From the NCBI GenBank assembly GCA_012026835.1, contig VEPN01000004.1:1-64000 (forward strand): 64,000 nt of DNA, in the 5' to 3' direction. Under the pieces are notes generated by a model, which saw only the letters and a list, made by a program, of their open reading frames with translations, made no database searches and had not been told where the DNA came from. Position 1 is the stretch's first letter, and every line of letters begins with the position of its first letter. Below, one piece after another: positions 1 to 64,000 of the stretch. The translations under genes were made by a program, and so were the position numbers. This stretch comes from Candidatus Methanoperedens sp. GTDB lineage: Archaea; Halobacteriota; Methanosarcinia; Methanosarcinales; Methanoperedenaceae.

Positions 1-58
1 TCAACTCATTTATAGAAAAGTCTGGAAGAAATGATTCACCTCTTGGTGTTATTGTCAT
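1..58 (-). CDS. N-terminal start of an unidentified protein, cut by the window edge
   Basis: An ATG at 56-58 (read leftward) opens 19 codons without a stop before the edge, beginning MTITPRGESFLPDFSINEL. A GGGGGT Shine-Dalgarno-like run lies about 6 bases upstream of the ATG, which supports a real start. The gene is divergent from tbp. Too little is visible to name a function, and a chance open frame is possible. Confidence 0.45.
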   Translation of the reverse strand, partial: MTITPRGESFLPDFSINEL

Positions 59-132
59 TTTAATACCCCCATTAAATAATCTGTTTAATGATTCTTAAAG
101 ATTACGGAGGCTTTAGAATCACGCTATAACAG

Positions 133-147
133 TACCCTTGAAGGGTA
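133..147. promoter_or_regulatory. Perfect palindrome between divergent genes, candidate operator
   Basis: TACCCTT-G-AAGGGTA is a perfect 7-base inverted repeat in the divergent promoter region. Two more ATACCC half-sites lie nearby, one next to the left gene's start (about 63-68) and one just downstream of the tbp TATA-like box (about 195-202). This arrangement fits a repressor or activator site controlling tbp, the left gene or both. Which protein binds is unknown. Confidence 0.4.
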
Positions 148-180
148 TTATTAATGATTGCGGGATTTTCTACCCCAACA

Positions 181-210
181 TATATAAAGCTTTAAATACC
201 CTATATAAAG
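181..210 (+). promoter_or_regulatory. tbp promoter, TATA-like boxes
   Basis: TATATAAA (181-188), TTTAAATA (191-198) and CTATATAAA (201-209) are archaeal box-A-like sequences just before the tbp ATG at 220. If TTTAAATA is used, transcription would begin close to or at the start codon. No strong Shine-Dalgarno sequence is visible, so a leaderless or near-leaderless mRNA is plausible. Confidence 0.5.
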
Positions 211-219
211 AGTGAGAGC

Positions 220-786
220 ATGACAAAATCTGAAGAATCGAAAAAAACAATAAAGATCGAAAACGTTGTAGCATCAACCGGTATTGGAGCAAAACTTGAC
301 CTTAATGAGGTTATCCGTATCCTTGATGGTGCCGATTATAACAAGGAGCGCTTCCCCGGGGTTGTTTACAGGACAGCTTCCCCAAAAACGGCAGCGCTTA
401 TTTTCGGAAGCGGCAAGATCGTTTGCACAGGAGCAAAAAGCATCGAGGACGTGAGCAACGGGCTGACGAAGGTTTTTGAAAAACTGAAGGCTATAGGCAT
501 TGATATACCAAAGAAGCCTGAAATCACTATCCAGAACATTGTTGCCTCTGCCGATCTCGGAACAGTGCTAAACCTCAATGCAATAGCTATTGGTCTTGGG
601 CTTGAGAATATCGAATATGAGCCCGAGCAGTTCCCCGGGCTTGTATATCGTTTATCGAACCCAAAAGTCGTCATGCTGTTATTCGGGTCCGGGAAACTTG
701 TGGTAACCGGGGGAAAGAGACCCGAGGATGCCGAAGCTGCTGTTGAGAAAATCGTTGAGGAACTTGACGGGCTGGGGCTGCTTTAG
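220..786 (+). CDS. tbp: TATA-box-binding protein (TBP)
   Basis: This is the archaeal general transcription factor TBP, which binds the promoter TATA box and recruits TFB and RNA polymerase. The 188-residue protein has the usual two direct repeats, about residues 8-95 and 98-185. Each carries the saddle signatures: ERFPGVVYR and [10 protein letters not shown] in the first, EQFPGLVYR and [10 protein letters not shown] in the second. Length and acidic C-terminal part match archaeal TBPs. The gene stands alone, faces away from the left-edge gene and converges on phoU. A palindrome and repeated ATACCC half-sites upstream suggest specific regulation. Confidence 0.97.
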
Positions 787-808
787 CCCTTTTTATTATT
801 GCAACGGC

Positions 809-1462
809 TCAGTTTAACTCCACCCTTTCACCTGTCACCATAAAAACCACGCTTTCACAAAGGTTGTTTGCATGGTCGCCTATCCGTTCAAGATACCTTG
901 CCACGAAAGTAAGGTGGGAGGCGTTGGTTATTTTCCTGGGGTCTTCTATCATGAAAGTTATGAGCTCTCGCCTCACCTGGTCAAACAGGGCATCAACCTC
1001 ATCATCCCGCTTTGCCGTCTTTCGTGCAAGCTCGACATCTGATGTTTCAAATGCTATCATCGCATTATGGATCATTTCCTGGCATATTTCTGACATCCTG
1101 GGGATATCCACGAGAGGCTTGATATGAGGCTCATTCGCAGTTAATTTTGTTATCACTGCGATTTCAAGTGCAAGGTCTCCTATCCTCTCAAGATCGATAA
1201 TGATCCGCAGTACGGAAGATATCATTCTCAGGTCTCTTGCCATGGGCTGCTGGAGGGCAAGAAGGGCTAGGCAGGAATCCTCGACACTATGATCCAGCGA
1301 ATCTATATCTTTATCCATCCCGATTACTTTTTCAGCAAGAGCTACATTTTGTTCTTTTAACGAGATCACGGAATCCCTGACAGCTATTTTTGCAAGTTCT
1401 CCCATTTTCAACGTGTTCTCTTTTAACTTGATTAATTCCTTGTGATACTGTTCCCTGGCCAT
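809..1462 (-). CDS. phoU: Phosphate signalling protein PhoU
   Basis: PhoU is a helical metal-binding protein that modulates the Pst phosphate transporter and phosphate-dependent gene control. The 217-residue product has two repeated three-helix units, each with an acidic metal-site motif of the DREGD/ERIGD class: DLERIGDLALEI near residue 95 and YLERIGDHANNL near residue 195. The start codon overlaps the pstB stop region, making it the last gene of the pstSCAB-phoU operon. It should be co-transcribed from the pstS promoter. Confidence 0.95.
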   Translation of the reverse strand: MAREQYHKELIKLKENTLKMGELAKIAVRDSVISLKEQNVALAEKVIGMDKDIDSLDHSVEDSCLALLALQQPMARDLRMISSVLRIIIDLERIGDLALEIAVITKLTANEPHIKPLVDIPRMSEICQEMIHNAMIAFETSDVELARKTAKRDDEVDALFDQVRRELITFMIEDPRKITNASHLTFVARYLERIGDHANNLCESVVFMVTGERVELN

Positions 1463-2220
1463 TATCCAAACCTCCCTGTAATGTAATCTTCGGTACTTTT
1501 TTCTTTTGGGTTTTTAAATATTTGTTTTGTATCCCCGAACTCTATCATCTCACCCATTAAAAAGAATGCGGTAAAATCGGACACCCGGGCTGCCTGCTGC
1601 ATGTTATGAGTTACGATGACGAGGGTATATTTCTCCTTTAGATCTATCATCAGGTCCTCTATCTTGCTTGTCGATATGGGGTCAAGGGCTGAGCATGGCT
1701 CGTCGAACAATATGATCCTGGGCTCCACTGCAAGCGCCCTGGCTATGCACAGGCGCTGCTGCTGGCCCCCTGACAAACTCACGCCTGATTTGTTAAGATC
1801 GTTCTTTACTTCATCCCATAACGCCGCCTTTTTCAAGCTTTCCTCAACTGCCTTATCAAGTATTCTTTTGTCCTTCACGCCGTTGAGTTTCAATCCGGCA
1901 GCGACATTATCGTAAATGGACATTGTTGGAAAAGGGTTGGGTTTCTGGAATACCATGCCGATACACCGTCTTATGTCCACAGGGTCTGTACCGTTTTCGT
2001 AAATATCCCTGCCGTCAACCAGCACTGTTCCTGAAATTTTTGCATGGGGGACGACTTCATGCATCCTGTTGAGGCACCGGATAAATGTGGATTTCCCGCA
2101 TCCTGAAGGTCCTATGATCGCTGTTATCCTGTTTTCCTGGAAACACAGATTAATATTTTTCAGCACATGTTTTGCCCCGAACCAGGCGTTCAGGGCCTCT
2201 ACGGTTATTTTATTTTGCAT
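1462..2220 (-). CDS. pstB: Phosphate ABC transporter ATP-binding protein PstB
   Basis: This is the ATPase of the high-affinity phosphate importer. From the chosen ATG at 2220 the protein has 252 residues, the usual PstB size. The frame is open further upstream, but that part reads through pstA in another frame and is not PstB-like. An AGGAG site sits 6 bases before the chosen start. Visible motifs are Walker [10 protein letters not shown], the signature LSGGQQQR, Walker [12 protein letters not shown] and the switch histidine in VIVTHNMQQ. It lies between pstA and phoU. Confidence 0.96.
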
Positions 2221-2234
2221 GCTACTTCTCCTTT

Positions 2235-3071
2235 CTACATTCCGTATTTTTTCTTTGTAAACAATCTCACGCCTATATTTAAAATCAGGATCAGGATGAT
2301 CAGGACAAGCGCGCCTCCCCATGCTTTGGCGTGCCAGTCGGGGAAGGGCGTTATCGCATAGGTATAGATCTGCACAGGAAGGGTGGATACGGGTTTGTCT
2401 ATCCCGCCTGCCCAGAACATATTGCCAAAGGAAGTGAAAAGGAGGGGGGCGGTCTCCCCCGAAATCCTTGCGATCGAAAGCAATGCGCCCGTGATTATGC
2501 CGCCCCTGGCGGTACTTATAATGATATACAGCGTTGTCTTCCATCCCGGTATGCCAAGAGCCAGGGAAGCCTCTCTAATGGAGCCCGGAACAAGTTTGAG
2601 TGATTCTTCAGTGGTTCTTGTCACTATGGGGACCATCAGCACCGACAGCGCCACCCCGCCAGCGATGGCTGAAAAGCTCCCGAAATAAAGGACGATGAAT
2701 GCGTAACCGAATATCCCGGCCACTATCGACGGGGTGCCGGCCAGGACATCGGCCACAAAACTTACGAACCGCCCGAACCTGTTATCCCCGTATTCAGAAA
2801 GATACACGCCTGAGAGAATGCCTGCGGGAAGCCCTATTATACAGGCTATCCCCACAACGATGAATGTCCCCTCTATAGCGTTCCCGAGCCCGCCCCCTGC
2901 TTCTCCTACTGGGCGGGGGAGCTTTGTTAGAAAATCGATATTTATGGAAGATAATCCGTTAACAGTAACTGTATAAAGTATGCTCAGGAGAGGAACTACA
3001 GCAATAACAACGCATGATGCCGCAAGGAAAGACATTATCCTGTCTGTTAATTTTCTTTTATTCCATCTCAT
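2235..3071 (-). CDS. pstA: Phosphate ABC transporter permease PstA
   Basis: PstA is the second membrane permease of the phosphate importer. The 278-residue protein has about six hydrophobic spans, starting at residues 12-35 and 75-95. It has a binding-protein-dependent transport loop around residues 165-185 ([14 protein letters not shown]) that should contact PstB. The start overlaps the end of pstC by 4 bases (ATGA), indicating translational coupling within the operon. Confidence 0.95.
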
Positions 3072-4030
3072 ACCCTGCCGCCTCCTTCCACTTTAAGGAG
3101 CCTCCATACAAGAACCCTGGCTATTATATTGATGATGACTGATATCAAGAGGAGCAAAAGTCCTATTTCAACCAGGGATGAGATGTAAAGATTTGACGTA
3201 GCCTCAACGAACTCGTTTGCAATGACAGACGCCATGGTGTACGAGGGTGAAAAAAGCGACTCCGAGATGCGCGGGCTGTTCCCGATCACCATGGTTACCG
3301 CCATCGTTTCACCGATGGCCCTGCCAAAGCCGAGAATCACTGCCCCGAATATTCCCGACCTTGCGTAGGGCAGCACCGCGATACGCGTTGTCTCCCAGCC
3401 TGTAGCGCCAAGGGCAAGAGCAGCTTCCCTCTGGTGAGTGGGCACTGTCATTATGACTTCCCTGGATATCGATGAGGTTATCGGGATAATCATTATTGCA
3501 AGTATCACGCCGCCTGTGAGCATGGACAGGCCGTACATCGGTCCCTGGAAAAGCGGCAGGAAACCCAGGTACGTTGAAAGAGGCGGCGCAAGGTAGTCAC
3601 GGATGAACGGGGCGAGGATGAATATGCCCCAGAGACCTATGATCACACTTGGAACGGCGGCGAGCAGTTCGATTGTGAAAGACAGGGGGTACTTGAGCTT
3701 TTCAGGAGCAAGTTCCGAGAGATATACCGCTATCCCGATGCTGAAAGGGACGGCTATGATAAGGGCAAGGAATGATGAAACAAGAGTCCCGAAGATAAAA
3801 GGAAGCGCGCCGAATACTTCATTCACAGGGTCCCAGGTCGATGTTGCAAGGAAACCCGTTCCAAAAGTATCCCTTGAAAGTGAAGACCCGACAAAAAGCT
3901 CACGGAACAATAAAAATGCAAGGACTATTATGCCAAGGGCAAAGAAGCCGACAACAACCTCAAAAATAAGATCGCCGGAGAGTTTACTCCGACCGATACG
4001 GGAAAAAGAAAATTTTGATGAATCCATCAT
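3068..4030 (-). CDS. pstC: Phosphate ABC transporter permease PstC
   Basis: PstC is the first permease of the phosphate importer. The 320-residue protein has six predicted spans, the first at about residues 24-46. The EAA-type cytoplasmic loop reads QREAALALGATGWETT. It overlaps pstS upstream and pstA downstream by 4 bases each. The EAA loop resembles that of PstA, as is usual for the PstC/PstA heterodimer. Confidence 0.95.
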   Translation of the reverse strand: MMDSSKFSFSRIGRSKLSGDLIFEVVVGFFALGIIVLAFLLFRELFVGSSLSRDTFGTGFLATSTWDPVNEVFGALPFIFGTLVSSFLALIIAVPFSIGIAVYLSELAPEKLKYPLSFTIELLAAVPSVIIGLWGIFILAPFIRDYLAPPLSTYLGFLPLFQGPMYGLSMLTGGVILAIMIIPITSSISREVIMTVPTHQREAALALGATGWETTRIAVLPYARSGIFGAVILGFGRAIGETMAVTMVIGNSPRISESLFSPSYTMASVIANEFVEATSNLYISSLVEIGLLLLLISVIINIIARVLVWRLLKVEGGGRV

Positions 4031-5151
4031 TTATCCTGAATGAGCGGTTGTCCGTTGTAGTTCATAAGTTTTATGGTTTTTTCATTAAGACTTATGACCT
4101 CAGCCGGCAGCGGCACGTACAGGAGGTCAGTGGAATATTTCTGGCCATCGTGCACCGCCCACCAGAGGAATTCAGCCAGTATTTTGCCTTTTGCCTGGTC
4201 TATCTGGTCTTTGTAAACAAGGAAATATGTAAAACTGCCTATGGGGTATGAATTGTCTCCCGGGGCATCCACGATACTCACCTGTGACCAGCTCGCATCG
4301 CCTGCTGGCAATGTCGGCACTGCTCCGGCAGCGGCGCTTGCAGTTGATTCAAGTGTGGGTTCTATGAATTTCCCTGCCTTGTTCCTGACATACGCATAGG
4401 AGATGTTCTGGAGTTTGGCATAGGCAAGCTCGATGTATCCTATTGCATAGGGATTCTGGCTTAATAAACCGGAAACTCCCTCGTTGCCTTTCCCGCCAAG
4501 ACCTGCAGGCCAGTTAACGGACTTACCTTTTCCAACCTTTGATTTCCAGTCAGGGCTGGCCGCTGAGAGATAATCCGTGAATACGAAGGTCGTGCCGCTC
4601 CCGTCGCTCCTGTGGGCAACGATAATTTCTTTTTCCGGGAACTGGATATCGGGGTTAAGTGAAACTATCCTGGGGTCGTTCCATTTTGTGATCTTCCCCA
4701 TGAAAATATCCGCGATCACGTCGCCGCTCAGCTTTACTCCGCTCTGTACCCCCGGGAGGTTATAAGCCACGACTACCGCACCTATGGATTCGGGTATTTG
4801 CAGGATACTGGAAATGTTTGCATATTCCTGCTCAGTGAGGGGCGCATCGCTTGCGCCGAAATCCACAGTTCTTGCAGTTATCTGTTTTATTCCCGCGCCG
4901 CTTCCCACGCTCTGGTAATTGATCTGGACATTCGGCTTCATCTTGTTATATTCCGAACTCCATTTGGATATGAGGGGATATGGGAATGTTGCTCCTGCAC
5001 CGTTTAAGGTCACGGTTTCAGGGGCTTTCGTGGGCTGCACGGCTGGCACTATTGGCTGTGCCGTTGTCTGTACTTCGGTAGGCTTGATTACGCATCCGGC
5101 TAACAGCACGCCTGCCAGAATCAAAATTAGTATTAATTTTAAGCGATTCAT
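4027..5151 (-). CDS. pstS: Phosphate-binding lipoprotein PstS
   Basis: PstS is the extracellular phosphate-binding protein that feeds PstCA. The 374-residue precursor begins with a lipoprotein signal ending in the lipobox LLAGC (Cys near residue 20), so it is probably membrane anchored by lipid. Phosphate-contact motifs are visible: GAGATFPYPL near residue 52, SDGSGTTFVFTDYL near 180 and GKGNEGVSG near 215. GGTGAT lies 9 bases before the ATG and fits the archaeal Shine-Dalgarno consensus. It is the first gene of the operon, downstream of a TATA box and the conserved 32-bp element at 5204-5235. Confidence 0.97.
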   Translation of the reverse strand: MNRLKLILILILAGVLLAGCVIKPTEVQTTAQPIVPAVQPTKAPETVTLNGAGATFPYPLISKWSSEYNKMKPNVQINYQSVGSGAGIKQITARTVDFGASDAPLTEQEYANISSILQIPESIGAVVVAYNLPGVQSGVKLSGDVIADIFMGKITKWNDPRIVSLNPDIQFPEKEIIVAHRSDGSGTTFVFTDYLSAASPDWKSKVGKGKSVNWPAGLGGKGNEGVSGLLSQNPYAIGYIELAYAKLQNISYAYVRNKAGKFIEPTLESTASAAAGAVPTLPAGDASWSQVSIVDAPGDNSYPIGSFTYFLVYKDQIDQAKGKILAEFLWWAVHDGQKYSTDLLYVPLPAEVISLNEKTIKLMNYNGQPLIQDK

Positions 5152-5183
5152 TTTATTTTATCACCGGTAATGATTTTAGCATC

Positions 5184-5235
5184 GAATAATATATAGCTTC
5201 TCCCAAGAATCTATATAGACTATAGAAAATCAGTA
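5184..5235 (-). promoter_or_regulatory. pstS promoter with shared 32-bp element (copy A)
   Basis: On the minus strand a TATA-like sequence (CTATATATTATT, about 5185-5196) precedes the pstS ATG. Directly upstream of it, 5204-5235 carries a 32-bp element also found at 6224-6255 and 6972-7003. Conserved positions on the minus strand begin TACTGATTTT and end TATAGATTCTTG. Its position just upstream of TATA suggests an activator or TFB-contact site. All three copies precede genes expected to respond to phosphate. Confidence 0.6.
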
Positions 5236-5297
5236 AATTATGATTCAAGAGATATCCGGAGATGAGAGATATCTGATGATGTAAAATTCAAACCTCA

Positions 5298-6185
5298 TTA
5301 AACGCATGCGATAGTCGGTTCAATAGAATACGTTATTGCAGGGGGCGCGAAACCGGACCTTAAACTGCAAAACTCCCTGATTTGCGCCAGGCTTTCAAGT
5401 GTACATTCTGTTGTTGAGTTTTTTATTTCCAGTATCAAATTCCTTGTGCCGGTCTTTAATATGTTTTTGAATACTTCCCTGAAGTTTATTTTCCCAAATC
5501 CCAGGGGAAGGTGGCGATCCCCAAACATCGCTTCTTCGGATTCCAGAATACCAAAATTGTCATGAAGATGCATCTGGCGTATGTACCCGCCTAATTCAAA
5601 ATAATCTTCCAGGGAAAACCCATAAGCATTGGAGGCGATAAAAGCGTGACCAATATCCAGATTTATCTTTAAATGGTCAGAACCCACCATTTCAATTATA
5701 TGGAATATTTCTCCGGGGAACACACCAACTTTATTTGCTCCAGCCCTGTCAAACAGGTTCTCTAAAAGCAGGGTGACGCCATAATCTTTGGCAAGGTCAC
5801 ATGTACGAATCAGGTTAAGTATATTCGAACTAAGGCATTTTCGTCCCCCATTCTGGCTGCCCGGATGAACAACTATGTATTCTGCGTTTATTTCTGCGGC
5901 GATCCTGATGACTTTTTCCATAACAGTAACATTTTTTTCATAATTACTTGAAAAATCCACCTTTATTCCCTCTATCCTTGAATCAATATGTGGGGCATGA
6001 ATAGTGAATCCAACGCCAAAACATGAGGCAAGATAGGCGGCTTTTGACAATAGTTCTTTCTCTATTTTTTCGTCCAGAAAATCCAGCCTGTCAAGACCAA
6101 GTTCAATGATTTCAACTTCACAGGGATCAATTGCTCCTCCAAAATCCTTGATCTGGGGAGAGTTTATGCCTGTTTTTGTATTCAT
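5298..6185 (-). CDS. Sugar phosphate isomerase/epimerase-like TIM-barrel protein
   Basis: The 295-residue product resembles the xylose isomerase-like/AP endonuclease 2 TIM-barrel superfamily. Recognisable stretches are FTIHAPHI (about 82), EYIVVHPGSQNGG (about 123), LLLENL (about 160), INLDIGHAFI (about 200), MHLHDNFG (about 233) and LILEIKNS (about 272). These supply the His, Glu and Asp metal ligands typical of the fold. The substrate cannot be told. A copy of the 32-bp pst promoter element lies upstream, so it probably belongs to the phosphate response. No clear Shine-Dalgarno site is present; a TATA box about 25-35 bases upstream suggests a leaderless mRNA. Confidence 0.75.
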   Translation of the reverse strand: MNTKTGINSPQIKDFGGAIDPCEVEIIELGLDRLDFLDEKIEKELLSKAAYLASCFGVGFTIHAPHIDSRIEGIKVDFSSNYEKNVTVMEKVIRIAAEINAEYIVVHPGSQNGGRKCLSSNILNLIRTCDLAKDYGVTLLLENLFDRAGANKVGVFPGEIFHIIEMVGSDHLKINLDIGHAFIASNAYGFSLEDYFELGGYIRQMHLHDNFGILESEEAMFGDRHLPLGFGKINFREVFKNILKTGTRNLILEIKNSTTECTLESLAQIREFCSLRSGFAPPAITYSIEPTIACV

Positions 6186-6207
6186 ATATTATAGCCTGAT
6201 GCCAAAT

Positions 6208-6255
6208 GTCATATATTTTATCTCAATAATCTATATACATTAATGAAAATCAATA
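6208..6255 (-). promoter_or_regulatory. Promoter with shared 32-bp element (copy B)
   Basis: The element at 6224-6255 overlaps the last codons of psiE. On the minus strand it starts TATTGATTTT and ends TATAGATTATTG, matching copies A and C at most positions and with no gaps. An AAAATATATGA TATA-like box follows toward the isomerase start at 6185. Overlap with the psiE stop implies the isomerase has its own promoter. Confidence 0.55.
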
Positions 6256-6659
6256 GGATTTTCCGGTGAGTACCTGACAGCCAGAACCCTTATCACCCCA
6301 AGCACCAGCAGCAATGCCGAGAGAGCGAAAATCGTTTCAAACCCGAATGACCTGGAATAAAGCCCGACCGTGACCTCACGCATGGCTATTAAAATCGTGA
6401 CATCGGTTATGTCAGTGAGCTTGATCCTTTCGTGTCTGGAATAGTCTGTAAAGGTCTTGAAGAACTCTATCACGATAAAAAGCGTGAGAACATTGGTGAC
6501 TATTTTATTAAATCCACCCTCCATAGAATCTATTGCAATAAACGGGATGTCCAGTAAAATCCGCAGCATCCCTGCGATAAGCACAAGCAGCAGTACATAC
6601 AGGACTATGGTAACAATAGAGCCGGTAACTTTTTTGAAAAATTTTGTATGGTCTATCAC
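6240..6659 (-). CDS. psiE: Phosphate-starvation-inducible PsiE family membrane protein
   Basis: The 139-residue protein has four hydrophobic segments, at about residues 14-36, 54-75, 88-103 and 107-128. It carries the PsiE family pattern with FKTFTDYSRHERI between spans two and three, and ILIAMREVTVGLYSR after it. PsiE is known as a phosphate-starvation-inducible protein of unknown biochemical role. The GTG start at 6659 overlaps the stop of the 31-residue gene upstream (GTGA), showing translational coupling. Its transcription unit is headed by copy C of the 32-bp element, consistent with phosphate control. Confidence 0.85.
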   Translation of the reverse strand: MIDHTKFFKKVTGSIVTIVLYVLLLVLIAGMLRILLDIPFIAIDSMEGGFNKIVTNVLTLFIVIEFFKTFTDYSRHERIKLTDITDVTILIAMREVTVGLYSRSFGFETIFALSALLLVLGVIRVLAVRYSPENPIDFH

Positions 6660-6751
6660 CTGAACACCATCCAGAATGCAATTAAAAAAAGCAAAACTAT
6701 CAGGAAAATTTCTATTTTGTCAGTGCTTTGCATTTTCTCTCTGCCACTCAT
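6656..6751 (-). CDS. 31-residue single-span membrane protein
   Basis: A small frame reads MSGREKMQSTDKIEIF followed by one hydrophobic helix, and ends in FR. AGGAT precedes the ATG by 4 bases. Its TGA overlaps the GTG start of psiE by 4 bases, a coupling typical of real operon genes. It is below the size that automated callers usually keep. Function is unknown; it could be a small partner of PsiE in the membrane. Confidence 0.6.
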   Translation of the reverse strand: MSGREKMQSTDKIEIFLIVLLFLIAFWMVFR

Positions 6752-6797
6752 TTTATCCTGATGTAACCAGTTTGGTTGTTGATGCAAGCCGTATTTC

Positions 6798-6923
6798 CTA
6801 TTTGGCGTCAAATCCGCCGCGCAGGAACAGATACAGCTCTCTATCTTCCCCGCTCATGTCCTGAGACTCCTCTTTGAAGGAGTAATCCTGTATGCCTGAT
6901 AATATTTTTTTTATTTTCTCCAT
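6798..6923 (-). CDS. 41-residue soluble small protein, first gene of psiE unit
   Basis: The frame encodes a charged 41-residue protein starting MEKIKKILSGIQDYSF and ending YLFLRGGFDAK. GGTGATC, a full match to the archaeal Shine-Dalgarno consensus, sits 4 bases before the ATG. A TATA box and copy C of the 32-bp element lie upstream at 6950-7003. It is followed by the 31-residue membrane protein and psiE on the same strand. No family is recognised. The strong translation signal and promoter make it a credible gene. Confidence 0.65.
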   Translation of the reverse strand: MEKIKKILSGIQDYSFKEESQDMSGEDRELYLFLRGGFDAK

Positions 6924-6949
6924 TTCGATCACCAAACCAGAATTCCACC

Positions 6950-7003
6950 CATGAATATATATATTTTATCACAATAATCTCTATATACTATAAAATATCA
7001 GTA
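6950..7003 (-). promoter_or_regulatory. Promoter with shared 32-bp element (copy C)
   Basis: The element at 6972-7003 reads on the minus strand from TACTGATATT to AGAGATTATTG. A TATA box (GATAAAATATATATA, about 6956-6970) follows, then the 41-residue gene. Spacing from the element to the start codon is 48 bases here, 52 for pstS and 38 for the isomerase. This is the most TATA-rich of the three copies. Confidence 0.58.
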
Positions 7004-7200
7004 GTTCTATAATCTTTTCCGTGGTTAGAGTGCAACATTATCTATCTCTTCAAGGCAAACGCATGTTCATTCCAGTTTCTTTTGCTTTTTATATTCATTT
7101 TCTTCAAGGTGAAGCTTGAGCCGCGGTTAATTATATATGTGCCAAGGTCAGACCTAATCAGGATAATCTAAGCTGCTCTGCAAAGGCCTGGAGAAATCAG

Positions 7201-7650
7201 ATGAATAAAAATCTACTCATCCTGACTGCAATAATCGCAGGGGGCATTATTATGGGAATCGCCATAAGTACCCTATCGGTCGATAGTCCAAAACCTCCCG
7301 ATTACAGGGACAACAAAACTGGCAAATTTATTTACGGCAATGCCACTGTTGAGAGTATTGAAATAATTGTTCTTGAATCATTTCCTGTCCAGATAAAGGT
7401 CAATGCCAGCGGTTATCTGCCCGATGGCTGCACTAAAATCGATGAAATCGTGAAGGGAAAAGAGGGGGACACATTCTTGGTCACCATTAGAACTGTCCGG
7501 CCTGCGGATGCATTTTGCACTCAAGCTATTGTGCCTTTCCAGGAAATGATTTCGCTTGATGTCTATGGATTAAAAGCAGGAATATATAATGTGGTTGTCA
7601 ATGGGATAAAAGCGACATTTGAGTTAAAAACGGATAATATCCTAAAGTAA
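7201..7650 (+). CDS. Conserved secreted or membrane-anchored protein of unknown function
   Basis: The 149-residue protein starts with an uncleaved signal or anchor (about residues 4-26). The rest is a beta-rich extracellular domain with an internal conserved stretch, IDEIVKGKEGDTFLVTI then TVRPADAFCTQAIVPF. Two cysteines (in DGCTK and AFCTQ) could form a disulfide. Similar domains occur in secreted proteins of bacteria and archaea, but I know no function. A TATA-like sequence (TTAATTATATATG near 7130) and a GGAG site 8 bases before the ATG support expression as a single gene. Confidence 0.7.
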   Translation: MNKNLLILTAIIAGGIIMGIAISTLSVDSPKPPDYRDNKTGKFIYGNATVESIEIIVLESFPVQIKVNASGYLPDGCTKIDEIVKGKEGDTFLVTIRTVRPADAFCTQAIVPFQEMISLDVYGLKAGIYNVVVNGIKATFELKTDNILK

Positions 7651-7862
7651 CAAAATAACTATAAACATGAATTAAAGCTGTCTCTCTTTTTCGGAAAACT
7701 TAAATATAATTCATTATGTTTAATTCAACAAAACCAAAAATCCAACTAACTGCCTTCCGAAAAGCCAAAACAAAAACCAGCATCCTTTAAAGAATTGCTA
7801 CATATATAACGAAGGAGCGAGGTCAGAAAAGGTGAAGGTATCTCTCGTCAGTTGAGGTGACT

Positions 7863-7892
7863 ATGGACATAAAAAGAAGTGACAGGAAATGA
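7863..7892 (+). other. Nine-codon upstream frame overlapping tupB start
   Basis: An ATG at 7863 opens MDIKRSDRK and stops at TGA, which overlaps the tupB ATG (ATGA). GAGGTGA, a strong Shine-Dalgarno sequence, lies 3 bases before this ATG, while tupB itself has only a weak site. It may be a translational-coupling leader or the remains of a lost upstream gene such as tupA. Confidence 0.35.
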
Positions 7893-8623
7893 GCACCACT
7901 GATTTTCTATTCCAGGGAATCATAAGAGCATTTGAACTTATTATCAGCTTAAACCCTTATATCCTGAGCATAACAGGCGTCTCGATAAAAGTATCGGGTA
8001 CTGCCACTATCCTTGCGACCCTCACAGCTATACCTCTTGCATTTATTCTCGCCTTTTTGCACTTCAGGGGAAAGCAGGCGCTTATCGCCCTGATAAATAC
8101 AGGCATGGGGCTACCCCCGGTTTTTGTGGGGCTTTTTCTCTGGATAATGCTTGTACCCGCAGGGCCCCTGGGGTTCCTGCGTATGATATTTACCCAGGAA
8201 GCGATGATAGTTGCCCAGTATATACTCATCACCCCAATTATCACAGGCGTTTCCCTTGCAGCAATAAAAGCTGTCCCCAAGCCTTTAATAGAGACCGTAT
8301 ATACACTTGGCGGGGACCAGAAAGATGCGGTTATCACGACTATAAAAGAAGCAAGATTCGGTATAATCACAGCCATTCTTGCGGGACTTGGAAGGGCACT
8401 TGCAGAGGTGGGGGCCATTCTTATCGTAGGAGGCAACATCGCCCGCACGGGCAGCATAGGAGGTATAGGTGAAGGACTTTCCGAAACCCGGACTCTTACG
8501 ACAGCGATCACTTCAGAAACGAGCAAAGCTGAAATATCAACTGCCATTGCATTGGGGATAATCCTTATTTCCCTTGTCCTTACAGTGAATATCCTGGCTA
8601 ACTTTTTCCAGAAGAGGGATTGA
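7889..8623 (+). CDS. tupB: Tungstate ABC transporter permease TupB
   Basis: The 244-residue permease has about five to six membrane spans and the TupB-type sequence NTGMGLPPVFVGL near residue 72. The cytoplasmic coupling loop is TLGGDQKDAVITTIKEAR near residue 145. TupB forms the membrane channel for tungstate (or molybdate) uptake, supplying pterin cofactor enzymes. It is followed one base later by tupC. The usual substrate-binding gene tupA is not next to it; the gene before is unrelated. Confidence 0.9.
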   Translation: MSTTDFLFQGIIRAFELIISLNPYILSITGVSIKVSGTATILATLTAIPLAFILAFLHFRGKQALIALINTGMGLPPVFVGLFLWIMLVPAGPLGFLRMIFTQEAMIVAQYILITPIITGVSLAAIKAVPKPLIETVYTLGGDQKDAVITTIKEARFGIITAILAGLGRALAEVGAILIVGGNIARTGSIGGIGEGLSETRTLTTAITSETSKAEISTAIALGIILISLVLTVNILANFFQKRD

Positions 8624-8624
8624 A

Positions 8625-9347
8625 ATGGATGAGTTATTCAGGATAAAAGATCTCAGCATGGCATTCGGGGAAAAAGTGGTCTTAGAAAACATTGACCTGA
8701 CAATCCGGAGGGGCGAGATACTGGCTATTATCGGCCCAAGCGGCTCGGGAAAGACAACGCTCCTTCGAATATTGAATTTTTTTGAAAAACCCACATGTGG
8801 AAGCATGAAATTCGACGGTATGGATATTAGGGAAATAAATGACATCAGGCGCAGGATGTCGCTTCTTTTCCAGACACCTGCGATATTTAATACATCGGTT
8901 TTTGATAATGTGGCTTATGGACTGAAAGTGCGCGGTGTTGACAAAAAGGCAATAGAAAAAAAAGTCGGCGTTGCATTAAGCATAGTTGGCCTGTCAGGCA
9001 TGGAAAAACAAAAAGCCTGCACGCTATCAGGCGGCGAGGCGCAGCGCATGGCGTTTGCAAGGGCGATAGTATACGACCCTGAGATACTTCTACTTGATGA
9101 GCCGACAGCAAGCCTTGATCCTGCCAACGTGGCAAAGATAGAAGATATCATCAGGCGCGTGAGAGATGAATTGGGAACAACCATAATCATTGCAACACAT
9201 AACATTCCCCAGGTAAGACGCATCGCAGACAGGGTGGGTATCCTCCTGGACGGGGTGCTGATCGAAGTAAATGATAAAGAAAAGATTTTTGCAGCGCCTG
9301 ATGATGCAAGATCAGAGGCGTTCATTAAAGGCGAGATGGTTTACTGA
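8625..9347 (+). CDS. tupC: Tungstate ABC transporter ATP-binding protein TupC
   Basis: The 240-residue ATPase has Walker A GPSGSGKTT, Q-loop LLFQTPAIF, signature LSGGEAQRMAFARA, Walker B ILLLDEPTASLDP and switch histidine IIIATHNIPQ. The sequence between the Q-loop and signature matches tungstate transporters rather than phosphate or amino acid ones. It follows tupB directly and overlaps by 23 bases the 3-prime end of the convergent nuclease-like gene. Confidence 0.9.
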   Translation: MDELFRIKDLSMAFGEKVVLENIDLTIRRGEILAIIGPSGSGKTTLLRILNFFEKPTCGSMKFDGMDIREINDIRRRMSLLFQTPAIFNTSVFDNVAYGLKVRGVDKKAIEKKVGVALSIVGLSGMEKQKACTLSGGEAQRMAFARAIVYDPEILLLDEPTASLDPANVAKIEDIIRRVRDELGTTIIIATHNIPQVRRIADRVGILLDGVLIEVNDKEKIFAAPDDARSEAFIKGEMVY

Positions 9348-9876
9348 TGTTAAACTCCAGAAGCGTTCTCTGGTACGGGTCATCCACAATGCCTGAAGGG
9401 ATGTTGAACTGTTTCTTGATCCTTTTCATCATATTCGCCCTGAAACCAGGATCAGGGAACAGATAATCCGGGTTCTTTATTACTTCCATGTGGGTCAGGT
9501 CAATAAGACCAATTTCTTTTAATTCAAAGGTCTTCTTTGAGAAGCGCCTGGCAGCAAGGTAAAAATATTCGCATGTATGCCTGTATGTTTCCAGGTAATC
9601 TATGGCAAGTTTTGAATAAACCGGGGCGTCCCATTCCTTGATCTCAATACCCACAATATAGAATCTCTCGGATTTTTTAAATAACGCTATAATATCTGCC
9701 AGGTTGCATGCGCTCTTGCGGCAGAGGAAAGGTTTGATATGCATTTCGGACGTATGGAATACCGGAGCGCCATGCTGGGTTATTACATTAATTATTTCAT
9801 GGGAGTTGATAGTCATTCCGAAGCTTGAGAATTTCATCTTATCGTGGAACATATTTTTTAATCGCTTCCGATACAC
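9325..9876 (-). CDS. Predicted PD-(D/E)XK nuclease-like protein
   Basis: The 183-residue product has a core resembling the PD-(D/E)XK nuclease fold: ADIIALFKKSERFYIVGIEIKEWD, with Asp near residue 61 and the E-x-K pair near residues 78-80. MmcB-type and restriction-like proteins share this layout. The start is GTG at 9876, with GTGATG just upstream; an internal ATG at 9849 lacks a good site. It overlaps the end of the RNA methyltransferase gene by 19 bases, so the two are probably co-transcribed. A role in DNA repair is possible but not shown. Confidence 0.55.
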   Translation of the reverse strand: MYRKRLKNMFHDKMKFSSFGMTINSHEIINVITQHGAPVFHTSEMHIKPFLCRKSACNLADIIALFKKSERFYIVGIEIKEWDAPVYSKLAIDYLETYRHTCEYFYLAARRFSKKTFELKEIGLIDLTHMEVIKNPDYLFPDPGFRANMMKRIKKQFNIPSGIVDDPYQRTLLEFNISKPSRL

Positions 9877-11228
9877 CTCATCACAGCAGCGAAAAATCCA
9901 TCTGTATTATGGATATGGGGCAACGACCTGAAAAATCCATCCCTTATCGTGAATTTGCCAAATAGATCAGTGTTGATTCCTGAGACCGGTACCTGGGAAA
10001 AACCTCTATTTTCAATAAGGAATTCCCGCACAATATCTTCATTTTCTTCCCTGCTTATCGTGCAGGTTGCATAGACAAGCCTCCCTCCGGGTTTTACCAG
10101 CCTGCTGTATTCCATAAGGATTTCTTTCTGCTTTGCTGCAAGCTCCTTTATATCATCCGCTGCCAATCGCCATTTTGAATCGGGATTCCTCCTGAATACT
10201 CCCATCCCTGAGCATGGAGCATCAATGAATACGCAATCGGCTTTACCATTGTATTGTTGCAACTCATCTACGCCTGCTGTCTGGATATTTGTTGCTCCGG
10301 CCCTCCCTGCCCGCCTTCTTAAATTTGCAAGCTTTGATGCATGTGTCTCGAAAGCGACAATAGTTCCGTGGTTTTTCATTAATCCTGCAAGAAAAAGCGA
10401 TTTTCCCCCGTTCCCTGCGCATGCATCAATAACGAATTCTCCAGGCTTTGCCCCCGCGAGGAGGGTAATAAGCTGGCTCCCTTCATCCTGTACTTCAAAG
10501 AGCCCATTCCTGAACGCCTCTGTTTTAAAGATATTCTCTTTTTTATTGACAACGAGCCCGAATGGTGAAAAAGCTGTTGTTGATGAGGGATAGCCTTCGT
10601 CTTTGAGTGAATTCTGAAGGTCGAAGGGGTCTGTTTTCAGGGGATTTGACCTTATTGTTAAAGGCGGGTCAAGATTATTGGCACGGCAGAGTTCTTCGAC
10701 CTCCCCGGGTTCCTGGAATTCCGCGAGCCATTTTTTTACTATCCAGGATGGGTGTGAATGATACACACTGATATAATCAACCCGGGATTTTTCTTTATCA
10801 GGGAAAATCACGTTGCCTTTATTTCTCAGCACTGCCTCAACTGTCCTTTTTACAAAACCAGCGAACTTATTTCCGTTCGGGCAAAGGGCTGTGGCATTGC
10901 TTAAGATACCGGCAGGTGTTGAATCAGTAAATAACGCCTGGTAAGTGCATATCCTGATTATACTGGTAATATTTATATCAAGCTCTGATATCCTGGCGTT
11001 TGATGCATTTGCGATAACGTAATCGATCTTCCCGCGGTGGCGCAGTATCCCATATACGAACTCTACAATCCTGGCTTTTTCCGGAGATGAAAAATTCCCC
11101 TCCTTAAAAAGCCCGCCAAGAAGAACATCGGGATACTTTTTATCTGCCTGTACTGCAACCAGGATATCAAGTATCGCAAAATACGTTTTTTGCCTGGTGA
11201 ATCCGATACTGCTTTTTCGCTTATCCAC
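9858..11228 (-). CDS. RsmB/NOP family RNA m5C methyltransferase
   Basis: The 456-residue protein has an N-terminal NusB-like helical domain (about residues 10-140) and a C-terminal SAM methyltransferase domain. Diagnostic motifs are VIDACAGNGGK (SAM binding), DAPCSGMGVFRRNPD (motif IV with the release cysteine) and YATCTISREENE (motif VI with the catalytic cysteine). The family methylates cytosine C5 in rRNA or tRNA. The NusB domain resembles bacterial RsmB (Fmu/Sun), so it may be laterally acquired. Confidence 0.88.
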   Translation of the reverse strand: MDKRKSSIGFTRQKTYFAILDILVAVQADKKYPDVLLGGLFKEGNFSSPEKARIVEFVYGILRHRGKIDYVIANASNARISELDINITSIIRICTYQALFTDSTPAGILSNATALCPNGNKFAGFVKRTVEAVLRNKGNVIFPDKEKSRVDYISVYHSHPSWIVKKWLAEFQEPGEVEELCRANNLDPPLTIRSNPLKTDPFDLQNSLKDEGYPSSTTAFSPFGLVVNKKENIFKTEAFRNGLFEVQDEGSQLITLLAGAKPGEFVIDACAGNGGKSLFLAGLMKNHGTIVAFETHASKLANLRRRAGRAGATNIQTAGVDELQQYNGKADCVFIDAPCSGMGVFRRNPDSKWRLAADDIKELAAKQKEILMEYSRLVKPGGRLVYATCTISREENEDIVREFLIENRGFSQVPVSGINTDLFGKFTIRDGFFRSLPHIHNTDGFFAAVMRCIGSD

Positions 11229-11263
11229 GACCGCAATTTAGCCTTTGTATTATTTAAGTATTC

Positions 11264-13909
11264 TCAACCGCCTGCCGCTTTTTTCTTAAGCGCTGCCAGT
11301 GTATTGAGTGCATCCAGCGGGGTCATAGAGTCCACATTGAGGCGTTTTAGCTCCTCGACAACAGGTGATTCCTTCACGCTGTTATCCGAATCAAAAAGGA
11401 TTAGCTGCGTGTATTTCGTATCCCCCCTGCCTTTTCCCGCAATGCCGCTTTCACTTTCCACCTCTTTTAATATTTCCCTTGCTCTTGCTGTTACTTTCAC
11501 TGGCACGCCTGCGAGCCTTGCAACATGGATGCCGTAACTCCTGTCTGTTGCGCCCGGAATTATCTTGCGCAGGAACACCAGGTCGTTACCTTCCTCTTTT
11601 ACTGCTATGTGATAGTTCTTCACACGCCTCATGGCCTTGCTGATAGCTGTAAGCTGGTGATAGTGCGTGGCAAAAAGCGAACGCACTCCCACCCTGTCCT
11701 TATTATGGATGAATTCCACTACCGCGCGGGCGATACTGTACCCGTCGTATGTGCTTGTTCCCCTTCCTATTTCATCAAGCAGGATCAGGCTTCTGGGTGT
11801 CGCGTTGTTCAGGATGTTGGCAAGTTCCACCATTTCTATCATGAAAGTACTCTGGCCGCTGGCAAGGTCATCAAAAGCTCCCACCCGCGTAAATACCCTG
11901 TCCACGATCCCTACCGTGGCATAGGAGGCTGGCACGAAACTGCCAATCTGGGCCATTATGACGATTAGCGCAGTCTGCCTCATGTATGTGGACTTCCCTG
12001 CCATGTTCGGGCCTGTCAGGAGCAGGAACTGGTTTTCCTGGCAGTCAATATGGGTATCGTTGGGGACAAATCCTCCGGGAACCGAATTCTCAACGACCGG
12101 ATGCCGCCCGTCACGGACAATAATGTTGCAGCCATCATTTACCTCAGGCCTGATATATTTATTATTTACAGATATTTCTGCAAGGTTTGCGATCACATCC
12201 AGTTCTCCGATAGCATGGCCCGTTGCCTGCAACTCCTTTGACCTTGCCGCGATCCGTGAGTTAATATCATTAAAGAGTTCAAATTCAAGCGATTTCTTTT
12301 TTTCATCCGCAGAAAGTATCATGACTTCCTTTTCCTTGAGTGAAGGAGTATAGAAACGTTCCCCGTTTGCCGTTGTTTGTTTGCGTATATAATCAGGCGG
12401 GACCTGCGAAAGGTTGGCTTTTGTGACTTCGATATAATACCCGAACACGGAATTGTAGCCAATCTTTAAGGATTTTATGCCCGTTCGCTCGCGTTCATGC
12501 TGTTGCATTTCCGCAATCCAGTCCCTCCCGTGGAGAGACATTTTATTTAGCTCATCCAGATTCTTATCATATCCCTCTTTTATCATCCCGCCATCGCGGA
12601 TACTTATGGGTGGGTCATCCACGATTGCACGCTCAAGCAGAGCCACTATTTCTGTAAAATCCGAAATCTTCTGGATCATACCTGATAAAAGAGCGCTTTT
12701 GACCTCATTTTCTTTGAGGGATTTTATGATTTCAGGAATAGTTGCAAGGGAAACCTTAAGTGCGATAAGGTCGCGGGCGTTTGAGTTGCCATAGGCGATA
12801 CGTCCTGTGAGACGTTCTATGTCCTTTATCCTTGAGAGGAGCGACCTTAGATCAAAACGGAGGAGCGTTTTTTTTGTGATTTCATCTACGGCGTCCAGTC
12901 TTTCTGCGATTTTAGCGACCGGGATGAGGGGAGCAAGCACCATTTTCCTAAGCAGCCTTCCTCCCATAGGGGTCTTTGTATGGTCAAGGACAGATAATAA
13001 AGAGCCGGAGGCTTCACCTCTTATCCCCTGCACGATTTCAAGGTTACGCAGGGTGATGGAATCAAGTATCATGAACTCGCTCTCAAAATATGTCCGCAGG
13101 GCCTGGATATGCCCCAGGTCCCTCATCTGGGTGTTCTTTGCATAAAGCAGCGCAGCGCCCGCTGCTGATACTGCGTGCGGGAGTCCCTCGCATCCCATGC
13201 CTTCAAGCGTCACGATCCCAAAATGCCCTGTAAGGAGGTCGCGTGCTGCTTTAGTGTCAAAGGCTTCCGCCTCGAATTTATTGACCGCGATGCCGGTGTT
13301 CCTGAGGCGTTCAGTGAGAGCTTTATTCTCAAAAAGCTGCGGTGGGAGTATGCATTCGGCAGGTCTCATCCGTGCGGCTTCACTGGTTATCCTGTCAAAA
13401 TCCTGGTTATCAGCGAACTGGGTCGCCATGAATTCGCCTGTGCTCACGTCAAGGAAGGATATTCCGAATTGCATATCCTGCCCTGAAACAGACATCAGGT
13501 AATTGTTGGACTGGTCGGTAACAAGGGATTGATCGATAACCGTGCCAGGTGTAATTACCCTCACGACTCCCCTTTTCACCACGCCTTTTGCGGTCTTTGG
13601 GTCTTCAAGCTGCTCGCATATTGCGACTTTATAGCCTTTTTTAATAAGGCGGGGAAGGTACGAATCCACTGCATGATACGGGATGCCTGCAAGTGGCATG
13701 TCATCGCCTTCTTTATCCCTGCCACGCGATGTAAGGGTTATCTCAAGCTCTTTTGCGATTATTTTCGCATCTTCCCCGAAGGACTCGTAGAAGTCACCCA
13801 TCCTGAAGAAAATAAGTGCATCTTTGTGCTTCTCTTTTGCCTCATAATACTGGCGCATTGCAGGTGTCATCTTGTCCATTCTGGTTTCTCCGGGGTTTGA
13901 GATATTCAT
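11264..13909 (-). CDS. mutS: DNA mismatch repair protein MutS
   Basis: The 881-residue protein is a full-length bacterial-type MutS. The N-terminal mismatch-recognition motif is FFRMGDFYESF with the Phe-X-Glu wedge (about residues 35-45). Central lever and clamp domains follow. The C-terminal ATPase has Walker A GPNMAGKST, Walker B ILLDEIGRGTST and the trans-acting FATHYHQL. It recognises base mismatches and short loops. No mutL is nearby, though archaea with MutS usually have one. The ATG at 13909 has AGGAG three bases ahead; an internal ATG at 13879 is an alternative. Confidence 0.96.
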   Translation of the reverse strand: MNISNPGETRMDKMTPAMRQYYEAKEKHKDALIFFRMGDFYESFGEDAKIIAKELEITLTSRGRDKEGDDMPLAGIPYHAVDSYLPRLIKKGYKVAICEQLEDPKTAKGVVKRGVVRVITPGTVIDQSLVTDQSNNYLMSVSGQDMQFGISFLDVSTGEFMATQFADNQDFDRITSEAARMRPAECILPPQLFENKALTERLRNTGIAVNKFEAEAFDTKAARDLLTGHFGIVTLEGMGCEGLPHAVSAAGAALLYAKNTQMRDLGHIQALRTYFESEFMILDSITLRNLEIVQGIRGEASGSLLSVLDHTKTPMGGRLLRKMVLAPLIPVAKIAERLDAVDEITKKTLLRFDLRSLLSRIKDIERLTGRIAYGNSNARDLIALKVSLATIPEIIKSLKENEVKSALLSGMIQKISDFTEIVALLERAIVDDPPISIRDGGMIKEGYDKNLDELNKMSLHGRDWIAEMQQHERERTGIKSLKIGYNSVFGYYIEVTKANLSQVPPDYIRKQTTANGERFYTPSLKEKEVMILSADEKKKSLEFELFNDINSRIAARSKELQATGHAIGELDVIANLAEISVNNKYIRPEVNDGCNIIVRDGRHPVVENSVPGGFVPNDTHIDCQENQFLLLTGPNMAGKSTYMRQTALIVIMAQIGSFVPASYATVGIVDRVFTRVGAFDDLASGQSTFMIEMVELANILNNATPRSLILLDEIGRGTSTYDGYSIARAVVEFIHNKDRVGVRSLFATHYHQLTAISKAMRRVKNYHIAVKEEGNDLVFLRKIIPGATDRSYGIHVARLAGVPVKVTARAREILKEVESESGIAGKGRGDTKYTQLILFDSDNSVKESPVVEELKRLNVDSMTPLDALNTLAALKKKAAGG

Positions 13910-13978
13910 CTACTCCTATTTTTGTTTTTGCCTTGGGCACAGAAACCCTTACATCTTTGTGCGCCATTGGAACCCCGG

Positions 13979-14776
13979 ATGTCAGCTTTAGAAAAAATGA
14001 ATTCCATCACTCTGGCTCTCTCATGTAAAGGCAGCGTTCTTGTAGCCTTCTCAGGCGGGGTGGATAGCTCTGTGCTTGCAGCTCTTGCTTATAAGGCACT
14101 GGGCGATAATTCCGTTGCTGTTACAGCAGACTCACCCACACTGGCAAAAGGTGAACTTGAATGTGCAAAAGAGGTTGCAGGGGAGATAGGGATAAGGCAC
14201 ATTGTAATATCTTATGATGAACTTGATGAACCCGGCTTTTCAGAAAATCCAGCGGACAGGTGCTATTACTGCAAGAAAGGTTTGATAAAGGAGTTAAAAA
14301 AAATCGCGGAGAAAGAAGGTATTAATACCATTGTTGAAGGGACTAATTTATCAGACCTGCAAAAACACAGGCCAGGATACAGGGCTGTCACCGAAGAGGG
14401 AATATATAACCCGTTTGTGGAATTTAAAGTTGTAAAAGAAGAGATACGTGAAATAGCGCGCAAGCTAAAGCTTTCGGCGGCGGATAAGCCCTCCATGGCA
14501 TGTCTTTCTTCGCGTTTTCCCTATGGGCAGAGGATAACGCTTGATGCGCTAAAAAGGGTGGGCGAGGCTGAGGATTTCCTTAAGAAGGCAGGTTTTCCGG
14601 TCGTGCGCGTTCGCGACCATGCCGGAATAGCGCGGATTGAGATAATGCCTGCTGAGATGCCGCGCTTCCTCAAAATGCGCGAGGCTGTAGTTTCAGAATT
14701 AAGGAGGCTGGGATTTTCCTACGTCACTCTTGACCTCATGGGTTTCAGGAGCGGGAGCATGGATGAGGTGCTGTGA
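13979..14776 (+). CDS. larE: ATP-dependent sacrificial sulfur transferase LarE
   Basis: The protein has the PP-loop SGGVDSS that adenylates its substrate. LarE donates sulfur for the nickel-pincer nucleotide cofactor of lactate racemase-type enzymes. Conserved cysteines occur in DRCYYCKKGL and in MACLSSRFPYGQ. Starting at ATG 13979 gives 265 residues, the usual size; an upstream in-frame start would add 19 residues without a ribosome site. Divergent from mutS. No larA, larB or larC is seen in the window. Confidence 0.85.
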   Translation: MSALEKMNSITLALSCKGSVLVAFSGGVDSSVLAALAYKALGDNSVAVTADSPTLAKGELECAKEVAGEIGIRHIVISYDELDEPGFSENPADRCYYCKKGLIKELKKIAEKEGINTIVEGTNLSDLQKHRPGYRAVTEEGIYNPFVEFKVVKEEIREIARKLKLSAADKPSMACLSSRFPYGQRITLDALKRVGEAEDFLKKAGFPVVRVRDHAGIARIEIMPAEMPRFLKMREAVVSELRRLGFSYVTLDLMGFRSGSMDEVL

Positions 14777-14937
14777 TATTAAAAACATTAAAAAATATCG
14801 GAGCATCTGCACAAAAAATTATTCTTTTTGGTTCAAGAGCCAGAAAGGACTTTACCCGCTTCAGTGATTACGACATTCTCATAATAACAGACAGGAAAAT
14901 TGTAAGGAACGCCTTGAAAAAGGGCGTTGCATTATGA
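14773..14937 (+). pseudogene. Truncated MNT-type nucleotidyltransferase
   Basis: A GTG start overlapping the larE stop (GTGA) opens 54 codons containing the minimal nucleotidyltransferase motif FGSRARKDFTRFSDYDILI. Intact MNT antitoxins have about 95-130 residues with a third acidic residue further on; that half is missing here. A short frame follows at 14935 (MIDDYIIKSYSDLIKTF) and may be residue of the deleted part or of a neighbouring HEPN gene. Probably a decayed MNT/HEPN module. The rest of 14938-15011 shows nothing else. Confidence 0.6.
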
Positions 14938-15011
14938 TTGATGATTACATAATAAAAAGCTACAGTGATTTAATCAAAACGTTCTTATCTTTTTAGGCTG
15001 TACTTATAGCG

Positions 15012-16205
15012 ATGGATTCCGGAATCACCATATCATCGAAATCACTCAAAGAAAAGACCATAGTCCTTGGCATCACAGGCAGCATCGCAGCAGTAAAGTG
15101 CATTGAACTTGCGCGTGAACTCAGGAGGCATGAAGCTACAGTATATGCAGTGATGACAGGGGAGGCGCAAAAGATAATCCACCCTGAAGCGATGCGCTAT
15201 GCTACAGGGAACCGCGTGATTACAGAAATCACAGGCGATGTCGAGCATGTGGAATTTTGCGGTATCGGTGGCAAGGCATCTCTTCTTTTGATTGCGCCAT
15301 GCACCGCAAATACGATAGGAAAGCTTGCGCACGGCATCGACGACACGACTGTCACGACTTTTGCAACAACGGCTTTTGGTTCCGGTATCCCGATAATGAT
15401 CGTTCCTGCAATGCACGAATCTATGTATGATCATCCTATCGTTATCGAGAACATCGGGAAACTCTCAGGACTCGGCGTGGAATTCATCAGCCCTGTAATG
15501 GAGGAAGGCGCAGCAAAGATAGCAGGGAAGGAAGAGACCGTGCTCAGGGTCGAGAGAGCACTCGGGAAAAAGATGCTTGCGGGTAAGCGCATCTTAATAA
15601 CCGGCGGAGCAACGGCTGAAGCGATAGACCCTATCAGGATAATAACCAACCGCGCATCCGGAAAGACTGGTGTGGAGCTGGCGCTTGAAGCCTTCAGGAG
15701 GGGAGCGGATGTCACCCTTGTCCACAGGGGATGCATCGGTATCCAGGGAATATGCGAATTCGAGGCTGAGAGTGCTAAGGATATGACGAATGTTGTACTT
15801 GATGAACTGGGTAAGGGATGCGACCTCCTTATCAGCGCAGCGGCAATATCGGATTTCACAACTTCGCCTTCAAAGGAGAAGATAAAATCTGAAAAAGAGG
15901 TCACTCTCACGTTGAAGCCTGCGCCAAAGCTTATCAGGGAGGCGCGCCTGAAATACCCGGGGCTTAAGATTATCGGCTTCAAGGCAGAAACCGGGGTTTC
16001 AGGGGACGAACTGGTAAAGCGCGCGCGGGAATCCATGCAAGCTTCTGGGCTCAGCATGGTCGTTGCGAACGATGTATCCTCTGGCGGGATGGGCACAGAT
16101 GAGAACGAGGTTTATATTATAGATAGCAGTATCGAGCGTATCAGCGGGACAAAATACGAAATAGCAGTGAAGATAATGGATAAAATCGGGGACATCCTTA
16201 AATGA
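15012..16205 (+). CDS. coaBC: Bifunctional phosphopantothenoylcysteine decarboxylase/phosphopantothenate-cysteine ligase CoaBC
   Basis: The 397-residue protein catalyses two steps of coenzyme A synthesis: joining cysteine to phosphopantothenate, then decarboxylating the product. The N-terminal flavoprotein domain (about 15-185) has GITGSIAAVKCIELARE and the substrate clamp PAMHESMYDHP. The C-terminal ligase domain (about 195-395) has ITGGATAEAIDPIR and ITNRASGKTG. It overlaps the following 96-residue gene by 4 bases. Confidence 0.95.
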   Translation: MDSGITISSKSLKEKTIVLGITGSIAAVKCIELARELRRHEATVYAVMTGEAQKIIHPEAMRYATGNRVITEITGDVEHVEFCGIGGKASLLLIAPCTANTIGKLAHGIDDTTVTTFATTAFGSGIPIMIVPAMHESMYDHPIVIENIGKLSGLGVEFISPVMEEGAAKIAGKEETVLRVERALGKKMLAGKRILITGGATAEAIDPIRIITNRASGKTGVELALEAFRRGADVTLVHRGCIGIQGICEFEAESAKDMTNVVLDELGKGCDLLISAAAISDFTTSPSKEKIKSEKEVTLTLKPAPKLIREARLKYPGLKIIGFKAETGVSGDELVKRARESMQASGLSMVVANDVSSGGMGTDENEVYIIDSSIERISGTKYEIAVKIMDKIGDILK

Positions 16206-16492
16206 AGATCATTACTCTTGAGCCGTGCTTCACAAAAGATACCGAGGATTTGTTCAGCGGCGAGGCAGAACTTGGCAATATCCGGATAACTCCTGAGGCT
16301 GTTGAAGAACTTAAAAAACACTTCGAGGGCGTGCAGGTGACGCCTGGAAACGAGATGCTCGTACTTTCAAACCCCCCTGTTGAGAAGATAATAGTTTTTG
16401 ATAGCGGCAGGGCCATAATACGGCGCATTGCCGGAAAGGAGCTGGCGGTGAAGAGGTTTGAGCTGCTGGAAATGGTGCTTGGGGGAAGTTAA
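16202..16492 (+). CDS. Conserved hypothetical protein downstream of coaBC
   Basis: A 96-residue soluble protein starting MKIITLEPCFTKDTEDLF. It has no membrane span and I do not recognise its family. Its start overlaps the coaBC stop (ATGA), so the two are translationally coupled, which argues that it is a real gene. A role linked to CoaBC or coenzyme A is only a guess from position. Confidence 0.65.
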   Translation: MKIITLEPCFTKDTEDLFSGEAELGNIRITPEAVEELKKHFEGVQVTPGNEMLVLSNPPVEKIIVFDSGRAIIRRIAGKELAVKRFELLEMVLGGS

Positions 16493-16778
16493 GATAAGGT
16501 CAGCTTTTTTGGCTGTTCTGGAACCTGCTTGTTCACGCAAAATAGATGTAAAAAGGGTTTTTATCATCATGTCACCTCGATGAAATCAAAGAGTTTGTCA
16601 GGAAGGTTTTAAATCATATTTCCTGATTAAACTGTCAAAAGTTGGCTTTTGTCACAGAAATTATTTATATAATGAGTTCTTAGTGATGACAGCCCTATCA
16701 TATTGCTTTTTTGCAGCATGAAATAATGGGTCAGAGACGAGGATAATAGTGAAAAAATATGATCAGAAGGGGATATAT

Positions 16779-19700
16779 ATGGTAATTAAGAATTATATTA
16801 AAGGAATCGCTTTTTTAGCATTGATTTTTAGCGCTGTTTTGATTGCTATGGCGGCAGTGCCAAGTATAGATTTGCCTAAACCTCCAGGTAGTATAACATC
16901 TTACCAAGGTGCAACTCAAGTTTTTAATTTATCATCTAACCAAAGTGCAACTTTCACATGGTATATAAATAGTTCGCAAGTCCAGCAAACTGCAGATGTA
17001 ACTGCTGGAACCCTTGTGAGTTATTCAAACAATACGGCAGGTGTTGGAACATATAATGTTACCGTAACAGTAAGTAACTCAACAAATGGGACAGCATTCA
17101 ATACGTGGTGGTGGACAGTAAGTGCTGCAACCGGATCATCCGGCAACACAACGCCGGATTTCACTGTTAACTCAACGCACGGTGGTATTACCGACACAAG
17201 TGCCTACGTTAATTTCTCTGTCAATCAAAGCAGTGCCCTTGCCAAGGTCCGTTACGGTACAGATTCCTCATTGGGTCTTGGGGAGGTCTGGAACAACAAT
17301 TCAGCTTCCAGAGCTATACAGATTACAGGTCTAACTAAAGGTACAGTGTATCAATATAGTGTCTTTTTATACAACAGTTCAAACCAGAGCTTATTCAGGA
17401 ATTCTACAATTCAAAGCTTTACAACCTTTGATCCAACAGCACCTAATGTGACATCTGCTAGTGTAGATACTCCAGCATCTTCGAGTGTAAATATTACTTT
17501 TTCAGTGAATCAGAGCGGCGCCCTGACCGGAATCAAATATGGTAAAACCGAATCATTGGAACTTGGTTTTACGGGCAACGGGACAGGTTCAAGAACAGTG
17601 CAGCTATCTCCTCTGGATAGCAGCACAAAATATTATTTCAGTGTTTTCGCATATAATGGATCCAACCAGACTTATTCCTCCAATTCCTCAATCCAGAATT
17701 TCACTACAAGATACCCATCACCAACAATAGGTACTGACTACTCCCCAACTCCAAATACAACCGCCATCAACATTATTCAGGGTCAATCCCAACTTTTGTG
17801 GATAAAAGCAAGTCAAAATGTTACAGTAAACTGGTACTTGAATGATAGTCTTATTAGCGGAGCTACTAAAATCGTCGATCCTAATATTGAAGCAAATTAT
17901 ACCTTTGCTGGCAATACCGTTGGTAATTTCAAGATCACTGCGAATGCAAGTAATACCAATGGCAGCAGCACAAAAGAGTGGTTAATAAATGTCCGTTCCA
18001 ACACCTTCTTCACAGGCAACCGTATCTGGGACGGCAGCAGGCCGAACGATTTCTCACTTACATATTCATGGAATCCCATGAGCTTCTCAGGATTCTATTA
18101 CGATATTAAGGACAACATTGGCACAGAGAACATAACGATAACCCTTGACAACTATAATGACAGGAACATCAACAAAAACAATCTCGTATATTCGACCACG
18201 CCGCAGGAAGTAAGCTTTATCTACTCAGGCTTTGGAAAATTCCAGGTCATAGGCTTCATGGCAGACAAATACTTCGCAGGTTATACAGAGAATACCAAGC
18301 CGCCTAATCCAAAACCTGATGTAACCTTTGCAGGAAAGAGCGTGATAGCATCCGGCCAGCTCCACAAGGTTCTTATCGATGACGATTCCAAGAAAACCAT
18401 ATCAGTAGGAAGCACTCTTACACTCCAGGAAGGCTATGTCCTTAAGGCAACAGATATCGACATGAGCGCAAGGACAATGCTCATATCCTTGTTAAAGGAC
18501 GGGAATGAGATTGATTCGACCCCGCTTTCAGCAGGAGAGACTTACGTTTATACAAAGAAGGTTGGGTCAGTTTCAGACCTTCCCCTGATCATGGCAAGGT
18601 TTGACAGCGTGTTCTCAGGCAGGGAAGTGCAGGCTGCTTTCCTGAAAGGCATATTCCAGATATCAGAGACGGCCACAACTGTCAAGAGCGGGGATAAATT
18701 CGGCAGGATGGAGGTCGGAACTGTAAGCGGGACCAGGATAGAGATGAGCAACAGCGAAGATATAAGCCTGAGCACTGGAAGGAAAGAAGACCTGATGGGG
18801 GATGTAAAAATATTAGTGGCAGATAACAGCAGTGTAGTCCGCTTTGCCCTTTCAGTTGAAAAAACAGGACCATATGAAGTACGCAGCAGCATTTTCAAAG
18901 AGGCAGACCCCAACAACATTACTGTCTGGACACCATACAACTTCGGGATGAACATAGACCAGACAAGCATAGGATTCTACTATGACCTGGATGATGGTGT
19001 AGGAAATGAAAGCATGCGGGTCGCCGAAACAATAAGCGGAAGGAAAATCAATGACGGCAAACTGGTCTATACGACCACGCCGCAGGAAGTAAGCTTTGTC
19101 TACTCAGGCTTTGGAAAATTCCAGGTCATAGGCTTCATGGCAGACAAATACTTCGCAGGTTATACAGGAAACACCGTACCCCCCAAGCCGAGACCTGAAA
19201 CAACTTTTGCAGGAAAGAGCGTGATAGCATCCGGCCAGCTCCACAAGGTCCTTATCGATGACGATTCCAAGAAAACCATATCAGTAGGAAGCACTCTTAC
19301 GCTCCAGGAAGGATATGTCCTTAAGGCAACAGATATCGACATGAGCGCAAGGACAATGCTCATATCCCTGTTGAAAGACGGGAATGAGATTGATTCGACC
19401 CCGCTTTCAGCAGGAGAGACCTATATTTATACAAAGAAGGTAGGGTCAGTCTCAGACCTTCCCCTGATCATGGCAAGGTTTGATAGCGTATTCTCTGGCA
19501 AAGAAGTGCAGGCCGCCTTCCTGAAAGGCTTGTTCCAGATATCAGAGACAGCCACAACTGTCAAGAGCGGGGATAAATTCGGGAAGATGGAAGTTACAGG
19601 CATAAACGGGAATTCGATTGAGATGGCCAACGATGGCAATCTCGGCCTTGACAGGAATAAGAATGAGGATCTAATGGGCAATATCAAGCTGCGGGTTGCT

Positions 19701-20702
19701 GATAACGATTCTCTCAGGTTTTACTTTGCAGTGGACGTTACCCAGGAAATGATAGCAAACCAGCTTGTAATAGATGCCCCGGCAAAAGTCATGGCAGGAG
19801 ATAACATCACGATAACGGTTAAGGCCGGGGGTAATCCTGTTGATAACGCATCTATATCCCTTGATTCTGATATCGGGAATACTGACAAGAATGGGACTCT
19901 TAAATACACTCTACCGAAAACATTACAGGGTAAGTACAACATAACAGCGACCAAACTGGGATACCAGAAACAGGTCAAGCCCATCGAGGTCGAAAAATAT
20001 ATCGACCTCAGGCTGAGCCTGGATATTCCTGCAAAATCCCCGCAGTTTGATCCGCTCACTATAAAAGTCACATACAATAATTCAGCGATGAGCGGGGCGA
20101 GTGTGAGCTTTGACAACGATGCTATCGGCACGACCGATAGTAACGGGGTGCTGACATATACGCCGCAGGTGAGCGGAACCCACACAATAACAGCGTCAAA
20201 GAGCGGTTACATTACGGTCAGCAGGGATATTGAGCTGATCGTGCCGTATTCCGAGTTCAAGGCCCTTGATATCAATATCACCCCGAGTGTTGCCACACCC
20301 GGCCAGACGATAGTGGTAAAAGCTAATATCACCAATTCAGGTACAAAGGGAGACACACTCCCTGTGGACCTTATCATTAACGGGACTGCAGTGAAGAACA
20401 CTTCTTTGTCTCTTGACAGGGGCGCCACGAAAGAGATTAATTTCACCGGTAACCTGAAAGGATGGATGCCTGAAGAAGTCAAACCAGGTAATTATACAGT
20501 AGAAATACTCGGCCAGACGCAATTATTAGAAGTCAAGGAAGAACCTCTGAGCCTGCTTCTCATTGGAGGGATAGTGGTAATAGTTACAGCTATCGCAGGC
20601 GGGATAATTTATATATTGACCTCAAAAAATATGCTGAGCGTTGAAGCGTTGAAGAGCAAATTCAGCGACCTGTTAGGCCGTCTTGGCCAGATAAGGAAAT
20701 AA
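16779..20702 (+). CDS. S-layer protein with tandem S-layer domains and Ig/FN3-like repeats
   Basis: This very large secreted protein (1307 residues from ATG 16779) should form or join the cell-surface lattice. AAGGGG lies 8 bases before this ATG; a GTG at 16749 is a weaker start. A signal peptide (about residues 3-27) is followed by an Ig/PKD-like domain, two fibronectin-like repeats (about 120-315) and another Ig-like domain. Two Methanosarcina-type S-layer domains (about 410-690 and 690-980), two Ig/carboxypeptidase-regulatory-like domains and a CARDB-like domain come next. One C-terminal membrane span (about 1252-1276) precedes a basic tail. Many N-X-S/T sites suggest heavy glycosylation. 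Confidence 0.88.
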   Translation: MVIKNYIKGIAFLALIFSAVLIAMAAVPSIDLPKPPGSITSYQGATQVFNLSSNQSATFTWYINSSQVQQTADVTAGTLVSYSNNTAGVGTYNVTVTVSNSTNGTAFNTWWWTVSAATGSSGNTTPDFTVNSTHGGITDTSAYVNFSVNQSSALAKVRYGTDSSLGLGEVWNNNSASRAIQITGLTKGTVYQYSVFLYNSSNQSLFRNSTIQSFTTFDPTAPNVTSASVDTPASSSVNITFSVNQSGALTGIKYGKTESLELGFTGNGTGSRTVQLSPLDSSTKYYFSVFAYNGSNQTYSSNSSIQNFTTRYPSPTIGTDYSPTPNTTAINIIQGQSQLLWIKASQNVTVNWYLNDSLISGATKIVDPNIEANYTFAGNTVGNFKITANASNTNGSSTKEWLINVRSNTFFTGNRIWDGSRPNDFSLTYSWNPMSFSGFYYDIKDNIGTENITITLDNYNDRNINKNNLVYSTTPQEVSFIYSGFGKFQVIGFMADKYFAGYTENTKPPNPKPDVTFAGKSVIASGQLHKVLIDDDSKKTISVGSTLTLQEGYVLKATDIDMSARTMLISLLKDGNEIDSTPLSAGETYVYTKKVGSVSDLPLIMARFDSVFSGREVQAAFLKGIFQISETATTVKSGDKFGRMEVGTVSGTRIEMSNSEDISLSTGRKEDLMGDVKILVADNSSVVRFALSVEKTGPYEVRSSIFKEADPNNITVWTPYNFGMNIDQTSIGFYYDLDDGVGNESMRVAETISGRKINDGKLVYTTTPQEVSFVYSGFGKFQVIGFMADKYFAGYTGNTVPPKPRPETTFAGKSVIASGQLHKVLIDDDSKKTISVGSTLTLQEGYVLKATDIDMSARTMLISLLKDGNEIDSTPLSAGETYIYTKKVGSVSDLPLIMARFDSVFSGKEVQAAFLKGLFQISETATTVKSGDKFGKMEVTGINGNSIEMANDGNLGLDRNKNEDLMGNIKLRVADNDSLRFYFAVDVTQEMIANQLVIDAPAKVMAGDNITITVKAGGNPVDNASISLDSDIGNTDKNGTLKYTLPKTLQGKYNITATKLGYQKQVKPIEVEKYIDLRLSLDIPAKSPQFDPLTIKVTYNNSAMSGASVSFDNDAIGTTDSNGVLTYTPQVSGTHTITASKSGYITVSRDIELIVPYSEFKALDINITPSVATPGQTIVVKANITNSGTKGDTLPVDLIINGTAVKNTSLSLDRGATKEINFTGNLKGWMPEEVKPGNYTVEILGQTQLLEVKEEPLSLLLIGGIVVIVTAIAGGIIYILTSKNMLSVEALKSKFSDLLGRLGQIRK
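18193..18705 (+). repeat. Intragenic direct repeat unit 1 of S-layer gene (second copy at 19073-19585)
   Basis: About 513 bp at 18193-18705 is nearly identical at the nucleotide level to 19073-19585, at an offset of 880 bp. It covers the C-terminal part of each S-layer domain. The N-terminal parts of the same domains are much more diverged. Such sharply bounded identity points to recent gene conversion or purifying exchange between the domains rather than a simple recent duplication. Confidence 0.75.
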
Positions 20703-20843
20703 AACCGGTGTCCAAAGAAAATTAATTTAAACTTTTCTTTGGATTTTTTTCCCATTCTGCTGTCTATTTTATAAATACAGATACAAAGATAGCCTTGTTG
20801 AAGTTTATTCCAACCTTGATCAATTAAGAATAGCCATAAACTG

Positions 20844-21219
20844 TCAAATTTTTGTTAATATCGTACTCTCAATTTCAGATACTACTTCAGCAAGACCCAT
20901 CTCTCTGGAAGGTTTGACTTCAATACCAACGTGTTTATGATGCGGAAAAGTGGATATTTCTTTATGGTGGGTAGCATTATCATATCTAAAAATGAATATT
21001 GACTTTCCCATCCGAGAAATTGAATCTATATTTTGGCCGTTCCTTTCCGGTCTGAATATACTCCATAAAAGTAAGTACATACCCGCCTAAAAATAACAGC
21101 CGTCCGCTTACCATTCCCTCATCGCTGCTGAATTCTTTAAAATCAACGGTTTTGTCCAGAATGAGTTTGGAATCACCCAACAATTGCTCGATTGTCTTAA
21201 AATAAACTGCGACTACCAA
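20844..21219 (-). pseudogene. TumE-family toxin homologue, frameshifted
   Basis: Two minus-strand frames join into one protein of the TumE-like toxin family. The first 77 residues (TTG start at 21219, ending KVNIHF then TAG) have the family core MVSGRLLFLGGYVLTFMEYI. The second frame supplies RYDNATHHKEISTFPHHKHV and the tail to 20844. Removing one T from a run of five (about 20990) restores a 124-residue protein. GGTGATT five bases before the TTG supports that start. This may be a true mutation, a sequencing error or programmed slippage. Confidence 0.7.
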
Positions 21220-21248
21220 TAGGTAATCACCGCTTTTGCCTTTTTAAG

Positions 21249-21488
21249 TCACTCTTCCAGCGTCTTCTGACCTTTTATCAGCCCCCACCATTCAAAATAA
21301 TCCTGCGAGTCCCCAAGGTTTCCTTCTTCAAACTTTTTCAGGAATTCAGGAGATGCCAAATGATATTTCTCTTCGAACTGTTTTATTTCGATTTTTACCA
21401 GATAAATTTTGGACTCCAAAAGTATTATTTCCCTAAGGATCGAATCTTTTACTACTGCTGCTACATCATCAGGGATGGCAATGTCCAT
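21249..21488 (-). CDS. Small antitoxin-like partner of TumE-family toxin
   Basis: The 79-residue helical protein starts MDIAIPDDVAAVVKDSI and contains KFEEGNLGDSQDYFEWWGL near the C-terminus. This is the pattern of the small partner usually encoded just upstream of TumE-like toxins. It precedes the toxin gene by 29 bases on the same strand. The protein is acidic with a probable coiled coil at residues 20-45, as expected for a neutralising partner. No DNA-binding motif is evident. Confidence 0.65.
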   Translation of the reverse strand: MDIAIPDDVAAVVKDSILREIILLESKIYLVKIEIKQFEEKYHLASPEFLKKFEEGNLGDSQDYFEWWGLIKGQKTLEE

Positions 21489-22179
21489 GATTTCATCTTA
21501 TGCGGGTATTTATTATTAAGCTTTTGTGAATTTATTAAGTTGAATAATATCCGCGACTGTGTTTAGCTTATATAACAATTATGTGGGATTTTGGCGCCCC
21601 ACATTCGAGAAAGGTGGGCGACAGATACGTTTTTGAGAGCGAATGGAATTTATGGGTATTCCGGCGCATCAGTATTAAGTATTAACGTTAATGGCGCATC
21701 GGGGAGTAATCTCACCGCAAAGAACGCGAAGGACGCAAAGAAATTGCGTCTATGCCTTGCGTTCTTTGCGTCCTTGGCAGTGATTGAAATGATTGAAAAA
21801 TCTTATTAAGATTCCGGACAGCCATAAAGCGCCACACTTCGCAGCGCTGCCCGGCCTCATAGGCATCGGGCACGCCGTTTCCTATTGGGGGAAGCGGGAT
21901 TGGGCTACACTCCAGGGTGGAGCACTTCAATTTCAGCATTATAATTGTCATTTTGGTTTAAGATACTCATTTGTTACATATCGACAAAATCAGGATTTAA
22001 ATTTGATATTCTTCATAAGGATGATTTTATATCAGTATATTACTGCAAGAAGAACTAAATATATATCTGGAAAAATTCGTGAATCGTTAGCTGAAGTTGA
22101 CAAAATGGAAATTTCAAAGAAAAAAGGCCTTTCACCAATAATTTAATATCATCAGGATGTGTATTGAATTCAGAGAAAC
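21489..22179. other. Intergenic region with hairpins, no convincing gene
   Basis: This 690-base stretch has no credible gene. It holds a GTGGG/CCCAC stem (about 21581-21600), two GGCGCATC direct repeats (21662, 21693), a CGCAAAG-type repeat (21711-21780) and a GC-rich stem-loop at 21848-21872 (TGCCCG-GCC, loop, GGC, CGGGCA). A CTCCA-GGG-TGGAG hairpin lies near 21909-21921. An open frame at 21793-22146 crosses these structures and has no family resemblance, so I regard it as chance. Confidence 0.45.
21711..21780 (+). repeat. CGCAAAG-type dispersed repeat, copy 1
   Basis: Starts CTCACCGCAAAGAACGCGAA and contains inverted arms: AAGGACGCAAAGAA pairs with TTCTTTGCGTCCTT. The same CTCACCGCAA...CGCAAAG head occurs at 31292 (reverse), 32461 and, in weaker form, at 22715. 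These are intergenic repeats, not coding. Confidence 0.6.
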
Positions 22180-22638
22180 ATGATATTGAACTTCCAGCTT
22201 AACAGTGTGGAATCCAAGACCTATTCCAGTGCAGAAGATATCAGGAAATACAAGAATATCAACATAAACTACGATGTAAACCTTAAAAATCCTTCAATAG
22301 TAGTCGAGCATACGCCTTTTGGGGAAAAATCCGTGCTCAGGGTCGAGTACACTTTCGCTATAAATTATCTTAGCCCGAATATCGGCCACATAAGGTTTGA
22401 AGGCCTGTCAGACTATTACAGCGAGGAGGACCTTAAAGAACTAAAAGAAAAATGGGATGCCGGGAAAGCGCCTGGAGAAATCCAGAACGAACTTGCAAAC
22501 ACAATGGTAGCAAACCTTGCCCCGCTGGCATTGATGCTCTCAAAAGCTCTGGGGCTTCCGCCTTCTATGCCTGTGCCTGTTATCAACTTCCAGCAGGCTG
22601 CGAAAAAAAAAGAAGAGCCAACGTATTATCATGGATAG
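22180..22638 (+). CDS. SecB-like conserved protein
   Basis: The 152-residue protein has an N-terminal beta-rich half and an ending of two helices then VPVINFQ. The pattern NTMVANLAPLALMLSKALGL followed by PPSMPVPVINF resembles the C-terminal part of SecB-like chaperones, including archaeal SecB-like proteins. It could bind unfolded or nascent proteins. The resemblance is structural and weak, so the function is inference. It lies alone between repeat-rich intergenic regions. Confidence 0.45.
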   Translation: MILNFQLNSVESKTYSSAEDIRKYKNININYDVNLKNPSIVVEHTPFGEKSVLRVEYTFAINYLSPNIGHIRFEGLSDYYSEEDLKELKEKWDAGKAPGEIQNELANTMVANLAPLALMLSKALGLPPSMPVPVINFQQAAKKKEEPTYYHG

Positions 22639-23069
22639 GTTTTTTTTGTATTATTTAGAAAATGCCGTAATTATAATAGGACTAACAATGCAAAGTTCAT
22701 AGAGATTATTGTCGCTACGCCTTGCGTTTTTTGTGAGCTGGCATGAAAAACAGCACCATATAAACAACTAACTGGCACGAACTGAAACGAACTCTGATGG
22801 CATGAGTTCGTAACAGTCTCTGGATATAGCCCAACCCATCAACCGGCTTTTAACAGTATCACAAACAACCGCAGGCCTGGCAAACTTACATTAATAATCA
22901 ATATATACAGCTTCATTTTTTTCAGGTTAACCTTAAATATAAAAACGCAGCTAATATGAGGCTCTGTCGTCCATCAATTAAAAAATAAAAAGCTGGTACT
23001 AAATAAATATGTCATCTATGTTTGTAGCTAAAAACGAAAGGCGATAGGTCAGGGTCGCTAGGCGGGATT
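22639..23069. other. Intergenic region before Ehr operon with a truncated repeat
   Basis: No gene is seen. It contains a partial copy of the palindromic repeat at 22700-22817. An AT-rich stretch near 22890-22940 (AATCAATATATACAG, CCTTAAATATAAA) could hold the promoter of the downstream operon. GGCGGGAT directly before the ATG at 23070 may serve as ribosome site. Confidence 0.4.
22700..22817 (+). repeat. Palindromic dispersed repeat, copy 2 (right arm truncated)
   Basis: Matches the repeat at 31130-31292 in reverse orientation, including GCATGAAAAACAGCACCATA and ACTGGCACGAACTGAAACGA. The left hairpin arm (22777-22794) is complete and the loop is TGATGGCAT. Only eight bases of the right arm (GAGTTCGT) remain. 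Confidence 0.7.
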
Positions 23070-25103
23070 ATGATATATACATATTCATTCTATGGGTTTT
23101 TCTTCTTTATTTTGATCGGTGCTGCATTATCTATAATCTTTAATAAGAAAGACAGGCTCTCGACCTCTGCATCTTTCATAAGTGCGGCAATAGCATCCAT
23201 TTTCGGGATCATTTTTTCCCTGTCCGTTATTTTTGGCGAAACTTTTGACCTGGCGCTCCCCGGCTCACTGTTCTTTAATTTCGGTTTCTCAGTGGACAGG
23301 CTCTCGGCGTTCTTCATTCTTGTGATATCTGTTTCTGTCTTTGCAGTTTCCATCTATTCCGTCGGGTATATGCGCGAGTATTTCGGAAAAAAGAACATCG
23401 GTTACCTGGGTTTCCTGTATAATATTTTTATTCTTTCGATGATCCTTGTGGTCTCGGCGAACAATGCCATCATGTTCCTGATAGTATGGGAATTAATGTC
23501 CGTGATTTCCTATTTCCTTGTGGTCTACGAGCACGAGAAACCGGAAACAAGGAAAGCCGGATTTATTTACATAGTCATGACACATATAGGGACAGGATTC
23601 ATACTCCTGTCATTCCTTATCCTTGCAGGCGGAAGTGGCGGTTTTGGGTTTGAGGGTTTCAGGGCTTCAGGTTCAACGATGCCCCCCTTATACAAGGACC
23701 TTGCTTTCCTGTTCGCCCTTATCGGTTTCGGGGCAAAGGCAGGTATCGTACCTCTTCATATCTGGCTCCCCTATGCCCATCCTGCCGCCCCAAGCAACGT
23801 ATCGGCACTCATGTCAGGCGTCATGATAAAGACCGCGATTTACATGCTCATCCGTGTTTTCTTCGATTTCCTCGGTGCCGGGGTCCTCTGGTGGGGATTC
23901 CTCGTGCTTGCAGCAGGCGCTATCTCGGCAATACTTGGAATAATGTATGCAATTGTAGAACCCGATATAAAGCGGATGCTTGCATTCAGCAGCATAGAGA
24001 ACATCGGGATAATCCTCTTAGGATTAGGAGCATCGATGATCTTTTATGCAAACGGCAGCCCCGCACTTTCAGCCATAGCGGCCATTGCGGCGCTGTATCA
24101 TCTTTTCAATCATTCCGTATTCAAGGGGCTGTTATTCATGGGGGCAGGCTCTATTATATTTTCCACACACACTAAGAACATTGAAAAACTGGGCGGCCTT
24201 ATAAAAAAGATGCCGATGATGGCAATCCTGTTCCTCACGGGTGTCCTCTCGATTTCAGCTTTACCGCCGTTTAGCGGCTTTGTGAGTGAATGGCTCACGT
24301 TCCAGTCGCTGCTTTTAAGTTTCAGTTCAGGCGATTCGCTTGTAAGGATAGTCCTGCCTGCCAGCGCGGCTGTCCTTGCTCTCACAGGGGCGCTTGCTGC
24401 TTTCTGTTTCCTGAAAGCTTTCGGGATAGGGTTCCTGGCGCTCCCGAGAAGCGAGCATGCAGAACACGCAAAGGATGCAAACGGGCCAATGCTTCTTGGA
24501 ATGGGGATTTTTGCAGTATTATCGATATTGCTTGGAATATTGCCTGTATATGTCATACCTTTTCTTGACAGGATTACAGGAACGTTCACAGGTGAGAGCG
24601 CAATCGACAAATCCATTTCATCAGATTATTTCGGAACAATAATCATGCCCGCCAGCCAGATATCCATGTCCACTCCTTCTTTACTTGTTTTCATGCTGAT
24701 CCTTTTGTCCATACCGCTTGTGATCTTGTTCCTGAGCGGGAAAAAACAGGGGACAGTCTATGAAACATGGGGTTGCGGCCAGCCAGTCTCCACTGCAAGG
24801 AACGAATATACAGGCACTGCTCTCTCAAAACCTGTACAGATATGGTTCAAGAACCTGTACCGCCCGGTGAGAGAACTTCGCGCCACATATTCTGTCTCCC
24901 CGCTCATAAAGCAATCCTTCAAGTTCGAATCAAGGATAGGGCAGGTTTTCGAAAATCACCTGTATATACCCGTAACAGGATACATTCTTTCAAAATCAAG
25001 GATGATCAAGTTCATCCAGACAGGCAGCATCCATGCATACCTTGCTTATATCTTCGGGACACTGGTCATTCTTTTCATGTTCGTTATATTGGGAGGTAAA
25101 TGA
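23070..25103 (+). CDS. hyfB: Hyf/Ehr-type membrane subunit B (NuoL/MrpA family)
   Basis: This 677-residue protein with about 16 membrane spans is an antiporter-like, ion-translocating subunit. It carries the conserved WELMSVISYFLVV glutamate span near residue 140 and GFGAKAGIVPLHIWLPYAHP with the key lysine near residue 223. A further lysine lies in LMSGVMIKTA. It is the first of seven overlapping or tightly spaced genes encoding a complex I-like membrane enzyme. The C-terminal 150 residues match HyfB-type extensions rather than NuoL. Confidence 0.85.
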   Translation: MIYTYSFYGFFFFILIGAALSIIFNKKDRLSTSASFISAAIASIFGIIFSLSVIFGETFDLALPGSLFFNFGFSVDRLSAFFILVISVSVFAVSIYSVGYMREYFGKKNIGYLGFLYNIFILSMILVVSANNAIMFLIVWELMSVISYFLVVYEHEKPETRKAGFIYIVMTHIGTGFILLSFLILAGGSGGFGFEGFRASGSTMPPLYKDLAFLFALIGFGAKAGIVPLHIWLPYAHPAAPSNVSALMSGVMIKTAIYMLIRVFFDFLGAGVLWWGFLVLAAGAISAILGIMYAIVEPDIKRMLAFSSIENIGIILLGLGASMIFYANGSPALSAIAAIAALYHLFNHSVFKGLLFMGAGSIIFSTHTKNIEKLGGLIKKMPMMAILFLTGVLSISALPPFSGFVSEWLTFQSLLLSFSSGDSLVRIVLPASAAVLALTGALAAFCFLKAFGIGFLALPRSEHAEHAKDANGPMLLGMGIFAVLSILLGILPVYVIPFLDRITGTFTGESAIDKSISSDYFGTIIMPASQISMSTPSLLVFMLILLSIPLVILFLSGKKQGTVYETWGCGQPVSTARNEYTGTALSKPVQIWFKNLYRPVRELRATYSVSPLIKQSFKFESRIGQVFENHLYIPVTGYILSKSRMIKFIQTGSIHAYLAYIFGTLVILFMFVILGGK

Positions 25104-26062
25104 AAATGTTCACACTTTCATCACTTGGTATCGTGATTTTCCAGGTAATTATCATCATCGTACTTGCACCGCTATTAAGCGGCATAATCAAAAAGATAAA
25201 AGCCTTCTTCCAGATACGAAAAGGACCGGGCATATTCCAGCCTTATTATGATATTGCAAAACTTATGCGGAAGGATTCTGTCGTGTCCGAAAACGTATCA
25301 TGGATTTTCCATGCCGCGCCTGTAATCTCGTTTGCGGCTGTCCTGACTGCCGGCCTATTGATACCGATTTATATTTCTGACATGCCTTTTGGATTTGCGG
25401 GGGACCTGATCGCCGTGGTTTATCTCCTCGCCCTGGCAAGATTCTTTACAGCCCTGGCCTCACTTGATGCAGGAAGCTCTTTTGGCGGGATGGGCGGAAG
25501 CCGCGAGATGTTCGTGGCATCAATGGTCGAGCCAGCGCTTATGCTTTCGATATTTGCCATAGCGCTCAATGTGGGCTCAACGAACCTAAGCTTCATCTCA
25601 CAGGCGGTTTCATCGATGGGTCTTTCTGCCGTTTCCCCCTACCATATCCTTGCTTTTGTCGCCCTTTTCATTATTGCGATAGCCGAAACAGGAAGGATCC
25701 CGGTAGATAATCCGGCTACGCATCTTGAACTCACAATGATACATGAAGCCATGATACTTGAATACTCGGGGAAACAACTGGCAATAGTCGAACTCGGGGC
25801 GATGATGAAACAGTTGCTCGTTTTTTCACTGCTTGCCAACATCTTTTTCCCGTGGGGCATAGCATCGGAAATAAGCGCTGCCGGGATAGCTGTCGCACTG
25901 GCCGTTTTTCTAATTAAAATCATAATCCTGGGTGCGGGAATGGCAATTGTTGAGACCTCGACCGCAAAATGGAGATTGTTCAGGCTGCCAGACCTTCTCT
26001 CAGTGTCCCTTATGCTCTCGTTCCTTGCGATTGTTTCATTCATTATAGTAAGAGGTGTATAA
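25100..26062 (+). CDS. hyfC: Hyf/Ehr-type membrane subunit C (NuoH family)
   Basis: A 320-residue protein with about eight spans, homologous to NuoH/HyfC, which links the membrane arm to the hydrophilic module. Recognisable loops are IRKGPGIFQPYYDIAKLMRK near residue 37, GSSFGGMGGSREMF near residue 130 and ETGRIPVDNPATHLELTMIH near residue 197. It overlaps hyfB by 4 bases. Confidence 0.88.
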   Translation: MKMFTLSSLGIVIFQVIIIIVLAPLLSGIIKKIKAFFQIRKGPGIFQPYYDIAKLMRKDSVVSENVSWIFHAAPVISFAAVLTAGLLIPIYISDMPFGFAGDLIAVVYLLALARFFTALASLDAGSSFGGMGGSREMFVASMVEPALMLSIFAIALNVGSTNLSFISQAVSSMGLSAVSPYHILAFVALFIIAIAETGRIPVDNPATHLELTMIHEAMILEYSGKQLAIVELGAMMKQLLVFSLLANIFFPWGIASEISAAGIAVALAVFLIKIIILGAGMAIVETSTAKWRLFRLPDLLSVSLMLSFLAIVSFIIVRGV

Positions 26063-26065
26063 GTT

Positions 26066-26725
26066 ATGGAGGAGATCGTCTTCGGGTCAGGTATTATGCA
26101 ATTATTGATTGCACTTATACTTGTTTCGACTTTCATGATCCTTGGCTCAACGCGCCTTTATTCATGCGTGAGAGCCTTCGGGATGCAGTCATTTTTGCTT
26201 GCGTGCGTTGCAGGCATCGTAGCTTTTTCGACAGGGAAAACCGATATTTACATTGTCGCTTTCCTGACACTTGCAATAAAAGCGGCATTGATACCATATA
26301 TTTTCATATATATAATTCGCGAGATCAAGGTAAAAAGGGAAATCGATCTTTATGTGAACATATCGCCTTCCCTGATAATCGGCGGCATCCTGGTCGTCAT
26401 TTCATATTATCTTATCCGTTCCATAAACCTTATAACAGAGCTTTCAAGTTTTGCCCTTTCGGCCTCCATGTCTCTTGTTTCCATCGGTCTTTTCATAATG
26501 ATAAGCCGCAAAAAAGCCATAATGCAGATGCTTGGCATCCTGATAATGGAAAACGGGCTTTTCCTGGGCGCCATATCCCTCACATACGGCATGCCCCTGC
26601 TTGTCGAACTCGGGATATTCTTTGATGTGCTGATAGGCGTTCTTATAATGGGAATCCTGATTTTCAGAATCAACAGGACGTTTGAGACCATTGATACCGA
26701 CATGCTAAAAACATTGATAGGATGA
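26066..26725 (+). CDS. hyfE: Hyf/Ehr-type membrane subunit E
   Basis: A 219-residue protein with about seven spans. The C-terminal half resembles NuoK, including MLGILIMENGLFLGA, whose glutamate lies in the ion path. HyfE proteins combine a unique N-terminal half with this NuoK-like part. It starts 3 bases after hyfC and overlaps hyfF by 4 bases. Confidence 0.82.
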   Translation: MEEIVFGSGIMQLLIALILVSTFMILGSTRLYSCVRAFGMQSFLLACVAGIVAFSTGKTDIYIVAFLTLAIKAALIPYIFIYIIREIKVKREIDLYVNISPSLIIGGILVVISYYLIRSINLITELSSFALSASMSLVSIGLFIMISRKKAIMQMLGILIMENGLFLGAISLTYGMPLLVELGIFFDVLIGVLIMGILIFRINRTFETIDTDMLKTLIG

Positions 26726-28185
26726 CAGCCATGATAGAATATCTTCTCTTAGCCCCTGTCCTGACAGGTATGGTATGCTTCTTTTCAAAAACACGAAAAC
26801 AGGTAGAAACCGCAAGCCTGGCAGGCTCGATAGCCACACTTCTCCTGGGCCTGCTCCTTGTATGGCAGGTATATAAATATGACATTATCATCACATGGCA
26901 GAATGCCCTGTTCGCGGACGCTTTCAGCGCATTCATCGTGCTCATCGTTTCTATAGTAGGCTTCGTGGCGTCCCTGTATTCCATCGGCTACATGGGGCAC
27001 GAACTGGATCACGGCGCCATGGACTTAAAGAGATTGAGGCTGTATTATGTCCTTTTCCACGGTTTCATGTTCACAATGCTCCTTGTAGGTGTTACGAACA
27101 ACCTTGGCCTCTGGATAGCCATTGAGATGACTACCCTTGTTTCAGCGCTGCTCATGATCCTTTATTCCAAGAAATCCTCGGTCGAGGCGGCCTGGAAATA
27201 TATGATAATATGTACAGTAGGCATCACGTTTGCCCTTTTTGGCACGATACTCACGTACTATGCCGCTGTGAATATACTTGGAGAGACAGGGGATGCACTC
27301 AACTGGACATCCCTCATCGCGGTCGCCGACCGGTTCGACCCCACCATAATGAAGCTTGCATTCATATTCATCCTAATAGGTTATGGCACAAAGGCTGGCC
27401 TTGCCCCGATGCATACGTGGTTACCGGATGCCCACAGTGAAGCCCCGACACCTGTAAGCGCCCTTCTTTCAGGGGTGCTTCTTAACTGTGCGATGTACGG
27501 TATTATCCGTTTTTATACCATTGCCACAAAATCAACAGGCATTGACTTTACAAGCAACCTTCTTATCATATTCGGGCTTCTGTCGCTGGGGATAGCCGTG
27601 CCCTTCATACTCCTGCAGGAAGACTATAAACGCATGCTTGCCTACTCAAGCGTGGAGCACATGGGAATAATAGCCCTTGGTATCGGTTTCGGCGGAGTTT
27701 TCGGTGTGTTCGGTGCGATACTTCACATGTTCAACCATGCGATGACAAAATCCCTGATGTTCTTCGGCGCAGGTAATATCCTGCAAAAACATGAGACAAA
27801 AGAAATATTCAATGTAAGCGGGCTTGTAAAATCAATGCCTGTAACGGGCGCCATGTTCGTTATCGGAACACTTGCGATAACAGGGTCCCCCCCGTTTTCC
27901 ATATTCATAAGCGAATTTACCATACTTGCGGCGGGTTTCTCTCAGGGGCATTACATTGCAACCGTATTATTTCTCCTTTTTATAATTATGATATTTGCCG
28001 GCTTTTTCAATAATGTCAGCAAGATGGCATTCGGTACCCCGAAACAGGGAATAGAAAAAGGAGATGTCGGCAGGTTGATGCTTCTGGCGATGGGAATACT
28101 GATGGTGTTCGTTTTTGTTCTGGGTGTCTATATCCCCCCTCCTTTTTATGAAATGATAATGAAAGTAGTGGAGATCGTGAGATGA
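26722..28185 (+). CDS. hyfF: Hyf/Ehr-type membrane subunit F (NuoN/NuoM family)
   Basis: A 487-residue antiporter-like subunit with about 14 spans. Conserved are the AIEMTTLVSALLM glutamate span, GYGTKAGLAPMHTWLPDAHS with its lysine, and SSVEHMGIIALG. It is the second ion-translocating subunit of the operon. It starts with a 4-base overlap (ATGA) with hyfE and ends 4 bases before hyfG. Confidence 0.86.
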   Translation: MTAMIEYLLLAPVLTGMVCFFSKTRKQVETASLAGSIATLLLGLLLVWQVYKYDIIITWQNALFADAFSAFIVLIVSIVGFVASLYSIGYMGHELDHGAMDLKRLRLYYVLFHGFMFTMLLVGVTNNLGLWIAIEMTTLVSALLMILYSKKSSVEAAWKYMIICTVGITFALFGTILTYYAAVNILGETGDALNWTSLIAVADRFDPTIMKLAFIFILIGYGTKAGLAPMHTWLPDAHSEAPTPVSALLSGVLLNCAMYGIIRFYTIATKSTGIDFTSNLLIIFGLLSLGIAVPFILLQEDYKRMLAYSSVEHMGIIALGIGFGGVFGVFGAILHMFNHAMTKSLMFFGAGNILQKHETKEIFNVSGLVKSMPVTGAMFVIGTLAITGSPPFSIFISEFTILAAGFSQGHYIATVLFLLFIIMIFAGFFNNVSKMAFGTPKQGIEKGDVGRLMLLAMGILMVFVFVLGVYIPPPFYEMIMKVVEIVR

Positions 28186-28189
28186 GATA

Positions 28190-29758
28190 ATGAAAAGCGA
28201 ATATACAGACTCTATACGAAAAGAATTCGGAAGCGTGATTCTTGATGAAAATGTTTCACACAATGAGACTTATCTCACAGTAAAAAGAGAATCGGCAGTA
28301 AAGGTCTGCGACTATCTATACCATCACTTTGATGCTCCCATTGTATCGATTTTCGCAACAGATGAGAGAAGAACTGATGGCTGCTTTAAGATCCATTATG
28401 TCTTTTCGCTGGACAAGGAAGATGCTTTCATTATTATAAAAATAAATATTGATGAAAAATCCCCGGTATTTGGCTCAATTACGCACAAGATACCATCAGC
28501 TAACTGGTATGAGCGGGAAATCCAGGATATGTTCGGCCTGGTGCCAAAAGGACATCCTGACCCGAGACGCCTCATCAATTTTGAGGACTGGCCTCCGGAT
28601 TCGTATCCCCTGCGGAAGGATTTCGATATCAGGACAAAACCACCACGCGTGAAAGGTGAATATGTTTACCGCAGGGTTGAAGGCGAAGGTGTGTACGAGA
28701 TTCCCGTGGGCCCCGTGCATGCAGGCGTGATAGAGCCAGGGCATTTCAGGTTCAGCGTTGCGGGCGAGCCCATACTCAATCTTGAGATAAGGCATTCCTA
28801 TACCCATAAAGGCGTAGAAAAATTGTTTGAGAATATATCCATTGATAAAGCGGTATTTCTTGCTGAGAGGGTATCAGGCGACAATTCCGTTGCCCATGCC
28901 GTGGCATTCTGCCAGGCAATTGAGAAAATAGCAGGAGCCAAAATCCCGAAGCGTGCAAAATATACCAGGACGATATTGCTTGAACTTGAACGGCTGTACA
29001 ACCACCTTGGGGATATAGCCGGGATCGCAACCGACGTGGCATATGCTTTCGGTGCGGCGCATGCCAACAGGCTCAAGGAAGAAGTAATGCAATTGAATGA
29101 ATCAGTTACCGGAAGCAGGCTGCTTCGCGGGATGAACACGATAGGAGGAGTCAGGCGCGACATCGGCGGCAGTGAAGAAATCATTCTGGAAAAACTTTCC
29201 TCGCTCAATCTTGATTTCAGTGAATTGATGGAGCTTCTCTTTGCCTCTCCTTCGGTTGCTGACAGGATTGAAACCACAGGACGCCTGTACAATGACATTG
29301 CGAAAGGTCTTCATGTTGTCGGTCCTGCAGGACGGGCGTCAGGTATCGTCAGGGATACAAGGCGCGACCATCCATATGCAGCATACGGCGAACTTGCATT
29401 CGATGTGCCTGTACTTAAGAGCGGTGATGTGAATGCCAGGACAAGGGTTCGCTCAGATGAAGTTTATGAATCTATCAGCTTGATAGAGCAGGCATTCTCA
29501 CGGATTTCGGATGGCGATATAAAAGTAAATATCAGGGAAATACCGGACGGGTATGCCCTGGGATATGCAGAGGCCCCGCGGGGTGAAACACTTTACTGGG
29601 TCAAAACATCGAAAAACATGATAGAGCGATGCAAGGTGCGTGACCCGTCGTTCTGCAACTGGCTTGCGATAGAGTATGCAGTCCTTGATAATATAGTTCC
29701 AGACTTCCCGATAATCAACAAGTCGTTGAGCTTATCATACTCCGGCAATGATATGTAG
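28190..29758 (+). CDS. hyfG: Fused NuoC/NuoD-like large subunit, lacking NiFe cysteines (Ehr type)
   Basis: The 522-residue protein fuses a NuoC-like domain (about 1-150) to a NuoD/hydrogenase large-subunit domain (about 165-520). In true group 4 hydrogenases the first nickel motif reads RxCGxC; here it is ERVSGDNSVAH, with Ser229 and Asn232 in place of both cysteines. The second motif, DPCxxC, is DPSFCNW near residue 485, so neither cysteine is in position. No NiFe site can form. The rest of the fold is intact, which fits the energy-converting hydrogenase-related (Ehr) class. Its reaction is unknown. Confidence 0.85.
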   Translation: MKSEYTDSIRKEFGSVILDENVSHNETYLTVKRESAVKVCDYLYHHFDAPIVSIFATDERRTDGCFKIHYVFSLDKEDAFIIIKINIDEKSPVFGSITHKIPSANWYEREIQDMFGLVPKGHPDPRRLINFEDWPPDSYPLRKDFDIRTKPPRVKGEYVYRRVEGEGVYEIPVGPVHAGVIEPGHFRFSVAGEPILNLEIRHSYTHKGVEKLFENISIDKAVFLAERVSGDNSVAHAVAFCQAIEKIAGAKIPKRAKYTRTILLELERLYNHLGDIAGIATDVAYAFGAAHANRLKEEVMQLNESVTGSRLLRGMNTIGGVRRDIGGSEEIILEKLSSLNLDFSELMELLFASPSVADRIETTGRLYNDIAKGLHVVGPAGRASGIVRDTRRDHPYAAYGELAFDVPVLKSGDVNARTRVRSDEVYESISLIEQAFSRISDGDIKVNIREIPDGYALGYAEAPRGETLYWVKTSKNMIERCKVRDPSFCNWLAIEYAVLDNIVPDFPIINKSLSLSYSGNDM

Positions 29759-29766
29759 GTGGAAAA

Positions 29767-30105
29767 ATGTTTGAAATCCTTCGAAAAACCCTGAAAACCG
29801 GTACCGTAACAACGCAATATCCCGACAGGCCAGAGACCGCGCCTGAGGGATTCCGGGGAAAGCCTGAGCTTTTTCCCGATAAATGCACATATTGCGGCGA
29901 GTGCGTAAAAGCCTGCCCGCCGGGCGTTATATGGCTAAATGAAGACAACGATGGAAAGACCCTTACATTGTCCTACTGCGGATGCATATTCTGCGGCAGG
30001 TGCGAGGAAGTGTGCCCCGGCGACGCTATCAGGCTAACTCAGGAATATGAGCTTGCATCAAAAACAAAGAATGACCTTATTACTATAATCCGGAGGAAGA
30101 TATGA
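29767..30105 (+). CDS. hyfH: Ferredoxin-like subunit with two [4Fe-4S] motifs (HyfH/NuoI-like)
   Basis: The 112-residue protein has two cluster motifs: CTYCGECVKACP near residue 41 and CGCIFCGRCEEVCP near residue 73. These are typical of the NuoI/HyfH subunit that passes electrons to the small subunit. It lies 8 bases after hyfG and overlaps hyfI by 4 bases. Confidence 0.87.
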   Translation: MFEILRKTLKTGTVTTQYPDRPETAPEGFRGKPELFPDKCTYCGECVKACPPGVIWLNEDNDGKTLTLSYCGCIFCGRCEEVCPGDAIRLTQEYELASKTKNDLITIIRRKI

Positions 30106-30584
30106 CAGTGGAGGACGAACTTGAGATAATGGGGCAGCGCCTTAACGAAAAGATAAAAAATATCTTTGGCCGCTCACTGCATATACGCGAGGTGGATGCG
30201 GGTTCGTGCAACGCCTGCGAGGTCGAGGTAACAGCCTTATCCAATCCGATATACGATATCGAGCGGTTCGGCCTTCACATCGTGGCCTCCCCGCGCCATG
30301 CGGATATGCTTCTTGTTACAGGCCCTGTGACAAGGAACATGGAACTTGCGCTCCTTAAAACATATAACGCCACGCCCTGTCCAAAGCTGGTTGCAGCAAT
30401 GGGGTCATGCGCCTGCAACGGCGGGATATTCGGCGATACATATGCAAGCGGCGGGGGAGTAGACAAATTTATCCCTGTTGATGTGTATATTCCCGGATGC
30501 CCGCCAAGACCCCAGGCAGTGATATTCGGGCTTATGGTGGCTGTTGATAAGCTTGATCAGAAAATAAGAAAAAAAGAGGCTTAA
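30102..30584 (+). CDS. hyfI: NuoB/hydrogenase small-subunit-like protein (HyfI)
   Basis: The 160-residue protein keeps the proximal cluster ligands: SCNAC near residues 35-39, GSCAC near 105 and PGCPPRP near 135. Unlike its partner large subunit it has all cysteines expected, so electron transfer to the N2-type cluster is likely intact. This supports a working enzyme that uses a non-nickel substrate site. It is the last structural gene of the Ehr operon. Confidence 0.88.
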   Translation: MTVEDELEIMGQRLNEKIKNIFGRSLHIREVDAGSCNACEVEVTALSNPIYDIERFGLHIVASPRHADMLLVTGPVTRNMELALLKTYNATPCPKLVAAMGSCACNGGIFGDTYASGGGVDKFIPVDVYIPGCPPRPQAVIFGLMVAVDKLDQKIRKKEA

Positions 30585-30587
30585 GAC

Positions 30588-31022
30588 ATGACAAAGTACG
30601 AGATCCTGGTTGCCACGGACGACTCCGAATACGCGAGGAAAGCTGAGATTGCCGCGATGAAGATCACACGGTCGTATAATATCAGGATGGCGGCCATCTA
30701 TATCGCAGTTGGAAGGAAGGACTCTGAACGCGAGGAACGGGTTGCTCATGGGGAAGAGGTGCTGAACCGCGTCGTGGAGACAGGCGCAGCTATGGGTGTT
30801 GAAGTGAATAAGATACTTGTCGGGGTAAGCATGCAACGGATGCCGCAGATGGGCGCGATGGCGGATACGATTGCGCGCGCGATACTGGATGCTGCCGAGA
30901 AGTATAAAGTACATACGATAGTCCTTGGAGGCAAGGGAGAATCTGAAATTAATCCTGAACTCGGAAGCGTTGCACTGGCCGTGGTGAAGAAAGCCAAGTG
31001 TACTGTGCTGGTGGCCAGATAA
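30588..31022 (+). CDS. Universal stress protein UspA family
   Basis: A 144-residue single Usp domain starting YEILVATDDSEYA, ending with VLGGKGES...GSVALAVVKKAKCTVLVAR. The glycine-rich segment resembles the ATP-binding GxxG...GS motif of ATP-binding Usps. It follows hyfI by 3 bases on the same strand and is probably co-transcribed, suggesting a regulatory or stress role for the Ehr complex. Confidence 0.85.
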   Translation: MTKYEILVATDDSEYARKAEIAAMKITRSYNIRMAAIYIAVGRKDSEREERVAHGEEVLNRVVETGAAMGVEVNKILVGVSMQRMPQMGAMADTIARAILDAAEKYKVHTIVLGGKGESEINPELGSVALAVVKKAKCTVLVAR

Positions 31023-31443
31023 GATATTAAGCTTCATGTCCAGCTACCTGTTAGGGAAAAAGGCTAAACATAGACACTGCAAAGTCGGCCATGAACTTCG
31101 TTCACAGATAACCACGAAAAAGAGCGACAAAATAAACATTAGCAACAAACTAATACGAACTGAAACGAACTCTGATGGCATGAGTTCGTTTCAGTTCGTG
31201 CCAGTTCGTTGTTTATATAGTGCTGTTTTTCATACCAGAACGCAAAGCGTAGCGGCAATATCTTTGCGAACTTTGCGCGCTTTGCGGTGAGATTTACTCC
31301 AGAGCAAATCGCCCGTACTGTCATAGAAAAAGGAAAAAATATTACTTTCACCCCGCTCTGCGAAGGTTTAAAACATCGTAACGCCTGAAATACTATGAAA
31401 ATTGTGCACCAAACAGCAATAAAACGTGCACTGGAGAAAAAAT
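31023..31443. other. Intergenic region with a complete palindromic repeat, then radA promoter
   Basis: No gene is supported. The region holds the full repeat at 31130-31292. Open frames across it only translate the repeat. GGAG at 31433-31436 is the radA ribosome site. A TATA-like AAATAT stretch near 31338-31345 may serve radA. Confidence 0.45.
31130..31292 (-). repeat. Palindromic dispersed repeat, complete copy 3
   Basis: A perfect 18-bp inverted repeat, ACGAACTGAAACGAACTC (31155-31172) and its complement (31182-31199), encloses loop TGATGGCAT. Imperfect pairing extends the arms to about 30 bases. On the minus strand it is preceded by the CTCACCGCAAAGCGCGCAAA head and CGCTACGCTTTGCG. The same order occurs at 22700-22817. 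Confidence 0.8.
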
Positions 31444-32421
31444 ATGGCAGAAAGAAAAGGATTGGAAGATTTGCCGGGCGTCGGCCCCGCAACAGCAGAG
31501 AAGTTGAAAGAAGCAGGTTATGGTTCCATCGAGGCCATCGCCGTATCATCATCGTCAGAACTTGCCAGCATCGCGGAGATCGGTGAGTCAACTGCGCAGA
31601 AAATCATCAATGCGGCGCGCCAGGCTGCCGACGTGGGGGGTTTTGAGACAGGCGATATGGTGCTTGAGCGCAGGAAACTTGTGGGAAAGCTCAGTTTTGG
31701 CACAAAAGCATTTAACGACCTGATGGGCGGGGGGATAGAGACACAGGCAATAACCGAGTTTTACGGTGAGTTCGGCTCAGGAAAGACGCAGGTTGGCCAC
31801 CAGATGGCTGTAAACGCGCAACTGCCGGTCAGCGAAGGAGGTCTTGAAGGGTCGGTGATAATCATAGATACGGAAAACACCTTCAGGCCTGAGAGAATTA
31901 CGCAGATGGTGATGGGCCTATCGGCAAGAAAAGGAGTTGATTACGACCCTGAGGAATTCCTGAAAAACATCCATGTGGCAAAAGCATACAATTCAAATCA
32001 CCAAATACTGCTCGTAGATACTGCCAACGACCTTGCCAATAAGTTAAAAGATACGGATAAGCCTGTACGGCTCCTTATAGTTGACTCTCTCACAGCGCAT
32101 TTCAGGGCCGAGTATGTAGGCCGGGGTACCCTTGCAGACAGGCAGCAAAAGCTCAACAAGCATATGCATGAACTGATGAAATTCGGCAACCTGTTCAATG
32201 CGGCCATCCTCGTGACAAACCAGGTAATGGCAAAACCTGATGCTTTCTTCGGCGACCCCACAAAACCCATAGGCGGCCATATCGTGGGCCATACAGCGAC
32301 ATTCAGGCTGTACCTGCGGAAATCCAAAGGCGAGAAGAGGATAGCAAGACTTGTGGATTCTCCCAACCTGCCCGAGGGCGAGGCAATATTCTCTGTCACG
32401 ACTGAGGGGCTTAAGGATTAA
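31444..32421 (+). CDS. radA: DNA repair and recombination protein RadA
   Basis: RadA is the archaeal RecA/Rad51 recombinase that forms filaments on single-stranded DNA. The 325-residue protein (ATG 31444, GGAG 7 bases upstream) has an N-terminal helix-hairpin-helix domain with [17 protein letters not shown], the polymerisation motif region, Walker [10 protein letters not shown] and Walker B LLIVDSLT. The loop [19 protein letters not shown] is typical of RadA. A start 18 bases upstream would lack a ribosome site. Confidence 0.96.
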
Positions 32422-32460
32422 AGTTAGTGGCCGTTGATGGTTGGAGTAGCATAGCGAAAC

Positions 32461-32490
32461 CTCACCGCAAGTTCGCAAAGATTATTGCCC
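32461..32490 (+). repeat. Dispersed repeat fragment, copy 4
   Basis: CTCACCGCAAGTTCGCAAAG followed by ATTATTGCC matches the head of the repeat at 31130-31292 and part of 22700-22725. Only the head remains; no hairpin tail follows. The region to 32596 otherwise holds a likely promoter (CTTTATATTC near 32559) for the flavoprotein genes. Confidence 0.5.
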
Positions 32491-32596
32491 CGGCATTTTG
32501 AGAACTCCGCGGTGTCTATATTTACATTTTTCGCCTTTATTCCCATAACAACCAACAGCTTTATATTCAGGCGTCTCAATAGGCGGGGCGAAATTC

Positions 32597-33442
32597 ATGT
32601 CTTTTAAGATTTTAAAGAAAGAGGAACTTGTTCCCACGATATACAGGATGGATATAAGAGCACCGCGTATAGCCAGGAAAGCACAGCCCGGCCAGTTCGT
32701 GATGCTAAGAATTAATGAGAAAGGGGAAAGAGTACCGCTTACCATTGCGGATTTTGACAGGGAAAAAGGGACAATAACCATTGTTTTCCAGGCCATCGGT
32801 AAAACCACGATGCATTTATCATCCCTGGATGAGAACGATGATATCCAGGATTTTATCGGGCCTCTGGGTAATCCTGCGCATATCCCGAAAGATGAAACCG
32901 TAATACTGGTTGGGGGAGGTGTGGGAGTTGCCCCGGTTTTCCCTCAGGCACGCACTTTTGCAGAAGCAGGAAATAAAGTTATATCCATTATCGGGGCGCG
33001 AAGCGCAAACCTCCTCATATGGGAAAAGAGGATGAGAGAGGTCAGTGATGAACTGTACATAACTACGGATGACGGGACAAAAGGTCATCACGGTTTTGTT
33101 ACTGATATTGTCAAAAACATCCTTGAATCCGGGACCAAAGTAGATAGGGTTGTTGCCATAGGCCCTCCTGTAATGATGCGGGCTGTGGCAGGCGTTACAC
33201 GGCCTTTCAATGTCAAAACCATAGTGAGCCTGAATTCCATCATGGTGGACGGCACAGGTATGTGCGGGGCATGCCGCGTGCTTGTGGGAAACGAAACAAA
33301 GTTCGCCTGTGTGGACGGTCCGGAATTTGATGGTCATTTCGTGGACTTCACCCTGCTGATGAACCGCCTGGCCATGTACCAGCCTGAAGAAAAGATTGCG
33401 GTTGAAAAATATAAATGCGAAAGGCAGGGATGTCTATGCTAA
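32597..33442 (+). CDS. FAD/NAD-binding ferredoxin-NADP reductase subunit (NfnA/SudB-like)
   Basis: The 281-residue protein has an FAD domain (about 1-100, LTIADFD), a nucleotide-binding domain starting VILVGGGVGVAPVFPQA (about 103) and a C-terminal iron-sulfur site with DGTGMCGACRV and FACVDGPEF. It matches the small subunit of NADH-dependent ferredoxin:NADP oxidoreductase or sulfide dehydrogenase. With the next gene it should form a two-subunit flavoenzyme linking ferredoxin and NAD(P)H pools. The end overlaps the next start. Confidence 0.85.
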   Translation: MSFKILKKEELVPTIYRMDIRAPRIARKAQPGQFVMLRINEKGERVPLTIADFDREKGTITIVFQAIGKTTMHLSSLDENDDIQDFIGPLGNPAHIPKDETVILVGGGVGVAPVFPQARTFAEAGNKVISIIGARSANLLIWEKRMREVSDELYITTDDGTKGHHGFVTDIVKNILESGTKVDRVVAIGPPVMMRAVAGVTRPFNVKTIVSLNSIMVDGTGMCGACRVLVGNETKFACVDGPEFDGHFVDFTLLMNRLAMYQPEEKIAVEKYKCERQGCLC

Positions 33443-34809
33443 GACGCCAGCAGATGGCAGAACAGGAGCCAAAGGAGCGTATCACTAATTTTAATGAAGT
33501 TGCACTTGGCTTTACTGAAGAACAGGCTATAGAGGAGGCAAAACGATGCCTCCAGTGCAAAAAACCCAAATGTGTGGACGGCTGCCCGGTTGAAGTGAAG
33601 ATACCGGACTTCATAAAGCATGTAGCAAATGGAGATTTTGACAGCGCGATAAAGGAGATAAAATCCATAAACGCGCTCCCTGCCGTGTGCGGACGCGTAT
33701 GCCCGCAGGAGACGCAATGTGAAAAATCCTGTGTACTTGGTAAAAAAGGGGCTGCTGTTTCTATAGGCAAGCTTGAACGCTTTGTAGCTGATTATGAGCG
33801 CAGTAAAGGGATGGAAGTCCACAGCATACCCGATTTTACAGGAAGGAAAGTAGCAATCGTAGGTTCAGGACCGGCAGGTCTTACAGCAGCGGCCGACCTT
33901 GCGAGAATGCAGTATTCTGTAACCATCTTTGAAGCGCTGCATGATGCAGGAGGCGTTCTTACATACGGTATCCCGGAATTCCGCCTTCCGAAGGAGATTG
34001 TAAAAGCCGAGGTTGATTATGTAAAGAAGCTTGGCGTTACAATCCTGCTCAACTCTGTTGTTGGAAAAATTGAAACCGTGGATGAATTATTTTCCAGGTT
34101 CGATGCTGTGTTCCTTGGGACGGGTGCAGGTTTACCTGTTTTCCTGAATATTGACGGTGAAAACTTAAACGGGGTTTATTCTGCCAACGAGTTCTTAACG
34201 CGCGTGAACCTCATGAAATCCTACAGGTTCCCTGAGTATGATACCCTGATAAAGAAAGGGAAACGCGTGGTAGTGATAGGTGGAGGCAATGTGGCGATGG
34301 ACTCGGCCAGATGCGCCCTCAGGCTTGGTGCAGACCAGGTGACCATTGTTTACAGGCGCAGCGAAGAGGAAATGCCTGCCCGCGCCGAGGAAATCGAGCA
34401 TGCAAAGGAAGAAGGTATTATTTTCAGGCTTCTTACGAACCCGGTCAGGATCATAGGTGACGGGAAGAACTGGGTCACGCATATAGAATGTATCAACATG
34501 CATCTGTGCGAGCCCGATGAATCCGGCAGGTGCAGGCCCGTACCCACGCCCGGGACTGAACATAAGATAGAGGCAGATGTAGTTATAATCGCTGTCGGGA
34601 CATCTCCAAATCCGCTTGTGCCGCGAACGACAAAAGGACTTGATATCACAAAGCACGGCACGATAATTGCAGAAGAAGATGGCGCAACCACAAGAAGAGG
34701 AGTCTTTGCAGGCGGCGATGCTGTCACAGGCTCTGCCACAGTGATAAGCGCTATGGGCGCAGGGAAGAAAGCGGCGCGGGCGATAGATGAGTATCTGAAG
34801 GGGAAATGA
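33430..34809 (+). CDS. NADPH-dependent glutamate synthase-like flavoprotein (NfnB/SudA/GltA-like)
   Basis: This protein of about 459 residues has an N-terminal domain with cysteines for two [4Fe-4S] clusters (CLQCKKPKCVDGCP; CGRVCPQETQCEKSC). Two nucleotide-binding folds follow: VAIVGSGPAGLTAAADLARM for FAD and VVVIGGGNVAMDSARCALR for NADPH. The ending GDAVTGSATVISAMGAGKKAA is characteristic. The same family includes NfnB, SudA and the small subunit of glutamate synthase. Pairing with the NfnA-like gene favours an Nfn/Sud enzyme. Starts at 33415, 33430 and 33436 are all possible. Confidence 0.85.
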   Translation: MSMLRRQQMAEQEPKERITNFNEVALGFTEEQAIEEAKRCLQCKKPKCVDGCPVEVKIPDFIKHVANGDFDSAIKEIKSINALPAVCGRVCPQETQCEKSCVLGKKGAAVSIGKLERFVADYERSKGMEVHSIPDFTGRKVAIVGSGPAGLTAAADLARMQYSVTIFEALHDAGGVLTYGIPEFRLPKEIVKAEVDYVKKLGVTILLNSVVGKIETVDELFSRFDAVFLGTGAGLPVFLNIDGENLNGVYSANEFLTRVNLMKSYRFPEYDTLIKKGKRVVVIGGGNVAMDSARCALRLGADQVTIVYRRSEEEMPARAEEIEHAKEEGIIFRLLTNPVRIIGDGKNWVTHIECINMHLCEPDESGRCRPVPTPGTEHKIEADVVIIAVGTSPNPLVPRTTKGLDITKHGTIIAEEDGATTRRGVFAGGDAVTGSATVISAMGAGKKAARAIDEYLKGK

Positions 34810-34814
34810 CTTCC

Positions 34815-35195
34815 CTATTTTCTCTCAAACTGCAAGATATACAGATCCGGCCTCGGCGTTTTCCCCTCACCCCGCGCGAATTCCGGATAGCACCGGGTGC
34901 AAAGAGTGCGCCAGTTAAGCGATGCCACTATTGAACTGCCGGGTACAATCCGTGCAAATGTCACAGTAGGTTTCACTCCCAGATTTGCAGCCATCTCCTT
35001 AAGAAAAGGAAGTATCTGAGGCTCGAAAACTTCGATATCATCCACCTCAAGCCCCCTTGTATTCGCGGTTATCCCGGCGCATCCGCACGGCAGCGCGAAC
35101 ATATCAAGTTCAATTAGAAGTATCGGCCTGCCTATCAGTTTCCTTACTTTTTCCTCAAAAGCTGCCCTGTTTTTTAATAGTTCTGATGTGATCAT
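34815..35195 (-). CDS. Hypothetical archaeal protein with cysteine motifs
   Basis: A 126-residue soluble protein, unrecognised. It contains ALPCGCAGITAN near residue 36 and RTLCTRCYPEF near residue 97, a possible four-cysteine metal site. GTGAT lies 4 bases before the ATG at 35195, with ATATATTTA upstream as a possible TATA box. It converges on the NfnB-like gene with a 5-base gap. Confidence 0.6.
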   Translation of the reverse strand: MITSELLKNRAAFEEKVRKLIGRPILLIELDMFALPCGCAGITANTRGLEVDDIEVFEPQILPFLKEMAANLGVKPTVTFARIVPGSSIVASLNWRTLCTRCYPEFARGEGKTPRPDLYILQFERK

Positions 35196-35314
35196 GTTAT
35201 CACTAAATATATTTAAGCTATTATGGATATTTCTTACTTTGCCTCTTTAAATCTTCGGAGGTAAATAATATTCATGAATAGAAGCATATTAAGTAAGAAC
35301 GGGTTAATAAAACA

Positions 35315-35413
35315 ATGGTTACACCGGAAAAAGAAGTCATAGATATGCTTATGGATGAGCGGTTTGTGAAGCAGCTATACGAGAAGTTCAAGGCGTTTAA
35401 GCCGAGTGGGTAA
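35315..35413 (+). CDS. 32-residue small open frame
   Basis: ATG at 35315 opens a charged helical peptide, MVTPEKEVIDMLMDERFVK then QLYEKFKAFKPSG. Its codon use looks protein-like and an AAGAACGGG stretch lies upstream. It may be a small gene or the remnant of an antitoxin-like gene. The rest of 35196-35484 is AT-rich and holds nothing else. Confidence 0.35.
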   Translation: MVTPEKEVIDMLMDERFVKQLYEKFKAFKPSG

Positions 35414-35484
35414 TCGGCATTTGAACATGTGTACTTAATTTTTCAGAAAATTATATCCATAAATAACTAAATTAACACAGTTCT

Positions 35485-36033
35485 ATGCACAAATATTTAG
35501 GTGAATTATTAGATGAATTAGATAACTCTTATCCAAAACCTCTTACGATAGAGGAACTTCGCAAAAGAAAAATCTCTTCAGACGCAATTCTCGAAGCATT
35601 AGATGCAGGATTAATAAATTATCCTCCACATTACTCTGGGATACTTACTAGAAGAGTTTTTGAAAAGGATAATCTTAATGAAAAAATGCCTTGTAATTTA
35701 AGTAGTAAAGGATTTGAATTATTGAATCAGGTAAGGATGGAAAAAACTATAGAACAATTAGATGATTCTATTATAGAATTTAACAAATCAAGCGATAGAG
35801 CCTTTAATCAATTAAATGAAACAATTAAGAAATTTAGTGAATCAAGCGAAAAATCAGCAAAGACACTTGAAATATATACAGCAAGGCTTGTTAATCTTAC
35901 GTTACTTCTTGTGGGATTAACTCTAGTTTTATTGATTATGCCGCCAGAAACATCTCAGTGGGAAAAATATATTGGTGTTCTTGTTATATTTGTAGTAGTA
36001 TACATATTATTTCCATTAAAGAAAAATAAGTGA
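35485..36033 (+). CDS. Hypothetical membrane protein with coiled coil
   Basis: The 182-residue protein has a soluble N-terminal half. It is followed by a heptad-rich segment (about residues 88-130, IEQLDDSIIEFNKSSDRAF and a related repeat) and two membrane spans (about 134-153 and 160-176). No family is recognised. The codon use is AT-rich compared with the flanking core genes, which suggests acquired DNA. It sits in a patch of small unknown genes. Confidence 0.55.
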   Translation: MHKYLGELLDELDNSYPKPLTIEELRKRKISSDAILEALDAGLINYPPHYSGILTRRVFEKDNLNEKMPCNLSSKGFELLNQVRMEKTIEQLDDSIIEFNKSSDRAFNQLNETIKKFSESSEKSAKTLEIYTARLVNLTLLLVGLTLVLLIMPPETSQWEKYIGVLVIFVVVYILFPLKKNK

Positions 36034-36285
36034 GTTGTTTTTAGCATCTGTATTTTACCAGTTTTTTAACCGATTTCTCATTTCCTTTTCAAACTTGAGC
36101 TATGGATCCTTATTTTCCCTAGAATTTCTGAGCAAGTTTAATTAACATAGAAAAATATTAATTGACCCGTCGAGGGATCATGAAGTTCTTATCGCTAAAT
36201 TCGTAAATATTATTAAATTTGGATGTATATAAAGATAGTTGGCACGAGAAAATATATATTGTAAAAGATATATCACGTGGTTATT

Positions 36286-36555
36286 ATGGTAAAAAATAAA
36301 ACACAGGGTGGCTGTTACTCATTTTGTCGTTCAGCGGACGAATGTAATATGAATGATATTTAAAAATATGAAGTGTTCCCTATTTATTTTAATTGCAGAA
36401 CAAAACGTTATAGTTGCCACGGTTTGCGTGATACTTTAAAGAAAAAAGGACGAGAGGATATAGAAGACTGTTCAGATATTCTAATGTTGAATAGGCAATT
36501 AGAAATTGAGGAGTACATACAAAAATTGAAGGAAGTGTACGGGAAGAAGGCTTAA
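36286..36555 (+). pseudogene. Cysteine-rich small protein with an in-frame TAA
   Basis: ATG 36286 opens MVKNKTQGGCYSFCRSADEC, then reaches TAA at 36361-36363. The same frame continues without interruption for 64 codons (KYEVFPIYFNCRTKR and on) to 36555. Cysteines occur on both sides of the stop (GGCYSFC, DEC, FNC, SCH, DCS), as in a small zinc-binding protein. A TATA-like AATATATATT lies at 36251. The stop is TAA, not the pyrrolysine codon TAG. Alternatively the second part starts at GTG 36373. Bases 36034-36285 hold no other gene. Confidence 0.45.
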
Positions 36556-36731
36556 CTGTCTTTCGTTTCTATTATCTTTAAGATGGACGATATTGCTACC
36601 TCTGCATTAAAACATGCCAAAAATGTTTTATCAATAACACAAGTGCTATCAATTCTACAATAACCAATTCCATTTCAGCTATCAAGGAATGCATTTCTAC
36701 GAAAAATAAAGAAGGATTATCGAGACTCATA

Positions 36732-37247
36732 TTATGCTGCCAATTTTTTCTCCGTGCTTTCTAATACAGTCGTCTCTGTTAATGCCTCAACAATCTTGCG
36801 AAAAATTTCAAGTTCTTTTAGTTCTTCTTTGTTTCTTTCTGAAGCTTTGACGAGAGATCCTATGAAATTAGATAGAATTTCTTTTGGAGATTTTAAAGAG
36901 ACATCTTCAATTTTTGGTGTTTGTTCTAATTCTGCTATCCAAAGGTCGCCGCCCCATACAAGTTCAACGGACGAAGAACCGATATAATTTTCTTCTTCAT
37001 CAAATTCCACCAAGTCACCAACGACCACGTTAGCGCCGAATTTTTCCATAGCAGGAAGCATCGCATCAAATAGTTTTTTATATGCAACTTTTATTTCACC
37101 CTTGGTTACAACTTCTTTAGTTTCCGTCTCTGATATATGTCTTAGAACGGTTTCGGTAATCTCGGAAATATTTACACCTAATTTTTTAGCTTTCTCTACA
37201 AGTTCCTTTTCAACGCTTAAGGTCAATTTTTGTTTTTCTGAGACCAT
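36732..37247 (-). CDS. CcdA-like antitoxin/ribbon-helix-helix regulator
   Basis: The 171-residue protein begins with a ribbon-helix-helix segment, KQKLTLSVEKELVEKAKKLG then VNISEITETVLR, like CcdA-type antitoxins. A C-terminal extension of about 120 residues is not recognised. GTGATTAG precedes the ATG by 3 bases. Two palindromes, 37267-37285 and 37305-37321, flank its TATA box and are likely its own operators. No toxin gene is adjacent on the same strand, so it may be a solitary regulator. Confidence 0.6.
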   Translation of the reverse strand: MVSEKQKLTLSVEKELVEKAKKLGVNISEITETVLRHISETETKEVVTKGEIKVAYKKLFDAMLPAMEKFGANVVVGDLVEFDEEENYIGSSSVELVWGGDLWIAELEQTPKIEDVSLKSPKEILSNFIGSLVKASERNKEELKELEIFRKIVEALTETTVLESTEKKLAA

Positions 37248-37266
37248 ATCTAATCACTTTTTATAT

Positions 37267-37321
37267 CACGTATGTTCTATACGTGTTAATTGCTTATATA
37301 TTTTACGTATGAATCATACGT
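37267..37321 (-). promoter_or_regulatory. Paired palindromic operators around a TATA box
   Basis: Site 1 (37267-37285) is CACGTAT-GTTCT-ATACGTG; site 2 (37305-37321) is ACGTATG-AAT-CATACGT. All four half-sites share ACGTAT. Between them, about 37292-37304, is a minus-strand TATA box (AAAATATATAAGC). Binding at both sites would block TATA access, the usual logic of ribbon-helix-helix autorepression. Confidence 0.6.
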
Positions 37322-37454
37322 GTATATAGAGAAGTCAGAAAGTGTATTCTGATAATGCAACGCTGTAATGAGATTATCGAATAAGCTGTTTTACCGTTAT
37401 CTTTATTTACTAACAAACTAACTTAGTTATGCTCTTAAAGGGTAAGATTTTATT

Positions 37455-37814
37455 ATGAAAGGCATAAAGACTTTGAATATACCGTTTAGCCAAGAAGATT
37501 ATGATTTCTTGGTAAAAATAAAACCTGCTGAGATTAGCTGGAATGGTTTTTTAATTGAGGCTGCTAACGCGTACGCTGAGAAGGAATGGAGGAAATTAAA
37601 TATTAATTTAAAAAATATCAAAGCTATCAAAAAAGATGACGTAAAAAATAACTATCCGATATATAAAGGAATACAAAAATCAAATTATGGTTCTGAAGAT
37701 GATTTAAAGGTATTTTTATATAAATTTATTGATGAAAAAAAGAAAGATAAGGAAACGTGGGAAGTTATAGGTCAGGACAATGAGATTATATATCTTGCAC
37801 CCTGGCATTTATAA
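37455..37814 (+). CDS. Hypothetical protein with possible ribbon-helix-helix N-terminus
   Basis: A 119-residue AT-rich gene divergent from the CcdA-like gene. The N-terminus, KTLNIPFSQEDYDFLVKIK then SWNGFLIEAANAYAE, resembles a ribbon-helix-helix or CopG-like segment. The rest is lysine-rich and ends with IIYLAPWHL. It may share the operator region with its neighbour. Function is unknown. Confidence 0.5.
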   Translation: MKGIKTLNIPFSQEDYDFLVKIKPAEISWNGFLIEAANAYAEKEWRKLNINLKNIKAIKKDDVKNNYPIYKGIQKSNYGSEDDLKVFLYKFIDEKKKDKETWEVIGQDNEIIYLAPWHL

Positions 37815-37878
37815 AAATAAATATAGGGAAAAGAATGATAAGGAATTTAAATAAAGGACTTAACCATCTAAGATGAAA

Positions 37879-38919
37879 TCATGTTTTCACCGTAAATGCC
37901 TCGTATGGTTGAAGTGTCTCAAACTCCATCCCCCCATTTGTATATACCTGCGCTGTCTTCTTCGTAAGGACCCTGCAGTAGCCGCATTTGTTACACACCT
38001 TCTTGCAGTTCTTCCACTGCTTCTCAAGGACGCCGTCAAGACTTTTGTTGGGTATGTAAAACAGGTCCTTTAAGTCTTTGGGACAATCCAGGAGGTCCAT
38101 GAGGTTCCCTTCATAGCTCTCGTTATAATATGCGTTCACGCAGTTCAATATCCATTCCACAAAATGCGTCCTGCCGCCTATCTTGTAAACGTCGGTGATA
38201 TCTTTATACAATTTGATGTCCTCGGGTCTTATCCAGGGGGATTTGATTATCAGTTCGGGATTTTTAATTCTTAACTCCAGGCATTTGAAGTAATAGTAAT
38301 CATCAAGCACGTTGGGTCTTGGCTCAGGGCCGAAAGCATGTGAGAAAAAGTTAAAATGCGCGTACCTGAAAGGACAGCGGTAAAGACAGCCCTCGTTCAC
38401 GAGGAGTTTTAATTCGCAGTCCACCGAATCCCTGATGGCATGGAGCACATCAAAATGCCGGTTGACGTTGGAATCGATAACTATCGACTTTGCTCCCAGG
38501 TCTTCATAGAACTCCGCCTTCTGCGGCGAATCCACGAAAGCAAGCACCGAGACCACGACATCGATATCGAAATCCCTTGCTATGGTCTCAACAAGATAGG
38601 GGTCAGCGACCACGATGGAGTCAATTCCCATGTTGTTCAGTTGCTCGATATACCAGTGGTTCACCCTGAAACCTTCAGGCGTGAGCTGGCGTCCCCCCAT
38701 GCAGCTTGAGTTCAATACAAGCTCCATCTTGACGCCGTTCTTATGGGCATACTCGGTCTGGGCTGCAATCTCCTCAAGCTGGGGGGATGCAAGGTTGCTC
38801 CTGCCAGTGCCGATATAATCCGGAGAGCCTGCCATGAATATGGAATATATCTTATCTTTTGCTGTCAATAATTCCTTAAGGCTGTTAATGTGTCCGGGGG
38901 AAGGGACGAAGAGCTTCAT
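37879..38919 (-). CDS. Peptidase U32 family protein
   Basis: The 346-residue protein has a U32-type TIM barrel: YSIFMAGSPDYIGTGR near residue 23, VKMELVLNSSCMGG near 65, and the family-typical LLVNEGCLYRCPFRYAH near 185. A cysteine cluster near the C-terminus (CKKVCNKCGYC) may bind iron-sulfur or zinc. U32 proteins include collagenase-like proteases and tRNA or quinone hydroxylases of the UbiU/TrhP type, so protease activity should not be assumed. The start at 38919 has GGTGA 5 bases ahead. Confidence 0.8.
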   Translation of the reverse strand: MKLFVPSPGHINSLKELLTAKDKIYSIFMAGSPDYIGTGRSNLASPQLEEIAAQTEYAHKNGVKMELVLNSSCMGGRQLTPEGFRVNHWYIEQLNNMGIDSIVVADPYLVETIARDFDIDVVVSVLAFVDSPQKAEFYEDLGAKSIVIDSNVNRHFDVLHAIRDSVDCELKLLVNEGCLYRCPFRYAHFNFFSHAFGPEPRPNVLDDYYYFKCLELRIKNPELIIKSPWIRPEDIKLYKDITDVYKIGGRTHFVEWILNCVNAYYNESYEGNLMDLLDCPKDLKDLFYIPNKSLDGVLEKQWKNCKKVCNKCGYCRVLTKKTAQVYTNGGMEFETLQPYEAFTVKT

Positions 38920-38973
38920 GGCTTCACCTGTTATTTGCATTCATGATAAATGTTTTGCAGGACCGACCGATAA

Positions 38974-40251
38974 TCAGCTTTTCTTTATCTCAACCAGGGA
39001 CAAAATCCCTCCTATCACGACAAGCAATATACCCGTGATAAGGACTTTCCACTCAAGCTGTAAAAGCATGAAAACATTGACTAAAAGCCCGAAAAAAGGC
39101 AGCATCGGGAACCTGCCTATTGAAAAAGGGACTTTGAACGGTCTTATCATGTGGGGTTCCTTATATCTTAACAATATCAGTGTGGCGTTTATAACAAAAA
39201 ACGTGACGAACAGGGTGAAATTGTCCACATTTGCCACGAACGCGATATCCCCTGAGAACACAAAAATAAGAGATGATAACATTGTTATGGTTATAGCAAT
39301 CCAGGGTGTCCTTCGTGAAGGATGCACTTTTGCAAGCATGCCCGGAAGGGTAAAGGAATCCGCCATCCCGTACATAATTCTGGATGCTCCCAGGAGCATC
39401 AGGAGTACGGTATTGGCCGTGGCAAAGAGGGCGATCACAGTCAGGAGTATAAATGCCTCGCTCCCAAAAGCCTCAAAGGCTATATCTGCAAAAGGTGCAT
39501 TTGAGGCTGCAAGTTTTTCCCATCCAATTGCGCTGACCGCAGAGATTGCCACCAGTATATAAAGAATAATACTAATCAGTATGGCAATTATCAGGCTTTT
39601 TGGTATTGTTTTTTCAGGATTTTTTGTTTCTTCAGAGAGCTTGACTATGCTCTCAAAACCGGTATATGCGAAAAATACAAGCGCAGCAGCCTGGAATACC
39701 CCGGTCAGGCCCTGTGGCATCTCAAAATAATCCACTTTCCCAAGATGCGGGACTCCTATAAATATTATTATAACAAGACCTGCAGTTTCAATAAGGGTTG
39801 CAATCATTGCAAACCGTGCTGTTTCTTTTATTCCATATATAAGAAGGCCCGAGAGAGCTATTATCAGTATAATGCCTGAAATGACAGGCGTGATCTTAAA
39901 GAAAGCATTAAAGTATCCACCAAATCCCAGGGCTACGGTAGATGCACCTATCACCCCGCTTAAGATTATCAGCCATCCGATAATGAAAGCCAGCTTTTTT
40001 CCAAATGCATGGTTTGTATATTCGTATTCGGCGCTGGCCCTGGGGAACATGGATGAGAGTTCTGCATAGCTAAGTCCTGTAAAGACCGCTATGAGAGACG
40101 CAAGAGCAAACGAGAGCCAGACAGAATTTCCTGCGAGCCCTGAAGCTTTGCCAAGAAGGGCATATATACCTGCACCGAGAATGATGCCCACTCCTGAAAG
40201 TGTCACCTCAAGAAGCCCCAGCTCGCGTTTTAATTGTACTTTTTGAGTCAT
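38974..40251 (-). CDS. APC family amino acid permease
   Basis: The 425-residue protein has about 12 membrane spans and the APC signature at the first helix, GVGIILGAGIYALLGKASGLAG (residues about 20-40). The sixth span contains FFAYTGFESIVKLSEE. It should import an amino acid or polyamine by proton or sodium coupling; the substrate cannot be told. A palindrome at 40261-40279 lies directly upstream. Confidence 0.85.
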   Translation of the reverse strand: MTQKVQLKRELGLLEVTLSGVGIILGAGIYALLGKASGLAGNSVWLSFALASLIAVFTGLSYAELSSMFPRASAEYEYTNHAFGKKLAFIIGWLIILSGVIGASTVALGFGGYFNAFFKITPVISGIILIIALSGLLIYGIKETARFAMIATLIETAGLVIIIFIGVPHLGKVDYFEMPQGLTGVFQAAALVFFAYTGFESIVKLSEETKNPEKTIPKSLIIAILISIILYILVAISAVSAIGWEKLAASNAPFADIAFEAFGSEAFILLTVIALFATANTVLLMLLGASRIMYGMADSFTLPGMLAKVHPSRRTPWIAITITMLSSLIFVFSGDIAFVANVDNFTLFVTFFVINATLILLRYKEPHMIRPFKVPFSIGRFPMLPFFGLLVNVFMLLQLEWKVLITGILLVVIGGILSLVEIKKS

Positions 40252-40260
40252 GTCGCACCA

Positions 40261-40279
40261 CTATACTTATTTAGTATAG
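40261..40279. promoter_or_regulatory. Palindromic candidate operator of the permease gene
   Basis: CTATACT-TATTT-AGTATAG is a perfect 7-base inverted repeat starting 10 bases upstream of the permease ATG. It lies between the permease and the divergent HEPN remnant and could control either. The size and position suit an Lrp- or MarR-like repressor. Confidence 0.4.
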
Positions 40280-40329
40280 ACATAATAGATGCTTGCAAGA
40301 CTAAAAATCCTATCTAGTATTTCTATCAT

Positions 40330-40625
40330 ATGAGCAATAAAGAAGAAGCTATGCGCTGGTTAAAACAAGGCGAACGTGATCTGGGAGCTGCAATGGCCTT
40401 GATGGAAAAAGATTTCTATGAAAGCGCCTGTTTTCATGCCCAGCAAGCCTCAGAAAAGGCACTCAAGAGCCTGCTCTACTTGATAAGCATTACATTCCCC
40501 CGCGTTATCCGGATGCATTTCCATCCGGTTCGCCCTACGAATATTATACAAGAGAGGATGCAGACAAATGCATAAAATACGCAGAATCGATGTTAGCAGA
40601 AGTAAGGAACTTTTTGAGGAAATAA
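40330..40625 (+). pseudogene. HEPN-domain toxin gene with internal deletion and frameshift
   Basis: The first 49 codons encode a HEPN N-terminus (EAMRWLKQGERDLGAAMALM then YESACFHAQQASEKALKSLLY). At about 40480 the HEPN reading shifts by +2 to DKHYIPPRYPDAFPSGSPYE and continues to a normal end, NFLRK, at 40625. Comparison with typical HEPN proteins indicates about 35-45 residues of the middle are missing. The lesion is too large for a simple sequencing error. The gene forms a pair with the following MNT gene. Confidence 0.7.
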
Positions 40626-40927
40626 ACGGGTTTGTTAATATACTCACTTCTCATATTGATATCAAAAAAGTATATTTATTTGGCTCAGTGGCACATGATG
40701 ACTTTAATGAAGGTAGCGATATAGACCTTGCTATTATAGGAGATTTCAAGGAGCGATTTTTAAATCGTCCGGGTAGAATTCTTGAGATGACAGAACTACC
40801 GATAGAACCCTTATGCTATACAAAAATGGAATTTGAAAAAACGAAAAGAAAAGGTAATCCATTTATAAAAGAAATTCTGAAAGGTAAATTACTTTACTCA
40901 GCAAAGGATGATACTGACATTGGATAA
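40568..40927 (+). CDS. MNT-domain nucleotidyltransferase (antitoxin of HEPN/MNT pair)
   Basis: The 119-residue protein has the minimal nucleotidyltransferase motif KKVYLFGSVAHDDFNEGSDIDLAII with the two catalytic aspartates, at about residues 33-57. In HEPN/MNT modules this protein neutralises the HEPN RNase by adenylylation. It overlaps the HEPN remnant by 58 bases, and its own frame is intact. With the toxin broken, it may be free to decay. ATG at 40568 is the only start available upstream of the domain. Confidence 0.7.
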   Translation: MHKIRRIDVSRSKELFEEINGFVNILTSHIDIKKVYLFGSVAHDDFNEGSDIDLAIIGDFKERFLNRPGRILEMTELPIEPLCYTKMEFEKTKRKGNPFIKEILKGKLLYSAKDDTDIG

Positions 40928-40948
40928 ACTTATCGAAAATTAGAAATT

Positions 40949-41521
40949 ATGATTTCCAGAATCCTTCCAGACCCGATAAAATACGACGGCTCCCAGATAG
41001 CGCCTCTCTGGGCCTATAGCATGGGAATAAAAGGTGATTCTATCGTCATATTCCACGGTCCGATGGATGTTACGCTTGAGAACATGAAAGACCTTGAAGA
41101 TAGTAAAGCCGGAAAAACCATAAAAGGTGACGATTTGATACATATCATCGTGGAAAGGTTCGATTCTCCTGCCAGCATGCGTCTTGCCTATTATATGCAG
41201 CGTCTCCTGATTGTGTGTATCAGGGACGTTCTCCTGAGCCACGGGATAGAAACTACAAGGAATGGTGACGACCTGTTCGTTGGGGACAGGAAACTAACTG
41301 TAAGCATAGCAAGCGCAGGGGTCGCAAGTGAGAAAATACACTGCGGTATAAACATTACCACTCAAGGGACACCTCCCGAAGTCAGGACTGCCGGGCTTGA
41401 GGAGTTCGGGATAAAAGAGTGGAAAGACATCGCGAAAGGCATTGCAGAGGAGATATCTGTAACCTTTGTCCGTGAGATCGGGGATATCGAAGGCGATATT
41501 GTTAAAACGCGAAGTTTATGA
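40949..41521 (+). CDS. DUF366 family protein
   Basis: A 190-residue protein of the conserved archaeal and bacterial DUF366 family, recognised by WAYSMGIKGDSIVIFHGPMD near the N-terminus and DDLIHIIVERFDSPASMRLA in the middle. The second half resembles a lipoate/biotin-ligase-like fold. The biochemical role is unknown. It overlaps the next gene by 4 bases (ATGA). Confidence 0.7.
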   Translation: MISRILPDPIKYDGSQIAPLWAYSMGIKGDSIVIFHGPMDVTLENMKDLEDSKAGKTIKGDDLIHIIVERFDSPASMRLAYYMQRLLIVCIRDVLLSHGIETTRNGDDLFVGDRKLTVSIASAGVASEKIHCGINITTQGTPPEVRTAGLEEFGIKEWKDIAKGIAEEISVTFVREIGDIEGDIVKTRSL

Positions 41522-41922
41522 CCAGATCAGGAATACTACTAATACTCATCGGGCTTGTTCTCACCGGGACAATATTAACGTTAACATATGCCGGGAACGC
41601 AAATTTCGGCGGGCTTATTATGATAGGCCCTATACCAATTGCTTTTGGCTCCTCTCCTGAAATGACTGTAATTGCGATGGTCATCGGTTTTCTCATGATG
41701 ATCGCATTTTTACTGCTCAGCAGGCGCTCTATAGACAGCGGTGAGGAGGAGGAAAGAACCTCTTATGAGGATAAAAAGGATAGGAAGGTAAAAGGCGGCG
41801 GAATGATTTTGATCGGCCCCATCCCTATCGTTTTTGGTTCTGATATAAAATATACGCTAATTATCATGATTTTGGCGATCATCCTTATGGTACTTGCGAT
41901 ACTGATACTGCTCCTCAAATAG
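41518..41922 (+). CDS. DUF131 (TIGR00304 family) membrane protein with duplicated motif
   Basis: The 134-residue protein contains the motif GGLIMIGPIPIAFGSS (about 31-46) and again GGMILIGPIPIVFGSD (about 91-106). Each copy is flanked by hydrophobic spans (about 5-24, 50-68 and 109-133). TIGR00304 proteins usually carry one such unit, so this is an internal duplication. Function unknown. It is translationally coupled to DUF366. Confidence 0.7.
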   Translation: MTRSGILLILIGLVLTGTILTLTYAGNANFGGLIMIGPIPIAFGSSPEMTVIAMVIGFLMMIAFLLLSRRSIDSGEEEERTSYEDKKDRKVKGGGMILIGPIPIVFGSDIKYTLIIMILAIILMVLAILILLLK

Positions 41923-41934
41923 CATATATCGGGA

Positions 41935-42810
41935 TCAGATATTTTCAAGCATGGTAAATCCGTAAAACAGATTTTTCCCTGTATCATCCAGCCCTTCAAG
42001 ATCGTCCCGCTCTATGGTTACACCGTTTGTGGCGGCCAATGCCCCATCTACCCTGGATGTTTCATGCAGTGTTATATCATCGGCCGTAATTTTTCCAAGA
42101 ACCCTGCAATTCCTGCCTATTTTCACTTTCTCTTTTGATGCCAGATTCCCGTGTATGGTGCAGCCCGCGCCTACGGTAATTACGCCTGTTGTCCGCGCGC
42201 TGCCAAACAGGGTCACATGGTTCCCCATTGATACCGAACGGGCGCGGATGTTCCCAAGCAGCCTGCAATGATTGCCGATTATCGCCCTTGAAGTGGTCTT
42301 CATGGTATCAAGGTCTATCTTTGTCCTGTTGGGTACTGACATCACCTTATTTGAGGGTGTATCATCAGAGAACAGCTCATCAAGCGCCTTTTCGACCTCT
42401 TCTTCGTTCCCCATCCGAAGCAGTGCAAGCAAATAGAAGAAGAGGAACATGACTATGGGAAGCGGCTGGCGTACCACAAGCCAGCCCCTGGTATCATACC
42501 CCTCGGATATGGATACGTTATTCCCGACATCAAGATTTTCAGCAAACAGTTTCCCTGTGATCTTAACGAATTCTCCAAGATAAGCATCCGCTTTTGCCCT
42601 GACCTCTCCTGTTATTTCAGACCACATATCTATCCTGACATCGCTCTCTGATAGGATATTACCGTTGATTTTCACATGCTCTCCTGCAACAATGGTCTTG
42701 CCGATAAGGCCAAAACCAAGCTCTGCATAATTTCCTATCAGAACATCTCCATCAACAACTATCGAATGTTCCTCCATGATGGTATAATCAGGGATTACCA
42801 GTCCTTTCAA
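41935..42810 (-). CDS. Bactofilin-like/left-handed beta-helix polymer-forming protein
   Basis: The 291-residue protein has two blocks of short beta-helix repeats, about residues 15-110 and 175-280, of the type seen in polymer-forming cytoskeletal (bactofilin-like) and hexapeptide acyltransferase-like proteins. They are separated by a hydrophobic segment (LPIVMFLFFYLLALL, about 118-132) and an acidic stretch. The hydrophobic segment suggests membrane association. A structural role is likely; enzymatic activity is not evident. Confidence 0.65.
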   Translation of the reverse strand: MKGLVIPDYTIMEEHSIVVDGDVLIGNYAELGFGLIGKTIVAGEHVKINGNILSESDVRIDMWSEITGEVRAKADAYLGEFVKITGKLFAENLDVGNNVSISEGYDTRGWLVVRQPLPIVMFLFFYLLALLRMGNEEEVEKALDELFSDDTPSNKVMSVPNRTKIDLDTMKTTSRAIIGNHCRLLGNIRARSVSMGNHVTLFGSARTTGVITVGAGCTIHGNLASKEKVKIGRNCRVLGKITADDITLHETSRVDGALAATNGVTIERDDLEGLDDTGKNLFYGFTMLENI

Positions 42811-42891
42811 CTCGGGTATATCAAAGCCTCCACTTCTGTATGGTTGCAGGATATGATAAACATTAATATTATCAAAACAAATTTAACTGTC

Positions 42892-43065
42892 ATGTGCGAA
42901 CTCAAGGTAATCTTAAAAGGAAAGATCATAATGGAAGATGTGGTGCGTATAACCGTACAGGACGGCTCTGTGAAATTACAGGGAATGCTCGGTGAGGCAA
43001 AAACCGTTCATGGAAAAATAATTGATGTTAATCTGACAAAACAGGAAGCTATAATAGACGATTGA
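42892..43065 (+). CDS. CooT family nickel-binding protein
   Basis: The 57-residue protein starts MCELKVILKGK and has the small beta-barrel pattern of CooT proteins: MEDVVRITVQDGSVKLQGML, then VHGKIIDVNL. CooT binds nickel through the N-terminal Cys2, conserved here. The upstream extension of the open frame runs through the divergent gene and is not likely coding. No ribosome site is visible; the mRNA may be leaderless. It precedes gap by 21 bases. Confidence 0.75.
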   Translation: MCELKVILKGKIIMEDVVRITVQDGSVKLQGMLGEAKTVHGKIIDVNLTKQEAIIDD

Positions 43066-43086
43066 ATAATCAGGGATTAGATAAAG

Positions 43087-44109
43087 ATGAAAGCGAAAGT
43101 TGCAATCAACGGGTATGGGACTATAGGAAAGCGTGTGGCGGATGCAGTTTCTGCCCAGGAAGACATGGAAATCACAGGTGTCGTGAAAACAAGACCGAGC
43201 TTTGAAGCACGCATTGCAAAGGAAAAAGGTTATCAGCTTTATGCGGCAGCTAAAGAGAATATCGATGATTTCAGGAAATCAAAATTAGAAATCAGCGGTA
43301 CGCTTGATGAATTGCTGGATGAAGCGGATATAGTGATTGATGCAACTCCCGGAGATACAGGCGAAGAGTATAAAAAACTCTATGAAAAACACGGGGTAAA
43401 GGCTATCTGGCAGGGAGGGGAGGAACATGAACTTGCAGGATTTTCATTCAACTCAGAGGCAAATTATAAAGACGCATTGGGCAGGGATTTTGCAAGGGTG
43501 GTTTCATGCAATACGACAGGGCTTGTCAGGGTTTTGTATGCTCTTGATTCAGCATACGGTGTAAAGAAAGCCCGTGTGACCCTGATGAGGCGCGCTGCTG
43601 ACCCGAACGATATAAAAACAGGCCCCATAAACGCCCTTGTGCCCGACCCTATCAAGCTCCCGTCACATCACGGGCCTGATGTGAATTCAATACTTCCGCA
43701 TATTGATATCACGACCATGGCAGTGAAGACCTCAACCACGCTCATGCACCTTCATGCACTGAATACCGAATTGAAAAACAAATGCAGTGAAGATGACATC
43801 ACAAAGCTTTTTGGAGAAAGGCCGCGCATAAGGCTTGTGAGCAGCAGGGACAGGATAAAATCAACAGCAGAGGCGATGGAACTGGCAAAAGACATGGGAA
43901 GGCCAAGAGGCGATATGTGGGAGAATGTGGTGTGGAAGGATTCGATATCCATCGATAAAGGGGAGCTCTATTTCTTCCAGGCTATACATCAGGAATCGGA
44001 TGTCGTTCCTGAGAACGTGGATGCTATCAGGGCGCTGTGCGGATTGGAAAAAGATGGGATGAAATCAATTAAGAAGACGAATGAGGCTCTTGGGATAACG
44101 GCTTTGTGA
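43087..44109 (+). CDS. gap: Glyceraldehyde-3-phosphate dehydrogenase, type II (archaeal)
   Basis: This 340-residue NAD(P)-dependent enzyme of glycolysis and gluconeogenesis has the N-terminal Rossmann motif VAINGYGTIGKRVADAV and the catalytic cysteine in VSCNTTGLVRVL near residue 140. The archaeal-type segment RRAADPNDIKTGPINALVP near residue 170 also fits. Sequence and length match type II GAPDH. Its tight linkage to the CooT gene is probably incidental. Confidence 0.96.
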   Translation: MKAKVAINGYGTIGKRVADAVSAQEDMEITGVVKTRPSFEARIAKEKGYQLYAAAKENIDDFRKSKLEISGTLDELLDEADIVIDATPGDTGEEYKKLYEKHGVKAIWQGGEEHELAGFSFNSEANYKDALGRDFARVVSCNTTGLVRVLYALDSAYGVKKARVTLMRRAADPNDIKTGPINALVPDPIKLPSHHGPDVNSILPHIDITTMAVKTSTTLMHLHALNTELKNKCSEDDITKLFGERPRIRLVSSRDRIKSTAEAMELAKDMGRPRGDMWENVVWKDSISIDKGELYFFQAIHQESDVVPENVDAIRALCGLEKDGMKSIKKTNEALGITAL

Positions 44110-44195
44110 GATATTGCTTTTTTCTCTAATAAAGAATTTAAAGTTGAGTGAAATTAGCGATTGTGCCACTCGATTTGGATTGTGAGGTGAAGGTT

Positions 44196-44218
44196 GAAAT
44201 CGATTTTAAATTGATTTC
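44196..44218. promoter_or_regulatory. 23-bp near-perfect palindrome, candidate operator
   Basis: GAAATCGATTTTAAATT then GATTTC reads nearly the same on both strands, with one mismatched pair besides the centre. It lies just upstream of a TATA-like box (AACTATATATG, 44223-44233) for the membrane protein gene at 44270. Outer arms GAAATC/GATTTC are exact. It may be the target of the winged-helix regulator now decayed downstream. Confidence 0.45.
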
Positions 44219-44269
44219 AGGATAACTATATATGTCCTTTCATCCATGAATTCAACAGAGAATTAATAT

Positions 44270-45112
44270 ATGTATGAGGATAAAGTAAATCGACCAAAGA
44301 AAAATCGTGTAAACTGGAAAATTTTGGTTCTTATTGTTGTTGTAATTCTGGCTGGCATTGGTTTAGCTGTTGTGCAGGAATTTATAAAGGATAAATATCT
44401 GCGGATTGTCCCAATAGAGAAACATCTTTCCTTAGATTCTGAAAAAGGCAAAAATTTAACGACCAGTGCAGAAAAAGCACTTGAAAAAGAAGGCATTGAT
44501 CTAAGGTATCTGTTCCCCTTAACTATTATCGAATCGTCATCTTATAACCCGTCGAGTAGCCCGGTTTTGAGATTCAGCGGAACGAAAACATTTTATAGCG
44601 CAAAGGTTTACTCCAACCATAATTTAACCGATATAGAAGCAAATTCTGTGTTTGCTGCCGACCTCAATAGGTATAGTATTGATTTCCAAAGTTACGGAGA
44701 AATCTGGGAATATGGCAAAAATTATTCCCTGAATATAAGCAATAACGCTTTAGAGATAATAGACAGGGGGGACAATAGAGTGAAACTGAAAATTTTGAAT
44801 TATAGTGTTATTCAAAATGAAGAGCAGACAGGTGCGATAGTCGATGAGATTAACGGGCAGTTTGAAAAGGCTCAGCGTGAATTCCGTATAGGGCAAAAAG
44901 AACCTGTGGTTATAATTGATGCTCCGAGCCATACAGGCAATTTAAAAAATATGGGTAATTTATTATTGGAGGTTGGATTCTGTGGGTCTCAACCGTGCAG
45001 TATACGTATAGAAGAGGAATCTCAGGAGAATGAAAGCAAAGGTTGGGTAGAGGTTATATACACACGCAGGATCAAGTATTTGAATATCTCAAAAGCAGGA
45101 GGAGCGAGTTAA
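44270..45112 (+). CDS. Hypothetical membrane-anchored extracellular protein
   Basis: The 280-residue protein has a basic N-terminus and one membrane span (about 17-39), followed by a mostly beta extracellular region with several N-X-S/T sites (KNLTT, HNLTD, KNYSLNIS). Cysteines in GFCGSQPCSI may form a disulfide. No family is recognised. AGGAGG at its end serves the next gene, a membrane winged-helix regulator remnant, implying an operon. Confidence 0.55.
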   Translation: MYEDKVNRPKKNRVNWKILVLIVVVILAGIGLAVVQEFIKDKYLRIVPIEKHLSLDSEKGKNLTTSAEKALEKEGIDLRYLFPLTIIESSSYNPSSSPVLRFSGTKTFYSAKVYSNHNLTDIEANSVFAADLNRYSIDFQSYGEIWEYGKNYSLNISNNALEIIDRGDNRVKLKILNYSVIQNEEQTGAIVDEINGQFEKAQREFRIGQKEPVVIIDAPSHTGNLKNMGNLLLEVGFCGSQPCSIRIEEESQENESKGWVEVIYTRRIKYLNISKAGGAS

Positions 45113-45516
45113 TTGAAAGTTGAACTTAACTGGAAAATTGTGTTAGCATTCATCTTCCTATCTTGTTAGTCAGCATAGGCTCTATATTTTTAGGATCATC
45201 GTTGATGTATTTACTCAATTTGAGTTTTGGCCATGAGCAACGATATCAAACTTGTATGGAAACAAAAGAGTTTGTTAAAACAAGTTCGGTTGAGGATACG
45301 CAAGAAAAATGGAAAAATATCCTTGAAACACTAACAGGCGATGAAAAATAAATATACCAGATGATATACAATTCAAACGGTGAAATCTTTCAAAAAGATA
45401 TAAATGTATCTGATTTTTCAAGAGCTAAAATCACAAGACTTTTAGATTACCTGGAAAAACGCGGGCTTATAGAAAGGAAAAGCTGCGGCATGACCAATAA
45501 AGTAGTGTTAAAATAA
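45113..45516 (+). pseudogene. Membrane-anchored winged-helix regulator, disrupted twice
   Basis: A TTG start at 45113, placed one base after the previous stop and 7 bases after AGGAGG, opens LKVELNWKIVLAFIFLS and hits TAG. Adding one base near 45160 restores a second hydrophobic stretch and a linker to LTGDEK. A TAA at 45349-45351 then interrupts, and the same frame continues with IYQMIYNSNGEIFQKDI and the winged-helix RAKITRLLDYLEKRG, ending at 45516. In the archaeal family the position of the TAA is normally a lysine (DEKKIY). Two lesions make decay more likely than error. Confidence 0.7.
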
Positions 45517-45591
45517 ACAAAGAAAACGCACATAAAAGCTTTAAATCATGGGTCTTATTCCTCAACCTCATAATACTGCGTAACATTTATC

Positions 45592-46776
45592 ATGTTTTGC
45601 AACAACTCATGCTCTATGAGTAAATTATGGTTTGGTGTCTGTTTTATTATATTATTGACAATGGTTACTGGCGCGAGTGCAGTTTCAGTTGAGAACGTGA
45701 AAAAACTTGACATTAATGAAACGAACCTGTGGGACCCTGTAATCAGTCCTGACGGCACAAAAATTGCATATGCTGCATACGATGATGCACGCAACCAGCA
45801 GATATTTGTGATCAACGCGGATGGCACAGGCAAGCAAAAGCTTATTGGTGACGCACTTAAAAAATGGGGGCTTGCATGGGGCCAGGATAAGATCGCTTAT
45901 ATGTCATTCGGAAAAGACGGACTGGAAAAGATTTTTGTCGTAAATCCTGACGGCACCGGAAACCAGCAACTCATTCTTGATAACACGAGGCAGGGTAACG
46001 CAGCGGGAGATAAGCCACCCCAGTGGGCTGCACCGTCATGGAGCTCTGATGGCAAGACCCTGGCATACACTTCCCTTGATGAGAAAACAGACCCGAAGAT
46101 ATATATCGTCAATGCGGATAGCACAGGCAAAAGACTGGTGTTCAAAGATAATTTCAAGCAGTGGAGTCCATCGTTTAGCCCTGATGGGAAGAATATAGTA
46201 TATGTTTCATATAACGACAGATACAACGAAGAGCTCTTCATAGTTGATATCGAAGGTACGGCGAGAAGACAACTCACCTTTGATGAAATAAAAAAGAATA
46301 ACCCTATCTGGGGACCCGATGGTACGATAACTTTCATTTCTTATGAAAATGTGACATCATCAAATGAGAAAATTTTTGCGATAAACCAGGACGGGACTGG
46401 CAAGAGGTTGTTCGTTGATTCAGACTACAGGCAAAGAAGCCCCACATTCAGCAGGGATGGCACGAAATTCGCTTATGATGCCATAGATAGCACCGGTGTC
46501 TCGAGAATCACAGTTGGGGATATTGTGGGTATTGTGAGTACTACAACTACAGCCGCCGTCACACCTTCTCCGGTCGTTCCAGCGGTTACAACGCCTGTGG
46601 CAATAAAAACCACGGAGCCCGCAAAGACCGCAGCGCAAACGCCTGGTATAGAGGAGACGCCAGAAGGAGGAAGTGACACAAAAGGTGTCGCTTTAACAAT
46701 GATAGTGGTGCTGGTAATAATAATCGTACTGCTGGCTGGTATTCTTGTCCTTTCAGATAAATTTAAAAAGAAATGA
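45592..46776 (+). CDS. Secreted TolB-like beta-propeller (PD40/WD40-like) protein, membrane anchored
   Basis: The 394-residue protein has a signal peptide (about 10-31) and at least five PD40 repeats with the pattern SPDGTKIAYAAYDD..IFVINADGTGK (about 45-310). A Thr/Pro-rich linker (about 315-360) and a C-terminal span (about 366-388) with a KKK tail follow. This is a typical architecture for an archaeal cell-surface protein with a propeller outside. Binding partner unknown. An internal ATG at 45616 is an alternative start just ahead of the signal peptide. Confidence 0.75.
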   Translation: MFCNNSCSMSKLWFGVCFIILLTMVTGASAVSVENVKKLDINETNLWDPVISPDGTKIAYAAYDDARNQQIFVINADGTGKQKLIGDALKKWGLAWGQDKIAYMSFGKDGLEKIFVVNPDGTGNQQLILDNTRQGNAAGDKPPQWAAPSWSSDGKTLAYTSLDEKTDPKIYIVNADSTGKRLVFKDNFKQWSPSFSPDGKNIVYVSYNDRYNEELFIVDIEGTARRQLTFDEIKKNNPIWGPDGTITFISYENVTSSNEKIFAINQDGTGKRLFVDSDYRQRSPTFSRDGTKFAYDAIDSTGVSRITVGDIVGIVSTTTTAAVTPSPVVPAVTTPVAIKTTEPAKTAAQTPGIEETPEGGSDTKGVALTMIVVLVIIIVLLAGILVLSDKFKKK

Positions 46777-47886
46777 TCATTCAACTTTAGATGGAAGCAA
46801 TCCCTTCTTTTTTACCCACCAGTAAGCCAACCATGTTGAAAATATTGTTGAACCGATGAGCAGAACCGAGAACCATCCCCTATCCTGGGGCCCCATCTCA
46901 AAAGCAGCATTGCCAAAAACCGTTGCAAGTGTATTCGGTACAAGAACCGCAGTTCCAAGCAAAGTAAGCCATCCCACCACAAGGGCGAGCCTGTTGTTTA
47001 ATGCCTGGAGCTGGTTGTTGTATATGCTCTGGAGAACCTCAAGACCTGAAGCCAGGACATCAGACATGTGCTCGCTAAGTGAAATATGCCTGTTGATATC
47101 ATCAGACAATATCCCTATCCTGGCCAGCAACTTTGGGTTATCTGTTATAAGCTCCGCATCCCCGTGGCGCAGTGAATTTACCACATCAAGAGTAGCCCAC
47201 AGAGTGTCCATATAGCTTATAAGCGCATGTTTCATATTGTATATCTCTGGTGCGATCATTCCCCTTGGTGCCATGGGATCAAGGAGATTCTTGCTTAGTT
47301 CATCCCCCTGCGCCTCAAGCTCTCTTAGATGTTCAAAGTTACTGTTACTGTTCTCGTCGATGATACGCGTGAGAATTATCGATAATTTATCCTGCAGGAG
47401 GAGATTGGGTTTTATTTTTCTCATGAAGGCGTCAGCATACCGTGAAAAACGTATCAGCCGTGTTACATTCTCTTCATGCAATGTCAGGATAAGGTCTTTC
47501 CTGATCAATATCAATATCGGGCTGATGAGAACATCAAATTTCTTTACAGCAACAGCAGGAAGCATTAACCCCATCTCTGTTTCGCGATCCTCGTATGCCG
47601 ACAGGTAACTTGAAAGAATGGTCGGGACAAGGGTAGAGCTAAAACCAAGGGACATTGCGATAATCTCGGCATCTTTCTTTATATCCCTTACAGGAAAGTT
47701 CAACCAGGCTACTGCTGAATCCTTCAGCAACGGCATAAACTCGTGGGGACTTTCTCCTGTCAACTTTATAGGCCTTCCTCCAGCTACCGGAAGAGCCACG
47801 CAGAAGGCACATTTGCTATTAGATTGGGAGATCTGCTCTTTTTTATCCATGCCAGGTAATGTGATTTCGACCTTTTCCTCAATCAT
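46777..47886 (-). CDS. CorA-like divalent cation transporter lacking the GMN motif
   Basis: The protein (369 residues from ATG 47886; AGGTGTG upstream) has a long cytoplasmic N-terminal part and two C-terminal spans (about 313-333 and 343-363), as in CorA magnesium transporters. The pore motif YGMN, which normally follows the first span, is not present: the sequence there is TVFGNAAFEMG. This suggests altered ion selectivity or a divergent subfamily. The gene overlaps the end of argH by 8 bases. Confidence 0.7.
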   Translation of the reverse strand: MIEEKVEITLPGMDKKEQISQSNSKCAFCVALPVAGGRPIKLTGESPHEFMPLLKDSAVAWLNFPVRDIKKDAEIIAMSLGFSSTLVPTILSSYLSAYEDRETEMGLMLPAVAVKKFDVLISPILILIRKDLILTLHEENVTRLIRFSRYADAFMRKIKPNLLLQDKLSIILTRIIDENSNSNFEHLRELEAQGDELSKNLLDPMAPRGMIAPEIYNMKHALISYMDTLWATLDVVNSLRHGDAELITDNPKLLARIGILSDDINRHISLSEHMSDVLASGLEVLQSIYNNQLQALNNRLALVVGWLTLLGTAVLVPNTLATVFGNAAFEMGPQDRGWFSVLLIGSTIFSTWLAYWWVKKKGLLPSKVE

Positions 47887-49342
47887 ACTTACACACCTTA
47901 CCAAGCTTTACGGATGCCACATTGATCTTCTCGCGAAATAAGCCTGCATCATTTCCGGCAACCAGGAGTTTTTTCCTGATCGCTTTTACCTGTCGTTTTG
48001 TTTCCCTGGGAGCAGGCCCTCCCTGAACACTTCGCCTCCTGATGTTCCCAAGCGTATCAAGAGCTTCCCCGATGTCTTTTTCAGACAGGCCGTTTTCGCT
48101 TAATTTCTTATGGATTATATCCATTGAGAGGTCGTCCAGTACCGGAATAGTCGGGATTTCTCCGCTTTTTGCTATTGAACCCACTATGTGATGTGCAGTC
48201 CTGAATGGAATGCCGGTATTTCGTACAATAGTATCGGCAAGCTCTGTAGCGCATATAAATCCTTTTTCGGATGCTTTTCTCATATCCTCCCTATTTACCT
48301 TCATCGTCCTCGTCATACCTCCTGCCATCCGCGCGCAGGAACGTGTAGTATCACATGCCCTCCACAGGTGGGGCGTGGCTTCCTGGAGGTCGCGGTTGTA
48401 GCTGTAGGGAAGCGCCTTGCATATCGTTAATACGGAAACAAGGGCGCCGTGGATTGTCCCGGTCTTTGCGCGCATGAGCTCTGCGATGTCGGGATTTTTC
48501 TTTTGCGGCATTATAGACGACGTGGATGAATAACTGTCATCAAGTTCGATAAAACCAAATTCAGACGTACTCCATAAGATGAGTTCTTCCGCAAGCCTGC
48601 TGAGGTTTGTCATCAGGTTGGCAAAACTGCTGATGCTCTCGATCATGAAATCGCGTGTACTGACCGCATCCATCGAGTTCTCTATAATCGAATCAAATCC
48701 GAGAAGTTCTGCCGTCCTTTTCCTGTTTATCCGGAAACCCGTGGAGGCAAAAGCAGCAGCACCGAGAGGACTCTGGTTTGTTCTCTCGTATGCCCTTTTT
48801 AGCCTTTCTAAATCCCGCAAAAAGGCGTTTGAATGGGCAAGAAGATGATGGGCAAGCGTGGTAGGCTGGGCGTGCTGGGTATGTGTATAACCCGGCATAA
48901 TAGTCTCATGATGTTTCGCTGCCAGTTCAATGAGGGTTGAGACAAGGTCGTGGACTTCATCCATGAGATTCAGGAGTTCCTCACGAAGCGCAATGCGGAT
49001 ACACGTGGCAACTTCATCGTTCCTCGAACGGGCCGAGTGCATACGTCCACCCGTGTCCTCACCCACGATCTCTATCAGCCTGGCCTCAAGGGCAATATGG
49101 ACATCTTCATATGAGGTATCAAGCGCCGATATACCGTCTTTTTTTATTTTATCAAGTCCTGAAAGGATGGCCGAACAATCCGCGGCATTGATGATATCCT
49201 GCTCCTTTAGCATGATCACATGAGCTTTGTCAACTTCGATATCAGCCTCGAATATTCTCCTGTCTGCTTCCATGGATGATGTAAAACACATGATATCCCG
49301 GTCAGGTCCAGCCGAGAAACGCCCTCGTCTTAATATATTCAT
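47879..49342 (-). CDS. argH: Argininosuccinate lyase
   Basis: The 487-residue enzyme splits argininosuccinate to arginine and fumarate, the last step of arginine synthesis. Motifs are GGRMHSARSRNDEVAT near residue 98, the histidine segment TQHAQPTTLAHHLL near 150 and the fumarase-family signature SSIMPQKKNPD near 272. The N-terminus MNILRRGRFSAGPD is typical of archaeal ArgH. Product arginine could supply the nearby SpeA. Confidence 0.94.
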   Translation of the reverse strand: MNILRRGRFSAGPDRDIMCFTSSMEADRRIFEADIEVDKAHVIMLKEQDIINAADCSAILSGLDKIKKDGISALDTSYEDVHIALEARLIEIVGEDTGGRMHSARSRNDEVATCIRIALREELLNLMDEVHDLVSTLIELAAKHHETIMPGYTHTQHAQPTTLAHHLLAHSNAFLRDLERLKRAYERTNQSPLGAAAFASTGFRINRKRTAELLGFDSIIENSMDAVSTRDFMIESISSFANLMTNLSRLAEELILWSTSEFGFIELDDSYSSTSSIMPQKKNPDIAELMRAKTGTIHGALVSVLTICKALPYSYNRDLQEATPHLWRACDTTRSCARMAGGMTRTMKVNREDMRKASEKGFICATELADTIVRNTGIPFRTAHHIVGSIAKSGEIPTIPVLDDLSMDIIHKKLSENGLSEKDIGEALDTLGNIRRRSVQGGPAPRETKRQVKAIRKKLLVAGNDAGLFREKINVASVKLGKVCKYD

Positions 49343-49742
49343 AAAACTTCATTAATTCATCTCATCAGGTATAAATATAATGTGAACAATCCTGAAGGAC
49401 TCCGGACATCCCCTGTTGCCAAAGTCCTTGACGGGCGTCAATTCCCGTAGTTCCTGCAAGTACTATCTGGTCTGTTCAAGACGACCTCCTGTTCTTAATC
49501 CCAGCGCCTAATTGATTATAGTGCTTTCCAGAATATATGTTATTGAAAAAAAACGTGACCACCGGGATATTAAAAGTAAAAAACGATACCATTGATGGCT
49601 GTAAACTGGAAGTTTACAGAAATCCTATTAAGAACCTCTTCGGAAAGTTAAAACCACAAGAGAACACAGAGATTCTGAAACTATCTCTGAGCTTCTGTGG
49701 TTGGTTCAAAGATATATTACTGGTTGATTCTCCGGATAGGCG
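49343..49742. other. Intergenic region with hairpin and possible transposase remnant
   Basis: No convincing gene is present. A hairpin at 49652-49702 pairs AACCACA...CAGAGAT with ATCTCTGA...TGTGGTT, just after the end of the minus-strand subtilase gene, and may act as terminator or intergenic repeat. On the minus strand 49375-49500 can be read as AGTTGIDARQG-like text loosely resembling the C-terminus of IS605-type OrfB, with stops. A 69-codon open frame on the plus strand (49537-49746) overlaps the hairpin and is probably chance. Confidence 0.35.
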
Positions 49743-52592
49743 CTAATTCCCCCATGCAGGCTCAGGAACCGCAAGCCTGCGGGTGAATACCCAGTCAGTG
49801 CTGATACTGCTGCTTGGCTGTGCGGCAGCCATGAAAACTTTCATCCCACCAGTCGGGACATCCGTGGTTTTTGTGTGAACCAGGGAGCCGCTTATATAAT
49901 AATCTATTTTTGTATCATAGACATCAATTCTTACTACCGAAAATAAGGGGAGATCGTTTAAAGATCCTTCACTACTGATAAGACCATTATTGGAGGATGC
50001 GAATCCATTTAACGCTGCTGGACCTCCATTAAAAAATACAGAATAACTTGGTGAGATAACACTTTGACTCGATGCCATTCCAATTATAAATCCTCCAGGA
50101 TGAACCACTATATCTTTGGAAAAAAATTCAACACTCAGGGGAGGAGACAAAGATGCCGCCCCGCCAGAAAACAAAGACCACCAGGTGTTAGTTCCTCCCA
50201 CAACGGTTGCCGCAGAGTTAGATGCAGAACAACTGCCAGATCCATATTGATTACTGGCCGGACCGCATGTCCACGTTCCCGATATTGAATCAAAATGATC
50301 AAAAAACTCAAATGTGCTTGTCCCGCTGCTCGCACTTGTGGCATAAGGGTTGCCATAATACACGTAAATACTGGCGGTATTCGGGCTTGCGGGAATGGGA
50401 CCCACTTCAACCCAGACCGTGGCGCTTACTCCTGGAGTGTAGGACTCTATCCAGTAATCCAGCAATGTGACACCGTCTGATTTCGTGAACCGCAGGTCGC
50501 CGAAGTCGTCCCTGGCATTGCCTCCGAGATAGACCGTGCCCGGCGTGTCGGTTCCGGAGCCCTTGAAGACTGTGAGCTTCATCTGGTAGTTGGTCTGAGA
50601 GCCTGCTGAGGTGCCGGTGATGGTTTTTTGCTTTCTGGAGTCCCAGCCTGAGAGGTAGGAATTTGTTTCAATTGTTGCTTTGGCAAACCCGAGATATTCA
50701 TATAATCCATCAAATCTTGGGGCAACGACCCTTGCTTTGAAGGTTCCGGTTGTTGCTGGAGTAAATTCAACTATCTCGTAGTTGTTATCTTCACTTATTG
50801 ATTTATTTACAACATTGTTATTCGGATCCATAATATATAAGTCCAAATTTGATTGTAATGTATCGTTTGTTGGCGGATGGTTAGAGTCGGGATGAGAAGC
50901 CCAGGCTATAGCCACTCTGATCTTCTGATTTACTGATGTTACTGTGAATATGTAGTCTTTAGGGGAACTGAAATCACTGGCAAACACCACATCTCCAGCC
51001 ATATTGTTATTAGTCACAACCTCATATGCTTTGGATATATTTATTCCACCTGCTCCATCATATTCGCTCAGATTGGGTGCTCCCTCTATGTTATGATCTG
51101 CAGATGCCATAATAACAGCTTTTACTGTTTCAGGCCAGCTTCTTAACCCGCTGTTTGCCTGCATGAGCAAAGCTGCTTCTGCGGCAACAGCGGGTGATGC
51201 AAGGCTTGTCCCTCTTTGTTGTGTTATCCCCTCTGGAGCCAAAGTTGTAATTCGAGAATCCCAGTATGTATGTGAAGCTACAGCTACAACCTCTGGTTTC
51301 TCTCTATCGCTGTATGGTGATATTGGATCCCTCCAGGGTGAACCAGGGTTCTGGCCCATACCCCACATTGTATCATCTGACCAATCGGAAGTACCTTTAT
51401 CTTCGAATCCACCGACAGTAATTACATTGTAAGCTAAGCCGGGCGACATAATATTGCCATTATCACCTTCAATATTATTTCCTGCAACTGCTGTCACTGT
51501 TTTATATTCGCTCCACACGACATGGTCAAAGTATTTATCAATTCCACTAAAAACAAGGTATGTATTGTTCCCCCAGCTATTGCTCAGTATATTTGCACCT
51601 TGGGAAATTGCCCATTCTGACGCCGCAATCAACCTAGCTTCATCACCATCCCCGAATCCAGCGTTTGCACTCAATAATCCTGGTACTCCGTAGGATATTC
51701 CCTGATATATGGGATGCTTACTTGCAACTATTCCCGCTACTTCAGTCGCATGGGAAGATGAATTTGCGCTTGAATTGTAAGCATTGCCTTGTGTAAGATA
51801 GGAATGCGGGAATTGTATTTTCCCATGTTCAACCACAGCCACTTTGACCCCGCTTCCAGTAATTCCTGCATTCCATAAAGGTTGCACTCTTTCGGTCTGT
51901 GCTACTTTATCCAGCATTGGCTGAAATTCCCTTGCCAGATATATTCCTTCAACTTCTGGTATATTTTCTACATCGGCCATTAACTTTGCAGGAACTGACG
52001 CATATATCAGGGGTGCATACTGGGAAGCGTATCTCATGTTTATATTCTTCGTCTTAAGTTTATCCAGAACAGGTTTCTCCTTTTCTGCATGGGCTTTTCT
52101 CTTTGAATCCAGCATGTCATTATATTCTTTCTCGCTGATTTCCCGTTCAGGCTTTGGCGTTTCTGCTATTGGGCTCAGCCATATCCCAACTTCCACCGTC
52201 TCATCTGGCTTCATCTTTTGCAGCTTATCATACAATGCAACTTCTTTCTTGCCATATTTTTCTCTGTATTTGGCGTGTTCCAGTTCCCTCGCTACTTTAA
52301 TGTCTATTATGTTGCCTGCCTCATCAAGATTAACAATGTATGATTCCACGGTTTTCGGATCCAGGATTTTCACACTCAAGATTTTCTGGTTTGATAATGG
52401 AAAATTCGGCTCTTTCTCACTCTCTATTATCAACCGTTCTTTTGGTATAGTATGCTTCTGCGATATATAATCAAGGGCTTTTTCAGAGTTTGTCTTGTTC
52501 ACCTTTGCGTCCACTGGCGATGCAAAAATAACCGCCAGCAGCACTAAAGCGGCAATAAGCACGCCTATTCCAGATCTTCTAATAATGTTCAT
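49743..52592 (-). CDS. Secreted subtilisin-like (S8) serine protease with DUF2341 domain
   Basis: From ATG 52592 (GGGAGGAC 5 bases upstream) the precursor has 949 residues. A signal peptide (about 4-29) is followed by a propeptide region to about 230 and the S8 domain. Catalytic motifs are HATEVAGI near residue 281 and GTSLASPAVAAEAAL for the serine; the oxyanion asparagine is in SNSWGNN. The expected Asp motif DTG is VVEHG, with Glu at about residue 255. A C-terminal DUF2341/lectin-like region starts GWDSRKQKTITG (about 655). It lies behind a structured leader and a PrcB-like lipoprotein gene. Confidence 0.85.
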   Translation of the reverse strand: MNIIRRSGIGVLIAALVLLAVIFASPVDAKVNKTNSEKALDYISQKHTIPKERLIIESEKEPNFPLSNQKILSVKILDPKTVESYIVNLDEAGNIIDIKVARELEHAKYREKYGKKEVALYDKLQKMKPDETVEVGIWLSPIAETPKPEREISEKEYNDMLDSKRKAHAEKEKPVLDKLKTKNINMRYASQYAPLIYASVPAKLMADVENIPEVEGIYLAREFQPMLDKVAQTERVQPLWNAGITGSGVKVAVVEHGKIQFPHSYLTQGNAYNSSANSSSHATEVAGIVASKHPIYQGISYGVPGLLSANAGFGDGDEARLIAASEWAISQGANILSNSWGNNTYLVFSGIDKYFDHVVWSEYKTVTAVAGNNIEGDNGNIMSPGLAYNVITVGGFEDKGTSDWSDDTMWGMGQNPGSPWRDPISPYSDREKPEVVAVASHTYWDSRITTLAPEGITQQRGTSLASPAVAAEAALLMQANSGLRSWPETVKAVIMASADHNIEGAPNLSEYDGAGGINISKAYEVVTNNNMAGDVVFASDFSSPKDYIFTVTSVNQKIRVAIAWASHPDSNHPPTNDTLQSNLDLYIMDPNNNVVNKSISEDNNYEIVEFTPATTGTFKARVVAPRFDGLYEYLGFAKATIETNSYLSGWDSRKQKTITGTSAGSQTNYQMKLTVFKGSGTDTPGTVYLGGNARDDFGDLRFTKSDGVTLLDYWIESYTPGVSATVWVEVGPIPASPNTASIYVYYGNPYATSASSGTSTFEFFDHFDSISGTWTCGPASNQYGSGSCSASNSAATVVGGTNTWWSLFSGGAASLSPPLSVEFFSKDIVVHPGGFIIGMASSQSVISPSYSVFFNGGPAALNGFASSNNGLISSEGSLNDLPLFSVVRIDVYDTKIDYYISGSLVHTKTTDVPTGGMKVFMAAAQPSSSISTDWVFTRRLAVPEPAWGN

Positions 52593-52609
52593 TTTAGTCC
52601 TCCCTAAAT

Positions 52610-52671
52610 GATTGATTTGTGGCTCTGCCTTTGGCACGAAGAGTTATGCCACTCTTCTGAGACAATCAATC
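52610..52671 (-). ncRNA. Structured 5-prime leader of the subtilase gene, candidate cis-regulatory RNA (copy 1)
   Basis: In RNA sense (minus strand) the 62-nt element is closed by GATTGATT pairing with AATCAATC. Inside are two hairpins: GAAGAGT/ACTCTTC with a 6-base loop and TGCC-AAA-GGCA. A CTC/GAG pair extends the closing stem, giving a three-way junction. It ends 5 bases before the ribosome site of the protease gene. The whole element recurs at 54104-54165 with changes that keep the stems. The type does not match any riboswitch I know. Confidence 0.55.
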
Positions 52672-52842
52672 CCCACATTTTTTGCGACTGCAAAATAGCT
52701 GTTTGAATTTAACTTTATCCAACCGCCAACTTCGCAGGCTTGGCTTCTATATAAGGTAAGGAGTATATATTACAAACGGTAATTAAAATTACAATGGGAT
52801 TGAAAAATTTCAAAAGCATTGAAATCTTTGACTCTTTTCACT
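52672..52842 (-). promoter_or_regulatory. Subtilase upstream region with conserved TATA-like block
   Basis: Bases 52757-52830 are almost identical to 54247-54320 although noncoding. On the minus strand the block contains GTAATTTTAATTAC, a palindrome, and TTTGTAATATATACTCC, a TATA-like box about 170 bases before the protease ATG. A long leader that includes the 62-nt RNA element would result. The conservation across the duplication supports function. Confidence 0.45.
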
Positions 52843-53787
52843 TTATTCTCTTACCTCTATATTCCCAAGCTCCTTGCCCTCAGTATCTATAAAAACAAAT
52901 GTGGAGTTTTCTTTCGGCAGAATTTCTCTTTTGACTATAATTATATGGTAAGGTGAACTTGTAATCATCCCTTTACTGCTGGGCATATAAGTTCGGACAG
53001 TGACAATTACTGTGTTGTTAATTCTTCTAATATCTGTTATTTCAATTTCATCCCCATATGCACCTCTTAAACCCATCATAGCGGCTATAATAAAATAATT
53101 GTTAAAATCAGCAGGTTCTATTGTCTTTGGCTTATTGCCCCAGCTAGGAAACAATTCACCCTCTAGTGTAGAATAATAATCAAAAAATCCCTGCTCGTAT
53201 AAGAATGTATTCCATACGCTATAGTTGATGATCACCCTAAAATGAGTCTTATAGGATTCATTGGAATGGTAGCCTCTCAACCACGTCTCGAACGTACCAT
53301 TTATTTTTAGAGGTCTGGTCTCAAAACTTATTGGCCCGACAACTACTTCCCTTTGAGACATATAAATATATCTTATTGCCGAGCGCCCATATAAAGTCTG
53401 TTCAGTTTCATTTTCGATTGTTATTGTTGATATGAGTATACCCCTCCCGGGCTTTGTAATTTGAATAGCAGACTCACCCCGCTGTTCCATGTTTGCGGGA
53501 AGATTCTCCCATGAGAAATTGTTTTGCCCTGCCAAAACGATTGCGCCTTCGGTATCAATACGCGCTGTTGCTCTTGTTACATTTTCATGGGGAGTGAAGT
53601 TAAAGAACACAGATACTTTTTCACCTATCGAAAGGTTTTTTTCCTGGAAGCTGATTCCCATATCCGGAGGCGCAACAGGCTTTGATCCAGTCTCATTAGT
53701 GGAAGGTGATTTTTGGGGTTCTATGCATCCAAGAGGTATTGCCGTAAATATAAAAACCAATAAAAGAATATTTAATTTAGTTCTCAT
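52843..53787 (-). CDS. Lipoprotein with C-terminal PrcB-like domain (copy A)
   Basis: A 314-residue lipoprotein with lipobox IPLGC (Cys near residue 21). An Ig/beta domain (about 45-165) precedes a C-terminal domain (about 175-305) with the PrcB pattern: INYSVWNTFLYEQGF, ADFNNYFIIAAMMGL, then SSPYHIIIVKREILP. PrcB is the lipoprotein subunit of the Treponema dentilisin protease complex, whose catalytic part is a subtilase; here too a subtilase lies downstream. The start at 53787 has AGGA at the same spacing as in copy B, so it is preferred to 53793. Confidence 0.65.
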   Translation of the reverse strand: MRTKLNILLLVFIFTAIPLGCIEPQKSPSTNETGSKPVAPPDMGISFQEKNLSIGEKVSVFFNFTPHENVTRATARIDTEGAIVLAGQNNFSWENLPANMEQRGESAIQITKPGRGILISTITIENETEQTLYGRSAIRYIYMSQREVVVGPISFETRPLKINGTFETWLRGYHSNESYKTHFRVIINYSVWNTFLYEQGFFDYYSTLEGELFPSWGNKPKTIEPADFNNYFIIAAMMGLRGAYGDEIEITDIRRINNTVIVTVRTYMPSSKGMITSSPYHIIIVKREILPKENSTFVFIDTEGKELGNIEVRE

Positions 53788-53945
53788 ATTCATTCCTGCC
53801 TGTGTTCAGGCCATGTTTATTAATGATACTGCTCATAGTCCAGCGTCCCCTAAAATATTTCAATCGAATTGTTTAGAATTTTAAATGGTTTGAAGGCAAA
53901 TAAACCTTTCCAGTTTTTATAATAATACTCATATCTAATTCAGAA

Positions 53946-54086
53946 TTAATCGAAGACTTTTGCGTCCAGGGCTTTTTCAGAATTAGTCTTATTCACCTTT
54001 GCGTTCGCAGACGGTGCAAAAATAACCGCCATCAGCACTACGGCGGCAAGAAGCGCGCCTATTCCAGATTTCCTGATAATGTTCAT
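53946..54086 (-). pseudogene. Truncated duplicate of the subtilase N-terminus
   Basis: The 46-codon frame starts MNIIRKSGIGALLAAVVLMA and matches the subtilase signal peptide and first propeptide residues up to KVNKTNSEKALD. It then diverges (AKVFD) and stops. The same ribosome site and 62-nt leader precede it. This is the left-over of a protease gene copy deleted after a tandem duplication. It might still produce a short secreted peptide. Confidence 0.8.
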
Positions 54087-54103
54087 TTTAGTCCTCCTTA
54101 AAT

Positions 54104-54165
54104 GATTGATTTGTAGCTCTGCCCTGGGCACGAAGAGTTATGTCTCTCTCCTGAGATAATCAATC
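54104..54165 (-). ncRNA. Structured leader, copy 2, before truncated subtilase
   Basis: Same 62-nt length and layout as 52610-52671. Closing stem GATTGATT/AATCAATC is unchanged. The first hairpin is GGAGAG/CTCTTC, with a G-U pair replacing A-U. The second hairpin is TGCCC-A-GGGCA, where a C-G pair replaces the A-A contact of copy 1. Sequence differs at loops while pairing is kept, as expected for a functional RNA. Confidence 0.5.
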
Positions 54166-54330
54166 CCCACGTTTTTTGTAGCTGTAAAAGGCTGTTTGAG
54201 TTTTATCCAACCACCGAATTCACAGACTCAATTTTTAGATATGCGAAGGAGTATATATTACAAACGGTAATGAAAATTACAATGAGGTTGAAAAATTTCA
54301 AAAGCATTGAAATCTTTATTTCTCTTTGTA

Positions 54331-54954
54331 TTATTCTCTTACCTCCACTTTTCCAAGTTCCTTGCCATCAGTATCTATAAAAACAAATGTGGCATTTCCT
54401 TTTGGCAAAAACTCTTTTTTAATTATAATAATATGATATGGCGCACTTACTGTCATTCCACCTGCGCTTGGTTTATACATTCGAACGGTGACATTTATCA
54501 CATTGTTAAATTTAGTAATATTTCTTATTTCAATCTCAGGGCTCGTCTTGGCTTGGACACCCATCATTGCAGCCAAAATGAAATAATTATCAAAATCAGC
54601 GGATTTTATATTCTTTGCTTTTCTACTTAGTGGATATAATAATTCACCTTCAAGCGCTCCAGGATAACCCTGTTCACCTAAGAATTCATTCCATTCGCTA
54701 TAATTAGTAATAATTCTAAAATAGGGTTGTCTATAAGATTGATTTGACTCGTATCCTCGTGACCACGTCTCGAATGTAACATTGATTTCCGTAGGCTTAG
54801 TCTCATTATAAGCAGGCAATTTTTGGTCAGGCGTAAGTTCAGGTGTTGCGATTGGTGTCTCGTTGGAACCTGGCAGCCTTTGCGGCTCGACGCATCCAGA
54901 AAATACCGCCAGGATCATAAACAGCAAAAAAACAATTTTTAATTTATTTCTCAT
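54331..54954 (-). CDS. Lipoprotein with PrcB-like domain (copy B)
   Basis: A 207-residue lipoprotein with lipobox AVFSGC (Cys near residue 21), a short Pro/Thr-rich linker and a PrcB-like domain (about 60-200). That domain is clearly homologous to copy A: ITNYSEWNEFLGEQGY, ADFDNYFILAAMMGV and SAPYHIIIIKKEFLPKGN. The extra Ig-like domain of copy A is missing. Its C-terminus and downstream noncoding DNA match copy A closely. Probably membrane anchored outside the cell. Confidence 0.65.
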   Translation of the reverse strand: MRNKLKIVFLLFMILAVFSGCVEPQRLPGSNETPIATPELTPDQKLPAYNETKPTEINVTFETWSRGYESNQSYRQPYFRIITNYSEWNEFLGEQGYPGALEGELLYPLSRKAKNIKSADFDNYFILAAMMGVQAKTSPEIEIRNITKFNNVINVTVRMYKPSAGGMTVSAPYHIIIIKKEFLPKGNATFVFIDTDGKELGKVEVRE

Positions 54955-55179
54955 ACTAATTCCTTTCCTGCGTTCAGGCCACCTTTATTAATGATATATG
55001 CTCATAATCCAGCATTCCCTGTTCTATTTTTTAGTTTGTTGGTCCTTCTTTTACTGGAACATTTCAATCAAACTGTTTAGAATGTTTAAAAGAATCAACA
55101 ACATATAAATCTTTCGAATCTCCCAGTGATTAACTTTATATACAGTAATGTCTTAACCAAAGGATTGAGGAAAAAAGTT

Positions 55180-55608
55180 ATGGTCGAAATCGAGGGATAT
55201 AATCTTCCTGACGAACTGTATTATACGAAAGACCACACATGGGCAAGGGTAGAAGATGACGGAACTGTGACTGTCGGTCTGGACGCTTTTGGGGCCAGGG
55301 CCGCAGGGAAAATCGAATTTATAGACCTTCCCATGGAAGACGATGAATTTGAGACTGGTGAGGCTTTTGGCTCGCTTGAATCCGCAAAATGGGTAGGCGG
55401 ACTTCTGATGCCCGTCGGCGGCTCTGTCAGTGCTGTCAATGAAACTATCGAAGATGAACTGGGACTCCTTTTAGAAGACCCTTATGGCGAGGGCTGGTTG
55501 ATCAAAGTCAAACCCTCAAACCTGAAAGACGATCTTAAAACCCTTGTTCATGGGACTGACATTGGACAATGGCTTAAGAAAGAGATAGCCAACAGAAAGA
55601 AAAAGTGA
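55180..55608 (+). CDS. Glycine cleavage H-like (lipoyl-carrier) protein
   Basis: The 142-residue protein has the GcvH fold with WARVEDDGTVTVGLDAFG near residue 23 and the lipoyl-lysine motif GSLESAKWVGGLLMPVGG near residue 67. The lysine for lipoylation is present. No other glycine cleavage genes are nearby, so it may be a stand-alone H-like protein of lipoate or other carrier function. ATG 55180 is preferred to 55126 because GAGG lies 9 bases ahead and GcvH proteins start here. Confidence 0.8.
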   Translation: MVEIEGYNLPDELYYTKDHTWARVEDDGTVTVGLDAFGARAAGKIEFIDLPMEDDEFETGEAFGSLESAKWVGGLLMPVGGSVSAVNETIEDELGLLLEDPYGEGWLIKVKPSNLKDDLKTLVHGTDIGQWLKKEIANRKKK

Positions 55609-55609
55609 G

Positions 55610-55999
55610 TTACCAGCCTTCTTCTTTTTCTTTGAATTCATAATCTACAACATCGAGCTTCACGGGCTCTCCTTTATAATTATAGCACGTCCAGCTTGAC
55701 GTATCAAAAGGCGCTCCAACAATGATATGGTATTTCCCTTTCCGCTCGAACAACTCAAGGTCCTCTCCTGAAGGCCTCCTGCTCCCCGACGGATGGCTGT
55801 GAACAGTTCCTATCGTATGTATATTCGGGAGCATGAACAATTGCATCGTAGCGCTTTCTTCACCAGATTCTGTGCCCGGGACTATCACAACATCTGTAAT
55901 GACGTCACCTTTTGCCTGGAGCATGCCTGCAAATTCCATCGGGGCAGTGGATTTGCTCACTTCAAGTATGAATGATAACGTGTCTTTTGCGATTTTCAT
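55610..55999 (-). CDS. JAMM/MPN (Mov34/PAD-1) metalloprotease-like protein
   Basis: The 129-residue protein contains the JAMM zinc motif HSHPSGSRRPSGEDLELF near residue 67 and an upstream glutamate in MEFAGML. Archaeal single-domain JAMM proteins remove ubiquitin-like SAMP modifiers or act in sulfur metabolism. It converges on the H-like gene with one base between stops. The start at 55999 gives the normal JAMM length; an upstream start would add 14 residues. Confidence 0.8.
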   Translation of the reverse strand: MKIAKDTLSFILEVSKSTAPMEFAGMLQAKGDVITDVVIVPGTESGEESATMQLFMLPNIHTIGTVHSHPSGSRRPSGEDLELFERKGKYHIIVGAPFDTSSWTCYNYKGEPVKLDVVDYEFKEKEEGW

Positions 56000-56071
56000 A
56001 TGAGTATTTTTAAACCGGAAACACTTTAATATTTTGAGCAAATAAGCAATTGGTAATACTAAAGGATTTTG

Positions 56072-58141
56072 ATGATCAAGAGCTTGAAGGATATCCCAAG
56101 AATCGGAGAAAAAACATCCCGCCGTTTTATTGAACGGTTCGGTTCTGAGAAAATAGCGATGGATGCGATATTAAACGGGGATATCGCAGGTATAGGTGAA
56201 ATTGAAGGGATCACCGAAAAATCAGCAATTTCCATTGTTCTGGAAGCATTATCAGCAAATGAAGGCTTTAGTGTCGGGGATTTCCTGAAGACAGGAGAAG
56301 CTTATGGGATATATGAACGCATCCTGGATATGGTCTGCGATTGCGCCCACACGGATTATGCAAGAAATAAAATGCGCCTGTATTTCCCTTATCCCTCCAA
56401 CAAGAAAGATAAAATCATCAGGCAGCAGGAAAAAATAGCATGGGCCATCGGAATTGCAGGAAAATTAGAGGAAAAAGAACTCGCCTCTTCTTTATCCAGG
56501 ATAAAGCCAATAAAAACAAATTATAGTATCCCTGTAATAAGGGATCGGATAATTATTGTGTCCACGCCTCAGGAATTTGAGGCTGCAAAGAATTTTCCGG
56601 TTTCTGTGCAACTGGTCACAGATGCAAGGGAGGGCGTTGATGTATCAAAGGGTTATTCTCATGTTTTTCTAAGCAGTGCCTTTGCAGGATTTGATTTTCC
56701 CGAAGATATCGATATTGACCTAATCGACATAAAACGGATTGAAACATGGCAGGTGGCCCCTGAAAAGGAGCTTTCTTTATTTGTAAAAAATCTTGAGTCA
56801 ATCAATAGCGCAATCTCAGTTTTCAATATCATCAGGCTGCATAATGCGGATTTTTACAGCAGGATAACTGATGAAGATGTGAAACGCCTGTCTCTGGGAT
56901 TATCGAAAATATCTCCGGTATCGGGATTAAGAAGCGGGATAGACAGCGAGATAGATAGATGCCAGTCTATATATGACAGGCTGAATGAAGTAATTTCAGG
57001 GGAAGAGAAAAAAGCGAATCATGAATTTGGTACTCTCATTGAAAAAAGCTCGGTCACTATCAAAGGTTTTGACCTGCTGACCGCAATGGACGGGAGCGTC
57101 AATAGGCTTTTTGAGAAAGAGATAAAAGAAAAATATGACACTGTAACAGCCAATGCTACCCGTGAAATATCTGAGATGCTGAAGTTGAATCCCGTTGAGT
57201 TCCAGCTTGCAAATAATTTCTTTGGAGATGAAATATCACATCCCATAAAGGTCGATTCCCGCCGTGTTGAAGGATTGAAAAACCATCTGCTCCGGGCCAT
57301 CAGCTCAAGGAAGCTTTTACTCTTAAAAGACAGCGCAAGAGAGCTTTCAGGATTAAAGGAAACTGCGACTGATATAGTCCGCGGGGTTCTTGACTTTGAT
57401 GTGGATTATGCAATTGGGTGCTTTGCCCGCAAATTCGCTCTCAGCCTGCCCGGCATCCAGAATAAAACAGGCATAGGATTTGAAGGAGGCACTAATCTTT
57501 TTCTTGAATCGCCTGTCCCTATCAATTATACTGTCGGCCTTTGCGGGTTTAATTCAGGGATGAGCAGGCTTAAAGATGCACGCGTTGTCCTTTTAAGCGG
57601 TGTGAATTCAGGAGGAAAGACCTCTACTATTGAGCTCCTTGCACAGGTTATCATTCTTTCCCACATGGGCTTCCCTGTGCCTGCAAAAAAATGCGAAATC
57701 GGATTGGTAGATGAATTCTTCTATTTCGGGAAGTCAAAAGGCACAATGGATGCCGGGGCTTTTGAGAGCACTATCAGGGACTTCTCCGCAGTGGCAAATA
57801 AGAATAAAAAAATTGTCCTTGCTGATGAAATGGAATCAATCACAGAGCCAGGAGCATCTGCAAAGATAATCTCAGGTATTCTTGAAGAACTTCTCGATAA
57901 TAACGGGCTTGGCGTTTTCGTGAGCCACCTGGCAGAATCAATACTCAAGAATACGGATTATGAAATACGCATTGACGGGATCGAGGCAAAAGGCCTTGAT
58001 GAGAACTTAAACCTGATAGTTGACAGGAATCCGCGTTATAATTACCTTGCCCGCAGCACGCCTGAGCTTATTGTTGAGCGTCTTGCGCGCAAGTACACAG
58101 ATAACGGGTTCTACAGCAGGTTATTGAAAAAATTCAAATAG
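56072..58141 (+). CDS. Archaeal MutS-like (MutS2-type) ATPase with helix-hairpin-helix N-terminus
   Basis: The 689-residue protein starts with a helix-hairpin-helix (IPRIGEKTSRRFIERFG and IGEIEGITEKSAIS, about 8-70). Lever-like helices follow, then a C-terminal MutS-type ATPase with Walker A LLSGVNSGGKTSTIEL near residue 508, MDAGAFESTI and Walker B VLADEMESITEPG. It lacks the mismatch-recognition Phe-X-Glu domain and the Smr nuclease domain, so it is not a canonical mismatch repair protein. A role in recombination control or DNA junction processing is likely. AAGGA precedes the ATG by 5 bases. Confidence 0.82.
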   Translation: MIKSLKDIPRIGEKTSRRFIERFGSEKIAMDAILNGDIAGIGEIEGITEKSAISIVLEALSANEGFSVGDFLKTGEAYGIYERILDMVCDCAHTDYARNKMRLYFPYPSNKKDKIIRQQEKIAWAIGIAGKLEEKELASSLSRIKPIKTNYSIPVIRDRIIIVSTPQEFEAAKNFPVSVQLVTDAREGVDVSKGYSHVFLSSAFAGFDFPEDIDIDLIDIKRIETWQVAPEKELSLFVKNLESINSAISVFNIIRLHNADFYSRITDEDVKRLSLGLSKISPVSGLRSGIDSEIDRCQSIYDRLNEVISGEEKKANHEFGTLIEKSSVTIKGFDLLTAMDGSVNRLFEKEIKEKYDTVTANATREISEMLKLNPVEFQLANNFFGDEISHPIKVDSRRVEGLKNHLLRAISSRKLLLLKDSARELSGLKETATDIVRGVLDFDVDYAIGCFARKFALSLPGIQNKTGIGFEGGTNLFLESPVPINYTVGLCGFNSGMSRLKDARVVLLSGVNSGGKTSTIELLAQVIILSHMGFPVPAKKCEIGLVDEFFYFGKSKGTMDAGAFESTIRDFSAVANKNKKIVLADEMESITEPGASAKIISGILEELLDNNGLGVFVSHLAESILKNTDYEIRIDGIEAKGLDENLNLIVDRNPRYNYLARSTPELIVERLARKYTDNGFYSRLLKKFK

Positions 58142-58205
58142 ACATTTTTCCATCGGCGGTTACTTGTGAAAGTTATATATAGAATTAATAAGACTAAATT
58201 GTATT

Positions 58206-58616
58206 ATGTTCAAGAGGGTACTTGTTTTGGTGAAAGCAACAAAAGGGTCAGAAAGAGCTATCGAAGTTGCATGCGACCTTACATCGCAGCTTGGCGGAAC
58301 TGTACATTTGATAGCCGTGGATTTTGATGGGAATGCGGATAAGACCGGGCCAGAGGTGCTGGAGAAAGCCGCTAATACCTGCAACAGCAAAGGAATCAAT
58401 GCTACTTATTCCATGCACAGGGCAAATAGCAAAGAAGATGTTGCCGCAACCATTGCTGCTATATCAGCCGGCTACGATCTTATCGTTATGGGACACTGCC
58501 GGTATAAAAAGATATACAGGTTCCTTCATTACAGCCTGGCCGAGGATCTTATAACGCTTGCTGCATGTCCCGTCATAGTAGCGGCTATCGACTGTCCTGA
58601 GAAAAATGTAATTTAG
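58206..58616 (+). CDS. Universal stress protein UspA family
   Basis: A 136-residue single Usp domain: FKRVLVLVKATKGSERAIEV at the start and LAEDLITLAACPVIVAAI at the end. The ATP-binding glycine motif is not intact (VMGHCRYKKIY), so this member may not bind ATP. A TATA-like TTATATATAG lies at about 58171-58180. It is not part of an operon. Confidence 0.8.
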   Translation: MFKRVLVLVKATKGSERAIEVACDLTSQLGGTVHLIAVDFDGNADKTGPEVLEKAANTCNSKGINATYSMHRANSKEDVAATIAAISAGYDLIVMGHCRYKKIYRFLHYSLAEDLITLAACPVIVAAIDCPEKNVI

Positions 58617-58677
58617 GATGTTAAAGTTTTAACGGCATTATAATTTTTCAATGGCGTTATAATATATCACGCCGTTT

Positions 58678-58833
58678 AAAATATAAATATATATAACGTA
58701 TTAAATGATGTGATATGTAAAATAAAAGGGTGAAGAGACTGAGATTCGGTCAACATCCGGATTTTACAATCACAAAAAAGCCCAAAAAGGAGAAATCAGG
58801 CAGGTCTTATCAAAAAACCTGCCCTGATTTTTT
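58678..58833 (+). ncRNA. Candidate small RNA: promoter, hairpins and terminator
   Basis: A strong TATA box (AATATAAATATATATAA, 58679-58695) should start transcription near 58720. Downstream are a hairpin GACTGA-GAT-TCGGTC (58737-58751), the palindrome ATCCGGAT (58755-58762) and a terminator-like stem at 58794-58829 followed by T6. No frame with a ribosome site is seen. An upstream inverted repeat AACGGC/GCCGTT (58631-58676) encloses two GGC(A/G)TTATAAT repeats and may be an operator. Confidence 0.4.
58794..58833 (+). terminator. Stem-loop plus T-tract, intrinsic-like terminator
   Basis: AATCAGGCAGG pairs with CCTGCCCTGATT with one bulged base, leaving a 13-base loop, followed by TTTTTT. It lies in the convergent space and overlaps the last codons of the DUF531 gene. 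It may end the usp gene, the candidate small RNA or both. Confidence 0.55.
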
Positions 58834-59361
58834 ATGCTGTAAAAGCATCGCTGAACCGTAAATAATAGCAGGGACAGCCCCTATTGCTGTGCATGTTTCA
58901 AGAGGAACACCTTTTGACGTTATATCAAGATGATAATGTGCCATATCAAATAATTCCTGGGGAAGGCCTTTGTGCCCAAGTCCTATAAGAAAAAGAAAAG
59001 ACTTCTTATTCCTGACAAATTCCGCCAGGTCTTTGGGATTAATTTGTTTCTCTTTTGAAGGATGTGATGTTGTCACAACTATCGAGCCGAACTGGGGCTG
59101 GAACCCTTTTTCAGGCAGGTCAAAAACAAAAAACCTGCCTGATGCGAATAATTCCTCAAGATACCTTCCAGAGCCCCCTATAGTTGTTTTATCTTTAACG
59201 AAACTCACAAGTTCTTCTGCACTCATCCTGAAAGGGTAATCAAAAAGCGCAAGATTGAACCCGAAAGCAAATGCAACGGGCGCCGCTCTTGCAATGCTCC
59301 TGTAATGGGCTTCGTGTACCTTTATTTTATCATAGGTATTAACAAGCCCGATGGTCAGCAT
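58810..59361 (-). CDS. DUF531 family protein, SPOUT methyltransferase-like
   Basis: The 183-residue archaeal protein begins LTIGLVNTYDKIKVHEAHYR and has FLIGLGHKGLPQEL near residue 128 and KGVPLETCTAIGAVPAII at the end. This is the knot-region pattern of SPOUT RNA methyltransferases. DUF531 proteins are found mainly in archaea and probably modify RNA, but the target is not known. It follows speA with a 15-base gap and should be co-transcribed. Confidence 0.7.
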   Translation of the reverse strand: MLTIGLVNTYDKIKVHEAHYRSIARAAPVAFAFGFNLALFDYPFRMSAEELVSFVKDKTTIGGSGRYLEELFASGRFFVFDLPEKGFQPQFGSIVVTTSHPSKEKQINPKDLAEFVRNKKSFLFLIGLGHKGLPQELFDMAHYHLDITSKGVPLETCTAIGAVPAIIYGSAMLLQHKKSGQVF

Positions 59362-59376
59362 AACATCCCAAAAAAG

Positions 59377-61263
59377 TTAAATGTCAAGGTATGTGTACTG
59401 GTACATAACGGATTTATAATTTTTCAATATATCTTCTGCATCTGATTTGGATAACCTGTTTTCCCGCAGGGCCTGAGTAATCTCGGATTCAAACGCTGCC
59501 AGGAGCGCACTTGTATTATATTTGACATACCCAAGTGTGTCGCAATTCCTGTCCCCATCCACGCTATGCTTTATGTGCCATTCGCTCCTGTCATCCACAA
59601 TAATATGGACCTCGTTCGCAGATCCGAATAAATTGTGATAATCCCCTATGGTATCCTGGTATGCTCCAAGCAGCAGGATGGCCAGGTAATAAGAGCTATT
59701 ATTGAGGTCGTGGAGTTCAAGTATTTCCTTGACATCCTTTAAATCCACGAACTTATCGATCTCGCCATCCGAATCGCAGGTAATATCCACAATAGTTCCA
59801 TATTCCGTGGGTTTTTCGTTTGCCCTGTTCAGGGGAACTACAGGAAACAGTTGTTTTATTGCCCAGAAATCAGGGATTGACTGGAAAATCGAAAAATTGC
59901 CGATATACTTTTTTGACAGGAGTTTATTCAGGTCGTCGAAGTCATCTGATTTATTCCCGGATTCCCTGGCAAAAGCAGAAGCTTTTTCACATATGCGCCA
60001 GAAAAGGAGTTCTCCCTTGGATTTATCTTCAAGTTCAAGCTCGCCGAGATTGAAAAGGGAAAGAAGCTCCTCACGATGCTGGAGTGCGTCGTGATAGTAT
60101 TCTACATAATTCTTGATGTTTATCTCCTTTAGCCCGTCATACAGGTCCTTTATTATATGGGGCTCATTTCCAAGTATCTCGATCTGATCCTTATGGTTGC
60201 CGTTCTTGTTTCCCTTAATATTTATGACCAGCACCGAATGATATGCAGCTATTGCGCGCCCGCTTTCAGACAATATTACAGGATGCGGGACGTTTTCCTC
60301 GTCACAAACTTCCTTGAGTGAGTACACAACGTTGTTCGCGTATTCCTGGATGGTGTAATTGGCGCTCGCCTCTGAGGATGTCTTGCTCCCGTCATAATCT
60401 ATCCCAAGACCGCCGCCGATGTTGAAATATCTGATATCTATATGCTTGTTCCTTATCTTTGCATATACCCTTGCAGCCTCTTTTACTGCTTTTTGTATTC
60501 TCCTTATCTCGGTTATCTGGGAGCCAATATGGAAATGAAGCATCTGCAACTGCGGAAGCATTTCATACTCCGCTATAATCCTGACACAGTCCAGCATTTC
60601 TGAAGTTGTAAGACCGAACTTTGAGGACTCACCCCCTGATTCCGCCCATTTCCCGCTACCTTTTGAATACAGTTTTGCCCTTATGCCGATAAGGGGTTTT
60701 ACATTCATCTGTCTTGAAAGTTCCAGTAACCGTGTTGTTTCATTAAACTCATCAATGACAATGACAACTTTATTCTTTAATTTAATAGCATTCAATGCCA
60801 TCTTGAGATATTCATCATCCTTAAAGCCATTACAAATTAAAAGGGCATCAGGGCTTAGTTCAATTGAAAGGGCTGCAAGTAATTCCGCTTTTGTGCCAAC
60901 CTCAAGCCCCATGTTATATTTTTTCCCGGATTTGATGATCTCCTCGATGACTTCTTTTCTCTGGTTCACTTTCATCGGGAATACACCCTGGTAAACGCTG
61001 TTATATTTATACTCGGAGATTGAACCTGAAAATGCACCGTTCAACTCCTTTATCTGAGCTTCAAGTATTTGCGGGAACCTGAATAATATCGGAAATTTGA
61101 TTTTCTTGTTGGAAAGGGTATCGACCACATTCTTTAGATCAACGATCTCAGCATCTTTTTTCGTGGGTTTGACAACCAAATTACCATTTCTATTAAAAGA
61201 GAAGTATCCATTACCCCAGCGTTCAATACCATACAGGTCAATTGCATCTTCGATTTTCCACAT
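59377..61263 (-). CDS. speA: Biosynthetic arginine decarboxylase (PLP type, SpeA)
   Basis: The 628-residue enzyme converts arginine to agmatine, leading to polyamines. The N-terminal IDLYGIERWGNGYFSF and FPMKVNQRKEVIEEI (with the PLP lysine, near residue 97) are SpeA signatures. YFNIGGGLGIDYDGSK near 280 forms the phosphate loop and WRICEKA follows near 425. Archaea commonly use the pyruvoyl-type PdaD instead, so this bacterial PLP enzyme suggests lateral transfer. argH lies 10 kb away in the same window. Confidence 0.92.
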   Translation of the reverse strand: MWKIEDAIDLYGIERWGNGYFSFNRNGNLVVKPTKKDAEIVDLKNVVDTLSNKKIKFPILFRFPQILEAQIKELNGAFSGSISEYKYNSVYQGVFPMKVNQRKEVIEEIIKSGKKYNMGLEVGTKAELLAALSIELSPDALLICNGFKDDEYLKMALNAIKLKNKVVIVIDEFNETTRLLELSRQMNVKPLIGIRAKLYSKGSGKWAESGGESSKFGLTTSEMLDCVRIIAEYEMLPQLQMLHFHIGSQITEIRRIQKAVKEAARVYAKIRNKHIDIRYFNIGGGLGIDYDGSKTSSEASANYTIQEYANNVVYSLKEVCDEENVPHPVILSESGRAIAAYHSVLVINIKGNKNGNHKDQIEILGNEPHIIKDLYDGLKEINIKNYVEYYHDALQHREELLSLFNLGELELEDKSKGELLFWRICEKASAFARESGNKSDDFDDLNKLLSKKYIGNFSIFQSIPDFWAIKQLFPVVPLNRANEKPTEYGTIVDITCDSDGEIDKFVDLKDVKEILELHDLNNSSYYLAILLLGAYQDTIGDYHNLFGSANEVHIIVDDRSEWHIKHSVDGDRNCDTLGYVKYNTSALLAAFESEITQALRENRLSKSDAEDILKNYKSVMYQYTYLDI

Positions 61264-61319
61264 TTAAGTTAATAATCACGTCCTTCGAAATAATCCAAAC
61301 AAACTATACTTGATTACGT

Positions 61320-63002
61320 TTAAAGGTTTCCGTTGGAGTTCCGCCTTCCTTTCTGTCCGATATATAATGACTCTACCCGTTCAATAGTATCCGCATCTCC
61401 CGGCGATTTATCGGTTCTTACATGGACCAGCCTTGGAAAACGCAGGGCATATCCGGATTCATAATTCGGGCTTTTTTGTATTTCCTCAAAAGCAACTTCA
61501 AATACTATCCTGGGTTCAAGCTCGACATGTATACCTTCTTCTGAAATTACAAGTTCTTTGAATGTTTTCGTTAGTTCTGTAAGCTGTTCATCAGTTATGC
61601 CTGTTGCGACTCTTCCTATAGGAAGAAAAGTATCGGTGTCCGGATCACGGCAGGCCAGTAAGTACGAACCGATTAGATTTGCTCTTCTTCCTTCCCCCCA
61701 TTCCCCCCCGATGACGATGAGATCAAGCGTTTCCATAATCGGCTTTAATTTAAGCCAGTTTTTTCCTCTTTTTCCGGGGATATAAGATGACCCGGGATTC
61801 TTTAGCATTACTCCTTCATGGCCTGCCATAAGAGCTTCTTTATATATATTTTCAACAATGGATATGTCATCGGTCACGACCTGTACTGCAATAATGCCTT
61901 TATCACATACTTCTTCAAGCTTTTTACGCCGCCAGGATAGGGGATGATCGATAAGACTCTCATTATTAAGATACAATATATCGAAAAGGTTAAGGAACAA
62001 GGGGATCTCAATGGCTGTGGCTGATACCTCATATTTCCGCCTGAAACGCCTGAGTATCTCCTGAAATGCCATCGGCTTTTTATCTTTCCCCAGGGCAATG
62101 GCTTCCCCATCAAGAATGGCATTTTCAGCAAACACGTTCGCCTTTACGGATTTAACGATATCAGGTAACGAGGATGTGACATTCTCAAGCCTGCGTGAAT
62201 AGATAGTCACTTCTTTCCCGTTCTTATGTATCTGGACGCGCGCACCGTCGAATTTCCATTCCACAGCCACACTCCTCATTTCCCCTATTGCCTCTTTTAT
62301 ACCCGGGGTGACCTGGGAGAGCATCATTTTAAGAGGCCTTCCAAGAATGATCCCAAGCTCATTAAGACCTTTTTCCCCTTCTTTTTTCCCTGTGGATGCC
62401 ACAAGCCCGAAATCGTTTGTAATCATAATTCCCCGTTCAACCAGCCCGGAAGATACATTAAAAGCCTCTGCGATTGCATCCCTCACTATTCCTTCACCAA
62501 CCCCTATGCGTAATTCTTCGATCGATAAACGCGCAAGATAAACAATTTCTACAGGTTTTGCAGACCCGAATAAAGATTGAAGAACCTTTACTTTTGTATC
62601 CTGCGAGCCTTTCCCTGTAAGCTGGGCAATCCTCCGGAATCTTAGATATACTTCACTTATCGTAAGTTCCTCTTCTGTAAAAAAGTTCGACTGCACTTTT
62701 CCGGATAGCGCTTTTTCAGCCGCCAGCCCCACATCTCCCGTATCCCTGACAAATTCCTTGATGCGTTTTATTGGAAGACAGGATGCCCTGGCGATAGCAG
62801 AATATAGAAGGTTTGGTCCTATTCCCAGTTCTTTTTCACTCCATACCGGGAATACGCGCCCCATGATAAAACGGGTTACAATATCAAGTTCTTCATCATC
62901 CACCTCCTTGAAGAACCCTGCTACAACTGAGGTTATTTCAAGAGAACTCGAAGTATTTTCGATCTTTGTACAGACCTTTGCAAGCTCTTCAAAAGATGTC
63001 AA
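61320..63002 (-). CDS. lig: ATP-dependent DNA ligase
   Basis: The 560-residue archaeal replicative DNA ligase has an N-terminal DNA-binding domain (about 1-215) and the nucleotidyltransferase motif I EWKFDGARVQIHK with the adenylated lysine near residue 250. Motif III is LFDILYLN, motif IV EGVMLKN, and motif V WLKLK. A C-terminal OB domain follows. It joins Okazaki fragments and seals repair nicks. The C-terminal end GQKGRR may be the PCNA-contact or simply basic tail. Confidence 0.95.
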   Translation of the reverse strand: MTSFEELAKVCTKIENTSSSLEITSVVAGFFKEVDDEELDIVTRFIMGRVFPVWSEKELGIGPNLLYSAIARASCLPIKRIKEFVRDTGDVGLAAEKALSGKVQSNFFTEEELTISEVYLRFRRIAQLTGKGSQDTKVKVLQSLFGSAKPVEIVYLARLSIEELRIGVGEGIVRDAIAEAFNVSSGLVERGIMITNDFGLVASTGKKEGEKGLNELGIILGRPLKMMLSQVTPGIKEAIGEMRSVAVEWKFDGARVQIHKNGKEVTIYSRRLENVTSSLPDIVKSVKANVFAENAILDGEAIALGKDKKPMAFQEILRRFRRKYEVSATAIEIPLFLNLFDILYLNNESLIDHPLSWRRKKLEEVCDKGIIAVQVVTDDISIVENIYKEALMAGHEGVMLKNPGSSYIPGKRGKNWLKLKPIMETLDLIVIGGEWGEGRRANLIGSYLLACRDPDTDTFLPIGRVATGITDEQLTELTKTFKELVISEEGIHVELEPRIVFEVAFEEIQKSPNYESGYALRFPRLVHVRTDKSPGDADTIERVESLYIGQKGRRNSNGNL

Positions 63003-63035
63003 GAAAAAAATAGAAAAGGGTTTTCACCCTTTTAA

Positions 63036-63641
63036 TTACTTGGTTGCGTTGGTAAGCGCCGCTTCATGGATCTTTTCAATATCCGTGCCATGGCAATTTG
63101 TACAGTATTTGGTTCTTGACAGATGTATCGTTATCAAGTCACCATTACTGGGCTGAAGGGAATTAGGCGGTGCTGCATGGCATTGTTCGCAAACGCTATA
63201 ATGACCCGGACTTTCTCCTTTCTCAACTGTTGGAACCCTTATATTGGGTGGCAGGCCGTGGCAGGTCGCACATTCAAGATTTACCGTACCTGTACCGATA
63301 TGGATGTTATGTACCTGGCTGCCGTGGCAGTTTATGCATAGTTTTCCGCCGTTGATATGTGGCTTGAGGTCCTGAGCATTCTTATGGCATAATTCGCATT
63401 TGATGGTCGCTGCCTGTACCGGCGCTGTCGCTGCTGGCGTAGCTGCCGGGGCGGCTGTTGCGGTTTCGCCTGGTATCGGAGTCGTCCCCGTCTCTGCCTC
63501 TCCTGGAGTGGCAGTGGGTGTCGGATTTTCAGTAGTTACCTTTGAAAAACCTCCCATGACGTAGTACCCTCCGGCTGCTACAATTACAAGAGCAATTATG
63601 ATCGCGATGTATATTGGAACCTTCGAATCCTTTCCATTCAT
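63036..63641 (-). CDS. Membrane-anchored pentahaem c-type cytochrome
   Basis: The 201-residue protein has one N-terminal span (about 9-31), a Thr/Pro/Ala-rich linker (about 38-78) and five CxxCH haem-binding motifs: CELCH, CINCH, CATCH, CEQCH and CTNCH. Additional histidines between motifs can serve as distal ligands. It should carry electrons at the outer face of the membrane. Multihaem cytochromes are rare in most archaea but abundant in ANME-type and some Methanosarcina relatives. A palindrome lies upstream. Confidence 0.9.
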   Translation of the reverse strand: MNGKDSKVPIYIAIIIALVIVAAGGYYVMGGFSKVTTENPTPTATPGEAETGTTPIPGETATAAPAATPAATAPVQAATIKCELCHKNAQDLKPHINGGKLCINCHGSQVHNIHIGTGTVNLECATCHGLPPNIRVPTVEKGESPGHYSVCEQCHAAPPNSLQPSNGDLITIHLSRTKYCTNCHGTDIEKIHEAALTNATK

Positions 63642-63685
63642 TCGATATCACCTTCGCTAAATAGGGTTCTATACCGTTTTAAATG

Positions 63686-63714
63686 TTTTGGTATTGTTTT
63701 AGTAAGTACCAAAA
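63686..63714. promoter_or_regulatory. Inverted repeat between cytochrome and mutase genes
   Basis: TTTTGGTA and TACCAAAA are perfect 8-base arms separated by 13 bases, about two helical turns from centre to centre. The repeat is located 45 bases upstream of the cytochrome start and 44 bases upstream of the mutase start. Another TTTTTGGTACTTTTGG occurs inside the mutase start (63831-63838 region). A dimeric regulator could control both genes. Confidence 0.45.
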
Positions 63715-63758
63715 TATCCGCAGTTATCTTTAATATATTTACAATATATTCCAGTGTT

Positions 63759-64000
63759 ATGCATTGTGAAAAATTCGCGGGTAAAATTGACAGCTATAAA
63801 AAAATAAGGAAACAGAAAAAACTTTTTGGTACTTTTGGTTTCCGTAGTGTCGTAAATGAAGGAATCGGGGCTGAAAAGGCAAAGCGTGTTGGTGCATCGC
63901 TTGCAATCTACCTTGGGGAAGGAAAAACCGTGGCAATTGGAAAAGACCCGAGGATCTCTTCTGATATGCTTGAGGAAGCTCTAATAGACGGTTTAATAGA
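63759..64000 (+). CDS. Phosphohexomutase (phosphoglucosamine/phosphomannomutase family), N-terminal part
   Basis: The frame from ATG 63759 runs off the right edge after 80 codons. It contains the family start KLFGTFGFRSVVNEGIGAEK, followed by TVAIGKDPRISSDMLEEALI, which corresponds to the metal and phosphate contacts of the first domain. These enzymes convert hexose 6-phosphates to 1-phosphates for cell-surface sugars. The about 20 residues before LFGTFG are unusual, so a later start is possible. Substrate cannot be determined from the fragment. Confidence 0.75.
   Translation, partial: MHCEKFAGKIDSYKKIRKQKKLFGTFGFRSVVNEGIGAEKAKRVGASLAIYLGEGKTVAIGKDPRISSDMLEEALIDGLI

Follow-up and report, generated by a model that had tools for sequence, protein, structure and literature searches.

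A family-restricted promoter element as the probable operator of an AbrB-PhoU phosphate regulon in Methanoperedenaceae

A conserved promoter element marks most of the recognisable phosphate-scavenging promoters of Candidatus Methanoperedens, together with the gene of a likely phosphate-sensing regulator, and for this reason it is probably the switch of the phosphate-starvation response in these archaea. Our preferred reading, to which we assign a probability of about 0.65, is that it represents the operator of a one-component phosphate regulon, wherein a SpoVT/AbrB-PhoU protein (AbrB-PhoU) would bind the element, activate transcription when phosphate is short and control its own gene. The comparisons presented below provide good support for a phosphate regulon in Methanoperedenaceae and point to AbrB-PhoU as the likely protein binding the element; we infer activation rather than repression and a response to phosphate. 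The first three copies of the element lie in a 64,000-nt stretch of DNA from one Methanoperedens genome (the window), for which an earlier note had proposed a phosphate regulon, an interpretation supported by the wider searches.

The element in the window and its genome

The earlier note had placed three gap-free 32-bp copies at 5204-5235, 6224-6255 and 6972-7003, directed towards minus-strand genes and each with a TATA box just behind it. We recovered all three at these positions and in this direction, and found that a BRE-like hexamer and a TATA box abut each copy in a fixed register. The 32-bp matches are indeed present, but the conserved unit is longer, extending to 40 bp. With the sequence-only profile R1, its minus-strand copies score 47.4 bits at 5198-5237 upstream of pstS (repeat family D1), 32.4 bits at 6218-6257 upstream of a TIM-barrel gene and 41.2 bits at 6966-7005 upstream of a small-protein/psiE unit. 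The corresponding TATA boxes, placed by sequence and by the register of the aligned sites (positions 42-47), are at 5190-5195, 6210-6215 and 6958-6963 on the same strand, and the start codons follow the end of the element after 46 nt (pstS), 32 nt (TIM-barrel gene) and about 30 nt (small ORF). The window copies constitute a single 46-nt repeat family with 76-80% identity, and the pattern is matched three times in the window as against zero times in 100 dinucleotide shuffles. A position weight matrix, whose training set partly comprises these same copies, gives them 57, 50 and 35 bits, with the next best of approximately 128,000 window positions at -2.6; there are no further such sites in the window.

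Alignment of 117 sites yields the conserved unit TnTACTGATTTTATATAGTATATATAGATTmTTGGGAnAA (positions 0-39), followed by Rn and then TATATA, with the TATA box in exact register in 106 of 116 distinct sites. The GANAAR at positions 35-40 looks like a BRE; given this fit, the specific part would span approximately positions 0-34, close to the extent marked earlier, with the consensus TnTACTGATTTTATATAGTATATATAGATTmTTGG followed by GATAAA-n-TATATA as BRE and TATA box. Segments of the element include TACTGAT and AGATTNTTGG. In purely descriptive terms, GATT occurs twice (positions 6-9 and 26-29), at a distance of 20 bp that corresponds to about two helical turns, with a loose dyad, TATAG-TAT-nTATAG, in the interval.

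The genes behind these copies had been given as pstSCAB-phoU, an isomerase-like gene and a unit ending in psiE. This assignment holds, but a clear phosphate annotation is available at only two of the three promoters. The first operon comprises, all on the minus strand, pstS for the phosphate-binding protein (4027-5151; TIGR00975, 405.7 bits against a cut-off of 205), pstC-like and pstA-like permease genes (3068-4030 and 2235-3071, recognised by ORF and operon order), the ATPase gene pstB (1462-2220; 81-89% identity within the genus and 61-72% in other genera) and the Pst-linked phoU (809-1462; PF01895, 162 bits). The second promoter serves the TIM-barrel protein of the xylose-isomerase-like superfamily (5298-6185, minus strand; PF01261, 111.8 bits), for which an NCBIfam search reached no cut-off. 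The third unit, also on the minus strand, does end in psiE (6240-6659; PF06146, 44.3 bits, cut-off 23.9) but begins with an unannotated gene for a 45-aa protein ending ELYLFLRGGFDAK (6798-6935), followed by a possible 31-aa membrane peptide (6656-6751), seen only as an ORF starting at an internal ATG of ORF 6656-6811.

Several further observations concern this locus. The 45-aa protein belongs to a family of 41-50 aa lacking a Pfam match and ending (D/E)LYLF(L/M)RGGFxAK, which recurs behind the element at 26 sites in relatives. Small ORFs of Methanosarcinaceae (ELYxFMxGGxxAK) resemble it; these weak matches are mostly found beside class-V aminotransferase and YcaO/TfuA-like genes rather than phosphate genes, and were set aside. 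PstS (4027-5151, minus strand) is 76-87% identical to its counterparts in named Methanoperedens relatives, while the relatives returned outside the genus come from Hydrothermarchaeota, Thaumarchaeota and bacteria such as Myxococcales, and a search of the order's other genera found no PstS match at E 1e-40; together these hint at horizontal acquisition. A TBP gene (220-786, plus strand) is convergent to phoU; since it is not near pst in the loci searched in relatives, we discarded the idea of a dedicated TBP for phosphate genes.

We then extended the search to the complete genome of 3.3 Mb. A 16-base core pattern allowing two mismatches produced 181 matches as against 137 for its reversed control, so such short cores are uninformative; the flanks of the best core matches nonetheless exposed a fourth full copy. 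The full pattern, drawn after this fourth copy had been seen, has exactly four matches and its control zero. Profile R1, built from 42 sites with the TATA box excluded, returned sites at 47.4, 43.7, 41.2, 32.4 and 20.4 bits, with the next at 14.1 and lower. The five sites above noise precede pstSCAB-phoU, the TIM-barrel gene, the small-protein/psiE unit, an AbrB-PhoU gene and, weakly, the alkaline phosphatase gene phoA. The fourth copy is located 33 nt before the class I AbrB-PhoU gene (contig C64, 34276-35268), whose 331-aa product carries an AbrB/MazE-type domain at its N terminus as well as two PhoU domains, whereas the fifth site (20.4 bits) has a spacer 2 bp longer and is directly upstream of phoA. 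These most telling members, the candidate regulator gene and phoA, both lie outside the window, with copies also on contigs C64 and C39.

Had the motif stood before random genes, or been the ordinary TATA/BRE sequence of most promoters, the earlier proposal would have fallen. Neither was observed: the five best sites are those just listed, the scores drop from 32 to 20 (phoA) before reaching noise, and a profile devoid of the TATA box finds these five sites alone rather than many unrelated promoters. In the manner of a pho-box, the element is common to several phosphate promoters (four of the five sites: pst, phoA, the psiE unit and AbrB-PhoU) and rare elsewhere in the genome. Because both the weight matrix and the profile were derived from sites of this family, the scores they give to those sites are not independent evidence; greater independence attaches to the pattern search in genomes not seen before and to the discoveries of AbrB-PhoU and of the genome's own phoA. 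Separately, phoA-type promoters (this genome's phoA, L139 around 1500-1630, and L074, L077 and L081) combine a variant element with a leader before an AGGAGG site, in which a hairpin GCAAAATC/GATTTTGC is possible; in genomes G005 and G022 an unrelated small gene is preceded by the same combination of promoter and leader.

Distribution and target genes across the family

Of the Candidatus Methanoperedens genomes searched, all 31 contain the element, as do two of three genomes from the other genera of the family (two of a sister genus); most of these are draft metagenome assemblies, and the regions around sites were taken irrespective of gene content. The sister genus retains it at pstS and beside AbrB-PhoU, with Pit too in one genome. 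In the rest of the order Methanosarcinales only scattered weak matches of at most 23.8 bits are seen, and in Methanosarcinaceae it was not found above noise. Similarly, a phylum-wide sample of 394 genomes yielded matches only in members of Methanoperedenaceae, and the IMG/VR viral contigs hold no exact copies.

The scan of related genomes with the motif led back to the same few genes, which account for about 94% of the 117 sites. This, along with the restriction to one family, shows that the element is neither ordinary TATA/BRE sequence nor placed at random genes. The counts per gene, which overlap because some sites serve two genes, are 29 for divergent AbrB-PhoU, 28 for pstS, 26 for the small protein before psiE, 14 for forward AbrB-PhoU, 13 for the TIM barrel, four for DUF47-Pit, two for PHA synthase operons and, for phoA, one in a relative in addition to the one in the window's own genome. 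The class III PHA synthase operons belong to two genomes (G005, L083 site 6535; G013, L098 site 6226), and their PhaC proteins match TIGR01836 above its cut-off, suggesting phosphate-controlled carbon storage in these two organisms. By our count about seven sites are unexplained, one of which (L079 site 9712, G001) precedes a gene for an S-layer-domain protein (PF07752). Variant sites with no ORF behind them were considered as small RNA promoters; this was rejected, as their conserved neighbour is the divergent class II AbrB-PhoU gene.

Outside the family, the full matrix gave only negative scores, with few low p values, on the upstream regions of pst and AbrB-PhoU genes. By eye, the pst promoters of other families of the order (L237, L239, L242, L246) display stretches rich in CTATA, with TTATTnGGATAA-like and TATA sequences behind them, none of which is significant with the Methanoperedens matrix; we regard these CTATA-rich dyads as a lead.

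AbrB-PhoU as the candidate regulator

AbrB-PhoU is encoded in every genome that has the element, and in most of them the element adjoins its gene. The proteins fall into two classes, with about 80% (class I) and about 30% (class II) identity to the protein of the window's genome. In class I the element faces forward, towards the gene, and mostly 33-43 nt separate it from the start codon. Class II genes are divergent, and 28 of their 29 starts lie 11-16 nt from the element, a distance that places its central TATATA as their TATA box. An N-terminal AbrB/MazE-type domain followed by two PhoU domains was detected in all 12 aligned members at E 0.01. For the protein of this genome the AbrB match is below the Pfam cut-off (19.1 versus 24.7 bits), whereas class II passes. 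Its predicted structure is confident in the PhoU-like half, with 4q25, 1t8b and 1t72 as best matches, and of low confidence in the N-terminal AbrB half, which may be expected of an intertwined dimer modelled as a monomer.

The genome encodes only two PhoU-domain proteins, the Pst-linked PhoU and AbrB-PhoU, and the latter is the only one with a DNA-binding-type domain. A search of the same genome for the PhoB-type winged helix (PF00486) gave 0 matches, the control being positive in 10 bacteria (10 of 14 genomes), which excludes a bacterial PhoB-type Pho system. In other families, AbrB-PhoU adjoins pst operons or sits inside them; this supports a role in phosphate metabolism but not a tie to this particular element, and as other families of the order have AbrB-PhoU without the element the link is not reciprocal.

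Accordingly, the following mechanism may be envisaged, of which the earlier steps have good support and the later ones weaker support. The element would be the operator of the Methanoperedenaceae phosphate regulon, bound by the AbrB domain of AbrB-PhoU, while the PhoU domain would sense phosphate status, either by contacting Pst/PhoU or by way of a ligand that it binds. When phosphate is short, AbrB-PhoU might then settle directly upstream of the BRE, where archaeal activators often bind, and help TBP/TFB onto the promoter. The genes switched on in this way could be those for uptake (pst, pit) and phosphatase (phoA), the psiE unit and, in some species, those for PHA storage. Where an AbrB-PhoU gene is divergent, its TATA box lies within the element, so that by binding there the regulator would also reduce its own synthesis. 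Counting against this mechanism are the two AbrB-PhoU classes, only about 30% identical, which accompany one and the same element, and the TIM-barrel gene, for which no phosphate role is known.

Competing readings, known systems and significance

The same regulon and element could instead be governed by a repressor that blocks TFB/TBP when phosphate is abundant and dissociates upon starvation, a somewhat unlikely reading that nevertheless draws on several features: the 40-bp block extends into the BRE to within 2 bp of the TATA box, the element covers the TATA box of the divergent class II genes, and AbrB-type proteins are often repressors. Yet its specific part stops just upstream of the BRE, leaving the TATA box and start region of the forward genes uncovered, and the fixed register would be characteristic of factors in contact with the core machinery. 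Rather unlikely, too, is a true phosphate regulon operated by another, unlinked transcription factor, with AbrB-PhoU merely one of the regulated genes. That the elements differ little even though two divergent AbrB-PhoU classes replace each other, and that other families have AbrB-PhoU without the element, would fit such a factor; the lack of a PhoB-type protein, the status of AbrB-PhoU as the sole PhoU protein with a DNA-binding-type domain, and the presence of the element beside its genes in most genomes argue for AbrB-PhoU itself.

We consider it improbable that the element answers a broader stress or growth signal, such as general nutrient limitation: the PHA synthase operons, the S-layer-domain gene and the TIM-barrel gene of unknown role are among its targets, but the commonest are pst, the psiE unit, Pit, phoA and PhoU-domain proteins. 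That the copies are simply AT-rich promoter sequence of the ordinary kind, or promoter DNA duplicated not long ago, with no dedicated factor, merits next to no credence and is refuted by the genome-wide and genus-wide scans. Although the region is AT-rich and three of the genome's five copies lie within 2 kb, others are on contigs C64 and C39, the remaining promoters of the genome give no match, and across more than 30 genomes the positions of the block are nearly invariant while those outside it are not.

Phosphate-starvation responses are known in several archaea; to our knowledge, the operators and regulators behind them are hardly defined outside the haloarchaea. The Pho-boxes in the pst promoters of Halobacterium salinarum are described as needed for induction on phosphate starvation and are attributed to PhoU regulators (PMC6560208, citing Furtwaengler et al. 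2010). Judged against that secondary account, the Methanoperedens element is likewise an archaeal promoter element at pst operons, but differs in being tied in anaerobic methanotrophs to a whole regulon that includes phoA, the psiE unit, Pit and regulator genes. In Methanosarcina mazei, of the same order, phosphate starvation raises phoA and pstSCAB-phoU, grouping them in one response (the PHO stimulon), but that study defined no operator or regulator (PMC6864096). The bacterial Pho regulon (PhoR/PhoB, Pho box) overlaps in its targets pst, phoU, phoA and psiE, whereas the Methanoperedens genome has no PhoB-type domain and uses a different element of about 35 bp beside an archaeal BRE/TATA. With the archaeal SpoVT/AbrB-PhoU fusions of the literature, the candidate shares the domain order, AbrB then PhoU, and the link to pst loci in other families; what sets it apart is a conserved operator tied to its genes. 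A literature search covering few subscription papers found no Methanoperedens phosphate regulon, no expression study of Methanoperedens at limiting phosphate and no AbrB-PhoU target sites.

In these anaerobic methane oxidisers, which are difficult to cultivate, the analysis delimits a precise probable operator, lists its targets in more than 30 genomes and names one candidate for the regulator. We hold it to be evenly balanced whether the whole Methanoperedens phosphate response relies on one-component AbrB-PhoU without PhoR/PhoB, a protein whose control would then extend to uptake, the phosphatase, the uncharacterised small protein, the regulator's own gene and, in some species, PHA storage. 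Judging by the PHA link, phosphate supply may steer the storage of methane carbon in some species; if the one-component reading is true, phosphate shortage would be coupled to the storage of methane-derived carbon.
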